Of a stretch of DNA of 64,000 bases, positions 1 to 64,000 are shown in pieces (within the stretch, counting starts at the first letter, position 1; each line of letters starts with the position of its first letter). The position numbers and the translations under genes were made by a program. The notes beneath the pieces are model-generated. The model was not told the origin of the DNA, did no database searches, and saw nothing but the letters and a program-made list of their open reading frames with translations. The stretch is from Eutypella sp. D-1 (Eukaryota > Ascomycota > Sordariomycetes > Xylariales > Diatrypaceae), in contig JAJTTP010000001.1 in the NCBI GenBank assembly GCA_023313575.1, positions 930,001 to 994,000 on the forward strand. Direction: 5' to 3'.

Positions 1-1657
1 ACGTGAATAAGTACGGACAGCAAGCCCTTACCTTCATCAAAGGGTTGTTAGACGCTTAGGGGGTCAAGTGATTATGGATATATACTCGGATGGATATCTC
101 AGAATCCTAGTGAATACCTAAGGCCTTTCATGAAATAGTGAAATACCAGTGAAACTCAAGTCAATTGATTATTCCATCCAATATTGACCAAGCAATACTT
201 TCGAATGGGGGAGTTATCAAGGGACCAAACTGTCATGATCGTGATAACATTATAGACTTTCAGCATTACGTAGAAGAAAATTACCCCGGCGTATTATTTA
301 GCGCAACAGGTCGCGCAGGCTGAAGACACCACTATTCATGATCTAACTGATTCTACTTATATTAGACGAGGACGACAGCGACAATAAATGACCTGATTTT
401 AGGTAGCTCGCTGCCCGAGCTGGGCAGGAACGAGCTCGTTATCGTAGCTCTTATCAGGCGGGGTTGGTGGATGCGGTAAGCAAGCAATGCAAAGCAAGGC
501 TCCTGAGAACGTCTCGGGTTCCTTAAGGTGTAATAAGCAAGCTGGTATCTCAATGATTCGGGGGGCGTGTCGGAAAAGGTACCTCCCATGGCAGCTTGGT
601 GCAGCGGTTAAAGTTCTCTCCTGTGGTATATGGCGGGGTTCGTCCGGACGGGTTCGAGTTCGACGACGGGAAGGGAGGGGATGTCCTGACCAATGCTCCA
701 GCTGTCCGGTATACCGCCGACATACCTACCAAACTCCCCGTGGTCGCAGACACGTAGGGCCGGACCTTCGGGAATGGCCCGAAGTCTTTTGCCATCCGTA
801 TCTTCCTAATTCTTCTTTTTTTTTTTGTGCCCAGCTTCCCTGTTCGAGCCCCGAAGTAGGCGCCTTTTCCCTGAATGGGCATCTCCGGCCACTGTCGTCT
901 CGATCGCGCCCTTCACTAACGCTGTGGTCGAATTACGCCCCTCACTCCCCTATAGATCGCATCCAACATGTAGCGTAATTGGCTCACTGCCGACTTAGTG
1001 TTCATGTTAGATATTTTCTGTAGCGTCTCAGGCTGATGTTGCGCGTCCGAGAAGGTGCGCATGCTGAGTGAAACCCGCCCGTCGCTGTACCAACGTAGCA
1101 AAGTGGCGGCAGGGCCAGCCTTAGCCTTAACCTCCTCGTCTTGCTTTTCTCCTATCGCCGCTGGCTTGGGCCTGAGAACACCGTAACGCCTTCGGCCTGC
1201 GCGAGTTGTAGGGCGAGCCCTAAGTCGTCACTTGTTGATTGGATTAATATCATCTGACCGTGTCTCAAATGGGCAATATAGTCGAGAAGGTATATTACCT
1301 ACGTCAATGCCAGCTGCATGGTTACCATCTGTATTTTGGTCGAAGCGGCCTGGACAAACATCTAAATCCTTTGCATTCAGACCGACGCTGGCCAAGACAC
1401 CCACGTATAACTAAATCAAAAGTGCAGAGTGATGTAGGCTGTACCGTGATAAGATAGCCACACAGCATGCCCTTAGATAGGATACGTGTACTCAGATCCC
1501 ACTGGTAAAGTCTCAACTCTATTCACGAGTATAAGCCACAATTGAAATTGGGCAGCTATTTCAACCCGTCACATCTTTTCCTCAGATCAGACTAGCGACA
1601 CCCTCCCACACTCTACACATACTCTTCGCCTCACCGCCACCAACACACAAAGTTCCA
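1..1657. other. gene-poor flank
   Basis: No convincing protein gene was found. Short open frames lack family motifs, splice structure or consistent coding character on either strand. The only structured item is a possible tRNA-derived element near 590-830, listed separately. The stretch leads into a decayed methyltransferase gene, so the whole left edge looks like eroded accessory DNA. Confidence 0.5.
590..830 (+). mobile_element. possible tRNA-derived SINE-like element
   Basis: A block resembling a Pol III A box (TGGTGCAGCGG, about 597-607) is followed some 45 bases later by a near B box (GGTTCGAGTTC, about 651-661, one base off the GGTTCGANTCC consensus). Downstream the sequence runs to a T-rich tail near 814-827. 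This order, a tRNA-like head, an unrelated body and a homopolymer tail, is what fungal SINEs look like. The T arm does not pair properly, so it is not a functional tRNA. No second copy was found in the window, so the call rests only on the box spacing. Confidence 0.25.
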
Positions 1658-2943
1658 ATGGCTCAGAACCAATCTTTACTATCTGATGTCCTTGAGCAAA
1701 CCGAGAGCATAGTCAAATATCTTCAAGTCAATGAGTTTCGAGAACCTACATTCGAGTCAAACACTCGTGATATTCTCCATACCCCAGAATACAAGACACT
1801 ACCCAGTGCTATGAAGGCATCCCTCGAAGATCTAAGTGTCTAGTTGATGGCCCTGCATACTTCCTACGTATATTCTGCTGCATCGGTTACGATCTGGGTG
1901 CTCTCCAGATCGCGCTCAATTTCTTTCTTCTCACTTTGGTACCAGAATACGATGAGATTCAAATCAAGTAACTGGTCAGCAAAGCCGGCTATGACCTGGA
2001 CTGTGTACAGCACATCATGCGCCAGCTCATCATCTACCGCATCTTTCAAGAAGCTCGCCCTGGCTTCGCGTCCCACAGTTCTAGGTCTATAGTCATACGC
2101 AATGCCTGTCGTCCATTCGCTACGTAACATGGTGTTCCCACGTTTGGGTATTATTCCCGACATCCTGAAAAAGCTCTCCGATTTGCCAAAGCAATGACTG
2201 AGCTCACCAAGAGTATGTTTGGCACATTTCTATCCGTTCATGCCCCAGATAAGGCGCCGTTTGCTTCCTAGCGCGGATTCAACATTATTGACTTCCAGGC
2301 CATCAAGTGAACCACAATCTCGATTAATTGAAGGCTTCTCTTTAGCGACTGAATCTGAAGGGAACGGTAGTTGATGTTGGTGGCGTCAGTGGCCATATTT
2401 CCATGGCTCTTACTCGAGCAAGTTCTCAATTGGTCGCGGAACATTGGGCACTACGAAAGGGCCGCATCTGCTCGCTTACCATGGGTTAAAACTTTCCCTA
2501 ACTTGAATCTTGTTGTTCAGAACTCATAGTCTATGCTTGCGGAGGGAAACACACGGCTTACTGACGACATTTCCTTCAGCGCCTACGACTTCTTCCCGCC
2601 TCAGTCGTACAAGAACGCAGCGGCCTTTCTACATCGACTATGCACCATAAATTGGGCAGATAGTTAAATGGTAATTATATTGACGAATCTGGTTCCGGGC
2701 TCGGAAAATCCAAGCCCAGACACACCATTGATCATCAACGAGATTGTGCTTACAGCACCTGGGGCCTGGCCACGTCACCGAGAGCGCGTGAAGCGTCAAA
2801 TCGGCATGGTCATGTTGGTTGTCTACGGTAGAAAGCAACGCACAAATGCTGAGTCTGAGGCTCTATTGAAGGAGCCAGACCCTAGGTATGAGATTCATGG
2901 AGTGTATGACGATAACCCGCTAGGTCTCGAGGTCTCTGAATAG
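1658..2943 (+). pseudogene. O-methyltransferase pseudogene (SAM-dependent, secondary-metabolism type)
   Basis: Pieces of a fungal class I O-methyltransferase occur in order on the plus strand but in several frames, broken by many stops. First is an N-terminal piece starting at ATG 1658 and ending at a stop at 1841-1843. Next, about 1908-2210, is the dimerisation/winged-helix region with the hallmarks IYRIFQEARPGF and RHPEKALRFAKAM. The SAM-binding motif I follows (VVDVGG-V-SGHISMAL, about 2370-2415), then AYDFFPPQSYKNAAAF (about 2581-2630). The C-terminal part (about 2690-2943) contains LLKEPDPRYEIHGV, matching the usual family ending. In-frame stops and frame changes separate the pieces, too many for introns alone. 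This is a dead gene and probably once belonged to a metabolite cluster with the neighbouring reductase. Confidence 0.8.
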
Positions 2944-4229
2944 GGGTAGATTCATTTGATTGGCCAAAGAAACCTATTCCCCACCTTCATTCCTGGGATT
3001 ATTTAGACAACCTAGCTCTTCAAGATGGTGAGGGGGCAACGCTCTCAAGTACAATAGCGAAAACATGTGTCTTTCAATACTCTTTACACTTTGATTCGTG
3101 ACATGTGCTTCTAACCACATGGTTTGACTGTGTAAAAGTCAGTAGGAAGCGAATGAAGCTTGGCGCCACCACGGCGCCGTGATGTTCGGTGCCTAGAATG
3201 ATCCAATCAAATTAAAGATCACTCTGTCCCGCTTTCCTATTATGGTAGCCCGCCTAGACCAACGGGACGGGAGTTACCCATCTTCGTTCAATATCTGTCA
3301 TCAAATGACTAGCTCAAATAAATTCGACATAATGACCGAATTTACCGACTGGTGGGAACTACGTTGTTAAATGTGGTCTATAAGCCTTCGAATGTTGACT
3401 AAGAGAAACTTGGATTTCAGCGTGAAGACGTAGCACTCGTAGCTCCTACTGCCTGCCTCATACATAACTTAGTAAGTATGTCGTGCCTAGTCGATAACCC
3501 CTTGTCGAAAGCACACGCTTGGCGGGCTGGAGCAAAATTAGCGGTTTTATAAAGGAACTTGCCAGTATGTAGAGCGGGAATCCCCACCCATTGGTCATTA
3601 TTTAAAACCGTGGCTATCACGGCTACTGCGTCAGCTATGCATCATGCAACGGCCAGGGTATGGCGCCCTGACCCGGCTATCGACCGTCCTAAGTCCTGTA
3701 AACCCGCCTATAAACTCGATCGCTAAACTCTTAACAGGAACTCTATTACAGGCGGCAACAACCGCTTGATAGGCTAGGCATATGCTACCAACAACGACCT
3801 AAAATTTCAAGGCACATTTGGATTCCTTAACTCCGGTTAATTGTAGATAATATTTATTGGTTGTGAACCTTACAAGACCCCGGTAGAGTATGTGACAATT
3901 ACCGCATAGCGCATTGTCCACAGAGCGGGTATAGTCGCCACATTCGGCGATGTCGGTTTTGTGGTGCGAATGTGTCCAATAATTGGAGAGAATAGAGCTA
4001 GGAATAAGCCTTTTGGTCCAATTTGGATTACAAATCCGAGCCATCTTTTCACTGAACCAAAGTATAGAGATGTGCATATCGTGTAATAGTATCGCATCTC
4101 ATCGAACTGTCGTTTTTTCCCAAGGCCTATAAAAAGGAATAGCTATAAACCGACTCATCTCCCTGCGATATCAACATTAAACATAGGGTTCAATACATCA
4201 TTCCAATAGTATTTACTCATCCTAATATC
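2944..4229. other. spacer upstream of the aldo-keto reductase
   Basis: No supportable gene. Open frames on both strands are short and show no family motif. The right end is the promoter of the reductase, with a TATA-like box listed separately. Confidence 0.5.
4128..4135 (+). promoter_or_regulatory. TATA box of the aldo-keto reductase gene
   Basis: TATAAAAA lies about 100 bases upstream of the ATG at 4230, the usual fungal spacing. No other strong TATA-like string lies between it and the start codon. Confidence 0.5.
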
Positions 4230-5458
4230 ATGTCCTTCTTCACACCTGCGCCCGAGCCGCCCACGGAGCTGGGTCGTCTCCGTATCCTCTCATCCACGGC
4301 TGGCGTCCGCGTGTCCCCGCTACAGCTGGGGGCTATGTCAATCGGAGAGGGATGGAAGGACACGATGGGCTCTATTAACAAAGAGCAGTCGTTCAAACTT
4401 CTTGATGCGTTTGTCGAGGCCGGTGGCAACTTCATCGACACAGCCAGCAATTACCAGAATGAGCAGTCCGAAGCTTGGATCGGTGAGTGGATGACTGCCC
4501 GCAAGAATAGGGACCAGATCGTTTTGGCCACAAAATTTTCCGCCGACTACAAAAAGCATGAAGTTGGTCAGGGACCAAAGCTCGCCAACTACGCGGGGAA
4601 CCACCGACACGCAATCCGCGTGACGGTCCGCGACTCCTTGGCCAAGCTGCAGACCGACTACATCGACATCCTCTACCTGCATTACTGGGAATGGACTACT
4701 TCAATCAAAGAGGTTATGGACAGCCTGCACATCCTTGTCGAGCAGGGAAAAGTGTTGTACCTTGGCATCTCCAACACGCCAGCCTGGATCGTCTCAGCTG
4801 CCAATACTTATGCCATAGAGCATGGAAAGACTCCCTTCAGCATTTACCAGGGGCGGTGGAACGTAATGAGGCGCGACATCGAGCGAGAGATTCTTCCGAT
4901 GGCACGCCATTTCGGCATGGCCATAGCGCCGTAAGTATTCAACCCTTTCCATACGTGTAGATCTCCTCCCTTCCATTAGGGAATAACAGATGAAACTGAC
5001 CTCTTTATAGATGGGATGTTATCGGCGGTGGCAAGTTTAAGACTCAAGAAGAGGTCAAGAAGCGCAAGGACGCGGGTGAACCTTTGCGCTCTGTGGTTGG
5101 GGTGGCCGACCAGACAGCAGACGAGATTAAAACCAGCGAGGCCCTTGCCAAGGTAGCATCTGAGCACGGCATCAAATCACTATCAGCCATCGCGCTCGCG
5201 TACGTGATGTCGAAGGCCCCACGTGTGTTCCCCATCGTGGGTGGCCGAAAGATCGAGCACCTCCACGACAACATACAGGCGCTCAGTATCAAGCTGACGG
5301 ACGCGCAAATCGAATACTTGGAGAGCGTCCAACCCCTCGATGTCGGCTATCCCCATAACATCACTGGGCCGGACCCTAACGTAACAGGGTCATCGAGACT
5401 CTTACAGATAACTTCTCAAGTGAAATTCCCCGCAGCCCACAACCCGGGGTCGATCTAA
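4230..5458 (+). CDS. aldo-keto reductase, norsolorinate reductase/aryl-alcohol dehydrogenase type
   Basis: Two exons (4230-4930 and 5011-5458) separated by an 80 bp intron (GTAAGT...ATAG) give 382 residues. Predicted role: NADPH-dependent reduction of an aldehyde or ketone in the cytosol, often in aromatic polyketide metabolism or lignin-derived aryl-aldehyde reduction. The AKR catalytic tetrad is complete: Asp70 and Tyr75 in [15 protein letters not shown], Lys102 in VLATKFSAD, His151 in LYLHYWEW. The splice joins ...MAIAP to WDVIGGGKF, a strongly conserved join in this subfamily. The C-terminal half has [13 protein letters not shown] and PIVGGRK cofactor-binding segments. The neighbouring O-methyltransferase pseudogene suggests the remnant of a metabolite locus. 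The family call is firm; the substrate is unknown. Confidence 0.93.
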
Positions 5459-6108
5459 ACTCTCTTGATTCAATGCTCCAGGTTCTAGATATTGACAGAA
5501 CATTATCATCTAACTCACAATACTGTATCTCACCACTCATATACAAAATATAAGAATACTATATCGAGTTATAGCAACTCTTTCAGTAGAGTAAAGACCA
5601 CTAACCCTCACATCCACAGTGAGAGACAGCGTCCTCCCTGAAAGGAGTCGAGGGGCATCCATGTATAGTGACTCTATTAATGCCGCTATCTCGACCCTCT
5701 ATGATCCTATCAACAGGTTCACCTATAGGGTGTTTCCTAGGCTCAGATGATATGCCGTTACGCAAAGCACCTACGTTGTTAGTAACCCTGAAACGTCAAC
5801 GACGAAATGGCAAAAATGAAGTCAACGGTTGCTCATCGCATTGATAGAAAATAGCTAGTCTCTAATACCCCATCCCCGTTGCTCTAGCAAGCAGCCAACG
5901 TCCACATGTACTTCATATGCGCGAGTGGATGGCTTTGGCCAAGGACTGGCAACCCAGAACGAGATAAGGAGCGAGTGGTTCGCTTCCTATCGCGTGTAGA
6001 CCGACAAGCTATAGCGCTACTCATGGTGAAGCTGTCAAGATTCTCGGGAGCTCTGACGGCAATTTCCCAGCGGCAAGCACTGTTGCGTGACTAGTAAAAC
6101 CCAGTACC
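5459..6108. other. spacer between convergent genes
   Basis: Downstream regions of the aldo-keto reductase (plus) and the large GTPase (minus). One short frame near 5906-6094 has no family features. I see nothing else supportable. Confidence 0.5.
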
Positions 6109-9100
6109 TTAGTCGTCCATTTCCTCATCCTCGTCATCTTCCTCTTCCTCTTCATCGCTATCGACCTCTTCGCCACTGTCGGACTCTCCCTCTTTACCTA
6201 GATCTTTGTCCTCGGCGATGTACTCGGTTGGCATAGCGACTTCATCCGGCTTGGGGGGTTCATAGCTAACTTCTGTGAATTTCCAGCCAACCTCCCACTT
6301 TGTTACTATCGTCCGAATATCTCTCTGGAGTGTCAACTTCTGCGCTACGGACTCTTCGTGCTTGGTATCAGGTTTCAAAACATTGTTGAGTAAGACCTTC
6401 GTTTGCGTGGTGAAGTCCTTTTCGGCCAGTTCGCTCATCTTTGAAAAATCTGCTGGGAGCTTCTCAAGATTACCCCGCAGAACATCATCTAACCGTTCGA
6501 AAGCGGCGTTGAACATCTTCAGTCCACTTTTCTTGGTAAATTGGAACAGGATGTCTTTCCTCCTCTCAAAGTGGCCAACACCTAAACACGAATTAATCAA
6601 TTATACTAGCCAAACAGCACAGATGAAGCCTACTTACCCTTCTCTTTTAATGCCGCTTTGAACGTCGGGGCCCACCTTTTGCGTATAGCATCGATGAACT
6701 GAGGATGCACGTTGGAGGCATTTTTGGATATTTGGCAAAGAGCCCTTCCCGCTCTGTCCTTCAATGTCTCCTTGATTGCATCGAGTTTTGGAATCTCTTC
6801 CTTCATGATAGGTAGAAGTTGTGGGATCAAACGTTCTACTGTGATCTGAAGTTCGACAATCGAGTCGTTCCAGATCCTATTCAGTTCCTCGTTGACCGGA
6901 CCCGCAAGGCCGGGAATGTCATTATGAAGTGCGCGATTCCAGTCCTTCACAATGGTCTTCAAGAGTACGTCACCGCTAAGAGAGCACGTCAGCATCAATC
7001 ATCGACCAATAATTCAAGGTCCATCCATACATATCTTCGAGCCAGTTGAATTCAAGGCCCTCCTTGCTTTTGGGGACGAATTTTCGTCCAAAGCGGGCGA
7101 TATTGGCTTGATAGGTGAGCCAATGAATTTTGTCCTTTGTCGCATCGTTTTCAGGGTTCTTGTATCCCCAGCCAACAACAACCTTCTCGCATTCCTTCTT
7201 GAATTTTTGCAGAGAGCCTCTCCTGTTCTTCAGCGGGTTATGTCCTTGAACCTTTCTGTTCAACTTCTCGAGGCATTGCTGGATTTTCTGCGAAAGTTAG
7301 TTATATATTCATGCGCATCTTATGTCGTCCAGAATTTACGTACCTCTCCCAATTTCTCGACGGCAGGCTCGAACACATTCTTCGCCGCCCAGTCACTGCT
7401 TATGTCAATCCTTTTGCTATCCCAACCATCGCTAGACCACGTAGAGAGAGAGTTATATATCGTGTGGAGAGAATTGAGCATAGAGCTGGCGTGCAATTCT
7501 CTCTCCCTGATTGTTGAATTTCGGATCCAACGAGACAACTGACGGATTCCCGTATGAGTCACGGTTGGGAACCCTGGAAGATTACGTCCATCGCAAAGGC
7601 ACTTCCAAAACGCAGCGGAGCTGACTGGTAAGATGGAGATGGTACCATCATAATCCGGGTTTAATTCCGCTGTAGCGACCTGGGCCTGTCTTTTCTTGAA
7701 GTCCAGTGCCAGACGCTCTTTCAAGATGCGATTCCGCTCGCGAATACAGAGGAAATTGATGATGCAATCAACGCGGTCTCGCTCATTCGTTTTCTTCCTT
7801 CTCATGTCGCTAATACCAAGACTGCGTTGTTTAATTTCTCTCTTTTTCTTGAGATCATCTGATCTTTTCACTCGAGCGGCTTCTTTGGCTCTAGAGTCGG
7901 GATCTAATAAAGCATGAAGAAATTAGCGGGATATGTTTCACTCAAGCAGACAAGAAGACAATGCACGGACTCTTCTCATTAACCCGAGTGCGCCATTGCC
8001 TGTGAGACTTGCTGAAGGCTGACTCGGCGGCCTTTTTCTCTTTGGCGATCTTTTTCGAATCCTTTTCCAAATTTTTCAGTTCGGTCTCGAGTTCTTGCTT
8101 TGCGCGTACCATGTCTTGCAATTGATGATTGCTTTTCGCCTCTTTCTGGCGTAGAGCAGATGTGACATCGATCTGGTCGATTTGAGACAAAACGACACAG
8201 TAACTTTGCTTGTGGTACTTCCCGTTCATCTGAAGCTTCAGCTCTTGATTCCTGGACATCAATTTGACTGACGTCGTATCGTCAGCAGCACGCCTAGCCG
8301 GTGCTACAATCAGTGTCGCGGCAAGCATATTGAAGTACTTCTCAGCTATGGCAGCACGACTCTCGACGGCATCTCCAAGGCCGGGTAAATCTACAAGCTG
8401 AACGCCACCCCGTAGGATCTCCGCCTTCACGAAGACCTCCACAAGGGAGACCAATGGCCACGCGGCAAATTCCGACCCAGATTTGGTGTGCTGCGACGCT
8501 GTTGAATCCATATATGATTTCATGGACTCGGCGAATTTGTCTTTATCATTGTGGAAGAACTCTTTCGTTTTCCCACAAAGTTTGGTGATATGCGGGTCGC
8601 GTGCTAGGACGGCCTTGGCGTCCATGGTGTCCAGGTCCTTCTCAGTGATACCCCAAAGAACATTTATCATCTCTAACGTTGGCACAAGATTGGCTTTCGC
8701 ATCTCTGAGTGCCTCCATATCGGCTTGGGTCTGCTGGTCCGATTCTACCTCGAGAGCAGACTCTAGCTGGTTCTTCGCTTTCAAGTCCCCGAAAAACTCA
8801 TCCAGTTGCTGTGCGATGTCAGCTCGGTCTCGGAAAGTTACCCGACCACGAAATTCCCGGTCAGGTGTGTCATCTCTGTTATATGAAATCACGCAAGGGA
8901 CGGCAGTTGCAGCCTCATGGTTACTGGTTGGTAGTAATTCTGGGTATCCCAGGAGCGCATTTAATAATGCTGTTTTCCCGGCGCCTGTGGCGCCTGCGAC
9001 ACCGACAGACACGCTGAACTTGCCGTGTTGTTCTTTCATGTTCTCTGCACTATGTTAATAAAAATGATGCCAAGGAAGTAGGGAGTGTCCAAGAAGTAGA

Positions 9101-9366
9101 AACGTACGATAATCCCGAAGGCATTTTGTCAGCTGCTCTTTCCCCAAGAATATGTCCCCAAAGGAATCTTCATCTACTATCGTCGATCCCGTAAATGCGG
9201 ATTGTAGGCATGATTCGACCTCGTCCATCCTCGTAAAGCCCTCGGTGAGAGCCTGCTCTTTGATCATGATCCGTTCCTCGTCGGAAACATCTGCGTAGTC
9301 TATCCAAGCGAACTGAGAAGCCACAGTTCCCACCTCGAGCTTGACTTCGCCATCATTTTGTGCCAT
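6109..9366 (-). CDS. dynamin-like large GTPase (SLIP-GC-like fungal protein)
   Basis: Six exons (9366-9108, 9044-7971, 7903-7344, 7287-7031, 6975-6638, 6581-6109) joined by introns of 55-67 bp give 986 residues with no internal stop. The GTP-binding core is clear: P-loop GATGAGKT at residues 104-111, and the G3 motif DLPGLGD near residue 304. A Lys/Glu-rich coiled-coil segment follows, then a long helical C-terminal region, ending in a strongly acidic Asp/Glu tail. This layout matches fungal proteins annotated as nuclear GTPase SLIP-GC-like or with a DUF7605-type C-terminus. No membrane segment or signal peptide is visible. Such proteins are numerous and variable in fungi, and their function is unknown; a role in non-self recognition or defence has been discussed for dynamin-like GTPases generally, but nothing here proves it. 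Confidence 0.88.
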
Positions 9367-10542
9367 GGTGTTCTATGTCGAGGTTGGATGAATGGCTGTG
9401 CAGGTATCCAGATGAATTTGAGATGTGGAGAAGTTGAGGAAAGTGGAAAGATCCCGGAAGTTATTTATGTTTAATGTTTGAATGGAAGGAAGGTGGGAAG
9501 AAGCAAATAGGCACTCCAATGATGGATTTAATAAAAAGTGGGATGAGTCATCTAGGAATCTAGTATGAAAAAGGGAGATATCGCTATGCTGATGTGGTAG
9601 GTTTAGATGACGACATGTAGCTTCAGCAGTTGCTGGATGATATGAACGCTGACCAGAGTGGCGTAGTAGCTGATGATATGAGCGTATGCAAGTGCGTTAT
9701 GTTTCACGATGACCCACACTGTTTACCTTGCGAGTAGAGGTGGGAGAATTGGCTAGTTGCCTATGGAAGGTATGATTCTGTAACTTCGTAGGATGCTGTA
9801 TTAATATCACCCCCGGCGTTACGTTTGAGGTCGGGTTATGGGGGTTGAAGTTGCCTGATTAAGTGTATATGATATAGGCAAATCTTTTCATGTGGGTGCT
9901 ATTACTTGGTAAGATGGAAGAGAGGGTACAATCAAGTGAGAGTGTAACCAGAGCCTAAACGAGCAGATGGGACCGTATGGTAAGAGAGGAAGAAATGGAA
10001 GGACGTGAGTGGGTAGGGTGAAGGTCTTACTGGATATGAAGATGAGTTGTAGTATACTCTGCCTCTAAAGTTGGTATTGTAGATGCTAGTCCAGAAGCCT
10101 AGAGTAGACGGACGTAGAGTTGTCGGAGTGGTGTTGTGGGAAGATGAACAGATCCAAGTGACCAGTTGTGAGGGATAGGTGGCGCAAGTGAACAACACCT
10201 CAAGAAGGGAAAATGAAATCCACTGGGTTCTCGTGCCTTCCAGCAGAGAATCGGGTTTATATGGATAATATCAGAGTATATTAACCAAGCTCCAAGGTAA
10301 CTGCGATGGGTGCCTGGCTAAGCAAGTTGTGGTGTTGCTTAAGAGCCTTTGCCTAATCGGCCTTCTGATACCTTGGTCGTTGGATAAACTTAGGGTGTGT
10401 GCTACTATGACTTGTTGAATCTTTCTATTGTGATATTGGAGATCTCAGACTCAGAGCTAGTTAAATAGAAACAGCGATGCGCAGGACAAGGATTGGTCTT
10501 GATGGAAAAGTGTACCTGCCCGGAAATAAGTGTGTTGCCTTA

Positions 10543-10564
10543 GGGTAGGTAGGTAGGTAAGTAG
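10543..10564. repeat. GTAG tetranucleotide microsatellite
   Basis: Several head-to-tail copies of GTAG (imperfect at the right end). The same TAGGTA/TACCTA words recur in spacers across the window, for example near 21340, 21830, 23230 and 62960. Confidence 0.6.
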
Positions 10565-10954
10565 GGTTATGATGTTATTGGATAAGATGGATGTGACCTG
10601 AGTTAGACAACTCGTTGGTCAACCTCAAAGTAGGTATATAGCACGTAGATGTTTATAAAAGTAGGCAGTAGCTACGGCCCAACTTTGAGACCTACAGTAT
10701 GGAACTATTTTACCCTATCAAGAAGCAGCGTCCCACGTGGAAGTTATCATAGGTAAGTACTCAGGTGCTATTATCATGGTTTCGAGATCTGTGTTCTATG
10801 TATCTGCGTATCAAAGTTTCCAAAATGCATGACGCCCGACCACAAAATGAAGCCATCCTCACCTGGTCAATAACCCCCCCCCCCCCCCCTTCCGCGCATA
10901 CAACCCTGAGCCTCTTCAATGTGTAATCCCAGCTCCGCCCCGTTGAGGAAAAGT

Positions 10955-11995
10955 TCAGCCGCTCGCTAGGCAATACGCCGTCATTAAACATAACTGGACA
11001 ATTTCGCCGGCGTCCGTTAGACGCCGTTGAGTTATATCTACCATGACCGTGGCTTTGACGAGGACTAAGATTTGGGACACGATGATACTGAAAACCACGG
11101 AGCCGCGGTGACCCATCCCGATCTCGATGGCTAGAGCACCGGGGTCTGTTGCTGGGACCGAGATGTTGCTGAGGACGGAATCCTGATCAAAACATTGCTG
11201 GAGCTCGTGACTGAGACCTCCAACGGGAGAACGGCCGGTACTTTGTTCGGGGCGCCCGACGGTAGAGCTAGTAGTACCCGGAATACATACACAAGGGAAC
11301 ACGGAGACAGAGAGGTCGAACATCATTTCACCCGAGCACATTTCAGTCAAGCCATACTGTAGGTATTCGGTAGTTACGTGGTTGGTTCATTGCAGTCGCA
11401 GTCCAGCAGCATATCGCAATAGGCTCAAGGCCATCATGAACGAGGGGTGTCAGTTTGCGCCGTTATGTATCGAACCAGTGTAATTATTGGTAGAATCGTG
11501 GGGGCAGCAGTAAGTCAGATTATGAGTCTCTGTTCTAAATCTCTACCAGGTGGCGGCTTCGGGACTTGCTTGTGTAGGCAGCTAGCTGTCCAGATAATCC
11601 CACCCTCCTCCCAATCCATGCTCTGGGGCAGCAGGCAAGGTCAGGAGCCAGCGGCCCGGGTAGCTAACGGGGAAAGCCCATGTCGACACTACCTTCCACC
11701 AAAATCCAGATATCGAACTCTTTGTAGCTCGCGTTTAGCACGAGAGGCTTGATTGGGGCCATCTCCCCGGCGACGACGTGGGCGTTGACAGTGCTCCACC
11801 GTGCGCACGCTGCTCAGCCGCGCCAGGTCTCGCGGCAATTTATCATGGGAGTGGCACACCTACGAGGATGATGGGCATAATCCTACGACTCGAAGTGCCA
11901 CGTTGAGGGCGGCCATGGTAGCGACATTGGGCACCGTGTAGATGTCGTGGTATTCTTTAAGTACGGGGGTTGAGACCATCAATGGGACTGCCGAA
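10955..11995 (-). pseudogene. possible protein-coding relic, unidentified
   Basis: On the minus strand several fragments read like protein but in shifting frames: YHDIYTVPNVATMAALNVAL near 11880-11960, then VLNASYKEFDIWILVEGSV near 11690-11740, and a 131-codon open frame at 10955-11350 with hydrophobic stretches. Stops lie between them and no set of plausible introns joins them. No family was recognised. It could equally be chance open frames in GC-richer DNA. Confidence 0.25.
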
Positions 11996-12873
11996 GTCGG
12001 CATTCGCACCCGTCACTAGACTCGTACTTCCCGAGCGAGTCGTAGCAATGTATGCCAGTCTTTAAGTTAGGAGAAACTACCTCGGCGTAATGTACTTCTC
12101 ACCCAGTCGCCCAAATGGTACGATCTCTGCAGGTGAGTGCTCACAGGAAAAGTAAAGGCAATGGGAAAGGGAAAGAACAGGGTGACGACTAGTCCATAGT
12201 GATGAATGCCTACAGACTGACCAAGGGAGTGAATTAGTTAGATGGCAGAAAAGCATCGGCCGAGAAAATAGTAATGAAGAGATCTTTGCGAGAGCGTTCG
12301 ATTGCCAACCCCCAAGTATAAGAAAAGGATTAAGTTGGACCGTCATTCGGTACTTCTCAGATTCAGGGGTTCGATTCTAGGTGTTCCTAGCGGCCTGTAA
12401 CGCCCCATCTGCGGTACGTACTATACCCACAGGATAAGCCCGAATTAACGGGCCAGCGGGTTTAGTGACAAGGATCTTTACGTACATGCCCCTGTGGCCG
12501 TACCTGCCGCTTGTACAATACCGGCCTGTACGTATGTATGCATATACAACTTCATCAGCCCGGAGGCCGGCTAAAAGGACGGTTACAGAAACTACTTGCA
12601 CACCCAAGACACCACTTCCAGAGAATCAAACTTTACCCTAGTTAGACCCTTAATCATGCATAGTTCACCATCCGAAAGGAGACAGTATCTACACATCACG
12701 CAACAGTCGGTACCGTATGTAACAAAGTTCCTATAAACTACCACACTACCCAACCAGCCATTCCGCCCCATCGTCGCCCCAAACAGATCCAATCTTCAGC
12801 TAATCTACCGTCTAAACGCCTACATGTCTGCATGTCCATTTAAAGGACCTTTAGAAGTACTTATATGTAGCAG

Positions 12874-15800
12874 CTAAAACCCCCACTGCTTGCACCAGTG
12901 AACCATCAACTCGGGCGTCACGGCCCGCGCGGTGCGGATGGCGGGGCTACGGGCCTTGGCACGGTCGACATCGAAGACGACGGGCGTGCGGCCCGCCTCG
13001 TGAGCCGCCGCCATGCCGCGGTAGAAGTCGAGGAGCTTGACGGCCGGGTTCTGATCGAGGTCGCGCGCTTCGCCGCTGCCCTCGGTGTCGCCCTGACTCT
13101 TCGCCAGGAGATCCACCCACTCCGCGAAGCTCACCAGGCGCGCGATGCGGTCCTTCCCGTAGAACTGCTGCACGGCGGGCGCGAGCTCGGCCCACGTCGT
13201 CGCCTGCGGGTTGACGGCGTGGTAGTAGCCCGGGATATCGTCGGGGGAGACCTTCTGCGGGTCGGCGCCGGCGCCGAGGACGTCGAGGACGAGGCTCGCC
13301 ACGCGCTCGCAGGGCGTCCAGTCGACGCGGTCCATGGCGCCGAGATCGCGGGGAAGCGTGCCGAGGCGGCGCGCGCTGCTCGCCACGATAGACGGCAGCC
13401 ACTCGTGACGGTTCCAGGCGCCGGCGTCGGCCTCGGGGCCGGCGATCTGTCCAACCCTAACAACTGCGGCCGGGAAGTCGCCGATCTTCGCGGCGTCCTC
13501 GAGAATCAGCGAGCCGATCATCTTACTCTGTCCGTACCCGGCAAGCGCGAGGCTCAACTCCTCGAGTCGCTTTTCCGGGACAGGGCCGCGTGCCGCCGAG
13601 TCCCAGTTCTCCACGGTGCCGATGGAGGATATGAAGGCTACAGCGACGCGCTTCGCGGCGAGGGTCGCAAAGTCGGCCACGCAGCGCACGCCCCGCAGGT
13701 GAGGCTCGAATGAATCGACGGGCATGTTGAAGTTGACGGGCCAGGCATTATGGACCACACGGTCGGCCTCGCGCAGAAGTCGGTCGTAGACTCCCTCCGG
13801 CAGTCCGAAATCTGGGCGCGACATTTCGGCGCGATAGAACTCCGCCTTGCCGGTCCAGTCGGCCACGAGCCCGCGCTCCTTCATGTTGTTCTCCTGGCGT
13901 TTCGCACCGCCGTCCTCGTCTCGGTTGAGGCAGATCACCTTCTTTACAGCAGGGTTCCTCACCAGCTGGTCGAACATGTAAGAGCCTAGCATGCCCGTGG
14001 TGCCAGTGATGATTACTGTCTGCCCCTCGGCCAGGGCCTCAGGCCTTCGAGCATCCCGCTGCGGTGCCTGTAGGTCTCTGGTGTATTTCTGCCATAGCGA
14101 CTGCATGGCTTGGATCCCATGCTCCGCTTCGCTCGCGTCGGTAGACTTTCCACCGCTGCGTGCGGCTGAGAGCAGGTATCGTGCCAATCGCCTGGGTGTG
14201 GGGTTTCCATAGATGACACGAGTGGCTATCGCGGTTGCGTCGCCGTCGTATCCAGCAGCCTCGAGACCATATTTCAATAGCCGCGACGCGTTGATCACCT
14301 GCAGTGAATCGACGCCTCCGGCAAAAAAGTCCTTGTCTGGGTCGAGCCCCTTAGCTCCCAGCTGCGTGTGGAACATCTCAACGATCGAATCAGCCAAGGC
14401 CTCCTCTGAGTCCACGTTGATGTGCGGAACTTCGATATCCAAGGCTTGGCTCTGCTCGTATATCTTGTCGATCTCCTCCTTGTAGAGCTGGACCGTCGCG
14501 GCCCTTTGTATCGAGCCCTTGCCCGCGCGAGGGAACGGCTTGTCAGGGTTAGAAATCATGATGAACTGACGGGCGATCTGGCCATGGGCAACAGTCTCTT
14601 TGTTGGCTTGCACCACAAGAGGCCAAACCCTATCGATGAACTCCTGGGCTTCCTGCTCGCTTTGCGGGTGTTTGACAGGCTCCAGGATGAGAGCGGGATG
14701 GAAACGCTCAGTACCCACCACAATAGCCCCCTTTATTTCGGGATGACCGTGAACGATGGCCTCTATGGTGACGGGATTCAGCTTCTCTCCGTTCGAGAAA
14801 ACAATGATGTTATCGGATCGGCCGTAATAGGTCCAGTTGTTCGGGAGCTCAGGGTGCGGCAGGAAGAGGTCTTTCGTGTCCCATTCGTCCACTATGATGG
14901 TTTGAATCAGCTCGCGTTCACGTGGTAAGCCTAGAAGCTAGGCGGTCCAACTTACACTCAGGGAATACGTAGAAAACGCCCTGCAGGCCTGGGTGCTTTC
15001 CCTTTCGCTTAATCACCATCCTGTACGTCTTTCCGTCCTCGCTCTGGCGCCAGTCTATCCCTGATAGTTCGTGGTTTACGAGGAAGTAGTTCCAGAGCTC
15101 AGGAGGCTGCTCATAGACCATCGGTGGGAAGCTCCTAATTGTTGATGGTTAGACCTCAATCACTGACTGTTAACCGGAGAACACCCTTACTCGGTTGACC
15201 CTATAACGTTACTCATTTTGACGCCGTGCTGTACAAGTCTGTTTCCAGGTTCCGTTGCGAGGTGCGCTATAGCTTTGTCAGCAGCCTTGCCCATATATCT
15301 TCATTAGTAGCGTTCACTCACAGCCACCGAACGCGACGATCTTCAAACTCGCCAGGATCTTCATCCGTTCCGGATCGTGACTTATCTCCTCGAGTATGAC
15401 GGCGGGGAGAAGCGCACTGTCAGCTCCCGAGTGGACAATACTGTCAATCGCTACCTCCGCCGACAGCGGTCTACTGGCTATGCCGAGGGCCACGGGAGTC
15501 CCCCAGTATATGACAGAATTGAGGAATACGTATAGAGCGGCGGCGTGGAAAAGGGGCACTGTAGATCCGTTAGCCTCTTGCCCGCCAGCAAATTGATGCC
15601 GATTGGTGCTTCGCGAGCGTGCGCGCCGGGGAACTTACTCGGAATGAAGTGCTTCACGGACACTTCCTCCCAGAAGCGGAACCAGTACCTCCTGCCATTC
15701 CAGTTCGGGACATTATGGGTGCCATCGCAGGTGGCGAACATGCCTTGCGGAACCTCAATCGGCTTAGGGAGACCCGTGCTGCCGCTCGTGTGCAGCACGA

Positions 15801-16400
15801 CCAGGGGGGTCCACTCGGCCTCCGCAAAGGACTTCTCGTACGGGATGTGCTGCACGTCATTCTTCGAGGTCCAGGATTCCAGCGATCCGATCTCGATCGC
15901 TTTCATGTCCCGCTCCTGCAACCATGGGTGGACCGTCGAGCGGTGCGATTCGGGAAACAGGATGAAGTTGCAGTCCGTCGTCTTGAAGAGGTTGATCTGT
16001 CCCTCTTGAGAGTTTCGGGGTGAGATGAACAGTGCCTTTAGAAAATTATATTAGCCCAGTCCAACAATCGACTGTGCCGGATAGGAGAGGCGGAACGAAC
16101 CTTGTATCCAGCTTTCACGGCGGCAACTACCACAACAACGTATCGTCCATCGTTCGGGCCGATGTAGGCGACGGTAGGGGTCACTCCGGTGGCTGGCGAA
16201 CCGCATTCTTCGATGATTATACGCGCCGTGTGGTTGATCGCGTTAGCATATTCCTTCCAGGTGATAGGTTTCCAGCCATCCTCTGGATTGTCGGAATGCG
16301 GAACAAAGAACGCCTCGCCCTGGGGGTCTAGACGGGCCTTCTCGTCGACAATATGAGGAAGGAGCCTGTGTCCGTAGTCGGGAGCTCCTGCGTCGCCCAT
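12874..16400 (-). CDS. NRPS-like carboxylic acid reductase (A-T-R)
   Basis: Six exons (16400-16101, 16035-15639, 15558-15322, 15266-15191, 15134-14956, 14891-12874; introns 55-80 bp) give 1068 residues, typical for fungal A-T-R enzymes. The adenylation domain has LHTSGSTG (residues 181-188), GSTE (about 333), YYGRSDNIIVFSNGEKLNP (about 419) and the catalytic-lysine motif PFPRAGKG (about 520). The carrier domain shows FFAGGVDSL with its phosphopantetheine serine near 590. The reductase domain has the NADPH motif ITGTTGMLGS (about 688) and YGQSK of the Ser/Tyr/Lys type (about 850). There is no condensation domain, so it should activate one carboxylic acid, load it on the carrier and release it reductively as aldehyde or alcohol, as aryl-acid reductases do. 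The last acceptor was set at 14892 because it joins FPE to LDEWDTKDLF as in relatives. Confidence 0.92.
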
Positions 16401-19400
16401 GATGCGAAATATTTGATATCAAGCGGTTGTTTGGTTGCGTAGTTGGGTTATGTTTCTCTGCAAAAATCCTAGTCTCCTGTGAAGCTTGGTTGTGAGTGTT
16501 CCGTGGGAGAATTTTGATGGTGGCAGCAAGGTGTCTCTTATACTTTCCAAGGTTTGTTCGGACGGGAAGTTCGATGTATCCCGGGGGCTAGGAAACCCAC
16601 CCCTCACCATACCATACCATCGTGAAGCCAAACGTTATGGGTCTTCTGACGCTGACAAGTAAGCTGAGAGTTGAGCCTCCCGCGCTCCTGAGTAACTGCC
16701 ATGGCGGAGCCTGATCTTCCCTCGCGCACGGGCGGTGTCCATCCATCGTTCCTGCCTTGCCTTGCCTTAAAACGAACAGAGCGATCCAATCCATGGAGGT
16801 ACCCATGTGCCATGTGGTTGCTTACTCCACGCAGGCTGCGTCTGGGATCATCATACCGCATAAATGGGGTGCCGAGGTATAGCATGACGACGCCGGGCCA
16901 TCACTAGCTAATCTACTCCATAGGCACTATGTGGTGTCGCAATATTCCCTCACCGGCACCTATCATGTAAAAAAGGCATTTCCACCCTTGTCCGGATATC
17001 CCTATAGTCTCATCGCACAGCCCACACGTATCATTCACCGTCACCGTCCTCCCGTGGCTAATACGAATCCCGTACATTAGGAATCTGTCATATCCCACGA
17101 CCCGCCCGCCTCCAGTTCCCAATTTTCACCACCTCATCTGTGTGTGTCCGTGGGTTCGGGAATAGAGGGGTAATAAACGGGGTTCTTACCACACCCTTTC
17201 ACAGATAATTCTTGACATCGAATTAAGCTTTCGCAACGTCCCGGACTAAGTCCGGCGACCGGATTTCCCACCATCTACTCCGTATGCGATCGGCAACGTT
17301 CCCATGCTCGTTCTATAAAGGGGAAGGAGGGCCCACAAGATGGAGTATTAGACGCATGAGACAGGGGGCCAGTATAAGTATAGTACCTATATGTAATCCA
17401 ACCCTTGCGACGCTATTATGCTCGTTGTCCCCCCGGTTAATGTCGTATTGCGTCTTGATAGGGATGAATGATCTGCTCCGGGGTGGTATGAACGTTCCTG
17501 GCGAACACCTGTGCTACGCTGTCTGGGACCCGAATATTTACTACCTGCCGTGGGTAAGTGGCCAGAGCCCGGGTGCCGACCAGCCGCCCGGCAACAATCT
17601 CGCGTCGCGATATTCGATCTCAGCACTCATGATCCACTTCCTCCGTGGAGCATCCATCGCGATACGTAAGGCAACGAAGAAAAAGGTAACCACAAAATGA
17701 AACGTAACGATGATCATTCTCTAGGCCGGAAAGAGACTGAACAGAAAGAAAGAGAAGAAAAAAAACCAAATGACGCTCGGCCACAAAGCTCACGGATACA
17801 CCAGGCACCGGGGTTCGGGTTTCGGGCCACGGAATACGTCCGTGTAATTATCCCCGACTTTTGGTGATGGGCAGCGGTCGGAGTCGTCGATCAGTTATAC
17901 TAGCTCCGTAGCCCGGTATTTCAAAAGGGGTAGGGGGAGGGGGTAATACGTCCGTCGTCTGGTGTTTGGAGCCCAATATTCGAAGACGAACTGCCCTACT
18001 CTCCCCAATGCCATGCCAATAGTCTGTCTGTCTATCTACGTAGTTATGTGGATGCCTCGCGCGATTCAGAGAGCCTAAGCCACCCAAGGTAAAGGAAAGA
18101 AAAAAAAAAAGGTCGAACCCCCAACGGCGCGCAATCCCAGGGCTGCGCCGTGCCCAACCGAGTCCCCAGACTTGAGGAATACCATACCCGCATGGCGGGG
18201 CCCCCTTTCACAGACCAAAAAAAGACGTTGCGCTGCGCCCATTCGGCTGCAACGCCGGTAATTAGTCAGACACTCGCGATATAAACACGATAATGTAGAT
18301 GCGAGGAGGGGGGTTGCCGTCAGTCAGTCAGGTTACAATCGGCATGACGACGAAAGACCGACCGAGCCCTGACACGGCTAGCCAGTGAGTCAGTCAGCCA
18401 GCCTTGCCAGTTTCGCACGCGACCCTTTTCTTGATGAATTTTTTTCCCGCGCAGTAGGTATAAGTGTATAAGCAAGGACTGGATCTGACCCGTCAACTTT
18501 CATTCGTCCCGAGGACCGAACCCCGATATCTTGTCCTACAGCTACGCGATCTTATATCCGATTATTCTTTTTTTTAGGCGGGGAGGGTCCGGGTCTCATC
18601 CATCCCATTGCAGATCGGCATGATGTAGTTTTTAAGTACTGACCCACCCGAACCATGAACTCCGAGATCATCGGGATTCCCACAAGGCGGGGGACCCGTC
18701 CCATCTGTATACTCCGCGAAGCCGAGCAGGGCGAAGAAGAAAGAATCCTTGGAAACCTTCGACGTTGTGGCAAGTGGATCAAGACAGGAGCAAACACACA
18801 GAGGGGGGGGGGGGGGGGCGCGCGTGGGGGCGAGCAAGGGGGGTTACGGTATAAGCTCTTGTGGAGAACACGGGAGTTGGTAGTGTCAAAGTGGAGCCGG
18901 CCGAGGTAAGTTCGGGCGGATAAATATGGGGGCGCCGAAATAGGGGGGTTTCTGGGTCAGTATAGTGGGTTGCCCCCCTGGGAAAAGAAGACGTTGATGT
19001 CCTATCAGGACGTACGTGTATCTTATCCAGGTACTTACTTACGTACTTTTATATCATCTATTTTTCCTTTGTAACCGCTATTTCAGCGACATCATGTACA
19101 GATACGGATTTCTCTCAGTCATGGACTGGCTTTGCTCGAAATACTCATAGGTTACTGGCGAGGAATATGCTGCTTGCTGCCTCGGTAACTATGTAAATAC
19201 ATATCCAGATCCCACTCTCGATACTGCTGGCAAATTATGAAGCCACTCAGAAGTATGGTCGCTATAGATGAACGCTGGCATGACTCTCTACCTTGTCATA
19301 AATTTCTAGTTATTGCCGTCGTCATCAGCACACGTGGAAGCTGTCGGCAAATTAGGGCTGCAGCAACCGAAATCACGCTGGCTACGCTGTCAAGTCATGA

Positions 19401-19542
19401 GATGTATATCAAATAGCGGCGATCAAACCCACTGTGCGCATATCCAAGCGTCTCCGTATCGCGTGTCGTGTATGCCATCACACCCAACAGTGCATACGTA
19501 GGGAGAGCCAGTACCAATCCACGCACGGGTCTGAGGGCCCCA
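16401..19542. other. 3.1 kb spacer
   Basis: No gene could be supported on either strand. The stretch holds the promoter of the NRPS-like gene (left), GTCAGTCA-type short repeats near 18320-18400, and a G-rich run near 18801-18817. Open frames of up to about 138 codons (for example 17284-17700) have no recognisable motif and no coding bias that I can see. Confidence 0.5.
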
Positions 19543-21070
19543 TTACGAAGCCTCCTCACCGACCCTGCCGAGCCCACCGCCCAGGTTTCGCTGATGTACC
19601 TCCCTGAGCCTTCCGACCCAATGCTTCCTCAGCGCAGGCGTCATCTTGACGAACACCATGGCCTTGTTCTCATCCGTAAGGGCCTTCTCAGCGATCTTAA
19701 GCTGAAGGTCGGGATCCTCGGCCTCGAAGTCGCGGAATAGGATTTCAACCGCCTGCTCTTGCCACTTAGGCGGGGCGCGCGTTCGGAACGCATCGGCGAG
19801 CGACAGGAGCACATCCTCGATCGACAGGCCATTAGGATGGAATGACGAGTGTATTATGTTCGCCGAAGCCGGAGGCGGGTTGTCGGGGGTTTTCCCAGTA
19901 TTATTATTGCTGTGACGGGGAGGTGGCATAGCGGGGGATTTGCTCTGGAAGGCCGATGTCTGAGACTTCATCTGCGATTGCGATGGGGTAGTATTATTAT
20001 TATTATTCCCAGGCTGGCGAAGCTCATAAAAGTCGGCAGAGAAGCGGGATGGACGACCCCGCCGTTTCTCTGATCGTGAGCCGGGGGTGGATTCGGGATT
20101 ATTGCGCTTTCGCGAGTGAGAAGAGGTTTGAGGTGCGTGTTCATCGGGCGGTGTCAAGGCACTGATGTTGGCTATCGGGGTTATGGAGGAAAGGGGTGGT
20201 ATGGTGGTCGACGTCGGTCTGTTGTTATTGCTGGTGTGACTGCCGTTGTGATTACTGTTGTGGAAGCTGGCGGAGTTGGTATTTGGTTGTCGGGAGGGCG
20301 TTTCTGAATATGGGGTAGGGTTTGAATCTAGTAAGGGGTCAATTGGTGCCTGTGATGGCTGGGATGCATGCTGCGATGCATGCTGCGATGCAGGTGTGGG
20401 CGTAACAACGCCTGAAGCAGATACGCCGCCGCCGCCGCCTGTACTCTGCCTTCCACTGCTGCTGGCTCCTAATGAGCCATCCGGATTTCTCCGCCGCGGC
20501 TTCATGATGCGCTTGGGGGCACCACCAGAGCCCACTACGTCGGGGAAGAGGATCTCCATGTATTCTTCATGTTCAAAGGGACGACCCCTAAGCGCCTTCG
20601 ACAATGGCTCTCTCTACATTGCGCGGCCACATTGTCAGCTTGTCAGAGAGATGATTCTCGGTAAGTTGTCCCCTATATCTTCTCCCCGTATCATCACAGC
20701 ATCATCATAAACTTACCTCGAAATGCCTCTTCCACGCCTCCTCGGAAGCGGTCACTGTCCTCGTCGAGGGATTATATAGGAAGTCGGGATCCTCCCTCAA
20801 CCCTCTCCACATACGGAACTTCTTGCGCGCATTGTCGGCCTTGTTGATGAGGTGACTCTTCTCGGGAAAGGCGCTGTGCTTATCGCGCAGTGCGATGGCT
20901 GCCCTCTCCCAGGCTCCGGCCTTGAAGCTGTGATTCTCCTTGTATCCCAACTGCATCGACTCGCATAATGACCTGAAGAAGGTTTCCTCGTATGCCAAAT
21001 TCCAGCTAAAGCGCGGGGTGCGCCGATCCAAACTGCGATTCCCGGTCATTTCGACATCGTCGTCCGACAT
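19543..21070 (-). CDS. Myb/SANT-like DNA-binding protein with AT-hook
   Basis: Two exons (21070-20717 and 20613-19543) with a 103 bp intron give 474 residues. The N-terminal about 115 residues (RFSWNLAYEETFFRSLCES... through KARKKF-like and EEAWKRHFE) form a Myb/SANT-like domain of the kind found in fungal and plant proteins and next to some transposases. The middle is low-complexity (Ser/Thr/Pro/Asn/Gln), with an AT-hook core in KRRGRPSRF. It includes a 12-base repeat coding ASQH three times and an Asn run from ATT/AAT triplets. The C-terminal about 80 residues are helical (SIEDVLLSLADAF onward). It is probably nuclear and DNA-binding. It could be a host regulator or a domesticated transposon gene; sequence alone does not decide. 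Confidence 0.8.
19990..20009. repeat. ATT/AAT trinucleotide run inside the Myb/SANT-like gene
   Basis: A TAT/TTA triplet run that codes an asparagine stretch on the minus strand. It is in frame, so length changes would vary only the Asn run. Confidence 0.6.
20362..20397. repeat. 12-base tandem repeat inside the Myb/SANT-like gene
   Basis: About three copies of a GATGCATGCTGC-type unit code an ASQH repeat on the minus strand. The unit length is a multiple of three, so copy-number change keeps the reading frame. Confidence 0.7.
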
Positions 21071-21260
21071 TGCGTCTCCGTCTCTGCTCTTCCTAAAGCG
21101 TTCTTATAGAGTATACTCCCTCCCGAGTGTATATTACTTGAAGAACTGGGTTGGTTGGGAGATCTAATATTATTCGCTCGCCTGTGCGTTATCTTCTGTA
21201 TTACATACACAGACTTGGCACTGGATCGGTGTAACAAAGCAAGTAAATTTTTTATTTGCC

Positions 21261-21296
<36 letters not shown>

Positions 21297-22264
21297 GGCA
21301 CGCAGGAGCAGGACCTGACGACTCAGAGGCGTTTTCAATGCCTACCTACCTACATACCCAGATACTTGAATATTTAGGGTACTAAGTAGGTAGTGGGCTA
21401 CTCGATTGTGTGTGCTCAGGTGGGCGTGAGAGCAATGATAGTCGATATGATAGTCGGTACGATATTTGGTATGATATAATTTGATCCTCCAATGCGCGAT
21501 GGATGTTGAGGCGACGGCGGTAGTAGCAGCGGGCGGAATGCAAACAGCATGCAAAGGTCAGTCAGTACAACTACCTAGTGGATAAGGAAGGTTTAAGGGT
21601 TGAGGGAGGTATCAGGCCCGCCAGTGAATATGTTGTGAGTGGGTTTGGTAGTAATTGTCGGAATGGATACCTGGGTGGTAGTTGTGTTAAACACTTGCGC
21701 AGTTCCAAGATTGAAATTCTATAGCGAATCGTACAGTTAGAAACCCAAGAACCGTAAATATCAATTGGAAGGAAAAGAAACGGAGTTTTGGAACGGTTAG
21801 AGAAAGACCTGTACTCTAGGCCTATAACAGGTACCTAGGTAGTTAGTAGGGTAGTTGGGCGGGGCTAAAATGCTCCTACGAAGTACTCTAACTTCTCTCT
21901 GATAGCGCGCGGGGCTGGGTGCTCCAGCTTATCCGCTTTGTCTCGTCTGGTCCAGCCCAACCCAACCTGGTTAGCGTTTCTTATTATATAACACTACCTC
22001 TCCAGCTGTGTAGTGGAAGCCTGGAAGGTGCAATCTAGATTGATCTTTTTAGGAGGTACGATGCATGATGATACACGTGATAGGCACCTAGGTAGATGAC
22101 TTACAGCAATTGTTTATCCCGGGTATATGGACAAAGTACCATGTAGGTAAATAGATTCCTTTCCAACTAAGTCTAAGTCTCTAAGGGCTACCTGGCAGGT
22201 CATCTCTCCAATTTCCCTATCAAGTACCTACTTCATCATCTTCATCATTCTTAGATAAGTAACT
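21071..22264. other. spacer with a 30-base A run
   Basis: Divergent/tandem upstream region of the Myb/SANT-like gene and downstream region of the membrane protein. It contains a run of 30 A at 21266-21295 and clustered TACCTA/TAGGTA words (21340-21390, 21830-21850, 22085-22150). No gene seen. Confidence 0.5.
21266..21295. repeat. poly(A) tract
   Basis: Thirty consecutive A. It may be a slippage microsatellite or the tail of an old retroposed element; no flanking target-site duplication was evident by eye. Confidence 0.7.
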
Positions 22265-23230
22265 TCATGTACGTCCTCTCCTCTCCGCCATGGCAAGCCC
22301 GAATATCTGCCACGTCGAGAAACACTGCGCAAACCCCCAAACCATCAAGATCAACGGCGTCGCGATCTGAAACCCGCTATCCCACTTCCACCAGGATTCT
22401 CGCAACAGCCACGCGCTGATGGCCATCTCAACCGCCGTGCAGCATGAACACCAGGCTGCACAGAAGAACAGGGCTCTGTACACCCATCGCCGTGGGCGGC
22501 AACTGCTACCAACACGATCAGCGCGGTCTCTGCCATCCACCGCCCGGTAGAGGATCATGGCCAGGTGAACCGGGAGCTCCGACACCACGTCGAACGCGCC
22601 CCATATGATACACATGTAGAACTCGATGGTCGCCTGCTGGTTGGCCTCGGGGTACGCCGACAGTGCCATCCCGAGCTGGGCAACGGCCAGCAGCACGACA
22701 TGGTGCAACACGTTGATGTAACTCGCCAGGCTGGCCCGGTAACTCAATTCCCAGGTGTAGTAGGCGCAGTAGAGCTGGCCGGCCACGAGCAGCACATCGC
22801 CTATGGTAATACCCGCACCCATTCCGCCGGTCCCTCCACCCAGGGGCGTGCGAAAGCTGTCCGGGCCGGGCGACACGAGTCGGAAGAAAGGACCGGCGCA
22901 GACGCATAGGAGCACGATCTTGAAGAAGGCGGCCAGGTGGTGGCACACGAAGCCCCGGCGGCGGCGCTCATTTCCGTCGATCACCGCCGCGTCGATAAGT
23001 CCGCGGTAAGTTGCTCCGTAGACGGTTTCGAGCACGAGTTTTTCGGCCAGATAACAGGTCGCCACGACGAGGACCGCACATATAACAAATATGAAAGCCG
23101 ACCAAGGTTGCAGGTCTGACACTCCGCTATTGCCTATTAAGTTGAGCTTCGATCGCTCCGTAATGGTCGGTTGGGCTCCGTCGTTGGCCGCCAGCTGCAG
23201 AGCTGGGCTGAATATATCATATGCCCACAT
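22265..23230 (-). CDS. multi-pass membrane protein of unknown function
   Basis: A single exon encodes 321 residues with about seven hydrophobic segments, near residues 42-65, 96-118, 139-163, 169-190, 199-228, 248-273 and 286-314. Two His pairs occur at segment starts (CHH before segment 2, LHH in segment 4). These and the size loosely recall TLC/Lag1-type membrane proteins, but no diagnostic motif was certain, so no function is assigned. Many Cys residues sit in segment 6. The start at 23230 gives a short non-signal N-terminus before the first span. It lies 1.2 kb from the peptide precursor on the same strand, so a transport or maturation role in that pathway is possible but unproven. Confidence 0.7.
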   Translation of the reverse strand: MWAYDIFSPALQLAANDGAQPTITERSKLNLIGNSGVSDLQPWSAFIFVICAVLVVATCYLAEKLVLETVYGATYRGLIDAAVIDGNERRRRGFVCHHLAAFFKIVLLCVCAGPFFRLVSPGPDSFRTPLGGGTGGMGAGITIGDVLLVAGQLYCAYYTWELSYRASLASYINVLHHVVLLAVAQLGMALSAYPEANQQATIEFYMCIIWGAFDVVSELPVHLAMILYRAVDGRDRADRVGSSCRPRRWVYRALFFCAAWCSCCTAVEMAISAWLLRESWWKWDSGFQIATPLILMVWGFAQCFSTWQIFGLAMAERRGRT

Positions 23231-24430
23231 CCTCTAGGTAGGTAGCCTTGTTGTTTTGCGTATCCAGCGGCGAGTATGGACTTGATTTTCGGATGATATA
23301 CTGTAAGTAGACTAGAAGGGAACTTGTATAAAGCATTAGAGATTCTCGAATAGCTTTATACGTTAATAAAAACGAGGCCAGTAGGTTAAGTTAGTAATCT
23401 AAGTGTTTGAGTCCCGGATGAGTTCGAAGCACCGTTGGTATGTATGTAGGTAGCACGCCGCTCGTCCTATATATAAGGTTCGTGAAGGGCAAGAGCACAA
23501 GATGTTACTTTGTCACTACAGCCGTGTGCGACGCGGGTGGCATTTACTCTCAACAGTACATACAGCACTGCGGAATAAGCAATATTTAAGTTCAGTAACA
23601 GTTCAATGCATATGGTCTACACCAACTCTGTCACATCTTCTTCTACAGACGGTAACAAACTATATTACTGACCTTTTAATCTGTTTAGGTGTAAGACTTT
23701 CATAGCGTCCAGGCAACGAGCATTCTATTTAAGTAGCAACTACCTCATCATCGGGCAAGCCTACCTATGTATACGAACATTCATGCAAATCGGTCCTAAT
23801 CCCCCAGATTCAGATGCTGCGATGTGGAGGCGTTGAGAAAAAATTCAGCTACGAACGAGCCCATTAGCAGAAATCGCCAGCCACAATGGACGACGAGTAG
23901 CGAAGGCCTTTAAATCCTGACGCGGCAGGTTCTAAGGTTTGGAACAGCTTTCGCAGACTAAAACCTACTAACGTAAGCCCCCTTTCTAAAAAGCAGCTGA
24001 TGACAAGGCCTACCTGCAGGCAACAATTTAAAGTCAAGGTCTGCTTCCTGCGCGAGAGTGAATCTTTTTTAACCGTCGGGTATGCAGAACCGTTACCAGC
24101 CGCCGTATCCCCTCCATTCAGCTATGATACGCTTCTTGAGGCCTCCCGGCTCTCTATGCAGGGTTGAAGTATAATGGCAGGGACATTGTTCTCGTACTTG
24201 CAACGGAGCTGTCACCACTGGTCTTGATTTTACATGGCAGAAGATGTAGAGGAGATACTTCTTAGATTGATCGCTGGCCAGCTAAAAGGAAAGACTATCT
24301 AAGATGGACGATATCCTATATCCTTTTATATTCGAAGGGGGTACCACCAAAAAGTGGTGATCGCCACGTGACCTTGATCAGTGGAGGTCTGTTTATCCTT
24401 GGAATGAGGCTTAGGGCTAGCCCTAGCCAA
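23231..24430. other. spacer
   Basis: Promoter of the membrane protein and 3' region of the peptide precursor. Short frames only, none with a recognisable motif. Confidence 0.5.
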
Positions 24431-24788
24431 TTAGGCATCCTCATCCTCCTTGTTCAGGATGTAAAGTATCCCGGAATAGAGGTCGCTGTCGCTAGCGTCC
24501 TCGTCGCGGGTATCCAGCTCCTCCGCCTCCCGCCTGCCGATCGAGTACCGGAGCGTGCTGTAGGCATCCTTGTCGACGGCCTCGCGCTTCCCATCCGGCG
24601 TCATCCTGTTGGCGAGCAGGTTGGGCGTCTCATCGCGCTGCATGTCTGCCGGACAGAGGCGTTAGAAATACAGAGTGGACATGGACGAAACCGCTGCGCG
24701 ATATGTATGGTTACTTACGGTTCTCCACGGGCGCGGCGATGACGCTGGCCAGCAGGCTAGCTGCGATGGATAGTTTGAAGAAGAGCAT
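24431..24788 (-). CDS. secreted Kex2-type peptide precursor (candidate RiPP precursor)
   Basis: Two exons (24788-24719 and 24645-24431; 73 bp intron GTAAGT...CGGCAG) give 94 residues. Residues 1-19 are a clear signal peptide (MLFFKLSIAASLLASVIA, cut before APVEN). Dibasic sites follow at KR 43-44 and RR 61-62, both followed by EA, as in precursors cut by kexin and trimmed by a dipeptidyl peptidase. Residues 50-60 (DAYSTLRYSIG) and 78-88 (DLYSGILYILN) are an imperfect repeat of pattern D-x-Y-S-x-(L/I)-x-Y-x-(I/L)-x. There is no Cys, so it is not a usual disulfide effector. Tyr-Ser-Ile-Gly before RR resembles the Tyr-Ala-Ile-Gly core before KR in ustiloxin precursors. A UstYa-family gene lies 2.4 kb away. 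Gene and secretion are firm; RiPP function is inferred. Confidence 0.82.
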
Positions 24789-27225
24789 GTTTTCTTTTTC
24801 GGGATATTCTAACGAGCCCTAACTCAAAGCGAGGCGAAGCAACTTTTATGGAAGTACTTGGAATGCCCGGATTGCTCAGGCCTGAGGGTTGGAGAGATAG
24901 ACAACGAGGAGAATTTCCCTGGCTCTGTAAGCCACTTATATACTCGTAGATAGCTTCCACATATGGAGGCAAAGACGGATTTCCGGATTGCTATCCCGTA
25001 TAGTCCGGTCGGGAAGGAATGGGGAAGCAGAATCTCCGATTGAGCGTGGTCTCTCAGTATCACGGGTTACAGGGATGATAGTCCTTGGGGTGAATCTCTC
25101 GCCGCCATCGACATTGTAGACTTCGAATAATTCTCGTGCGTCACGGACAGTGTTAGTCCGCCTGGGGAACCCTAGACAGGAGCTCCAACACGTCTCGTAG
25201 ACAGCATGAAAACTCCGGAGTAGAGCACGGCTTGTCCCGTCTACCCTACACCAATTGGAGGGGCATCAGTGAGCTGCCTTTTCAGGACGATACTATTAGA
25301 GCTTGGTATTCCAAGCAGCTCGATTTGTTTAAGCTCTTCATTAAAGGTCTAAGCAGCTTTCCGCCTCTCGCATACTGACCGGGTCTGAAAAGAAGGGGAA
25401 AGCCGCAAGCGACGGACACCAAACCTAGTGGAGACCTATGCCGTGGGACTATCTATGTGAGAATATTGCACCTAATTACGAGCGCCGTCGTCTATAGGCA
25501 ACGGGCCATAATACCCCTTATTTTCTGCGGGACCTGGGGATAAGAGCCCCGGTGGCTTGACGCCGGAAGCGCCCCGATATCACTAATCATTATTATACAC
25601 AGCCAGATAGAATATCTCTCGGATCTCCCCGTATGCCTTCCAAGGACAAGTATGTTGATCTGTCCACGTGTGACCCACACTTATACCCTGCTCCCCTTAT
25701 ACATCGTCGATCTTTACATCGAAGGGAACACTCCTAGGTACCCCACGGCTGGGCTTGCTAGGCCAGCTTACCGGGATAGACTCGGTCAAGGCCTGGACGT
25801 CTTTATTCCATTCAAGGGTCCTCTATGGTTACTTCTATCGCACAGCGAATTAAACCTATATAGATGGTCCAAATCCAAGCGCTTGCATACACGATTTCTA
25901 TGGGAGGTGTAGGAGTTCCTCATGCCATAGGTAAGTAGCCAAGATTAAAGATAGCCAGAGGGTCATGAAGTCTTCAGGAAAAAGAATATATGATAGGTCG
26001 TACACCGAAATGTGACGATGTTGGCGCCAATCATTCTATAGGGGCTTCGTCCAGTAATACTTGTCTTGGGCCCATACGCAAGTTCACGGTCTTAGCTCGG
26101 CGATCCATTCATCGGGCTAGGCACGAATATGATGCTTTCCATTGACATATGTACCGGAGAAGTTAGAAATTGATGGCAGACTTGGAACTAGGCATCACCG
26201 CCACCCACTTTGGCTTCATATCTTTATGCGAAAAGAGAATGCATCTAGTTCGTGATTGTGAATCCAAGTGGGTGGGGACTAATACGCTTTGGTCACCGTC
26301 CCGGTGGCTTGGGAGCTTATAATCTTTGTTTTAATGTAGGGCCGTATCCTCAAAAATCCCATCCAAAAATCGGTGTTTCTGGGGACGTAATTCAGGGTTT
26401 GACGTGGTACATCGTGGCGTGGGTGCTTGAGACAAGTTCTCCGCATTCATTCACCTCCGTGCGGTGGGATCCCCACTGTAGTATTCCCCTCCAAAGCAGC
26501 TAATGGGACAACGCCCATCGCATCCATGGGCTCCATGATACAAGCTCCGCTCGACTATCGCAGATAAGGCAGGACTTATTGGATGAAAACGAGTTCTCCA
26601 AGAACCTTGCGCGAATCCGGTTCTGCGAGGAACCGATCACATGCACGGCACGACAGAAATACGGACAATGCCGTTTTATGGGTACCAGGGTCTCGAAGAA
26701 GGCCGGGTGGTCCCGACCCTGCCGGCCCGACCCTCCCAATGTCCGGAAGGGACACCGCTTCCAATTGCCCCCCCCCCCCCCTCTCCAACCTGGAGCCGCG
26801 TCGCATAGTCCTACGCGGGGTGGAAATGGATGACTTATATCCAGTACTTAGGTAGATAGAAGGCAGCAGGCAGCAAGCTTACTATATTACTATAGCGGAA
26901 AGGGAATGGTACTCACAGCCACCCTTCAGGGGACCGGTGTCCGGACCATTGAGGAGGGGTGCAAAGTCATCGCTTATCTTACGTTATACTACACCTGAGC
27001 GAATCTTCAGGTTACGCCTAACCTGTCCCTTTCCTCCTTCGAACAAGCTGGACATAGATAAGCCTAATCACCCACCGACCGTAACTGCATGCCTTGTTCC
27101 GGTGCGGGGCTAACTGACCAGGTTATATCAAGGAAGAAGCCGAAATTCCCAGTGTTCGATCATTTTAAAACCCCATTCACAACCCCATCTTCAGCAAGAA
27201 CGGCTCCCAGTTTGGGGCATGATCC
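24789..27225. other. 2.4 kb shared upstream region of precursor and UstYa-like gene
   Basis: The precursor (minus) and the UstYa-like gene (plus) face away from each other across this stretch. No intact gene was found inside it. It contains a TATA box for the precursor (listed), a run of about 13 C near 26768-26780 and several short frames without motifs. It is a plausible place for shared regulatory sites, but I could not identify any. Confidence 0.5.
24935..24943 (-). promoter_or_regulatory. TATA box of the peptide precursor gene
   Basis: On the minus strand GTATATAAG lies about 147 bases upstream of the precursor ATG, at a spacing compatible with a strongly transcribed secreted-peptide gene. 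Confidence 0.45.
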
Positions 27226-28222
27226 ATGGTCATGGGCGGCGTGAGGATGTTGACCGGCCTTTTGCATGATCAGGAACTCTCGTGGGGAGACACGAAGTAC
27301 ATCGAGACTAGAGAAGCCTTGCTTGGCGAGGAAGAGTCGAGCGCGTCGCGCAAGAAGCGGCATAGAAACTGGACGATCCTCACGATATTCAATGCGCTGT
27401 TTTTCACAGGAGCCGTCGCGCTATGCGCTATAACATGGGGGAAGTACTCGGGGCGGAACTATTGCCTCAAGGTAACTTCAACATACTGTATGTTTCTCGT
27501 GGTCTAAACGGCCTCGAGGGCTCCAGATTGATCCTTGGTGACTAACATTCATCTACACGCGTGTAGCTCCCGTTCTCGAAGAGGTCGACATGCCTCTAGT
27601 CAACACGGTATTGAACGGAAGCCTCTGGATCGGTGATAACCCTTCCGTGTGGCGAGGCTCGCCTGAGTCTGCGGAGACGAATGAGGCCTGGGAGAGCTTC
27701 GAGAGAGTGAAACCCATTGCTCTGACCAAGGCCCAGATTCTAGCAATGGGCAAAGACCCTGCCACTGCCTCGAAATTCAACGACGACTACTGGCATATGG
27801 GCGACGACGCCTATGTAGGCGCACTGGACATCTTCCACCAAATACACTGTCTGAATGAGCTTCGGCAGGCGGCTTTCAGCGACTGGGGCCGCGCCGGCAA
27901 GAAGATTCCCAAGTGGGACGACATCCACTGGGTTCATCTACGACACTGCACCGACATGCTGATGCAGAACCTACTATGCAATGCCGACGCTGGCTTCTTA
28001 ACATACAACTGGGTAGAGCAAGAGTCCCACCCTTTTCCGGACATGAGCGTGCACAAGCAGTGCAGAGACTGGCGGCAGCTGGTCAAGTACCGCGACGAGC
28101 ACGGCGTCGATGAGCAGACCTACATCAACTGGAGGAAGCCGGGTGGTATAACGCAGCTGCAGCACCCAGAGGAGTATTGGAAACACCGCGGTGAAAATGA
28201 CAGTCCTCACCACAACAAATAG
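27226..28222 (+). CDS. UstYa-family oxidase (DUF3328)
   Basis: Exons 27226-27487 and 27567-28222 with a 79 bp intron (GTATGT...GTGTAG) give 305 residues. The N-terminus is cytosolic and charged (ALLGEEESSASRKKRHR), followed by one membrane span (WTILTIFNALFFTGAVALC, about residues 49-70). The splice creates STYSPVLEEV, matching the conserved YSP motif just after the membrane span in this family. Both hallmark metal-binding motifs are present: HQIHC at residues 178-182 and HLRHC at 211-215. Proteins of this family catalyse oxidative cyclisation of core peptides in ustiloxin, phomopsin and asperipin biosynthesis, or halogenation/oxidation in other clusters. The nearby kexin-type precursor gives a natural substrate. 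The start could also be Met at 27232 or 27247. Confidence 0.93.
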
Positions 28223-31180
28223 AGGGGGGTCAATAGGATTTGAAGAGCCAAAAAAAAAAAGGACGCAAACATCGATTAGCATATGATTTTACGACAGTAT
28301 AGACCACTACAGGTGAATTCTACGTATCACTTATTTCACGGGTAGTCCCTCTCCCTGTCTCGTGCTTGAGTAAAGCTATATTCAAGAGGTCCCTTCACGT
28401 GTGAGAATGTGAAAGCCACGCGTATCCATGGCTGTTACTTCTAGTAGTCCATGCTCCTACGTGACATCCGTGACTAATGGAGTAAAATATGAACTAATGC
28501 TCCCTAACAGCCACAGACGTTAGCATGTGCCATTTTTCCCGTGAGAGTCTGACTAAGATACTTACTCAGCGACGGCCACCTAAGCACTGAAATCGTGAGA
28601 TTGTGAAGATTGTCGTGCGACATAATATCTTACGGCATCGCCAAGGTCAGTCTATGCGGGTGCTTTTCGCAGTGTTTCACCTTAATGGACAATGTGCGCC
28701 TGGAAGTTATCTGCATCTCATGTTGTAAACTTGCTGATAGTAGTGGCCATATTGACACTGACACACACATGTAATGTATAATGGCAACATACGATTGGCC
28801 TAATGGGCTATAGAGTAGGGCCTCAATTATGAATAAAGGTATGTATGATCATTGTATACTGAATAATTATGCCCGTCGTTAGAAGATACGACGTGCAGCG
28901 AGAGACGCCAGGAGGTCACTACTGGGTAGCTGTCCAGTATATGATGGAACGCGAATGTGTATTGAACAATGCCCCCTTTTTTGAAGGTAGGGCAGGGCGC
29001 TCGTACTTATAGGCATTCGAGTTCAAGGATACCGTAGATAGGGGTCAGGTCCGTGCCAGCGCCATCGCCCCTTATTTCAGGGCCTTTGACATATGTCAAT
29101 GTCGTCCCCTCCGATTATGTACTTAGCATCTAGAATGACGGATGGTAACAATTACCTTGGACGCTTGGGCTTCTATCAAAAAGAAAATTAGGTAAAGACC
29201 TTTGTGACCCGCCGACTTCCACATCGTCGAGTGCATCGCAGTCCTCTGAGGGGCTACAATCTGCCTTCCGTTCTGTAGACGACAGGGATGAGAACGCTGT
29301 GATGACGCAATTGTAGAGCGTAGCCAGTCCGGCTACCAGTCATCCTACTCTAACTTACAAGTCTTGCCAGGTACTACAATACCTAAAAGACCCAGGTGCT
29401 GTGGCGCTCTTTACAAGAGATCTGAAGGCTTTAGGTAATCAGTACTAAGTAAGATGGAAACCCTGGAATGCGGTAGTACTTATCGATGACGAGCCACAGT
29501 GTGGGCTATTAAGCCATTAAAAGTGATTAGTCCCCTCCCCGTTGATGCTGAGTAAACGACCCGCCCTCGTGGTTCACTCAGGTCCGCTTTCGGCGACATA
29601 GCCTCCGAAGGTGATAAGTGCTCTAGCTCTCGAAGTTCTCGAAATAGAAACAGAAGCGACTATACTAGGCTTGTTCGATCAGGATATTTGATATAAACTC
29701 GCCTCCCATGTCAATGCCCTTTATGTGAGTGTCTCGGACGTCTTACCATTCCTCCCAATAGAACCGAAATAGAGGGTAGGCTATACAAGCAGACTGGGAC
29801 GCCTTTGAAGCAATGGACTTGATTTCGGAGCCCATACTTCTTGACTGACCCAACGTAACACTAAATATATCGCATCCATATTTCGGGCACCATCATTTAT
29901 CCTCGTATTATACAGAGTTAAATACCTCCTATCCGAAATCGGACTGAAGGGATGTGGCGCGGTGTTGGAAGAACCAAGACGAGACCAAACCGGAAACAAA
30001 CGGCGCATTTTTATCTTATCAGATCCGAATCTCGGCCCCATATTTGTTGGATTGTAGATCATGGATTATTCTGGCGAATCCGGAGCGGCGCATCTGTTTC
30101 TTGCCCCTCCACCCCCCATCTTTGCTCTTTGCTCCGAGCACCACCAACCACAAAGCCCAAACGGCGCCGGAATACCATACCATAAACAGAAGCCCACAGC
30201 AGAATTTTCTCTTGCTAATGCACTCATCGTACCCAATGGGATTACGTATTAGGCCGGCACGCACCTGTTAATTGGCAAATCATTTACGAGAGTTCCGACG
30301 GTACGAGTTGTCTATCCGGGTCCCTGTTATGCAGAACCACATAGACCCAGCCAAACGATACTGCAGGGTATACGAAGACCTACTAACATATTTTTGACCA
30401 TGTCGGCCGTGAATGGAATTATGCTTTCCGAGCTGATGGAGAGATCTTCATAAGACAAGCGAGGATAACCTGATATTGTTCCAGGCTGGTCTTGAAGCGG
30501 CTCAACGGCTATAGAGCGTCCAGCGCTCCCACCTGACCAGTGATACCCACTATGCCGGAAGAATTAACCTCGTATGCCTAAAATATCGCTAAAGCAAGAA
30601 ACATCAGTAGCCCCTCGGTAGCGTTACATTCCCTTTACTTCGGTGCGAAACTAGACGATGCTTCTGTTCAGCTGGAACCTCGGTCAACATGGCTACCCCT
30701 GCAGCAGCCTTCGGCTCTGCCAGCCAAGATAATTTATCTGATCCCTTATAGTTATCTGATCCGGTCTTTTGTGGGGTATCTACCATGCCGGTCCCATTTT
30801 CGCGGTATCCGTCCGCTCCTAATGCAGGTTGGGAGCACCACCCACACCATCAAGAGCCCTTGAAGCCATTCTCGTCATCGGCCACAAAGTTGCAACGGTG
30901 GGCCAGCCGCTGATGGGCCCCCTGCATGCCCAGCATGAATAAAACGGCTTCGCTATGTGATTCTGCGGGCTTTAACTGTAGGGACTCGGCTGGAGTCAAA
31001 TGCTCCTGTAAAAAGATTCGTTCCGAACCTCTCCAACTCATACTTCCTCTTACGGATTTTCCTCTCCAATCTTTATTGCTTAAAGAAACGACCCCAATAC
31101 GTGCGTGAACTGCATGCATCTACGTCGATCAGGGTAGCATCTGCACATCTTTTCCCCCAAATTCATGAGGCACAGTCGCC
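28223..31180. other. 3 kb spacer upstream of the NRPS
   Basis: Downstream of the UstYa-like gene and upstream of the NRPS. No gene with family motifs, splice signals or a plausible start was found on either strand. Confidence 0.5.
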
Positions 31181-34100
31181 ATGGACCCTAGCGACCCAAA
31201 TCATTCCGCTATAGACGCTCATCAGACCGATGATGCGAAATCTATCAGCAATATATCAACGCCTCCGACGGAATTAGAGGAGGAAACCCTTCCGAGAGAA
31301 CAGCTGGAACAGATATGGGAATGGAATACTCCGCTACCGCCTACGTTGGAGATATGTATGCACGATTTAGTGACTGAACAGGCCAAGAAAGAACCGACAC
31401 GGCAGGCGATACAATCCTGGGACGGCGACTTCACGTATCAGGATATTGACTCTAAGTCGAATCAACTTGCGGCGCACCTAAAATCGTTAGGTGTTGAGGT
31501 CGGATCTAATGTTCCCCTATGCTTTGAGAAATCGAGATGGACGGTTGTCGCCGTGTTAGCTGTTATGAAGGCTGGGGGGACATTTGCCCTCATGGATCCC
31601 AGCCAGCCGGAGGGACGGTTACGTACGATCGTGGAGCAGACTGGTGCCAATCTTATTATCACATCGAAACTTCAAGAGGAGCTAGGCCTCGCGATCGCGA
31701 ATGGCGCAACGAGAGTAACAGTATCAAGCGATTTCTTCATCGACAAAAATTCCACCCACGACTTAGACGCGGTGCCCCCGAGTACAAATCTATACATTCA
31801 GTTTACCTCCGGAAGCACGGGCAAGCCCAAGGGTGTAGTCATCACCCACGAGAATTACACCAGCGGCGCGGTACCTCGCGCGGACATTGTCGGGTACCGT
31901 TCACACTCCCGCGTTCTGGACTTCGCATCCTACGCCTTCGACGTCTGCATCGACTGCATGTTATGTACCCTCTCCGTCGGAGGCTGCCTGTGCATCCCGT
32001 CGGACGAAGATCGCGTCAATGACTTGAGCGGCGCGATCAGGAAGATGAACGTCAACATGGCCCACATGACTCCTTCGGTAGCTCGTGTACTAGACCCGGA
32101 CATCGTACCATCCCTCGAAGTCCTCGGGCTTGGAGGAGAGGCAATCTCTGCAGGCGACGCCGCGAAGTGGAGTAGCACCACGAAAGTCATCAACGCGTAT
32201 GGCCCTTCAGAGTGTACAGTCGGATGTGCTGTTAACGGTGACGTGGGTGCTGAGAGTACGAAGCCACAGGTCAGCATCGGCCGGGGCGTCGGCGCCGCCC
32301 TGTGGATCGTCGACCCCCTCGATCACAACCGTCTCGCCGCTATTGGAACCGTAGGCGAGCTCCTCGTCGAAGGCGCCATAGTCGGCCCTGGATATATCGG
32401 TGACCCTTCGAAGACGGCTGAAGTGTTCATTAGCGACCCTCGGTGGCTCCTAGCTGGCAGTCCGAGACATGACGGCCGAAAGGGGCGTTTGTACAAGACC
32501 GGCGATCTCGTCAGGTATGACACGGATGGAACCATCGTCTTCGTCGGAAGAAGCGATCAACAGGTCAAGTTAAGAGGCCAGAGGATCGAACTGGCAGAGA
32601 TTGAGTATCACATGCGCGACAAACTACCGCCTGAGACTCGTGTCGTTGCCGAAGTAATACAGCCAGGGGGCTCCGCTGGTGAGCCGACCCTGGTAGCGTT
32701 CATCGCGGAAAAGGCCGGTTTGGTCAAGGAAGCGGACACTCTGTTAGGATCATTCTCTGCTCCCCTGAAAGATTCACTTGCGAATATGAACCAGTTCCTC
32801 GCCAAAAACCTCCCAATATACATGGTACCGGCAGCGTACATCCCACTACAAGTTATGCCACTCCTGGTTTCAGCCAAGACTGACCGAAAGCGCCTCCGTG
32901 AGCTCGGCTCCTCGCTTAGCAGGAAGAACATCGCTAGCTTTGCAGCAGCAGCGACAGAGAGGAGAGAACCGAGCAGTCCTATGGAGAAAGCCCTTGCCGA
33001 AGTATGGAAGCAAGTCCTCGGTTCTGAGATCGAGGTTAGTGCGAATGATAACTTCTTCGTGTCTGGTGGCGACTCGCTGCGTGCAATGAGGCTTGTTGCT
33101 GCAGCGCGCGATCATCATATCGCCCTTTCCGTGGGCGAAGTTTTGACACATCCTGTCCTTTCCGATATGGCTCTCGTGGCGAAACCTCACTCTGGAGATT
33201 CTATCGGAGAGCTTTCTCCCTTCTCTCTCATCGACCAAAAGTGGACAGCAGAGACTGCACGCGTCGAGTGTGCCTCTCTTTGCGGAGTCGATCCATCCCT
33301 TGTCGAAGACGTGTATCCGTGTACTCCGCTCCAGGAAGCTCTCATGGCACTGTCCGCCAAAGTCAGCGAGGCTTATGTTGCACAGCGTGTCGTTGAGTTG
33401 CCTGATGAGGCTTCGGCAACCAAGCTGCAAGAGGCTTTCAAGGCCGCATCGGTTGACTGCCCTATTCTGAGAACTAGAATCGTTCAGGTCCCCAGGCATG
33501 GCCTCATGCAAGTGCTCGTGAAAGACGACTTCGACTGCCGATCCCAGCCCGGACAGAATTTGCAAGAATACCTTGTGGCGGACCGCAACGAACACGTGCA
33601 GCTCGGTAAACCCCTGGTCCGCTATAACGCGATGAGTAATGAGACCGATGGAAAGTCGTACTTCGTGTTGACGATGCACCATGCGCTCTACGATGGCTGG
33701 TCTATGCCTCTGGTCGTCGAGCGAGTAAACAGGGCATATAATGGCCTTTCAACTCAAAGACCAGCCGATTTCAGGCATTTCATCAGATACCTTGGAGAAA
33801 TGGATCGAGGCGAGTCGGAAAGCTACTGGAGAGACCGCCTAAGTGGAGCTATCGGCGAGCAGTTCCCTCCTCTTCCTTACGCCGGCTACCAGCAGCAGGC
33901 AGATTCCCTTCTTGAGCACTACGTTCATACCGGAAGACCGATGGCCGGCTTCACGATCGCGACAGCTATCCGAGGTGCATGGGCTCTCCTCGTATCACAG
34001 TACACATCTTCTAACGATGTCGTATTTGGCGAGACCCTTACTGGTCGGAATGTCCCTGTTCCAGGTGTAGAGCAGATTGAAGGACCAATGATCGCGACAG

Positions 34101-36475
34101 TCCCCGTCCGTGTCGCGGTAGACCCAAGCGCTAGCGTCAGCGAATACTTACACGAAGTCCATAGCCAGTCTGTGCTTGGCATTCCCCACGAACACTTCGG
34201 GCTTCAGCACATTCGACGATTGAGCCCCGATGCACGCGAGGCTTGCGAGTTGAGAACCGGTCTTGTGCTGCATCCAAACACCGACGAGAGCGAGGAGACG
34301 CCGAGGGACAAGCAGCCTGCCGACGGCTTTGTTCCAGCTGGAGATGCAGAGGCCGCAGAGGAAGCATTGAAGTTCAACACCTACGCGCTAATGCTTGTGT
34401 GCTCTCTGGACGCTGAGGGATTCCTGATCATGGCTAGCTTCGATTCCAAGACTGTAGCCAGTCCACAGCTACAAAAAATGCTTACCCAACTGGGTTCGCT
34501 CGTTCAACATTTCTGTCAAAACCCAGATGCACCCGCCGGGGACCTCGAACTACTGACTGAGCAAGACGTCACAGAGTTGGCCCGACTGAGCAAAGAAGGC
34601 GCCGCCAATTTGAGCACGCCTGATTTGATACCAAGCTCCGCCAATGTGATTGGGACATGGCTTGCCGACCCATCAGACATTGAGCGTCTCGTCCCATTCG
34701 GCGGTGTTGGTGAACTCATCTTGCAGTGCCAAGGGCCTAACGATGGAGAGTCGATTAGTATTCCTGGATGGCTACAAGATCCCCAAGATAGCTGGCTTTC
34801 CCGCACGCGGAAGCTTGCGAAGTATAACAACAATGGGCATCTCGTTTTTGTAGAACGGAGAGTACAAACGGAAATATATCGGCCTAAGCGGACGCAGAAA
34901 CACGTTTCCCTTACCTCCGAGAAACAGAGAAGGCTACGGCAAGCGTGGAGCCACATAATAGGGGCTGGAGAGGATGAGATCGGGTTAAACGACAGCTTCT
35001 TCCAGCTCGGCGGCGATTCTATCGGGGCCATGAAGCTCGTATCAGAGCTTCGTGCAGAGAACCTAGAGATCACGGTTGCAGAAATTTTCAAGCACAGGAC
35101 CCTCTACGACATGGCCAGTGTGATAAGAGAAGTGGCACCTGCCAAGACTACCGCAACGATCGACCACGCAGTCCCCTTTTCTTTGCTTGAGGGAGCAGAT
35201 CTACAGACATTCATCACAGAAGGGATCCAACCTTTCCTCGCCCTTCAGAATACCCGGGTTCAAGATATACTGCCAGCGCGTCCCCTCCAACAAGTTGCAG
35301 TGAAGGGTACCGTGCAAATGCCACGATTCTCGTCGCGATATGAGTTGTTCCACCTGGAAGGCTCCGTAGACACAGCGCGTCTATTCAGCAGTTGCCAAGA
35401 GCTCGTTGCGAGGAATGAGATCCTGCGGACTGTCTTTATCGAAGAGGCTGGCAAGTGTTTTGCGGTGGTTCTTGAGGAACTGAAAGTCGCCATCGAACAG
35501 TATGATATCGAGGGTGATATCGACTCTTTTACCCACAAACTCTGTGACATGGATGTTCAGACCAGGATGCCTCTGGGCTCTTCATTTGTCAAATTCATGT
35601 TCGTCCAGGGTGAGGGAGGTCGCAGCTGTCTGATTATCCGCATCTCCCATGCCCAATATGATGAGATCTGTCTTGTGAGACTCCTACGCCAGCTGGCAGA
35701 CATATACGAAGGCCGCACAGTCGTAGACACCGTTCCCTTCTCGTCGTTCGTCTACCATGTCATGAAGAAAAGCATCCCTCAAAGCATCCCATACTGGAGA
35801 GATCTCCTGAAGGGGTCTTCGCTCTCGGTTCTACGGCCAGATATACCACTATCGTCCCGGATACCGGCGGACATCACGCGAACAGTCGATATCTCGGCCC
35901 GTCTGAGGGATATTACCATCGCAACTTTGCCCACTGCAGCATGGGCCCTTTGTCTCGCGCGGCGCCTCTCGTTGAGGGACGTCGTGTTTGGCGAGGTCGT
36001 TAGCGGTCGTAACCTCGACTTCCCGAACGCCGATGCCGTCATGGGGCCGACTTGGCAGTATGTGCCAGTGCGTGTCAAGTTCGAACAAGGCTGGACTGGA
36101 GTTGACCTCCTCGACTACATACAATACCAGCACATATCCAGCGCCCAGCATGAGTGTATGGGCCTCGCAGAGATCGTGCGGGATTGCACAGACTGGCCAG
36201 CAAACATCGACTGGTTCGACTCGGTCGTTCACCAGGATGTGTACCATGTGGAGGAGTTGAAGTTCGGCGGTGCCGGCTCCCGGATGGAAACGGTGTACCC
36301 GCACTACGAACCGCTGCGGGAGTGGAAGATCCAGGCTTTCGTTAAGGGCGATAGCCTCGCCCTAGAGGTCGTTACATTCAGAGATTGGATTGATGTGGCA
36401 AAGGAGTTGCTTGACGATCTGGTGGGAATTATGACACAGTTGGTCGAGAGGCCGAGCGAGCCACTCTTCAAATAG
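31181..36475 (+). CDS. non-ribosomal peptide synthetase, A-T-C-(A fragment)-T-C
   Basis: One uninterrupted frame encodes 1764 residues. Domain order: adenylation, with FTSGSTGKPKG near 207, NAYGPSECTVG near 342 and YKTGDLVRY near 440; carrier, FFVSGGDSLRAM with Ser near 630; condensation, HHALYDGWS near 832, an intact HHxxxDG motif; then only the last part of a second adenylation domain (about 1150-1236, PFGGVGELILQ...LAKYNNNGHLVFVERR); carrier, FFQLGGDSIGAM with Ser near 1281; and a second condensation domain whose active-site motif is SHAQYDE, so degenerate at the first His and the Gly. One intact A domain with two C domains implies iterative use or loading in trans. The layout recalls NPS6/SidD extracellular-siderophore synthetases, but no ornithine monooxygenase or acyltransferase is nearby. 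No thioesterase or reductase domain. Product unknown. Confidence 0.93.
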   Translation: MDPSDPNHSAIDAHQTDDAKSISNISTPPTELEEETLPREQLEQIWEWNTPLPPTLEICMHDLVTEQAKKEPTRQAIQSWDGDFTYQDIDSKSNQLAAHLKSLGVEVGSNVPLCFEKSRWTVVAVLAVMKAGGTFALMDPSQPEGRLRTIVEQTGANLIITSKLQEELGLAIANGATRVTVSSDFFIDKNSTHDLDAVPPSTNLYIQFTSGSTGKPKGVVITHENYTSGAVPRADIVGYRSHSRVLDFASYAFDVCIDCMLCTLSVGGCLCIPSDEDRVNDLSGAIRKMNVNMAHMTPSVARVLDPDIVPSLEVLGLGGEAISAGDAAKWSSTTKVINAYGPSECTVGCAVNGDVGAESTKPQVSIGRGVGAALWIVDPLDHNRLAAIGTVGELLVEGAIVGPGYIGDPSKTAEVFISDPRWLLAGSPRHDGRKGRLYKTGDLVRYDTDGTIVFVGRSDQQVKLRGQRIELAEIEYHMRDKLPPETRVVAEVIQPGGSAGEPTLVAFIAEKAGLVKEADTLLGSFSAPLKDSLANMNQFLAKNLPIYMVPAAYIPLQVMPLLVSAKTDRKRLRELGSSLSRKNIASFAAAATERREPSSPMEKALAEVWKQVLGSEIEVSANDNFFVSGGDSLRAMRLVAAARDHHIALSVGEVLTHPVLSDMALVAKPHSGDSIGELSPFSLIDQKWTAETARVECASLCGVDPSLVEDVYPCTPLQEALMALSAKVSEAYVAQRVVELPDEASATKLQEAFKAASVDCPILRTRIVQVPRHGLMQVLVKDDFDCRSQPGQNLQEYLVADRNEHVQLGKPLVRYNAMSNETDGKSYFVLTMHHALYDGWSMPLVVERVNRAYNGLSTQRPADFRHFIRYLGEMDRGESESYWRDRLSGAIGEQFPPLPYAGYQQQADSLLEHYVHTGRPMAGFTIATAIRGAWALLVSQYTSSNDVVFGETLTGRNVPVPGVEQIEGPMIATVPVRVAVDPSASVSEYLHEVHSQSVLGIPHEHFGLQHIRRLSPDAREACELRTGLVLHPNTDESEETPRDKQPADGFVPAGDAEAAEEALKFNTYALMLVCSLDAEGFLIMASFDSKTVASPQLQKMLTQLGSLVQHFCQNPDAPAGDLELLTEQDVTELARLSKEGAANLSTPDLIPSSANVIGTWLADPSDIERLVPFGGVGELILQCQGPNDGESISIPGWLQDPQDSWLSRTRKLAKYNNNGHLVFVERRVQTEIYRPKRTQKHVSLTSEKQRRLRQAWSHIIGAGEDEIGLNDSFFQLGGDSIGAMKLVSELRAENLEITVAEIFKHRTLYDMASVIREVAPAKTTATIDHAVPFSLLEGADLQTFITEGIQPFLALQNTRVQDILPARPLQQVAVKGTVQMPRFSSRYELFHLEGSVDTARLFSSCQELVARNEILRTVFIEEAGKCFAVVLEELKVAIEQYDIEGDIDSFTHKLCDMDVQTRMPLGSSFVKFMFVQGEGGRSCLIIRISHAQYDEICLVRLLRQLADIYEGRTVVDTVPFSSFVYHVMKKSIPQSIPYWRDLLKGSSLSVLRPDIPLSSRIPADITRTVDISARLRDITIATLPTAAWALCLARRLSLRDVVFGEVVSGRNLDFPNADAVMGPTWQYVPVRVKFEQGWTGVDLLDYIQYQHISSAQHECMGLAEIVRDCTDWPANIDWFDSVVHQDVYHVEELKFGGAGSRMETVYPHYEPLREWKIQAFVKGDSLALEVVTFRDWIDVAKELLDDLVGIMTQLVERPSEPLFK

Positions 36476-36619
36476 GCATGTAATTAGAATATGCTGAGGG
36501 GGGATTCCATAATATTGTTTTCAATTTTTGCAGGAGGTAGTGTTTAAATAGTTACTAGTAGCTAAATAATCCCACAAATTGTTTTTTTGAGAGTCGCTTC
36601 TCCCCACCTACAACTCACT

Positions 36620-37581
36620 TCACAAGCCGAAAAACTTCATGTCATCATCACCACGAATAGGGACGGTGTGACCAACGCCCTGGCCGTAGATGCCGATCAG
36701 ATTCTCTCCGAAAGTGGAGGTAGTGTAACCGCTCTGGGGTGTGTTTGGCGACTCGGACTCAGGCGCCTCAGCATCATACCCAAAGACACCGGACCACTGC
36801 TTGATGGTCTCCTGGTAGTTAGGTGCTGCAAGGGTTGTGTCGGCACTGCCGTGGTAGATCTGCATCTTGGGACGCGGACCATCGTATTCTGGGTACATAT
36901 CCTTCACCACCTGGGCCCAGTGCTCTGCTGTAGTCTTCGACTGGCCATTGGCACAGGTCGAGTTCCACCCATTCACCTGTCCGGATGAGGACACGAAGCA
37001 ACCGGCCGGCACACCAGAGTAAACAATACCAGCTGCGAAAACGTCTGGATATGTAGCAGCGAGGACGTTCTATGCGAAAAAAAGGTAAGTGGTCTGAAAT
37101 ACAGGCGCTCGTTCAAGACTTGCAAACTTACAGTCATCATAGCACCAGATGATGAGCCCGTGACGAAAACCTTGGCAGGGTCGGCGTTGTACTCCTCGAT
37201 GGTGTAAGCGACCATGTTCGCGATCGAGTAGCTATTTCCGGTGCCATCGTGGCTAAGCGATGCCGGTGACGAGACGTCCCAGCAGGTTCCGCTGTAGGGC
37301 GACTCGGGATAGATGACGATAAAGCCCTTCTGGTCGGCCAGCCGGGCGTACGGGCTTCCATTGTAGTAGCCCTGGGCAGTGCCGGTGCAGTAGTGGACCG
37401 CTACGATGATGGCAGGATTTTCGGCCAACTGCGACGGCACGTAGATGTACATCTTGACGCCCGACGGGTTGTCACCAAAGTTCGACACCTGCTGAAGGCC
37501 ACCCTGTCGGCGCCCGAGCGAGGAGGCGGTGACTGATGCCAATGACGCGAGGCCGGCGACTAGACCCGTGAAGAACTTCAT
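36620..37581 (-). CDS. acetylxylan esterase (CE1 family), secreted
   Basis: Exons 37581-37132 and 37069-36620 with a 62 bp intron give 299 residues, the usual length of fungal acetylxylan esterase A. It begins with a signal peptide (MKFFTGLVAGLASLASVTA). The nucleophile elbow is GSSSGAMMT, conserved in CE1/PHB-depolymerase-type esterases. HGSADTTLAAPNYQETIKQW carries the likely acid residue, and GQGVGHTVP near the end carries the catalytic His. It deacetylates xylan outside the cell during plant biomass breakdown. There is no carbohydrate-binding module. It faces the NRPS tail to tail with about 145 bp between the stop codons and is probably unrelated to it in function. Confidence 0.93.
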
Positions 37582-38643
37582 TTTTGACTTTTCTGCTGAC
37601 TACCGTAAGCGCACGATGATGGTTTCTGGTTATGGCTCTTGGTGCTCTCCTTCCCAATCGATAACATTGGGACGTGCCCAGGCCCGATTTATATCTGCGC
37701 CGTGCATCCTAGCATCTCTCGTCGGGTCCTGCCCGTTGACTTCCCTTTCCCCGAGTGGTAGAGTGGAGACCATATCGGCCGTGTGTGAAAGGCTATAATG
37801 CAGTTGACCCCTAGGCTACGGACATCACTTAACAACAAGTTACTCCATAGGAGCAGTTTATCCAGCCAACGGACGCTAGGTAAGGAGCGAATGACAGCGT
37901 GGTAAGGCTAGGGTAACAGTATACCATGTGCTATCCTCCGCAGTTACAGGATGCGGCGGCAAATCACAAGTAGCGTGGGGTCTGAACGGCCTCGCTCCGC
38001 TCCCCGTTACTGGGACAAGATCCCTTGGCAAAATTGAGAGTTACATTACGGATATTGCGGATAAATGATGTTGCCCTAGATGATCTGAAAAGAAACGACG
38101 TAAATGGGAAAAGGGCGTCCATTGTCGGCTACTGTGTATATATGCCCCTTCACATCACCAGGATGGTGGTTGTGGGGTGCAGAATGCCATACGGCAGTGG
38201 AGGAAAATCTAAACCTGCATGAGAGTAACCCAATGTGGTGGGACGGAACGGGAGCTGCCTCCCCAACTGCATGTAACTGATGTAGGTTAACTGTGCCGTG
38301 ATATCGACGCATCCAGCCATTTTCTAGCCTCTTCTCGATTTTGAAGATCCTTGAAGATTATTCATAGCCGAGGGATCACTCCTGTGGTCGAACCCCCTAT
38401 GTCACCCGTGCATGAATTCCGGTTCTCGCATGGCTTTAAAACGCAATGTGCGCTTCGCGGCACAGCTTTGTTAAGTACCTTCCGAACAAAGATACGGACG
38501 GAAGCATAGTATCCAAGAAAGCTCCGTTCAATTAGTGGCAGAGCAGCTAAACTCTCTCGTGAAGGCGCAGAAAGTCGTATCTAGAATAAATAACATATAT
38601 ACTTGAAAACACAAACCACAAGGAATCTAATCCACATTGCTTA
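37582..38643. other. spacer
   Basis: Promoter of the esterase with a TATA box (listed) and 3' region of the next minus-strand gene. No further gene seen. Confidence 0.5.
37688..37693 (-). promoter_or_regulatory. TATA box of the esterase gene
   Basis: On the minus strand TATAAA lies about 107 bases upstream of the esterase ATG, the expected fungal spacing. Confidence 0.45.
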
Positions 38644-39653
38644 TTATATACGGCCCCTACCAGAGGAAACGTCTCTGGCCTTCCTCCTCCGGTAGGAATC
38701 ACGGTAGGCGTATCGCTCATAGGTACCGAAGCCGTAAAATGCGAGCCCAATCGCCAACCAGATGGACGTAACGATCAAACCAATAGGGAAGATCAAGATA
38801 TTGACGCCCGGGAGGACGAACGCCACCTCGCCATCTTGTAACTTTGCAGTTATCTCTTCAACCGCTTTCTGAGCGAAGCCAAAGTCAGACATGACAACCT
38901 CCTTCGAGAAGACGCCATTGATGAAGGCGGCCGTATTAGGCGAAACGGTAGTACTGACGCCTCTCGCCGAGAGAGTGACCTGGGGCATGACAAGAGCTTC
39001 GACCGCTCCACTATAGACTGTATTAGCAAATATGGCCATACTGGGAGGTTTCGTACTACGAACATAGTCATCGGCTCGGGTATCCGATCCAAATCCATCT
39101 CGCCGACCATCATATATGACTGGAGTAGTTTCGGTTCGCCCTCTTGTCGCTTCCTAGAAGCGTTCCCTCCATCGTCTGCAGCTGAATCCTGGGCGACCGG
39201 TGAGACGGATGCGCCGTCATACTTGACTCCGACCTCAATCTCAGATGGTGGTATCCCCAAGAATTCACCGGAAGGTGTCGATACTTGATATAACCGTAAG
39301 TCGGCCATAAAGCGTCCCGTCGTCGTGTCGAGGCTGGGTAGGTTGTAGCAGATGGCGGTGCCTGAAGGGTTGGTAGGGCCCTTGAGATTTGAGAGGTGCT
39401 CTATGCAGGCGGCTCCAGTTTCCTCATTCCAAATGTCCATCTCGGTCTGGTTGGTTCCCACGGCCCCAGCATCTTGTCGTCGGTCCAGTATGTTGCCTGT
39501 CGCGCCACCCAGAGTACCTCCTGCAAGCAGGCCTTCAGCATGCAATGTCGATTCCAAGTCCGCGGCGCCCTGGGGTATCTGGGCAGAAATTAGAGACGCG
39601 AATGCTACGGCGGCATAGCATGCGCTCGAGAGCTTCAACGAGAACGGGCCCAT
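38644..39653 (-). CDS. secretory-pathway protein with one C-terminal membrane span, unknown function
   Basis: Exons 39653-39064 and 39010-38644 with a 53 bp intron (GTTCGT...CTATAG, branch-like GCTAAT) give 318 residues. The N-terminus is a signal peptide (MGPFSLKLSSACYAAVAFA, cut near LISA). The lumenal/extracellular part has two Cys (AACIEHL and AICYNLPS) and several NxS/T sites. A hydrophobic segment close to the end (ILIFPIGLIVTSIWLAIGLAF) precedes a basic tail (YRDSYRRRKAR), so the protein is likely type I membrane-anchored. No enzyme motif was recognised. It looks like a conserved fungal hypothetical protein, possibly at the plasma membrane or ER. The splice was set by phase; the alternative acceptor a few bases upstream is out of frame. 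Confidence 0.75.
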
Positions 39654-41479
39654 GATGGAGGATTGGGTGCTAACACAAAGAGTAAAAATGAAATAAGTAT
39701 TAATGGTCCGTCCAGCGGCAACAAGTATTAGACAACGAAAGTAAATGTCGCGTTGACACTGTATAACCTCCCACTTGGATAGTTTATGATTAGGGCTAGA
39801 GTGCTAAGATCAACGAGCGTAGGAAACAAGAAAATAGGACCGGCCCGGGAAAAGGATGGGATATGTTTGTTTCTACCACTGCAAGATACCAAGGCAAGAG
39901 CTAGAGACACGAAGAAGAATGAAGGTAAAAGCACCTTCAGCAGTAGAGGATGAGACACGGACAACACAGATGGGTCTGAATCACGAGCCAAGACACAGAA
40001 ACAAGCTGGAAACATGTTAGGTCCGTTCAGCGAGGAGTCTAGACGGTTTTCAGGAGGCAGCGCCTAGCCCCGTAGGGAGCATCTGACGATTGCCTAGTCT
40101 GCCATTCTCACTTCACACTAGTTAGAGGCGGGCCAGGCAGCGCCAGACTCACCTGCGATTCTGAAAAGTACGGCATCAGATTCTCAAGCTGCATGAGGCA
40201 CCTACATAGATTATACATACACGGGGTGACTGGGGCATTAATTCAGAGGGCCATAAGAACAGCCAGGGTAAATAATCAAGCAGGGTAAGCATTGAATCCA
40301 ACCCATAGACATCGTAGCTGCGGTAGTCAAACTACTAAAACTTTTTACGAGAGCCAAAATGTTTAGGGTAACAAGAACCACAAAACGGGTCCGAAATGCG
40401 TAAATGAGTGGTGGTGAGACATCGGTTGTCAAAGCGTTGCCGCTGTGTGATCGACGGACATTGTCGCCGCAAGACTGCGCCAGAATTGCACCAAACCCCT
40501 CGGAGACTTTTAAGGGGTTGCTGGGGGCTTCTGAATTAAGGAGAAAGGAGAGCAATGATTGGTCTATTTGAATGCCGGCGTGGCTTGATCCTGGGTTGCA
40601 TGACAGGCATAAAGAGGGAACCTCCCCTGGCCCCCTGTCACTTCTCGACACGCCGTCCGTCGCGTAGCGCCGTCCATTCAAGGGAACCCTGACCGCCAAG
40701 ATCGCAAGTACCTACCAGACGGGCGAAGCGCCTCGGTTACGAAACCAGTGTCGCCGCACATTCTGTTTTCTTTTTGTTCTCGTCAGTCTCTTACATGTTT
40801 AAGATCGGGTTCAAAGGATTCAGCTGCGGAAATCCGACACCGATATAGGGCAAGCCATCAAACTCGTTTTCATTTGCGTCCTCGTCGGACCACTCCGTGG
40901 ATGAGTTTGGTTGGTTAATCGGACGATAATTCAACGTCACAGGCGCTTACGTATAAGTGAATCAGAGTAACCATCGGGCTGAAATCGAAGGCAGCCGCCA
41001 TTGCCGAGTGGTGCTTATCGCACACAGCGACCCCAAGGACAATCTATATTGACGCTATCCGTGGGGGCTCTGGAGGTAATCTGAGATGGGATTGAAGTAC
41101 GATGGAATATGCATTGGATTGCTCAAGAGCGATCCTACAGACTTCACTACTAGATACTGGCAGTGTTACGGGCTTGGCGCCAATTGCACCTGTCCGAATT
41201 AAAGCCTTAAGTTACAGAACAGCAGAATGACCGTGCTTCTCAAGTATTAAACAATGTCCAAATCAAATTGCTAATCGGATATCTTTAAATACAAATGCTA
41301 TCTTCCCAACGCCGATACATACAATCGGTCATGCCGTAGTCCATTCAACGAAATTTTCGTTCCTGGACATTGTAAATGTTTATGATGGAATGCAGAGGTG
41401 TCTTGTCTCGGCAAACGCTTATAGTATGGAACAAACAAAACAGCAAGCTAAAATAGAGAAAGCTCCTCCAAACTCTACT
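39654..41479. other. 1.8 kb spacer
   Basis: Upstream region of the membrane-anchored protein and downstream region of the glycosyltransferase. Frames at 39728-40015 and 40238-40699 (minus) lack motifs and plausible splice context. No gene called. Confidence 0.5.
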
Positions 41480-43075
41480 CTACCGCCCGAACAGGGACTT
41501 CACCCAGAGAGGCGTCCTTCTGGGCGTGACCGTCTTCGCAAAGTGACCGACTTTGGTCACGATCAGGTAGACGCTGACACCAGCCCAGATGCCGAGGATT
41601 ATACAGAGGCCCATGATGAGCTTGGCATCGACGATGCGCGCGCCCACCAGCTGCCGCAGGGCGCTATTCATAAATAGCCAGCTGTAGATGGGAACGGCGG
41701 CGGCAGCAGCATCAGCGGGATTCGAGGTGCTCATTACAGCGCGAGTAGTTGCCGTCGCGGAGTCAAGCTTGCGCTGCGCCCTCTCCAGCTCTCGCTCATT
41801 GATGACGTCTGCCATCCTCCATGCGACCTTGTTGCCGATCTTCTCCCAGGTGGCCTCGCAGGCCTGGGCCCGGCTCTCTCGGCTGAAGCTCTTACGGAGC
41901 TCCAAATTGTCGGCCAGCGAGATAACTCTTTCCACGAAGTCGTTGAGATCATCTGGTGGGACGAGGTAGCCTGTCTTTGCGTGATCGATGATGTCGCTCG
42001 GTCCGCCTTCGTCGCGCGCAATAACGGGTACCCCGCTTGCCATGGCCTCCAGCACCACCAAGCCGAAGGTCTCCGTGATAGAACAGTGCAAGAAAATGTC
42101 CGCCGATGCGTAGTGAGTCATCAGATCCTCGCCCACCTTGAACCCGGTGAAGATAACCTTCCCCTCCTCTCTCAGCGGGTCGAACATCTCCTTGACCTCT
42201 TGCTCGACGACTTCGTTCCTGTTACCCCCAACTATCACAAGTTTAAATTTGAGGCCCCTCCTATCCAGCTCCGAGGCCACCTGGGCTAGGAACCCAAACC
42301 CTTTCTCTCCTGCCAACCTCGAGCAGGTGAAGAGGATCAACTCGCCGTTCGGGGCCCACTCTCTCCTTAGTGCCTCACTCCGACGCGCCGGGTTGAAGCC
42401 TTCCGTGTTAACGCCCCTGCGCAAGACGTCTAGTTTGTCGCCGCGCACGCCAGCCACACCCTCGAGGTATTTCTTGACGAATGTACTGGGGTAAAATAGG
42501 GTTTTCACACCAGGGTGCGAGAACAGATATCCCTGTGTCTTAGCAAGGACCCAACTGGCGAAAGTGCCCAGTAGTCCCGGGAACAGGATTTCACAGTATC
42601 CAGCCAGATCGGTTTGAAAGTTGCTGATGACGGGGACTTGTACATCGGCCGGGTGCTTCCGCAACTGCAACATAACCTGAAATCCTAGGGATGCCGGACT
42701 CGCCAAGTAGATGAGGTCTGGGGGTCCACCGAAGGTCCGCTGGTAGAGTGCCGACAGGCGCACGGGGTACACTATAGACAACTCTGGATTGAACGGTAGC
42801 GGGTACCCCGTCAGTCGCACCTCCTCGTTGACCACTGGCTTGCTATTATCGTTTGACCCTTCACCAGTCGATATGGGCACGAATGTATTGGTCTTGGTGT
42901 GGTTATCTGGTGCCACTACCGCAACCAGGGCGCCGTGAGACCGCAGATGATTGACGAGCATCAGTGTCGTGCGCGAGACCCCGTTGACTGGACCGAAGGA
43001 TTCGGTGCAGAGCAGAATCTTTCGGCCGCGCAGCCCCGTCGGGAAGACGCTGAGGTCATGGTAGGAAGTTGACAT
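41480..43075 (-). CDS. GT4 glycosyltransferase with C-terminal membrane anchor
   Basis: A single exon of 531 residues from the ATG at 43075, chosen because it has A at -3; in-frame ATGs at 43087 and 43168 would add 4 or 31 residues. GT-B fold signatures of family GT4: GPVNGVSRTTLMLVNHL in the N-terminal domain, FTCSRLAGEKG at the start of the second domain and the E-x7-E donor-binding motif in ITETFGLVVLEAMASG. Relatives are often annotated as GDP-mannose-dependent alpha-mannosyltransferases. A hydrophobic span (LIMGLCIILGIWAGVSVYLI) near the C-terminus suggests anchoring to an internal membrane with the catalytic part in the cytosol. No neighbouring gene suggests its acceptor. Confidence 0.9.
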   Translation of the reverse strand: MSTSYHDLSVFPTGLRGRKILLCTESFGPVNGVSRTTLMLVNHLRSHGALVAVVAPDNHTKTNTFVPISTGEGSNDNSKPVVNEEVRLTGYPLPFNPELSIVYPVRLSALYQRTFGGPPDLIYLASPASLGFQVMLQLRKHPADVQVPVISNFQTDLAGYCEILFPGLLGTFASWVLAKTQGYLFSHPGVKTLFYPSTFVKKYLEGVAGVRGDKLDVLRRGVNTEGFNPARRSEALRREWAPNGELILFTCSRLAGEKGFGFLAQVASELDRRGLKFKLVIVGGNRNEVVEQEVKEMFDPLREEGKVIFTGFKVGEDLMTHYASADIFLHCSITETFGLVVLEAMASGVPVIARDEGGPSDIIDHAKTGYLVPPDDLNDFVERVISLADNLELRKSFSRESRAQACEATWEKIGNKVAWRMADVINERELERAQRKLDSATATTRAVMSTSNPADAAAAAVPIYSWLFMNSALRQLVGARIVDAKLIMGLCIILGIWAGVSVYLIVTKVGHFAKTVTPRRTPLWVKSLFGR

Positions 43076-46000
43076 CGTGGTTATCATATATGTTCTAGTG
43101 CGATACCTCTTCACTGCGGAATACGTTAAAAGTATATGGGCAGAATTATATGTTGGCTGGAATGTCACCAGTCAATCAATAACGGTTTACGGAGCGAAAT
43201 ACTCAGAGAGTTTAACGTTCTTGTCGGCATGTCGGTGGGCGAAACCACAACTTTAAACCAGCAAAGTTTCTTGTAAGATCATGTCTTCTGCACCACTCAC
43301 CTAGTCGGCGTATTGATACCGCCATAGTTTCAGTAGAAAAATTTGCCATCAAACCGTTCAAAGGCTATGGTGTCCATGGGACCTCATGAGCAACTTTGGC
43401 GGGGTGGGCAATCCAATCCGTGCCGGTTTTAGAACCTCGTGGCTAGTTCGCTGGGCAGATTTCTTTCGGAGTCTAAAGGTTATTATTGCTTGTATCCCTC
43501 CCCTCCTACAAGTTACTCTTTCCGTAGTCTACCAACATACAAGAACCTCACCACAAGGTCTCAGTCATGTGTCGCTTACTCTGTCGAACCCACATGACGT
43601 ATGAGCAGTTCTTCGTTCTTCAACCTGTTGTCGTTTCTATGCTATCACAGAAAGCCACATGGCCGTGTGTCCCGACTGGCCATATTTGTCTCATAGGAGG
43701 GTGCCAGCCACCTGGAGGCGATAAAACGTAAACCGAAACTTTGTTTACTCAGTTCGTTACAACAGGCTATTACACCCACGGCCTGCATGTGTTAGGCCAG
43801 GTACGATGGAAGTTGATCCCCCCGGGGTTCAGATTTGGGGTTCGTTAAGGTATACATGCCTGTGTACTGTAGTAGATAGTTGCGAACTCTCTTCTGACCA
43901 ATGATAGCCCCCTATCTTCGCACACGGCTTCTAACAACCAATCAAGTGGCTTATTACAGTCGAGCACACCATGAAGATCTCTTGAGCCTAGATCCTGTAC
44001 CTGCAGACATCACAGGGTGATAAACTGCTGAACATCACTCATCAATATGTAGAGATAGGCAGATACAATCAGCCTGCAAGCCTTCAAATAAGCAAGCCAA
44101 GAGGGACAGTTTGGTGGTGTCATATGAACAATGTGTGGGGTCACGGGTAGTAAATTTCTACATTTCTAGCTGCCCTCTAACTACGAGTATCGGCGGGAAG
44201 CTATCGCCGCCGGCTCTGCTATTCACGAATTAGCATTGTGTCCCGACCCCCCGTGCGACTTAGATGCCAGATAGTTGGGTGCCCAACCTCAATCTCAATT
44301 TCTCGCTTTGACGCCACCATAAATCCAAAGTTAAAAATGACGCTGTCATATATACAGGCTATGAACAAAAGTGATTAGGTGTCCAGATAGTCTGGGTAGA
44401 TCATAGCGGCACGGTCTTCAGCCTTACCAGACAGCGATGATATCATATCGAAAGTAAATAGGGCACGAATTACGCCACGGAATAAAGAGCGATAGACTTC
44501 ATATACCTCTAGCTCCTATTGAGAAACCTCCAGGCCACGATTCCGACGGGCTAGATCATATTCGCAACACCCCAACTCGAATAAGCGTAAGGAAATCTAT
44601 TTAACTACCTGGCTATTCGCATACGTCCTCGCATACGTCCAATGGTGTGGGGTTTTATAAGGGTCCAAGAGGTATATTCTAAAATACTACCCTAAGACAT
44701 TCTTTGGTAAACCTGCATATCTTGGATTCAGGGATCAGAGGATTCAGCATACATGCCTATATGTCAAGTACATTCGTCGCACCCTCTCCCACCGCAAAAA
44801 CATAACTATCTCAAACATATTCGAACCATAGGCAAGAAAGCGGGAGTGGGCATCTCTCCACATCGCGCACTAAATACAAGGGCTCACCTTGGAATACAAT
44901 CGTCTTCACTCAAGAGGCGCTGCTCCGGTTCCATGAGGAGATAGACGTGCCTTGTCTCAGTGCGACGTTGATTCTATAGACGCGGTCGGCGAGCCAGTGT
45001 TCCGACGGCTATCAACGCAGCATGACAGCTCACCATTCTCTATATCCAAACTTTCACCTCGACGAACCCTCAATCGCGAATATCCTGCTTATACGGTCTC
45101 TTCGAGTCCTAAATAGAACCAAGAGTACATTCATACGCCGGTCTGGTCGAACATGCCACGCGCGTCTACTATGTGTCAATACTATGAGGTTATCGTATGC
45201 GATCAAACTGCACGACCACCCAGAGTATCTAAATATGGCCGCTGGTTGACGTGCAGCATACTACATCGAGAGATAGAAGTATTTGCTGGAAGACTCGATA
45301 TATATGTTCCCTCATGGTCGAGGCGACTCTCGACCCGTCCTGGCACCAATGTCACCTGCACGAAGCGGTTAGGCCATCAACGATTGTCTCAGCGTCACCG
45401 TATTTTTAACATGAACCTTCATCGGCCCTAGATGTCTTACTCGTCTACAGCTCGGCTCTTCATTGCTTTGCGGTCGTTTCCGGCAACAGCGTCGAAGCAA
45501 TAGTGACCCCCAACGATGATTCTGACCAAGGAAGAACAAGTACAACACTTCATCGATTATCTAATTTAATCATCTGTAGTAGATGGATTGCTCCATCACA
45601 TGCGAAAACCGGACTCCCTCGCCTCGCCGGCTTTCTAGTTATAACCCCGATGGCCGGCCCGTCTGGGCTAAGGTAGAGAGGGTCAGGGGTGTACTCCTCA
45701 AGCCCCTCTATAATTCCCAGTCGATTCCCCACACTGATCTCATAGCCCTGGCTCGTAGTCCATTCATCGATTCACTCATTACCTCATGTTTTCCTCCGCA
45801 TAAAGGCGCAGAAGGTTAGAATTGCCCTATAGTAGAAAGGCCCAGGCACGCGAGTTCCCGCAAGAACACTTAGGCTAACTAGTAAGTTTCTCGGGTTTGA
45901 ATTGCTATTGTCGATCAATTTGAGGGCGACAGGAACCGTAGGGTGGGGGAGTTAAGGGCGTTCGGTAGGCGTTCTTCCAGCGGCCGGCATCGGGCATTGA

Positions 46001-46305
46001 GAAACGACCGAGCGCATCTTTCAATCGTAAATTGAGGCGGATTACCTTTTTGGGAGAGTTCTGGCAGAGGGACCCGGGAGATGTTCTGATGCGATTATTC
46101 TATCCTTACCCGGTCTATCCTTCCCCGCCGTTTCTCGACGCTTGTCGCAATATAATCGCTCGGTCAGGTTCGCCGTTTCTTTTTCTGCTCGAGGTGTCGC
46201 CCGGATTCTCTAGGCACGTGAAAGGAAAACCCGGACCTGACGGAGGCCGAACACCTGGGTGACGATTGATTGTTTCATCCTTCCTCTCTTACCAAAGCAC
46301 CAAAG
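43076..46305. other. 3.2 kb spacer
   Basis: Between the divergent glycosyltransferase and CoA-transferase genes. No gene, tRNA or recognisable mobile-element protein was found; only short unsupported frames. Confidence 0.5.
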
Positions 46306-48119
46306 ATGGCGCCGTTACCGCGAAATGGCGTCTTATTTCTGCGAGCTTCCGTTCGGCTGTCGCGTCGGTGGGCAGTACCCGGCGCGTCGCAGTACGCGAA
46401 GTTCGCACCCTTCCTCCAGAAATCGTTCTATTCAGCCGCACCAACGCCCACGCGCGGCGGCTCCAAAATCTACAAGTCAGCCGACGAGGCCATTGCCGAC
46501 GTCGAGGATGGCTCTGTAATTCTCAGCGCAGGATTTGGGCTGTGTGGCGTAGCTGGTACGTGAAGTACACAACGAAACATGTGATTCAAAGAAAAGCATG
46601 CTTTCACTCTTATCTTGCAACGCATTCGCTAACAACGGATCTCTGCGTCGGTAGAAACCCTCATCCAGGCCATTCACCGAAAAGGATTGAAGAACCTGAC
46701 GGCCGTATCAAACAATGCAGGCTCGGGCCCCCATGGTCTGGCTTTACTCACCAAGGACGGTCGTCTAAGCCGAATAATGTTGTCATATCTGGGGTCGAAC
46801 AAGGAGTTAGAGAAACAATACTTGTCAGGCCAAGTCGCGGTCGAATTGTGCCCCCAGGGCACGCTTGCCGAGAAGTTGCGAGCCGCGGGTGCAGGTATCC
46901 CGGCTTTTTACACAGCAACTGGTAGCAGTAAGTCACCCTATGTGGGCCAATGGGCAGGTATCAGGCAGGTTGGTTGTGGCTAACTCTTACTCTTGTAGGG
47001 ACGTTTGTTGAGACAGGCGAAATTCCAGTAAAATTCACCCCCGAAGCTATCCTTGAGAAGGGTAAGCCGAAAGAGGTGCGGATATTTAATGGCAGGTCCT
47101 ATATAATGGAGACCGCACTACCGGGTGATGTCGCCATCCTGCGCGCGTGGAAGGTTGATGAGGCTGGTAACTGCGTGTTCAAGTGAGTGCTAAACTAAGA
47201 TGCGACTGCGCGACAGGGCTCAGTGAAGGCTAATACACGTGCCAGATACACCACCAAGACGTATGCTGGACTAATGGCTAAGGCGGCGCGAATCGCCATA
47301 GTCGAAGCGGAAAATATCGTGCCCGCCGGGTCCCTCGAGCCTGATGTCATCGACCTACCCGGCATTTTCATTGACCGCATCGTGCCCGCCACTGCGCCCA
47401 AGAACGTCGAAGTACTAAAGATTGCGCCATCCAGCGACCCTGGAAAGCCGACCACGTTAGACGCCAGGAACCGCATCGCCAAGCGCGCTGCCGCAGAGCT
47501 CAAGGACGGATTCTATGTCAACCTCGGCGTCGGTATCCCCACCCTTGCCGCCTCCTACCTATCTGAGAACGCCAAGGTCTGGCTGCAGTCTGAGAACGGA
47601 ATTCTAGGCATGGGCCCGTACCCGGCGTCGGAGAAAGATGCCGACCCGGACCTGGTCAATGCCGGGAAAGAAACGGTTACCCTACTACCCGGAGCGTCGA
47701 CCTTCGATTCAGCCGAGTCGTTCGGCATGATTCGGGGAGGACACGTGGATGTCTCCATTCTGGGTGCATTCCAGGTCTCGGCCTCGGGCGACCTGGCCAA
47801 CTACATGATCCCGGGCAAGGTTTTCAAGGGAATGGGCGGCGCCATGGATCTGGTGTCTAACCCCGAGCAGACCAAGATCGTAGTGGCGACCGAGCACGTC
47901 GATAAGAAGGGCAGGAGCAAGATCGTCCAGGACTGCAAGCTTCCGCTGACCGGCAAGGGCGTCGTCAGCACCATCATCACCGACCTCTGCGTCTTCCAGG
48001 TCGATCGCGTGAAGGGAGGGCTGACGCTCACGGAAGTAGCTGAGGGCGTTGACGTTGAAACCGTGAGGAAGAACACTGACGCCCATTTTGAGGTCGCGGA
48101 GAACGTTGGCACGTTCTAG
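46306..48119 (+). CDS. succinyl-CoA:3-ketoacid coenzyme A transferase, mitochondrial
   Basis: Four exons (46306-46555, 46655-46927, 46999-47182, 47246-48119; introns 63-99 bp) give 526 residues. The enzyme moves CoA between succinyl-CoA and acetoacetate (and related acids) in mitochondria; in fungi relatives also work on acetate or propionyl-CoA. The N-terminus is Arg-rich without acids (LPRNGVLFLRASVRLSRRW), a mitochondrial targeting signal. The alpha half contains LSAGFGLCGVAETLI and the AFYT segment; the beta half contains KRAAAELKDGFYVNLGVGIP and the catalytic glutamate in SENGILGMGPYP (about residue 352). The splice NCVF|KYTTKTYAGLMAKAA is family-typical. Fused alpha/beta as usual in eukaryotes. 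Confidence 0.96.
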
Positions 48120-48518
48120 GCGGTGAAGTCAACTCACTTGGATGCGGCGTGGGCCAGGTGAAGATGGAGCTCTGTATGAGACGGCCTTTCTGCATATTTG
48201 AAGCATGGCATATATGTATAGCATTGTATATAGGAGACATGATAGGTATATATATGTATTGGTAGCATTGTTTGGTTATTGAAGATCCGAGTGCCTTCTT
48301 CCTACACGCCGCACTCCATTGAACTTATCTTGTGATTTCAGTCGATCAACCATTTTAAAGTATTCTATGTACAATATGTACAACTCTAGATCATATTTCA
48401 CATGAGACACCAGACGTGTCATCTCCTCTATCTAATACAAGGCTAGGAAACATGCAGATATATACATACAACGTAACGCGTACAACACGCACAGAACCCC
48501 TGTTCTCCTCAGCCGAGC
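48120..48518. other. spacer between convergent genes
   Basis: About 400 bases holding the 3' regions of the CoA-transferase and the AhpD-like gene; nothing else seen. Confidence 0.6.
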
Positions 48519-49452
48519 TTAGATCTTCGGCCGTATTCCAGGCGCGAAGGTGGTGCCCTCTCCGCCGCTGATGACGTTAACAAGGCCATCTATGCTCTCG
48601 AGCATCCAGAGGTTTCCGTCTTCGCTGGCAAGCCATTCGCCGCCCTCGACAGGCTCCTGGCCCTCAGCGGCAGCGTCGCCATTCTCGTAGGCCTTGCGGA
48701 GGCCGAAGACGTGACTGACGACCTGGGGCCCTACACCGGTCTGCGAACGCAGGCAGGCGATGGCGATGAGGCTGGTGAGGACGCGGCCGACAGCGGCGCC
48801 TGTCTGCTTATTTGGCGGGTCGGATAGCAGGTTCGCGTAGTGGCTGTTCAGAATGTGGACGGGTAGATCCGGATGTGACTGGGCTAGCTTGTCGATCAGC
48901 TTCCGCTCGAAGCCCAGGTACACCTGGTCCCAGAGCGCGAGGCCGTCGCGCTTACGCGACTCAATGTTGGCGGCATTGAACTCGCGCGTCGGTGTTGTGG
49001 AGAGCGCCGACGCAATGTCTGAGGGCAGACTGCCGTAGAACGCGCCCAGTGTGTTTATCGACCGCGGGATCCCGTTGAAGGAGATGCACTTGAGTCCGAC
49101 CTCGCGGATCAGCTCCGCGTTCTGCACAGGCGTGCGCTTCGTGTCGCGTGAGTTGGCTAGGTGGAAGATCGACGTCATCGCTTCTGGGCAGTTCATCGTC
49201 GCCGACACGGCCGTCTGTCAATTGACAGTTAGCAATCCTGTCTTGATATTACGAATTGTATGGCCTCCTCCCGAGGAGCTACGCGCAACATACCGAGATT
49301 GTAACCCAGGCTGGCAGCCCGACTTGCTTCTCCGTGGCGGAGCTCGCGAACCGAGCTAGCGCAGGCTGCACGTCGGGTGACGTGCGGGTATAGCCCGACT
49401 TCGCATGGCTCACATTGATGAGCTTCTTGACAGCATCTGAGAGCTTCGACAT
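48519..49452 (-). CDS. AhpD/carboxymuconolactone-decarboxylase-like protein
   Basis: Exons 49452-49294 and 49214-48519 with a 79 bp intron (GTATGT...GACAG) give 284 residues. The central part (SATMNCPEAMTSIFHLANS; PVQNAELIREVGLKCISFNGIPRSINTLGAFYGSLP) has the all-helical character of AhpD-like proteins, a fold including alkylhydroperoxidase-type proteins. The classic CxxC of active AhpD peroxidases is not seen, so a peroxidase role should not be assumed. There is no signal peptide or membrane span. The ATG at 49452 opens the frame (MSKLSDAVKKLINVSHAKSG). It converges with the CoA-transferase gene. The family call is moderate; the exon model is well supported by phase. Confidence 0.75.
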
Positions 49453-50583
49453 CTTGGCGGTAGGCTGGACGAGGGCCGCAGTTGTAGCAGCGACAACGAA
49501 GACGACGGCGGCGGCGGTGACGGCGACGGAAACAACCGCGAATATCAGAAAGGGATCGAGCGAAAGTATGGTTAAGACGGCCGTCTCGGTGGTTCGTGAG
49601 GGGAAACCTGGATGGTTTCTCTCGTTACATATGCTGCTATAGAATTAGATAATGATAATCAAATGACCTTCTGCTTTCGTGTTGCTGCTGCTGCCCATTA
49701 AGATAAATAGGTTCTAGAGGCATGCAACGGACAAAAGGGATACTCACCAGTATATGACACTGACAGTCACATCATTCGTTTCTCCAAACCCAGCTGCATC
49801 GTGTCTTGGAAAGTTGCGTTTCTCTTTACACTACAAACAGCAATAATACCGAGACCGGTGGTATGGCGTTAGCAAACTCGATCGTCTAGGGTACTAGTTG
49901 GCGCAGACCGGCGATTTTTCAACGCCCGAAGATATTTGGGGAAACCCCCAAATTGAGAGTTCCACTTTCGGTCAGGGAGTGCCTCAGCATGTGATGAGGG
50001 CCCCGATGTGCTTCGGGAATAAGCCATGAGAGTGGGTGACATTCAACGCTGAATGTGAGGTTCGTTTTCCCGAAAACCGGGTTTATTCATTATGAATCAA
50101 CCTATCATGATCTTGCAAGTAGGTACCGACCGCCGGATGAAGCTGACGGCGGTGCAGGCCTCTGTACCTACAGAAAACCGAAATGTTGTTCTTTCTATGT
50201 CATAACCCTGATCATGTCATGTTTACCCGTTCGAAGAACCGCATCTAGCAAACTTAGAAGGGTGAGACATACAAGATATAACATGGCTTGCTTCAAATGT
50301 TCTTAGGCCCTACTCGTGACTGAGACAGTGGCTCTGCCCGCAACTGTATTCAAGAGGTTCATAATCTAGTAGAGGGGTTGGATGTAATCCAACCATTTAG
50401 ACGATTGCAGGAGTCTCAGTTTTATCGTGTCTCAACATAGTCTATTTGCGTATTCATATATATACTCCCAATTGGTAAAACCAGCGTTGCTAGTAACTAG
50501 GTATCTATCAGGCTGCCATGAGACTCACGCACCATATCGCATGTGTGTACGATAGACAGGCGGCCATCGACGCAGCAAGCGAT
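49453..50583. other. spacer
   Basis: Upstream of the AhpD-like gene and downstream of the transporter. A GACGGCGGCGG-type triplet-rich patch lies near 49500-49540. No gene supported. Confidence 0.5.
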
Positions 50584-52683
50584 TTAAAGAACCAGCTTGA
50601 AGGAAGGTTCACGGTCGTCCCCATATCCAATGTACTTATCATACTTGCCCTTTGCCTTGTCGCGGTTGATCTTGGCGCAGTAGAGTACGTTAAGGAGGAT
50701 CCTAGATCTCGAATTAGCCATAGTCATACCACTGCATGAATATGAACAGCGCTACGTTCACTCACAAGAACCATCCGAAACACAACAGCCCGAGCACAAT
50801 AGTGTGCCCCTCATGGTACTTGGGACCTTGGCTTTTAGGGTAGATGAAAACAGTGACGAAGCCACCACAGTTCGCAATAGCAAGCTGCAGCGCGCTGGTG
50901 GTAGCCCGCTTGTAATGGCCGGCAGAGTTATTGCTCAGCCAGCCCAGCACGGGAGGCACAGAAGTGTACAGCCCGGTGGCCATGAGGATCGTCATTCCGT
51001 ACTTGACTTGTGGTTTGCCGTCGTCGACGTTGGCGATTACAGCATAGCCGATGATGGCAATGGGCAGGGTGCAGAGCATGATAATGCCACGGACGCGGAG
51101 GCGGTCGGATAAAAAGGCGACAGCAACTGCCAGCATGTAAGCTCCCAAGTTTCCTGCCACTGACTGGGGTCACACGTACCAGTAAAGACGGAGGCCACAG
51201 CATACGGGATGACAGACCAGAGTTGAGCTTCGTTGGCCGTATATCCGAGAGCTTCAATAATCGTAGGGAGCTGGAAACTGTCAGCTGGAAGGTCATTTCT
51301 AGGGCTTAGATGGGTAGGTCCTTACAAAGAGGCCAAACGAGTATAAACCGCTGAGAATGCCAAAATAGGCGGAGGCAGTAAGCCAAGTCTGTGGACTGAA
51401 CACTCCGCGGCAGATCTCGGCCCAGCTGAACTTCTCCTCGGCCTCCCTATAAAAGGTGGTTAGTATCATCATCTACTATATAATTCGTAGGATTAGCTCT
51501 TACCTCTGACCCGTGCCGCTGGATGGGTCGGAACCTTGTAGCCGACTCACAGCGAAAGCACGTTCCTCGGGAGTGAGAAAGCTAGCAGAGCCGGCGCCGT
51601 TTGGAAGCAAAAAGTATGTCAAGATGCCCACGACCGCGGTCTAATAAGCAAAAAAAGGATTAGTTTTACCATCGCATTGGTCCTCGGGGATTTACACTTA
51701 CCAGCAAGCCTTCAATGACGAAGATCCACCTCCAACTATTGAGACCGCCTCGCTCCCCAATCTCGGCGATGCCTCGAGCGAGCAGTCCTGTGATCGTTAG
51801 TATTGATCATAATCAGCAGAATAACTGAGGGCTTTGGAGTGGCTTACCTCCAAATGCACCAGACAGGGAAGCAGCCGTGTAGAATATTCCGATGCGCAAA
51901 CCAAGCTCAGCTCGCGTATATATTCCACTAAGATATAGGACCTGGGAACGAGAAGTGTTAGCAATAGGACCTAGGGAGGCTACATCGATAGAAGCTATCT
52001 ACTTACTATACCGGGGAGTAGACCGCCCTCTGTCAGACCCAAGAGCGCTCGGACCGCAACAAATTCGGCGAAGTTGTTGATCTGCGACATTTGTGATCAG
52101 TATGTTGTGTGTACATGGGATGAAAGGACTTCATACAAATCCGAGACACATCGAGACAATACCCCAGGCAAAAGTCAGGATAGGAAGCCATATTTTAGGC
52201 GTGACTTTCTTCAACACCAGATTGCTTGGTATTTCGCTGTGGACAACGTTAGACAACTTTTCTCAAGCGATGGGACGGAATAAGTTACCTCAGGATGTAC
52301 GTCGCGTAGAAGACTGCCAGGCCCTGATTATATTGGTGGTTCGACATGCCCAAGTCGTTCTCGAGGTTGTAGAGACGAGCATTGCCAACATTGGTCCGGT
52401 CGAGGAACGAACAGAGAAACAGAACTGCCAAGACGGGAAGGATTCTGTTCTATTGTTAGCTGCTGGAGGAGACTGATGATTGGTCTCTGCCTGTAATTGT
52501 GCAGCACCATTGGACGTGTCTGCCGGCGTACCTAGTATCTAGCTTCCACAGAACTTTGCGAGTTAGCTGCTTGTCGTCTCTGTCGACGGTGCCGGTAGTA
52601 ACATCAGCCTTGGTAACGTCAGCCTTCTCGAGCTCCTCCATGCCGGCCTTGTCGTTTGACGGCGTATAACTTAGTTCTGCCAT
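50584..52683 (-). CDS. MFS transporter, allantoate permease/anion:cation symporter type
   Basis: Eleven exons (52683-52532, 52444-52289, 52236-52137, 52081-52007, 51941-51848, 51787-51702, 51640-51504, 51446-51326, 51270-51180, 51126-50766, 50701-50584; introns 52-87 bp) give 496 residues. Family signatures: KLDTRILPVLAVLFLCSFLDRTNVGNARL at the first span, SNLVLKKVTPKIWLPILTFAWG, NNFAEFVAVRALLGLTEGGLLPG, LNSWRWIFVIEGLL, and AFLSDRLRVRG between later spans; the tail NVLYCAKINRDKAKGKYDK is typical of Dal5/Tna1-like proteins. These import organic anions such as allantoate, nicotinate or other carboxylates across the plasma membrane. The penultimate and last acceptors were chosen because the nearer ones give introns of about 20 bases and lose the conserved joins. 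A Zn2Cys6 regulator lies just upstream. Confidence 0.93.
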
Positions 52684-53664
52684 TGTCGCTGTACTCAGAA
52701 AAAAAATCAGGACTTGAAAGAGGGCAAGAACAGGAACGAGAAAATGAGTTCAGATAGGTTGAGTGGCACGTCGAGGCGAGTGAGACATTCCGGGACCGAG
52801 ATCTTATAGGTGCGGTAAGGATACATACATACATACACACATATGTCAAGCATAACACACCATAGCGTCGTCCAATATCTATAGGGCGGCCAGGGTAGCA
52901 GATCTCTATGTCGGTCGGCTTTCCATTTTCCACCGAGACAGGGTCGCCAAGGATACGATATTGGTGGAGATGTTGGGGTTTCTCCTCTCATATCTTCTCC
53001 GGATCGGAGAACGTGGGGTCAGGGTTGCAGTGCCGTTGTCAAATAACATAACAAGGGGGATCAGCAATAGCAATCACAAGAGGCTGCCTGCAATGGGCCT
53101 GCAAGGTGTGCAGTGCTCGTGTAAGACTGCACGTCCCACCCCCACTGTCGTAAGCGGCCCGGTGTGGGGAGAAAAAAGGCGGAGAGCCGGGGTCGCTCTG
53201 GGGGTCGGGGGATGCCAGCATGCAAGGGAGCGATCTCAACAATATTATGGAGTAATGGTGTAATAGTGCCACGATAGTGGAAACAGCTTTGTAATTGGCG
53301 CTTACCTAGTTGTCCAGCCTGAGGCACCATGCACGACGGCGGGCCTACATGCCCAGGTAGGCAAGGAGGGAAGATCTAAGATGAGCAGATATTAAAACTT
53401 GTAAGTGGATAGATAGATAGATACATGCAATTCGGACAACAGGTGCAATTACTAAATATTAGCAAGGCACTCGCCACGGGTTGGGAGCAGAAATAGCATC
53501 TTGCGTCTTTGAAGAAGAAGAAAAGAAGAAGAAAAAAAGCTTCCTTGGTATTCAACGCCGAGAACTCCATATCCGTCAATGCGAATCCCGCTACTACCAA
53601 AACCTCATTCCCAGTTGACGCTTGATTGAACTCCGTGTGTGCGGAGGGTCTGGTCATCCGATGT
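52684..53664. other. promoter region of the transporter / 3' region of the regulator
   Basis: About 1 kb between two minus-strand genes. No gene seen. A short ACAT/TACA repeat lies near 52826-52846, and a run of GAAGAAGAAAAG lies near 53512-53540. Confidence 0.5.
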
Positions 53665-56540
53665 TCATGCGAATGTTGACCAGTCCATCCAGTCCAAGTC
53701 CGTCCCGTTCTGGAACTGGAAGTCGTCCCAGATCGCTTCGAGTCCCACGTGGGGATCATTGATGACCTCGTTCAGCTGGTCGTTCGACATCGTCGAGAAC
53801 ATCATGTAGTCCGGCTGCACCTGGTTGTTGGCCATGTCTATCTGCTGCTGTTGCGGCTGTACGGATCTCTGGTGATGGGCGATCTGCGTGACACCAGTGA
53901 GGTCGCCGTAGGTTGAGTTGCCATTGTGTACCTCCCTCGGCAGCTCGGGCATATTCCTCGTCGTCTCCGAAGACCGCGATGCCAGCTTCAATATGGTCCG
54001 GAGCTGTCCTGCGAAGAGTACTGACAGACCCTTCCGTTGGACGGGTGTCGAGCCGATTCTCTCCAACACATCCGTGGTCTCCGCAATCAAGGTCCTTATG
54101 TTGGGAGCCAGAATCGAACCATGACCGTCGGCCACTGTGCTCACTCTCAACGCAAAACAGGCTGCAAAGGATATCATAATGGCGGTATTGTTTGGCATTG
54201 ACCTGAGTTGATTCTCGCCTTGCACAGCGACTCGCAATACATTAAGTGCGGATGAGAGGCCGGCGGCGCGGAAGTAGTGCCGGGCTGAAATAGGTGCCGT
54301 CGGGTGGTTGATTACACTGGAATACATCGATAACCGTGTATGAGAAGCTAATATCTCGACGTAGGGCGGAAGGGCCAGTTCTATCATTCCTGTGTGAGTG
54401 ACTACATGGATAGTCTGGCTATCACGCTTCGTACGAAACTTACGTTCTCGGTCTCCAATTTGGAACGGCCATGTCTGATACCATCGTTCGAAGAACACGG
54501 TGATTTCATGTTTCAGCCTAACAAAACATGTGAGTTTACGATCTTCTGTGGCTGGGACCTAGACAACTCACATATCAACTACCTGAGGTTCGGAATGTGT
54601 GCCGTCGTTATAGCTGTCGCAGATTGCTTTGACTTTCGCAATCAAGTTTGCCTATACGATAAGCGGATTAGCCGATGCACGCAGGATCTCACAAGAGAAG
54701 TCAGACTCACCAAGTCTCGACGGAGAACCGCGACGGACACAATCGAACCATCCCATCGATCGGCAAGATCAGAGAGGTGCCACTGGTCGCAGGTCTCGAT
54801 CAGAGGTGAGACAGGCAGGACATAGCTCCGGCCTCTCGCAAGGCATACACTATTGTCTGTCAGCTCATGTTACAAGCCTACATTGAAGCGCCGGGTCAGG
54901 ATTACCCTCTCTCAAGCACAAACAGAGACAACCATGCACGTTCTCTCCTCCGAAGGAGTCTCCTCCCCATCAGGGAGTTCGGATCGACGTCGATGAATCC
55001 ATCCACGTAGAGCGCTTTCCTGGCTGAGATACAGTCCGAAGTGGCAACACTTTCTCTCGGTGTCCGGGGTTCGTCGGGGTATGTCAGGATGACCTTATTC
55101 AGCGATAGATCGAGCGCGATCATCAAGGCCATCGATATGTAAGTTGAAGTTTCGTCGTCGGCCCAGTGTTCGCCGGCAGAAATCCATGGCACGCAGACCA
55201 TGAAGGCTAGTACGATCTCGACGGACTTATACCGATTGGCGACGATGAGGCTCGCCAGCTTCTGCCGATGGTTGGAGAGTCGCTTATATAAGGCTTCCAG
55301 AGATGGCGAGAAGAGTGCGGAGGCGGCGGCTATGGAGGTAAAGAGGAAAGCGGAGCGACTCCTAACGAAGTCGACCGTATGGATCATGGGATCTATGCCC
55401 CAGCGCGTATGTGAGAGCTTGTCGAAGAAGCTGGGGGCGCATTTCCGTTAATACAGGCGTTCAAGTCTACCAGGGTGGGGTGGGTAGGTTACATACTATG
55501 AGAAAAGGGCTTCGGCCTCTGCAAGGGTAAGGAGACCTAGTTCGATGGGATCCAGCTCATCGCCGATGTCGAGCCGCGGCTGGAAACTCCCGAAGAACCG
55601 CTGGAGGTCATTGTTCCGGCTAGATCCGGGTTTCTGGGAATTGCGGCCGGAGCCGGCGATGAGCTGGGGCTCTATCGACGATAGCAGTTCAGACGTGCGG
55701 GCGAGTAGCTGCAGCGGATTTTCCGCATCGTCCAGGTTTAGGTGCTCGTCCTCGATGCTCTGAGTAGATGCGCCGCCTTCGCGAGATCCGGCCTGCGACG
55801 GCGGTGTATCGTGCGAAGCTGTAGTTTGATGCGGCGATGACGTGTTCGCTGGAAGTTGCTGCTGCTCAGCATTAACTATGCCGGCTACTGAGTAGCGGCG
55901 ATGTAGATTGCCATTCTCGGCGTTTAGGAGATCTCGGCTCCGTTCCAGTAAATACCGCAGCTCGGTGGCCTGCTCTGCGCTCTGAATTTGATCGCCACCC
56001 CCTCGGTTCGACTTCTTCAATGCCTGTTCTATCTGGATAACGGCCTTCTCGAGGCCCGAATGCTTGCTGTCGGCACATCAGTATCTGTAAATAAAACGTG
56101 GCGCCTCATGAGAACCCACTTCTTGACTCCCTTATGGCGACCCACGTGATAGGCGGGAGCCGCGCAGTCAATTCCGCGCTGGCGGCACCTCACGCAAGTG
56201 GGATCCGACCCGCCCGTGCGAACGCATTTGAGCTTGGAGCGCTTGCAGTTGAAGCCTGTTGAGTTGAATTGGGAAACTTGATGTTAGGTTCCATCGAGAA
56301 AACAAGAGAGAAGGAATTGCATGAACGTGGTGTGGTGCATGATGGGGGTCGAAAAATAGATTGATGGAAATGGCAATGGAGGATGGGGATGGGGATGGGG
56401 ATGGGGTCGGGCCCGCGGTTTACAAAGTCAAGTTCGGGGGCGTCATTGTCATTGATATATCACTTACATGAGGCAAGACGCTGCTGCTGCCGTTCATCCT
56501 TTTTGTCTGCGCTTGAGCTCGAAGCAACTGAGTCTGTCAT
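53665..56540 (-). CDS. Zn2Cys6 transcription factor with fungal-specific middle homology region
   Basis: Eight exons (56540-56468, 56255-56120, 56066-55497, 55430-54906, 54849-54711, 54651-54572, 54517-54444, 54389-53665) give 773 residues. The zinc cluster is split by the first intron (212 bp, the longest here) and reads C-FN-C-KRSKLK-C-VRTGGSDPT-C-VR-C-RQRGID-C, all six cysteines in place, at residues about 25-50. The linker GVKNKHSGLEKAVIQIEQALKK follows. The fungal_trans region includes WISAGEHWADDETSTYISMALMIALDLSLN (55 kb exon), then LFVLERGVCLARGRSY and DLADRWDGSIVSVAVLRRDL. The C-terminus is Gln-rich (QPQQQQID) with an acidic/aromatic end (DLDWMDW), a likely activation domain. Nuclear activator; the tandem transporter is a natural target. 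Confidence 0.93.
56381..56407. repeat. GGGGAT hexanucleotide repeat inside intron 1 of the Zn2Cys6 gene
   Basis: About four copies of GGGGAT lie in the unusually long first intron of the regulator, so length change would not alter the protein. Confidence 0.6.
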
Positions 56541-58081
56541 CACAGCTGAACGAGAGGACCACAAGATACATTTGGGCGTTCCGAACTTTCCTATGTTACC
56601 TCCTTGTTTCTTGTTTCTTTTTCAAGAGACCGTGGGCACCTGGGCAGTTGTCAATTGTCAATTCCGTTCTTTTCTAGAACGCTCAGCTATCAGGTCTGGC
56701 AAGTCCAACCCCGGACGAGAAACTTAACTAAGTTGGTCCTACCCTGTCGTTTTAAAGACCCTTCCCGACTTCCCCCGCACGAGCCAATGCCGCTAACCCC
56801 CAGATCGCATTCCCATTGAAGACAAAGTGTAAGGTGGGTTTCATCACGTGATGTCCCATTGGTTGGGGACCAAGTGAAGGTGAGTGGTTACCTGGGCAGC
56901 TGCCTGAGGTATGACTCGTGTAGTCTCTGGGGTAGTTCTGTTTTCCTGTCAGGGGTGGCAAGGATGAATTGTGTGGTCACATTGCTGCACGGTCGCAGCG
57001 AGATCAACATAAAAACACCATCTGCAGAACTTATCGACAAAAATATTTCCCCAGTTCGCCCATCTCTCCCAGGATGTTCTAGGTGTTCCAAAGGGTCTCA
57101 TAAAGGAGAACCAACTTGTCTGGGTCCTTGGATAGCTGTCAGACCTGTACTACTAAGGGGGAAAGATGTTGCCAGGATCCGAATTTCCTTTACGTCGCGC
57201 AGCACCACAGTCCCCAATCAAAAACAGTTAAAGGCCTCGGATTCAAGCAGGGTTACTTGACATCGCTTACGCATCCGGTCTGGTTCGCATACTTTAGCTT
57301 TCGCTTTTTGCTCAGTCTACGATATACCCACGGTCCAGTACACGATGTTCATGGGGTTTCCCCTATGTGGGCATGATGGAACCGTTGCATTGGGAACGAG
57401 CTCAAGCCACTTAGGTGCCCACAAGCAGCCAAGACCTGATAGAAGAAATGAATCACTCCTCTTTGTCGGGCAGCTGTAGCCGCACATTATGTAATGGAGA
57501 TGACACTTCACCGCCCCTGGGGATTTTAACTTCACGTGTCGCGGAATCGCTGCCACCTGGTCATATCGTTCATTGTGGCGTTCTTCATACTTAAAATCTA
57601 CTTCGTAGACCTCACTGCCTATGTAATTACCATGCAGGAGTCGGCCGGGAGATCGGATTTAATGCAAGCGGGATTGGTTCTAGCAGTGTAATGGACGGAC
57701 ATTAGTAACGAATCGACGACACCCGGTCTCCGGCTAGGTGGGACCAGAAGTCTAGCTCTTATCGAGGTTAGCTATTATCGCCTAAAAATAGTTAGCCCAC
57801 TACAACCCGACTGTCAGCAAAAGGTATCCATCCGATGACTTCGGCCCTATGGTGTAGGCTGAAAGGCAGCTGACGACGGTATGGCCGTCGCAGTTAAGAG
57901 AATATATCACTCCTGCTCATAGTGTCGGGCTGCTACGCCCTATATAAGGGACACAGGATTGCGCATTTAACTGAATCCCAGTGGGCCATAGATGAGAGTA
58001 CCCAGACTGGTCAAATCTATTTCGTCCCAAGGCATCGATTGCGTCTAGAGCTATATTATAACCCGTACACGCCTCCCCAAT
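56541..58081. other. 1.5 kb spacer between divergent genes
   Basis: Upstream of the Zn2Cys6 gene and of the Rossmann protein. No supported gene; several short frames only. Confidence 0.5.
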
Positions 58082-58980
58082 ATGCATCTCATCCTCACCG
58101 GAGCCACGGGCCTCGTAGGGGCCGGCGTCCTAGACGCCATGATGAAGACGAAGGGGGTCACGAAGATTTCGATACTCAGCAGGCGGCCCGTCAAGATGGC
58201 CGAGGACGCCAAAGACCCGCGCATCAACGTCATCATCCACAAGGACTTCGAGACGTACGACGCCGAGCTGCTATCTAAGCTACGGGGCGCGAAGGGATGC
58301 GTGTGGGCTCTCGGGATCAGCCAGGCACAAGTCGGCAAAGAGTGAGTGACCACCATGTCCTCGGCAAGAAAAAAAAAGGGGGGGGGAAGGTGAGGGGGGG
58401 GGGGGGTTATTACCAAAGGATCGTAGGCTAACTAGAAGGAACCCACCGCAGGGAATACATCAAAATCACCAAGGACTACGCGCTAGCGGCATCGCGGGCG
58501 TTCGAGACGCTGGCATCGTCGTCGTCGGAAGAAGAAGACGGGCGTGACCCGTTCCACTTCGTGTACGTGTCGGGCTTGGGCGCGACGCTGGAGCCGCGGT
58601 GGTACACGCAGCTCTTCGCGCGCGTGAAGGGGGAGACGGAGGCGGCGCTGGCGGGGATTACGCGCGGCGGCTTCCACGCGCTGTCCGTCCGGCCCGGCGC
58701 CGTGGACCCCGCGACCCACGACGCCGTGCAGCCGTACGTGCCTACGCGGTCTCCCGTCCTGCGGGCCACGGCCGCGGTCCTCAACCCCGCCACCAGAATG
58801 CTGGCGCCGGGCATCCACAGCCCCACGGAGGAGCTGGGGCGCGTGTTCACGCAGTTGGCCATGGGCAGACACGCGGACCAACTCGCAGGTATGAAGAAGG
58901 ACGTGCAGTGGGTCGGCAACTTCCCCATCCTTGAGAATCCCGCTATCAGGAGGCTGGCGGCTTTGAGCGAGCAGGAATGA
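58082..58980 (+). CDS. NAD(P)-binding Rossmann-fold protein (atypical SDR)
   Basis: Exons 58082-58341 and 58452-58980 with a 110 bp intron give 262 residues. The N-terminus HLILTGATGLVGAGVLDAM holds a GxxGxxG dinucleotide-binding motif at residues 6-12, and SRRP follows the second strand. Next come WALGISQAQVGKEEYIKITKDYALAASRAFETL, then VYVSGLGATLEPRWYTQLFARVKGETEAAL and the LSVRPGAVD segment. A canonical YxxxK pair is not evident (K of VKGE may serve), so it resembles extended/atypical SDR and HTATIP2-like proteins rather than classical dehydrogenases. The intron contains A and G homopolymers (58369-58407). Substrate unknown. Confidence 0.85.
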
Positions 58981-59685
58981 ATGCCTTTTGTTTTTTTTTT
59001 CTTCTTTTCTTTTCTTCCTTACGTGAAGTCGGTAGTTAGGTATAAGCGTATTTGTCCACTTCTTGTTACTTATCATCCAACTCCTCAATTGAATTCTCAA
59101 CCCCGGTATATCTACGTAGTGGGAGCCTGGCAATATGTAGCTGTCTTAAGCTCCTCGAAACCATGGCCCCCCCCCTGGCTTTGTGGTCTTGACCGGTCAA
59201 CCGATCAAGCCAGGCCGACTTATATTTCCATGGATCGCAGGCCAGAATAAGATGAAGAATGTATTGCTCGTCTAGACCAGGCTGGGTGGGGGGTCTTTGG
59301 TCTCCTACCTACCACAAATTCTAAATGCTCGGGATTGGAAATGAGACAAGAGAGAGAAGTTGGCTGCAAGGATGTGCCAAAAACACACCATGCGTTTTGC
59401 TGAGGCATCAACGAACAAACACACTAATGCGATAAGTGATAAGAAACCACTTATGTAATGTAGCCAGCCAAGCCAAGCCAACTAACGGTTACTGTTGCCG
59501 TTGCGGTGAAGTCCATTCATCGTCCTGTTTGTTATTAATTAGGCCATCCATTGGACTGGGCCCTGGGGCGGAATAATATTTGGAAGTCCCCACCCGAGAA
59601 AAATCTTTTGGGAATCGGTTAACAGCGCACCGCTTGTATGTAGCACAATTGGAGGCAGTTTTCTCAACAACAACACAAACCAATC
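58981..59685. other. spacer
   Basis: Between the Rossmann protein and the tRNA. No gene seen. Confidence 0.5.
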
Positions 59686-59791
59686 GGTCCTATAGTCTAG
59701 TGGTTAGGACGAGGGATTCTGACTAGGAACCTTTGAAAAAAGGGTTCTATTAGATCCTTCCCTAAGCCCCGGTTCGATCCCGGGTAGGACC
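59686..59791 (+). tRNA. tRNA-Gln (CUG anticodon), intron-containing
   Basis: The acceptor stem pairs GGTCCTA with TAGGACC over 7 bp without mismatch. The D arm is GTCTAGTGGTTAGGAC. Anticodon stem AGGGA pairs with TCCCT, and the loop reads TTCTGAT after splicing, giving CTG at positions 34-36 (Gln). The T arm is CCCGG-TTCGATC-CCGGG. A 35-base intron (59723-59757) sits right after position 37, as in eukaryotic nuclear tRNAs, and leaves a 71-base mature tRNA before CCA addition. The A and B boxes are intact. It closely matches the fungal tRNA-Gln pattern. Confidence 0.95.
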
Positions 59792-59796
59792 TTAAC

Positions 59797-59811
59797 TTTT
59801 GCCTTTTTGTC
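59797..59811 (+). terminator. Pol III terminator after tRNA-Gln
   Basis: Two short T runs (TTTT then TTTTT) begin within about 6 bases of the tRNA 3' end. They are the expected RNA polymerase III stop signals. Confidence 0.7.
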
Positions 59812-59840
59812 CAATTCTTCAAATGTGTATTTTTGTGTGT

Positions 59841-59843
<3 letters not shown>

Positions 59844-59875
<32 letters not shown>
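59844..59875. repeat. poly(T) tract
   Basis: Thirty-two consecutive T, about 50 bases past the tRNA. Read on the other strand it is a 32-base A run like the one at 21266-21295. Confidence 0.7.
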
Positions 59876-59879
<4 letters not shown>

Positions 59880-60318
59880 CTCACCTCTCTTTTTTCTTTT
59901 CTTTGTAAGACAATTGCAGTGTTTTCCCTTCGACTAAAGAGGTAGCCCGCTAGTTAGCACCTACTCTTTTGCACTGTAGAACCTTAAATTGAGACAGCCT
60001 TGTACCCAGACATGCTGACCTCCGCCGCTTACAGCTTTTTGATAAGATAAACGTCGAGTGCAGCCGATAATTATGTGAGAACCGCCCCGTGTATCCATAA
60101 TTCGGCCATGTATCCCCCGCAAGCGCACGCCCTGCCCACTACATTTTTTGATGACATTGCCTAGCTTCGGCGGCGGCTTCGTATGAGCCAGCGTGTATAT
60201 ATATGAGTAGAATTCGATTGAAGACATCTATACTTCTTACGCATAGAATAAACACACACAAGTCATTACAATTTTTACTTCGTTCAAAATAAATAAGATT
60301 CCCTTTCTTAGATTTACA

Positions 60319-60983
60319 ATGCCTGACGCACCTTGCACAGTCCGGCATGCGCGCCGCGAAGGTTAGCTAGAATACCCGAGGGGGTAGCCTGACTACTCCC
60401 ACTCATACATATTTTTTTCTTCCCTTTCAAGCCAGCTAACCACTTTTTCTGACGACATTGTATTCGGGATAAAGACGTCCCAACGATCCTCGCGCTGATC
60501 CGCGAACTGGCGGATTACGAGCACGAACTGGACTCGGTGGAGGCGACGGCCGAGACGCTGGCGAGCACGATCGCGTTCGCGGCGGAGGGCGTGGAGTCGA
60601 CGTCGACTCGCCCGAACACGGAGCCGACGGCGCCGACGCGGCCCGCGCGGTGCCTGCTACTGTTCAACGAGGAGGGCAAGCCCGCGGGAATGGCGCTGTA
60701 CTTCTACAACTACAGCACGTGGCGCGCGCGGCACGGCATCTACCTGGAGGACCTGTTCTTGCGGCCCGAGGAGCGCGGTAAAGGCTACGGCAAGCGGCTG
60801 CTGGTCGAGCTGGCCAAGGAGGTCGAGGCGACGCAGGGCGGTAGGCTCGAGTGGAGCGTGCTCAAGTGGAACGAGCCGAGCATCCGGTTCTACGAGGCCA
60901 TCGGCGCCCGGAAGATGGACGAGTGGGTGGGCATGAGGGTCGAGAGGGAGGGGTTGAAGAAGTTAGCTGGTCTGCTGGGCTAA
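60319..60983 (+). CDS. GNAT N-acetyltransferase, diamine/thialysine-type
   Basis: Exons 60319-60361 and 60475-60983 with a 113 bp intron give 183 residues. The first exon codes only MPDAPCTVRHARRE, and the join gives VRHARREDVPTILALI, matching the usual GNAT opening VRPAxxxDVPxIL. The acetyl-CoA loop is RGKGYGKRLL (motif A, near residue 107) after GIYLEDLFLRPEE, and EWSVLKWNEPSIRFYEAIGA is the C-terminal motif; both resemble spermidine/spermine and thialysine acetyltransferases. The acceptor is AAG, less common than CAG or TAG, but no alternative keeps frame and homology. Probable substrates are small amines. The gene is very GC-rich compared with its flanks. Confidence 0.88.
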
Positions 60984-61100
60984 CTGCTCGATCGAATCGG
61001 CCCCCCTTTGTATCATGACCATAGGCAGACAAAGTCCTGCTGCTCTCTGATAGCAACCGAACTATCAAAACAAAATAGACCAAACTTTTCCAATACTTGA

Positions 61101-62213
61101 TCAATCTGATTTTTGAGCCGGTGTTTGATTCGTCGTCGTAGGTTTGCCGTCTTTATCGACGCCCTCGAAGAATCGGAGTTCAGCCGCTGCCGGCTTCGAG
61201 AGCCTGATGTCGCTGGTTCCCCACTGGACCTTCCACTTCCCCGACTCAGGTACCTCGGTCATGCTCGCGGAGCACTCGAAGATGCGACTGTAGATCCCAC
61301 GCCTAAGGACCCTGCTACCCAGGGTCCGGACGCCGATCGGGCGTCCCTGACCCCTGGGATCCTGGTCCAGCGCGCCGGTCAAGCTCTTCATCTGGCGGGA
61401 GCTTTTCCTCTCGATCTTGCGTGCGGGTCTCGTCGCATACTGCGTCCAGTCCCAGTCCTCGTCTTTGGCCCCCGCCTCCTCTTCATTTGCTTCCAGCAAA
61501 ACGGGTTGGGCAAGGGTTCTTCTCGAGGCCATCTTGAAATCCTCGGGCCCGGTCGCCCGACCGTTTGCGAGATCCTTCAGACGATCCCACTCTCCCTGGG
61601 GAAGCGGGGGCAAGAGCTGATGGAGGATAGAGGCATAGTGTCGCTTCAATTTGTTTCTCGCGACCCGCTTCGGAAAGGGTCGGCCAAAGCTGTTCTCGGT
61701 GGGCAGGGTGCGCTTGGGGTCGAGGGATCGGCGCATGGTCTGGGGCCAGTTTCCTTTGCCGCGGTCCTGCTGGAGGACCTGGGACTTGGCGACGGCTTGA
61801 AGTTTCTCTTCGGACCAATTATCCAACCAATCCGGCTCGCGGCCCTCAATGTAGGCATCCGGGTCAACCTTCAGGTCGGTATTCTCCAGGTCGGCGGTAT
61901 TGACCGGGGGACTTTTAGTTAGAAATGTATTGGCGAGTTGGCGGCGCCGCTTGCCGACTCTACCGGTGACGAGATAACAAATCTGGCGGAGGCGCTCGAC
62001 GTGGCCGGCATTAGCAGAACGTAGGTATCGTAGCCAGTGATGGGCTTCCTTGACATGAGGTTTCGCATCTTTCTCATATCGGCAATCTAAAAAACGAGCC
62101 TGAATGCGCGAGGCTATCCATGGCCGGCAGAGAGGAGGTAGATAGGTTGCCTCTCTAAGCAGGTGTCGGTATAGATGGAGTGGTTTACTTGGGTGTGGGA
62201 TTTGAAAAGACAT
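61101..62213 (-). CDS. LYR-motif protein, Cup1-like, probably mitochondrial
   Basis: A single exon of 370 residues. The N-terminus has the LYR signature in LHLYRHLLREATYLPP (residues 12-27), followed about 40 residues later by KEAHHWLRYLRSANAGHVERLRQICYLVTGRVG, a helical pattern like other fungal Cup1-like LYR proteins. The rest is basic and low in known motifs (RVARNKLKRHYASILHQLLPPLP; WDWTQYATRPARKIERKSSRQ). LYR proteins assist mitochondrial complex assembly, Fe-S transfer or ribosome assembly, usually bound to acyl carrier protein. It converges with the GNAT gene, with 117 bases between the stops. Confidence 0.85.
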   Translation of the reverse strand: MSFQIPHPSKPLHLYRHLLREATYLPPLCRPWIASRIQARFLDCRYEKDAKPHVKEAHHWLRYLRSANAGHVERLRQICYLVTGRVGKRRRQLANTFLTKSPPVNTADLENTDLKVDPDAYIEGREPDWLDNWSEEKLQAVAKSQVLQQDRGKGNWPQTMRRSLDPKRTLPTENSFGRPFPKRVARNKLKRHYASILHQLLPPLPQGEWDRLKDLANGRATGPEDFKMASRRTLAQPVLLEANEEEAGAKDEDWDWTQYATRPARKIERKSSRQMKSLTGALDQDPRGQGRPIGVRTLGSRVLRRGIYSRIFECSASMTEVPESGKWKVQWGTSDIRLSKPAAAELRFFEGVDKDGKPTTTNQTPAQKSD

Positions 62214-64000
62214 ATCACAGGATTGGGGCCAAGGGGGGATTTGTATGGGGATTGTATGTCCCGTTTATATACTTAGGTACCTATGATGGAAGATGCACAG
62301 AAACCTTGGAAGGGATGATGGACTATGAATCTTGAAGGTTGATTGCCCAAAGTGATGCCTTACGATAAGATAAGCAAGTGAGAGTTCAAGGTTTATGTAA
62401 GACAAAAAGTACAATGCCCAGTTTGTCTAAAATGTGTGTGTGAGACGAAGTAACCACCTGCAGATATAGCATATAGCAGGCACAGTTAGGTCAGGTTATG
62501 AGCAAACCCCCTCTTCAATGCTTAGGTTACTTATGCAAGTAATGCAGAGATCTCCGCCTCTGCAAAACCCCGCTCTCTCCCGTGTGGCTAGGCAGTACAT
62601 GTACCAAGTAGGCAGCATCCAGGGCTGCAATTTCGCGTACCGAGACATCCTAGCACCGTAACCTTGGAGTGAGTACCTTTTCCCTTAAACGCCAAAAAAC
62701 CTGGGCCAGGCGGGCAAGGTCAAATTTCTCTTTCTTTCTTATCCTCTCGTCGCGACTTTGACACGACTTACGCGAAACTGACACGTCCTCTTATTTCCCC
62801 TTTCCCTCCCCCCCTTTAGATTCAAATTCCTGGGCTTCCAATTGGCAGTTCATTAATTGATTCTCTTTTCGGACATTTTCAAGGCTGGCTCACTCACAGA
62901 AATATTTATCTCGAATGAATATCTACTTCATACATGACCAGTTGATAATTCCGCATATGTACCTACCTAAGTAACGCATGTAGGCAAATGCACCTAACGC
63001 ACCTTACCTACTACCTCTCCATAATCTACTTAACCTGCACCTGGGCAAAAAAGTACATATTTTACACACAAAGTGCATATCTCCTAAAAGGCATCATATA
63101 TCGATAATAGTCTCTTGCCCGACTCTCCTTTAAGGCTACATTTAATAAATCACAATAAGCTTGTAAGTGCACTTTTTGGTTGTCTAGGGCTATACCTACG
63201 TGTGAAGTATACTATATGCACGTAAGTGTATATAGAACTTTAAGGTTAAAGTCTCCTGCAAGTACACCTGCAACTTTGGAACTGCCCACTGGTACCGTTT
63301 TAGGCGCATCATCACTTGTAAATGCACCTGTGGATGATGTACCTCCTGGTTCACTTCCACCTGGGCAGATTCAAGTTGACTTTCCAGTCTTGTCTTTACA
63401 TCTCTAGCTCTTTTTTTAATTCTATGTCCTGCATATGCCCAAGCTGCATATTGAAATAATCCCTTTATCTCTCATATACAAATTGTAGTCGAGTCCTACC
63501 TATCCTATCAAAGAGCCACTCACTGATCAGATTTGCTTCGCGAATATTCAAGTGTTAAGCGCGCGTTTCCTATAACTCTATAACCCGACTCTACACCCAG
63601 ATATTTTAAGACCTCTAGAGGGTACGAAGTACCGACTGCATCTAGGTAGGTTAACTTGAAGAAGTATGGAGTACATCCCTGTATTCCACTCGTGCATGGA
63701 TGACAGTTGCGAAGCTACTACGCAATTAGTTACCTCCATACCTAACTCAAGTACTGAGTACCCCATCACATCCTCACTTTTTATCCGTCGCATCCTTGGA
63801 TTAGCTTCCCAGAATATCACCTTTTTACACTCACCTCCCTTACTCTTGGGCCTTTCTAACCAGTAATTGACTGAACTTTTGATATCTAGTTGACGCCCGG
63901 GTACCTTTGGAGAATACCCACAAAGTGAATTTACGCATATTAAGGTAAAGCTAGAAGGGAAAGGGGGCACCGTGGCTCATGGCTTCAACCACAGTCGCAA
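62214..64000. other. right-hand spacer, 1.8 kb
   Basis: AT-rich, with TACCTA/TAAGTA words (62270-62290, 62950-63030). Short frames at 63180-63407 and 63578-63970 show no recognisable motif. No gene called. Confidence 0.5.

Follow-up and report, generated by a model that had tools for sequence, protein, structure and literature searches.

A short kexin-type precursor gene beside a UstYa gene in Eutypella sp. D-1: a candidate low-copy dikaritin-type locus

Introduction

Does a short, secreted-looking gene product with two dibasic sites form a working RiPP pathway together with the single UstYa protein encoded next to it, or is the proximity of the two genes incidental? The question is raised by a locus of Eutypella sp. 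D-1 lying in a 64,000-nucleotide stretch of DNA (hereafter the window; positions 930001-994000 of contig C1), for which a first-pass annotation had proposed a dikaritin-type locus. We analyzed this locus against the background of the whole genome (48.5 Mb, 72 contigs). A literature search found no paper joining Diatrypaceae with RiPPs, nor YSIG with ustiloxin.

Results

The precursor gene occupies positions 24431-24788 of the minus strand and encodes 94 aa in two exons. Splice enumeration places exon 1 at 24719..24788 (minus strand; 70 nt, i.e. 23 codons and 1 nt), and its product appears signal-peptide-like and hence secreted-looking as judged by hydropathy, the top hydrophobic 10-mer covering residues 8-17. 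A predicted intron of 73 bp follows (24646..24718, minus strand; GTAAGT...CAG), and among the enumerated splice pairs this donor has one acceptor only that reaches the open exon-2 frame. Exon 2 (24431..24645 including the stop, minus strand), which is backed by its codon score and by the relatives P0001 and P0002, supplies a pro-region, a KR-EA unit ending in YSIG-RR, and an acidic tail that starts with EA and carries a second YSxxxY segment. The protein contains neither Cys nor Trp, and EA directly follows each of its dibasic sites, KR43-44 and RR61-62. The first-pass description of a Cys-free, secreted-looking precursor of 94 residues with KR and RR sites followed by EA was thus borne out by translation and splice enumeration.

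With a codon table trained on nine window ORFs with Pfam support, the exon-2 frame had the highest mean codon score (0.38 bits, taken on the open frame 24434-24661) of all 298 ORFs in the window that are 60-95 aa long, the runner-up being an ORF antisense to the NRPS gene (0.23 bits). Among 2,600 ORFs of at least 40 aa from the window and 14 further loci, two [KR]REA motifs occur solely in the precursor. Y-x-I-[GP] lies at most four residues from a dibasic site in three of these ORFs and immediately before one in the precursor alone; the other two ORFs have negative codon scores. No paralogue besides the precursor gene itself was found in the genome, and a genome search with P0002 as query gave one further match (E 0.127). 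The two Kex2 units of the precursor align as D-x-Y-S-x-x-x-Y (shuffle test, p 0.0009 with the EA ends and 0.003 when these are left off; for unit similarity in P0002, p 0.019). An internal-repeat reading of the precursor was considered on this ground, and we take its two-unit nature as suggestive at most, because the unit similarity score of 33 is equalled by 8 of 1,463 control ORFs. Highly repeated cores are absent from the precursor, which has at most two diverged units; in this respect the locus departs from the dikaritin type that had been proposed for it, whereas the kexin-type precursor, the UstYa gene and the YSIG core agree with that type.

The UstYa gene (27226-28222, plus strand) is divergent from the precursor gene, and the intergenic region of 2,437 bp (24789..27225) agrees with the 2.4 kb given earlier. 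Translation and homolog alignment assign to exon 1 (27226..27487, plus strand) the N-terminal part with a hydrophobic, membrane-anchor-like stretch; the predicted intron (27488..27566, plus strand; 79 bp, GTATGT...TAG) restores on splicing TSTYSPVLEEVDMP, which matches the homolog consensus, and exon 2 (27567..28222, plus strand) contains both HxxHC motifs and the PF11807 match. The product of 305 aa carries YSP, HQIHC and HLRHC. A profile check of the exon-2 frame against PF11807 (UstYa/DUF3328) gave E 3.9e-45 and 154.8 bits, confirming the assignment as a UstYa/DUF3328 protein with both motifs and YSP. Nine positions are invariant in 53 aligned UstYa sequences, among them H99, H102, C103, H132, H135 and C136, which make up both HxxHC motifs, and in a confident AlphaFold model of the frame 27542-28219 (plus strand; mean pLDDT 87.3) the motifs lie on two long, consecutive helices (97-111 and 127-147). 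No solved structure was related to UstYa by sequence up to E 10, and a fold search with the model found none at E <= 0.001 (70 matches at E <= 10, the best 0.28). The pair of precursor and UstYa gene is real, as seen from its layout, from the genes themselves and from the residues kept in relatives.

Between the two genes, no ORF enters the greedy codon-score list; UstYa exon 1 is likewise absent from that list, so a short exon may have been overlooked in this region. The same region holds no direct repeats of at least 14 nt and two inverted pairs of 14 nt at 86%, and a scan with bacterial patterns, which say little about a fungus, gave 1 promoter-like site (2.9 expected) and no terminator-like site. 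About 1.2 kb past the 3' end of the precursor gene lies a hydrophobic ORF of 322 aa (22268-23233, minus strand) with no Pfam or NCBIfam match. Other neighbours in the window are a carboxylic-acid-reductase-like protein (12877-14937, minus strand) with AMP-binding C-terminal, carrier and NAD-binding reductase domains, a PHB-depolymerase-like esterase and a glycosyltransferase. An NRPS with the domains A-T-C-T-C, which resembles fusarinine C synthases, is encoded at 31169..36475 (plus strand). The genome has 20 tyrosinase matches, none of them in the window, and no methyltransferase was seen among the 34 window ORFs scanned with Pfam, a scan of open frames that passes over short exons; the earlier statement that neither gene type is adjacent holds to this extent.

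A search of 5.8 billion proteins with the precursor (E <= 1, shared 5-residue words required) found two relatives, P0001 (70 aa, 97%) and P0002 (86 aa). Both begin at the ATG just 3' of the intron, where a gene caller blind to the intron would start them, in line with the prediction that gene finders would easily miss a gene whose first exon has only 23 codons. The relatives have in common KREAVDKDAYS[TL]L[RL]YSIG and [KR]REAEELDTRDEDASDSDLY. P0002 differs from the precursor at 16 of 69 aligned residues and by an in-frame insertion of 17 residues immediately after YSIG; since 12 of the 16 changes sit in the last 14 aligned residues, conservation extends over the unit ending in YSIG and the acidic stretch but not over the tail. 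Conservation of the dibasic sites and Tyr segments, on which the first-pass annotation had staked its proposal, is therefore partial: YSIG is present in all three sequences, but in P0002 it is followed by KN instead of RR, with RR and KR occurring further on, and the second Tyr-rich segment is not kept.

Linkage of the two genes in relatives was likewise found in part. P0002 and the UstYa cluster P0003 occur on two contigs each and have an identical longest contig of 55,733 bp, so that they are probably on one contig, and linkage of precursor and UstYa probably recurs in one relative, as read from the table of contigs. The representative of P0003 is 99% identical to the window UstYa (3 differences in 210), and the linked member may be less alike because P0003 is a cluster at 90% identity. 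On the other hand, the protein search found no precursor relative in those Hypoxylaceae that have a UstYa of roughly 60% identity.

The genome contains 21 PF11807 matches, which we grouped by reading into 11 loci. At six of the ten other loci a kexin-type precursor and a UstYa match lie no more than about 4 kb apart, and no such precursor was found at C6, at either of the two C23 loci or at C12. The pair in the window is thus not a lone oddity. Multi-unit precursors occur at three loci (C45, C13 near 133 kb, and C5), and precursors with two units in the open frame seen at C34, the start of C13 and C28, so that four of the seven precursors beside UstYa genes, including that of the window, have two units or fewer in the frame seen.

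Individual precursors differ widely in their units. The one on C45, at about 1.4407 Mb (L012:3724-4533), has 11 PAYVWAS units; three UstYa matches accompany it, the closest some 4 kb away. Two further multi-copy precursors near UstYa matches have five QYSP[AS]ALR units (L019:3763-4059) and five NPDYIYTDV units (L021:6187-6756). The kexin precursors by UstYa matches that show two units in the frame seen (L014:8167-8457, L018:1910-2053 and L024:4597-4995) stay under the usual three-repeat threshold. On C12 (2.680-2.700 Mb; L023 and L025) there is an ustiloxin-like set comprising UstYa, a tyrosinase, an FAD monooxygenase, an O-methyltransferase and an MFS protein. No YXIX precursor was seen there in a simple scan of 39 kb, by which a spliced or diverged precursor could have been missed.

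A detector for adjacent similar units was applied under one scheme to 1,514 ORFs of UstYa loci and to 1,463 control ORFs from 125 kb; of this control DNA, unrelated stretches account for 50 kb and the flanks of C12 for 19 kb, the rest of the window supplying the remainder. At a unit score of at least 45, a cut-off chosen after the scores had been seen, 8 of the 1,514 ORFs near UstYa loci were retained and 0 of the 1,463 controls; the eight are six precursors and two overlapping frames of the same repeats. At cut-offs of 40 and 33 the counts were 11 against 2 and 12 against 8, respectively.

Discussion

We favor, with a probability of roughly 70%, the reading that the locus is a low-copy dikaritin-type RiPP pathway in which precursor and UstYa are the minimal working pair. 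It draws on the PF11807 protein with its invariant HxxHC pairs, on the anatomy and codon usage of the precursor, on relatives that keep the YSIG unit, on a linkage that probably recurs and on the precursors at six of ten other UstYa loci; YSIG, moreover, fits the YXIX core rule set out in PMC7329392. It is weakened by the unrepeated cores, by KN after YSIG and the diverged tail in P0002, by the Hypoxylaceae in which no precursor relative was found and by the lack of a tyrosinase match in the window. From the cleavage sites and the family we infer processing, chemistry and product as follows. The precursor would enter the secretory pathway via its signal-peptide-like start, Kex2 would cut after KR44 and RR62, and the EA ends would then be trimmed. 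With its two HxxHC motifs forming the centre, UstYa would cross-link the unit DAYSTLRYSIG. The bond could run from Tyr57 to Ile59 inside Y-S-I-G, the arrangement of ustiloxins and phomopsins, or else join Tyr52 to the Tyr57 region. The second, fast-changing YSxxxY segment in the acidic tail could serve either as a further core or as a spacer. The product would probably be a small secreted cyclic peptide for signalling or chemical interaction. A bolder version, which we consider doubtful, is that a conserved YSIG unit and a hypervariable second Tyr unit are cross-linked by one UstYa without a tyrosinase to give a new ring scaffold, that low-copy precursors are common and invisible to repeat-based mining, and that the ustiloxin-like cluster, seemingly devoid of a precursor of its own, may lend help in trans.

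Other explanations have to be weighed against the proposed minimal pair. That the precursor ORF is a chance frame, UstYa alone being a real gene, is scarcely credible: the precursor is short, its intron is predicted from sequence and only two relatives of it were found, yet its frame is at the top of 298 ORFs by codon score, a consensus splice donor joins it to a signal-peptide-like start, and the relatives keep the flanks around an in-frame insertion. The small gene could also encode a linear secreted peptide, or a small acidic secreted protein that is signal- or effector-like, with UstYa acting on another substrate and its position being incidental. The fast divergence of the tail and the UstYa orthologs of Hypoxylaceae without a detected precursor relative would suit this explanation, which we nevertheless think unlikely given the probable recurrence of linkage in one relative, the Tyr in the units and the kexin-type precursors at most UstYa loci of the genome. 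Furthermore, fungal alpha-pheromone precursors have repeats containing Cys/Trp, unlike the window precursor, which is free of both residues. A linear peptide would be in keeping with the survey in PMC7329392, where a DUF3328 gene was near just 22% of kexin-repeat proteins (KEPs). In the same survey the DUF3328 count peaks right beside the KEP gene.

UstYa could also be a tailoring enzyme for the NRPS, a role that DUF3328 proteins play in the cyclochlorotine and astin clusters, since the NRPS frame starts only 2.9 kb past the UstYa stop and DUF3328 proteins are described from NRPS and polyketide pathways in PMC12048977. However, among the best 120 of 6,709 NRPS relatives three are named fusarinine C synthase, and among the matches listed close full-length relatives are found throughout Xylariales, the closest named species being Diatrype stigma (77%) and Monosporascus (74-76%). 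In addition, the longest contigs for UstYa and NRPS differ in 11 of the 11 named species present in both searches, a comparison which covers UstYa species with an NRPS match among the 120 listed and which is weakened by fragmented assemblies. A tailoring role for UstYa is thus disfavoured and in our view very unlikely, and the NRPS is probably a neighbour outside the pathway. Processing of the precursor in trans by the ustiloxin-like enzymes of C12 seems equally far-fetched: the gene content of C12 without a YXIX precursor seen in its 39 kb, and the YSIG core at a locus without a tyrosinase, would fit such an arrangement, but a UstYa gene adjoins the precursor in the window and C12 may have a spliced or diverged precursor of its own.

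If the precursor and UstYa gene do act as a minimal pair, they are of interest not so much for an exotic mechanism as for indicating that precursors of this kind can be short and almost free of repeats. This suggests that repeat-reliant searches overlook part of this natural-product class, and a UstYa-guided search with splice-aware and low-copy criteria should find pathways now missed. The window pair is also a small system in which UstYa chemistry that apparently does without a tyrosinase can be tested.

Comparison with known systems

A DUF3328/UstYa protein with two HxxHC motifs, the current class-defining dikaritin enzyme according to PMC12048977, is encoded in the window, and a Kex2-site precursor, secreted-looking by hydropathy, lies 2,437 bp from it; of the tyrosinase and methyltransferase of the older cluster definition, the first has no match in the window and the second none among the 34 window ORFs scanned. 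According to PMC7329392, ustiloxin, phomopsin and related precursors (type G-10) seem to have YXIX as their core; this type includes N. crassa POI2, which is needed for perithecial development. The window pair shares with this type the signal-peptide-like start, the Kex2 sites, Y-x-I-G before a dibasic site (as YSIG-RR, the dibasic site directly after YSIG being absent in P0002) and a nearby UstYa, but has one YSIG unit instead of many repeats and no tyrosinase in the window, whereas the first ustiloxin intermediate is described as needing UstQ (a tyrosinase), UstYa and UstYb (PMC6514808). The whole-precursor search, set against the YXIX type, returned P0001 and P0002 only; since it needs shared 5-residue words, distant homology may still exist. 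With KEPs the precursor has in common a secreted-looking start, dibasic sites and short units, but the kingdom-wide survey asked for three or more tandem repeats, each 8 aa or longer, between Kex2 sites (PMC7329392), and with two units at most the precursor falls short of this. A parallel is provided by two lichen families of UstYa clusters, described as having no repeat-bearing precursor, for which a single core is offered as a possible reason (PMC12048977). Asperipin-2a (aprA/aprY/aprT/aprR; PMC6514808) differs in its core, FYYTGY as against the YSIG unit, and in its isoflavone-reductase-like and transporter genes, neither of which was found among the 34 window ORFs scanned. It shares with the window pair, however, a single UstYa homologue beside a kexin-type precursor with several Tyr, and in asperipin-2a both ring closures are ascribed to that one homologue (PMC6514808).
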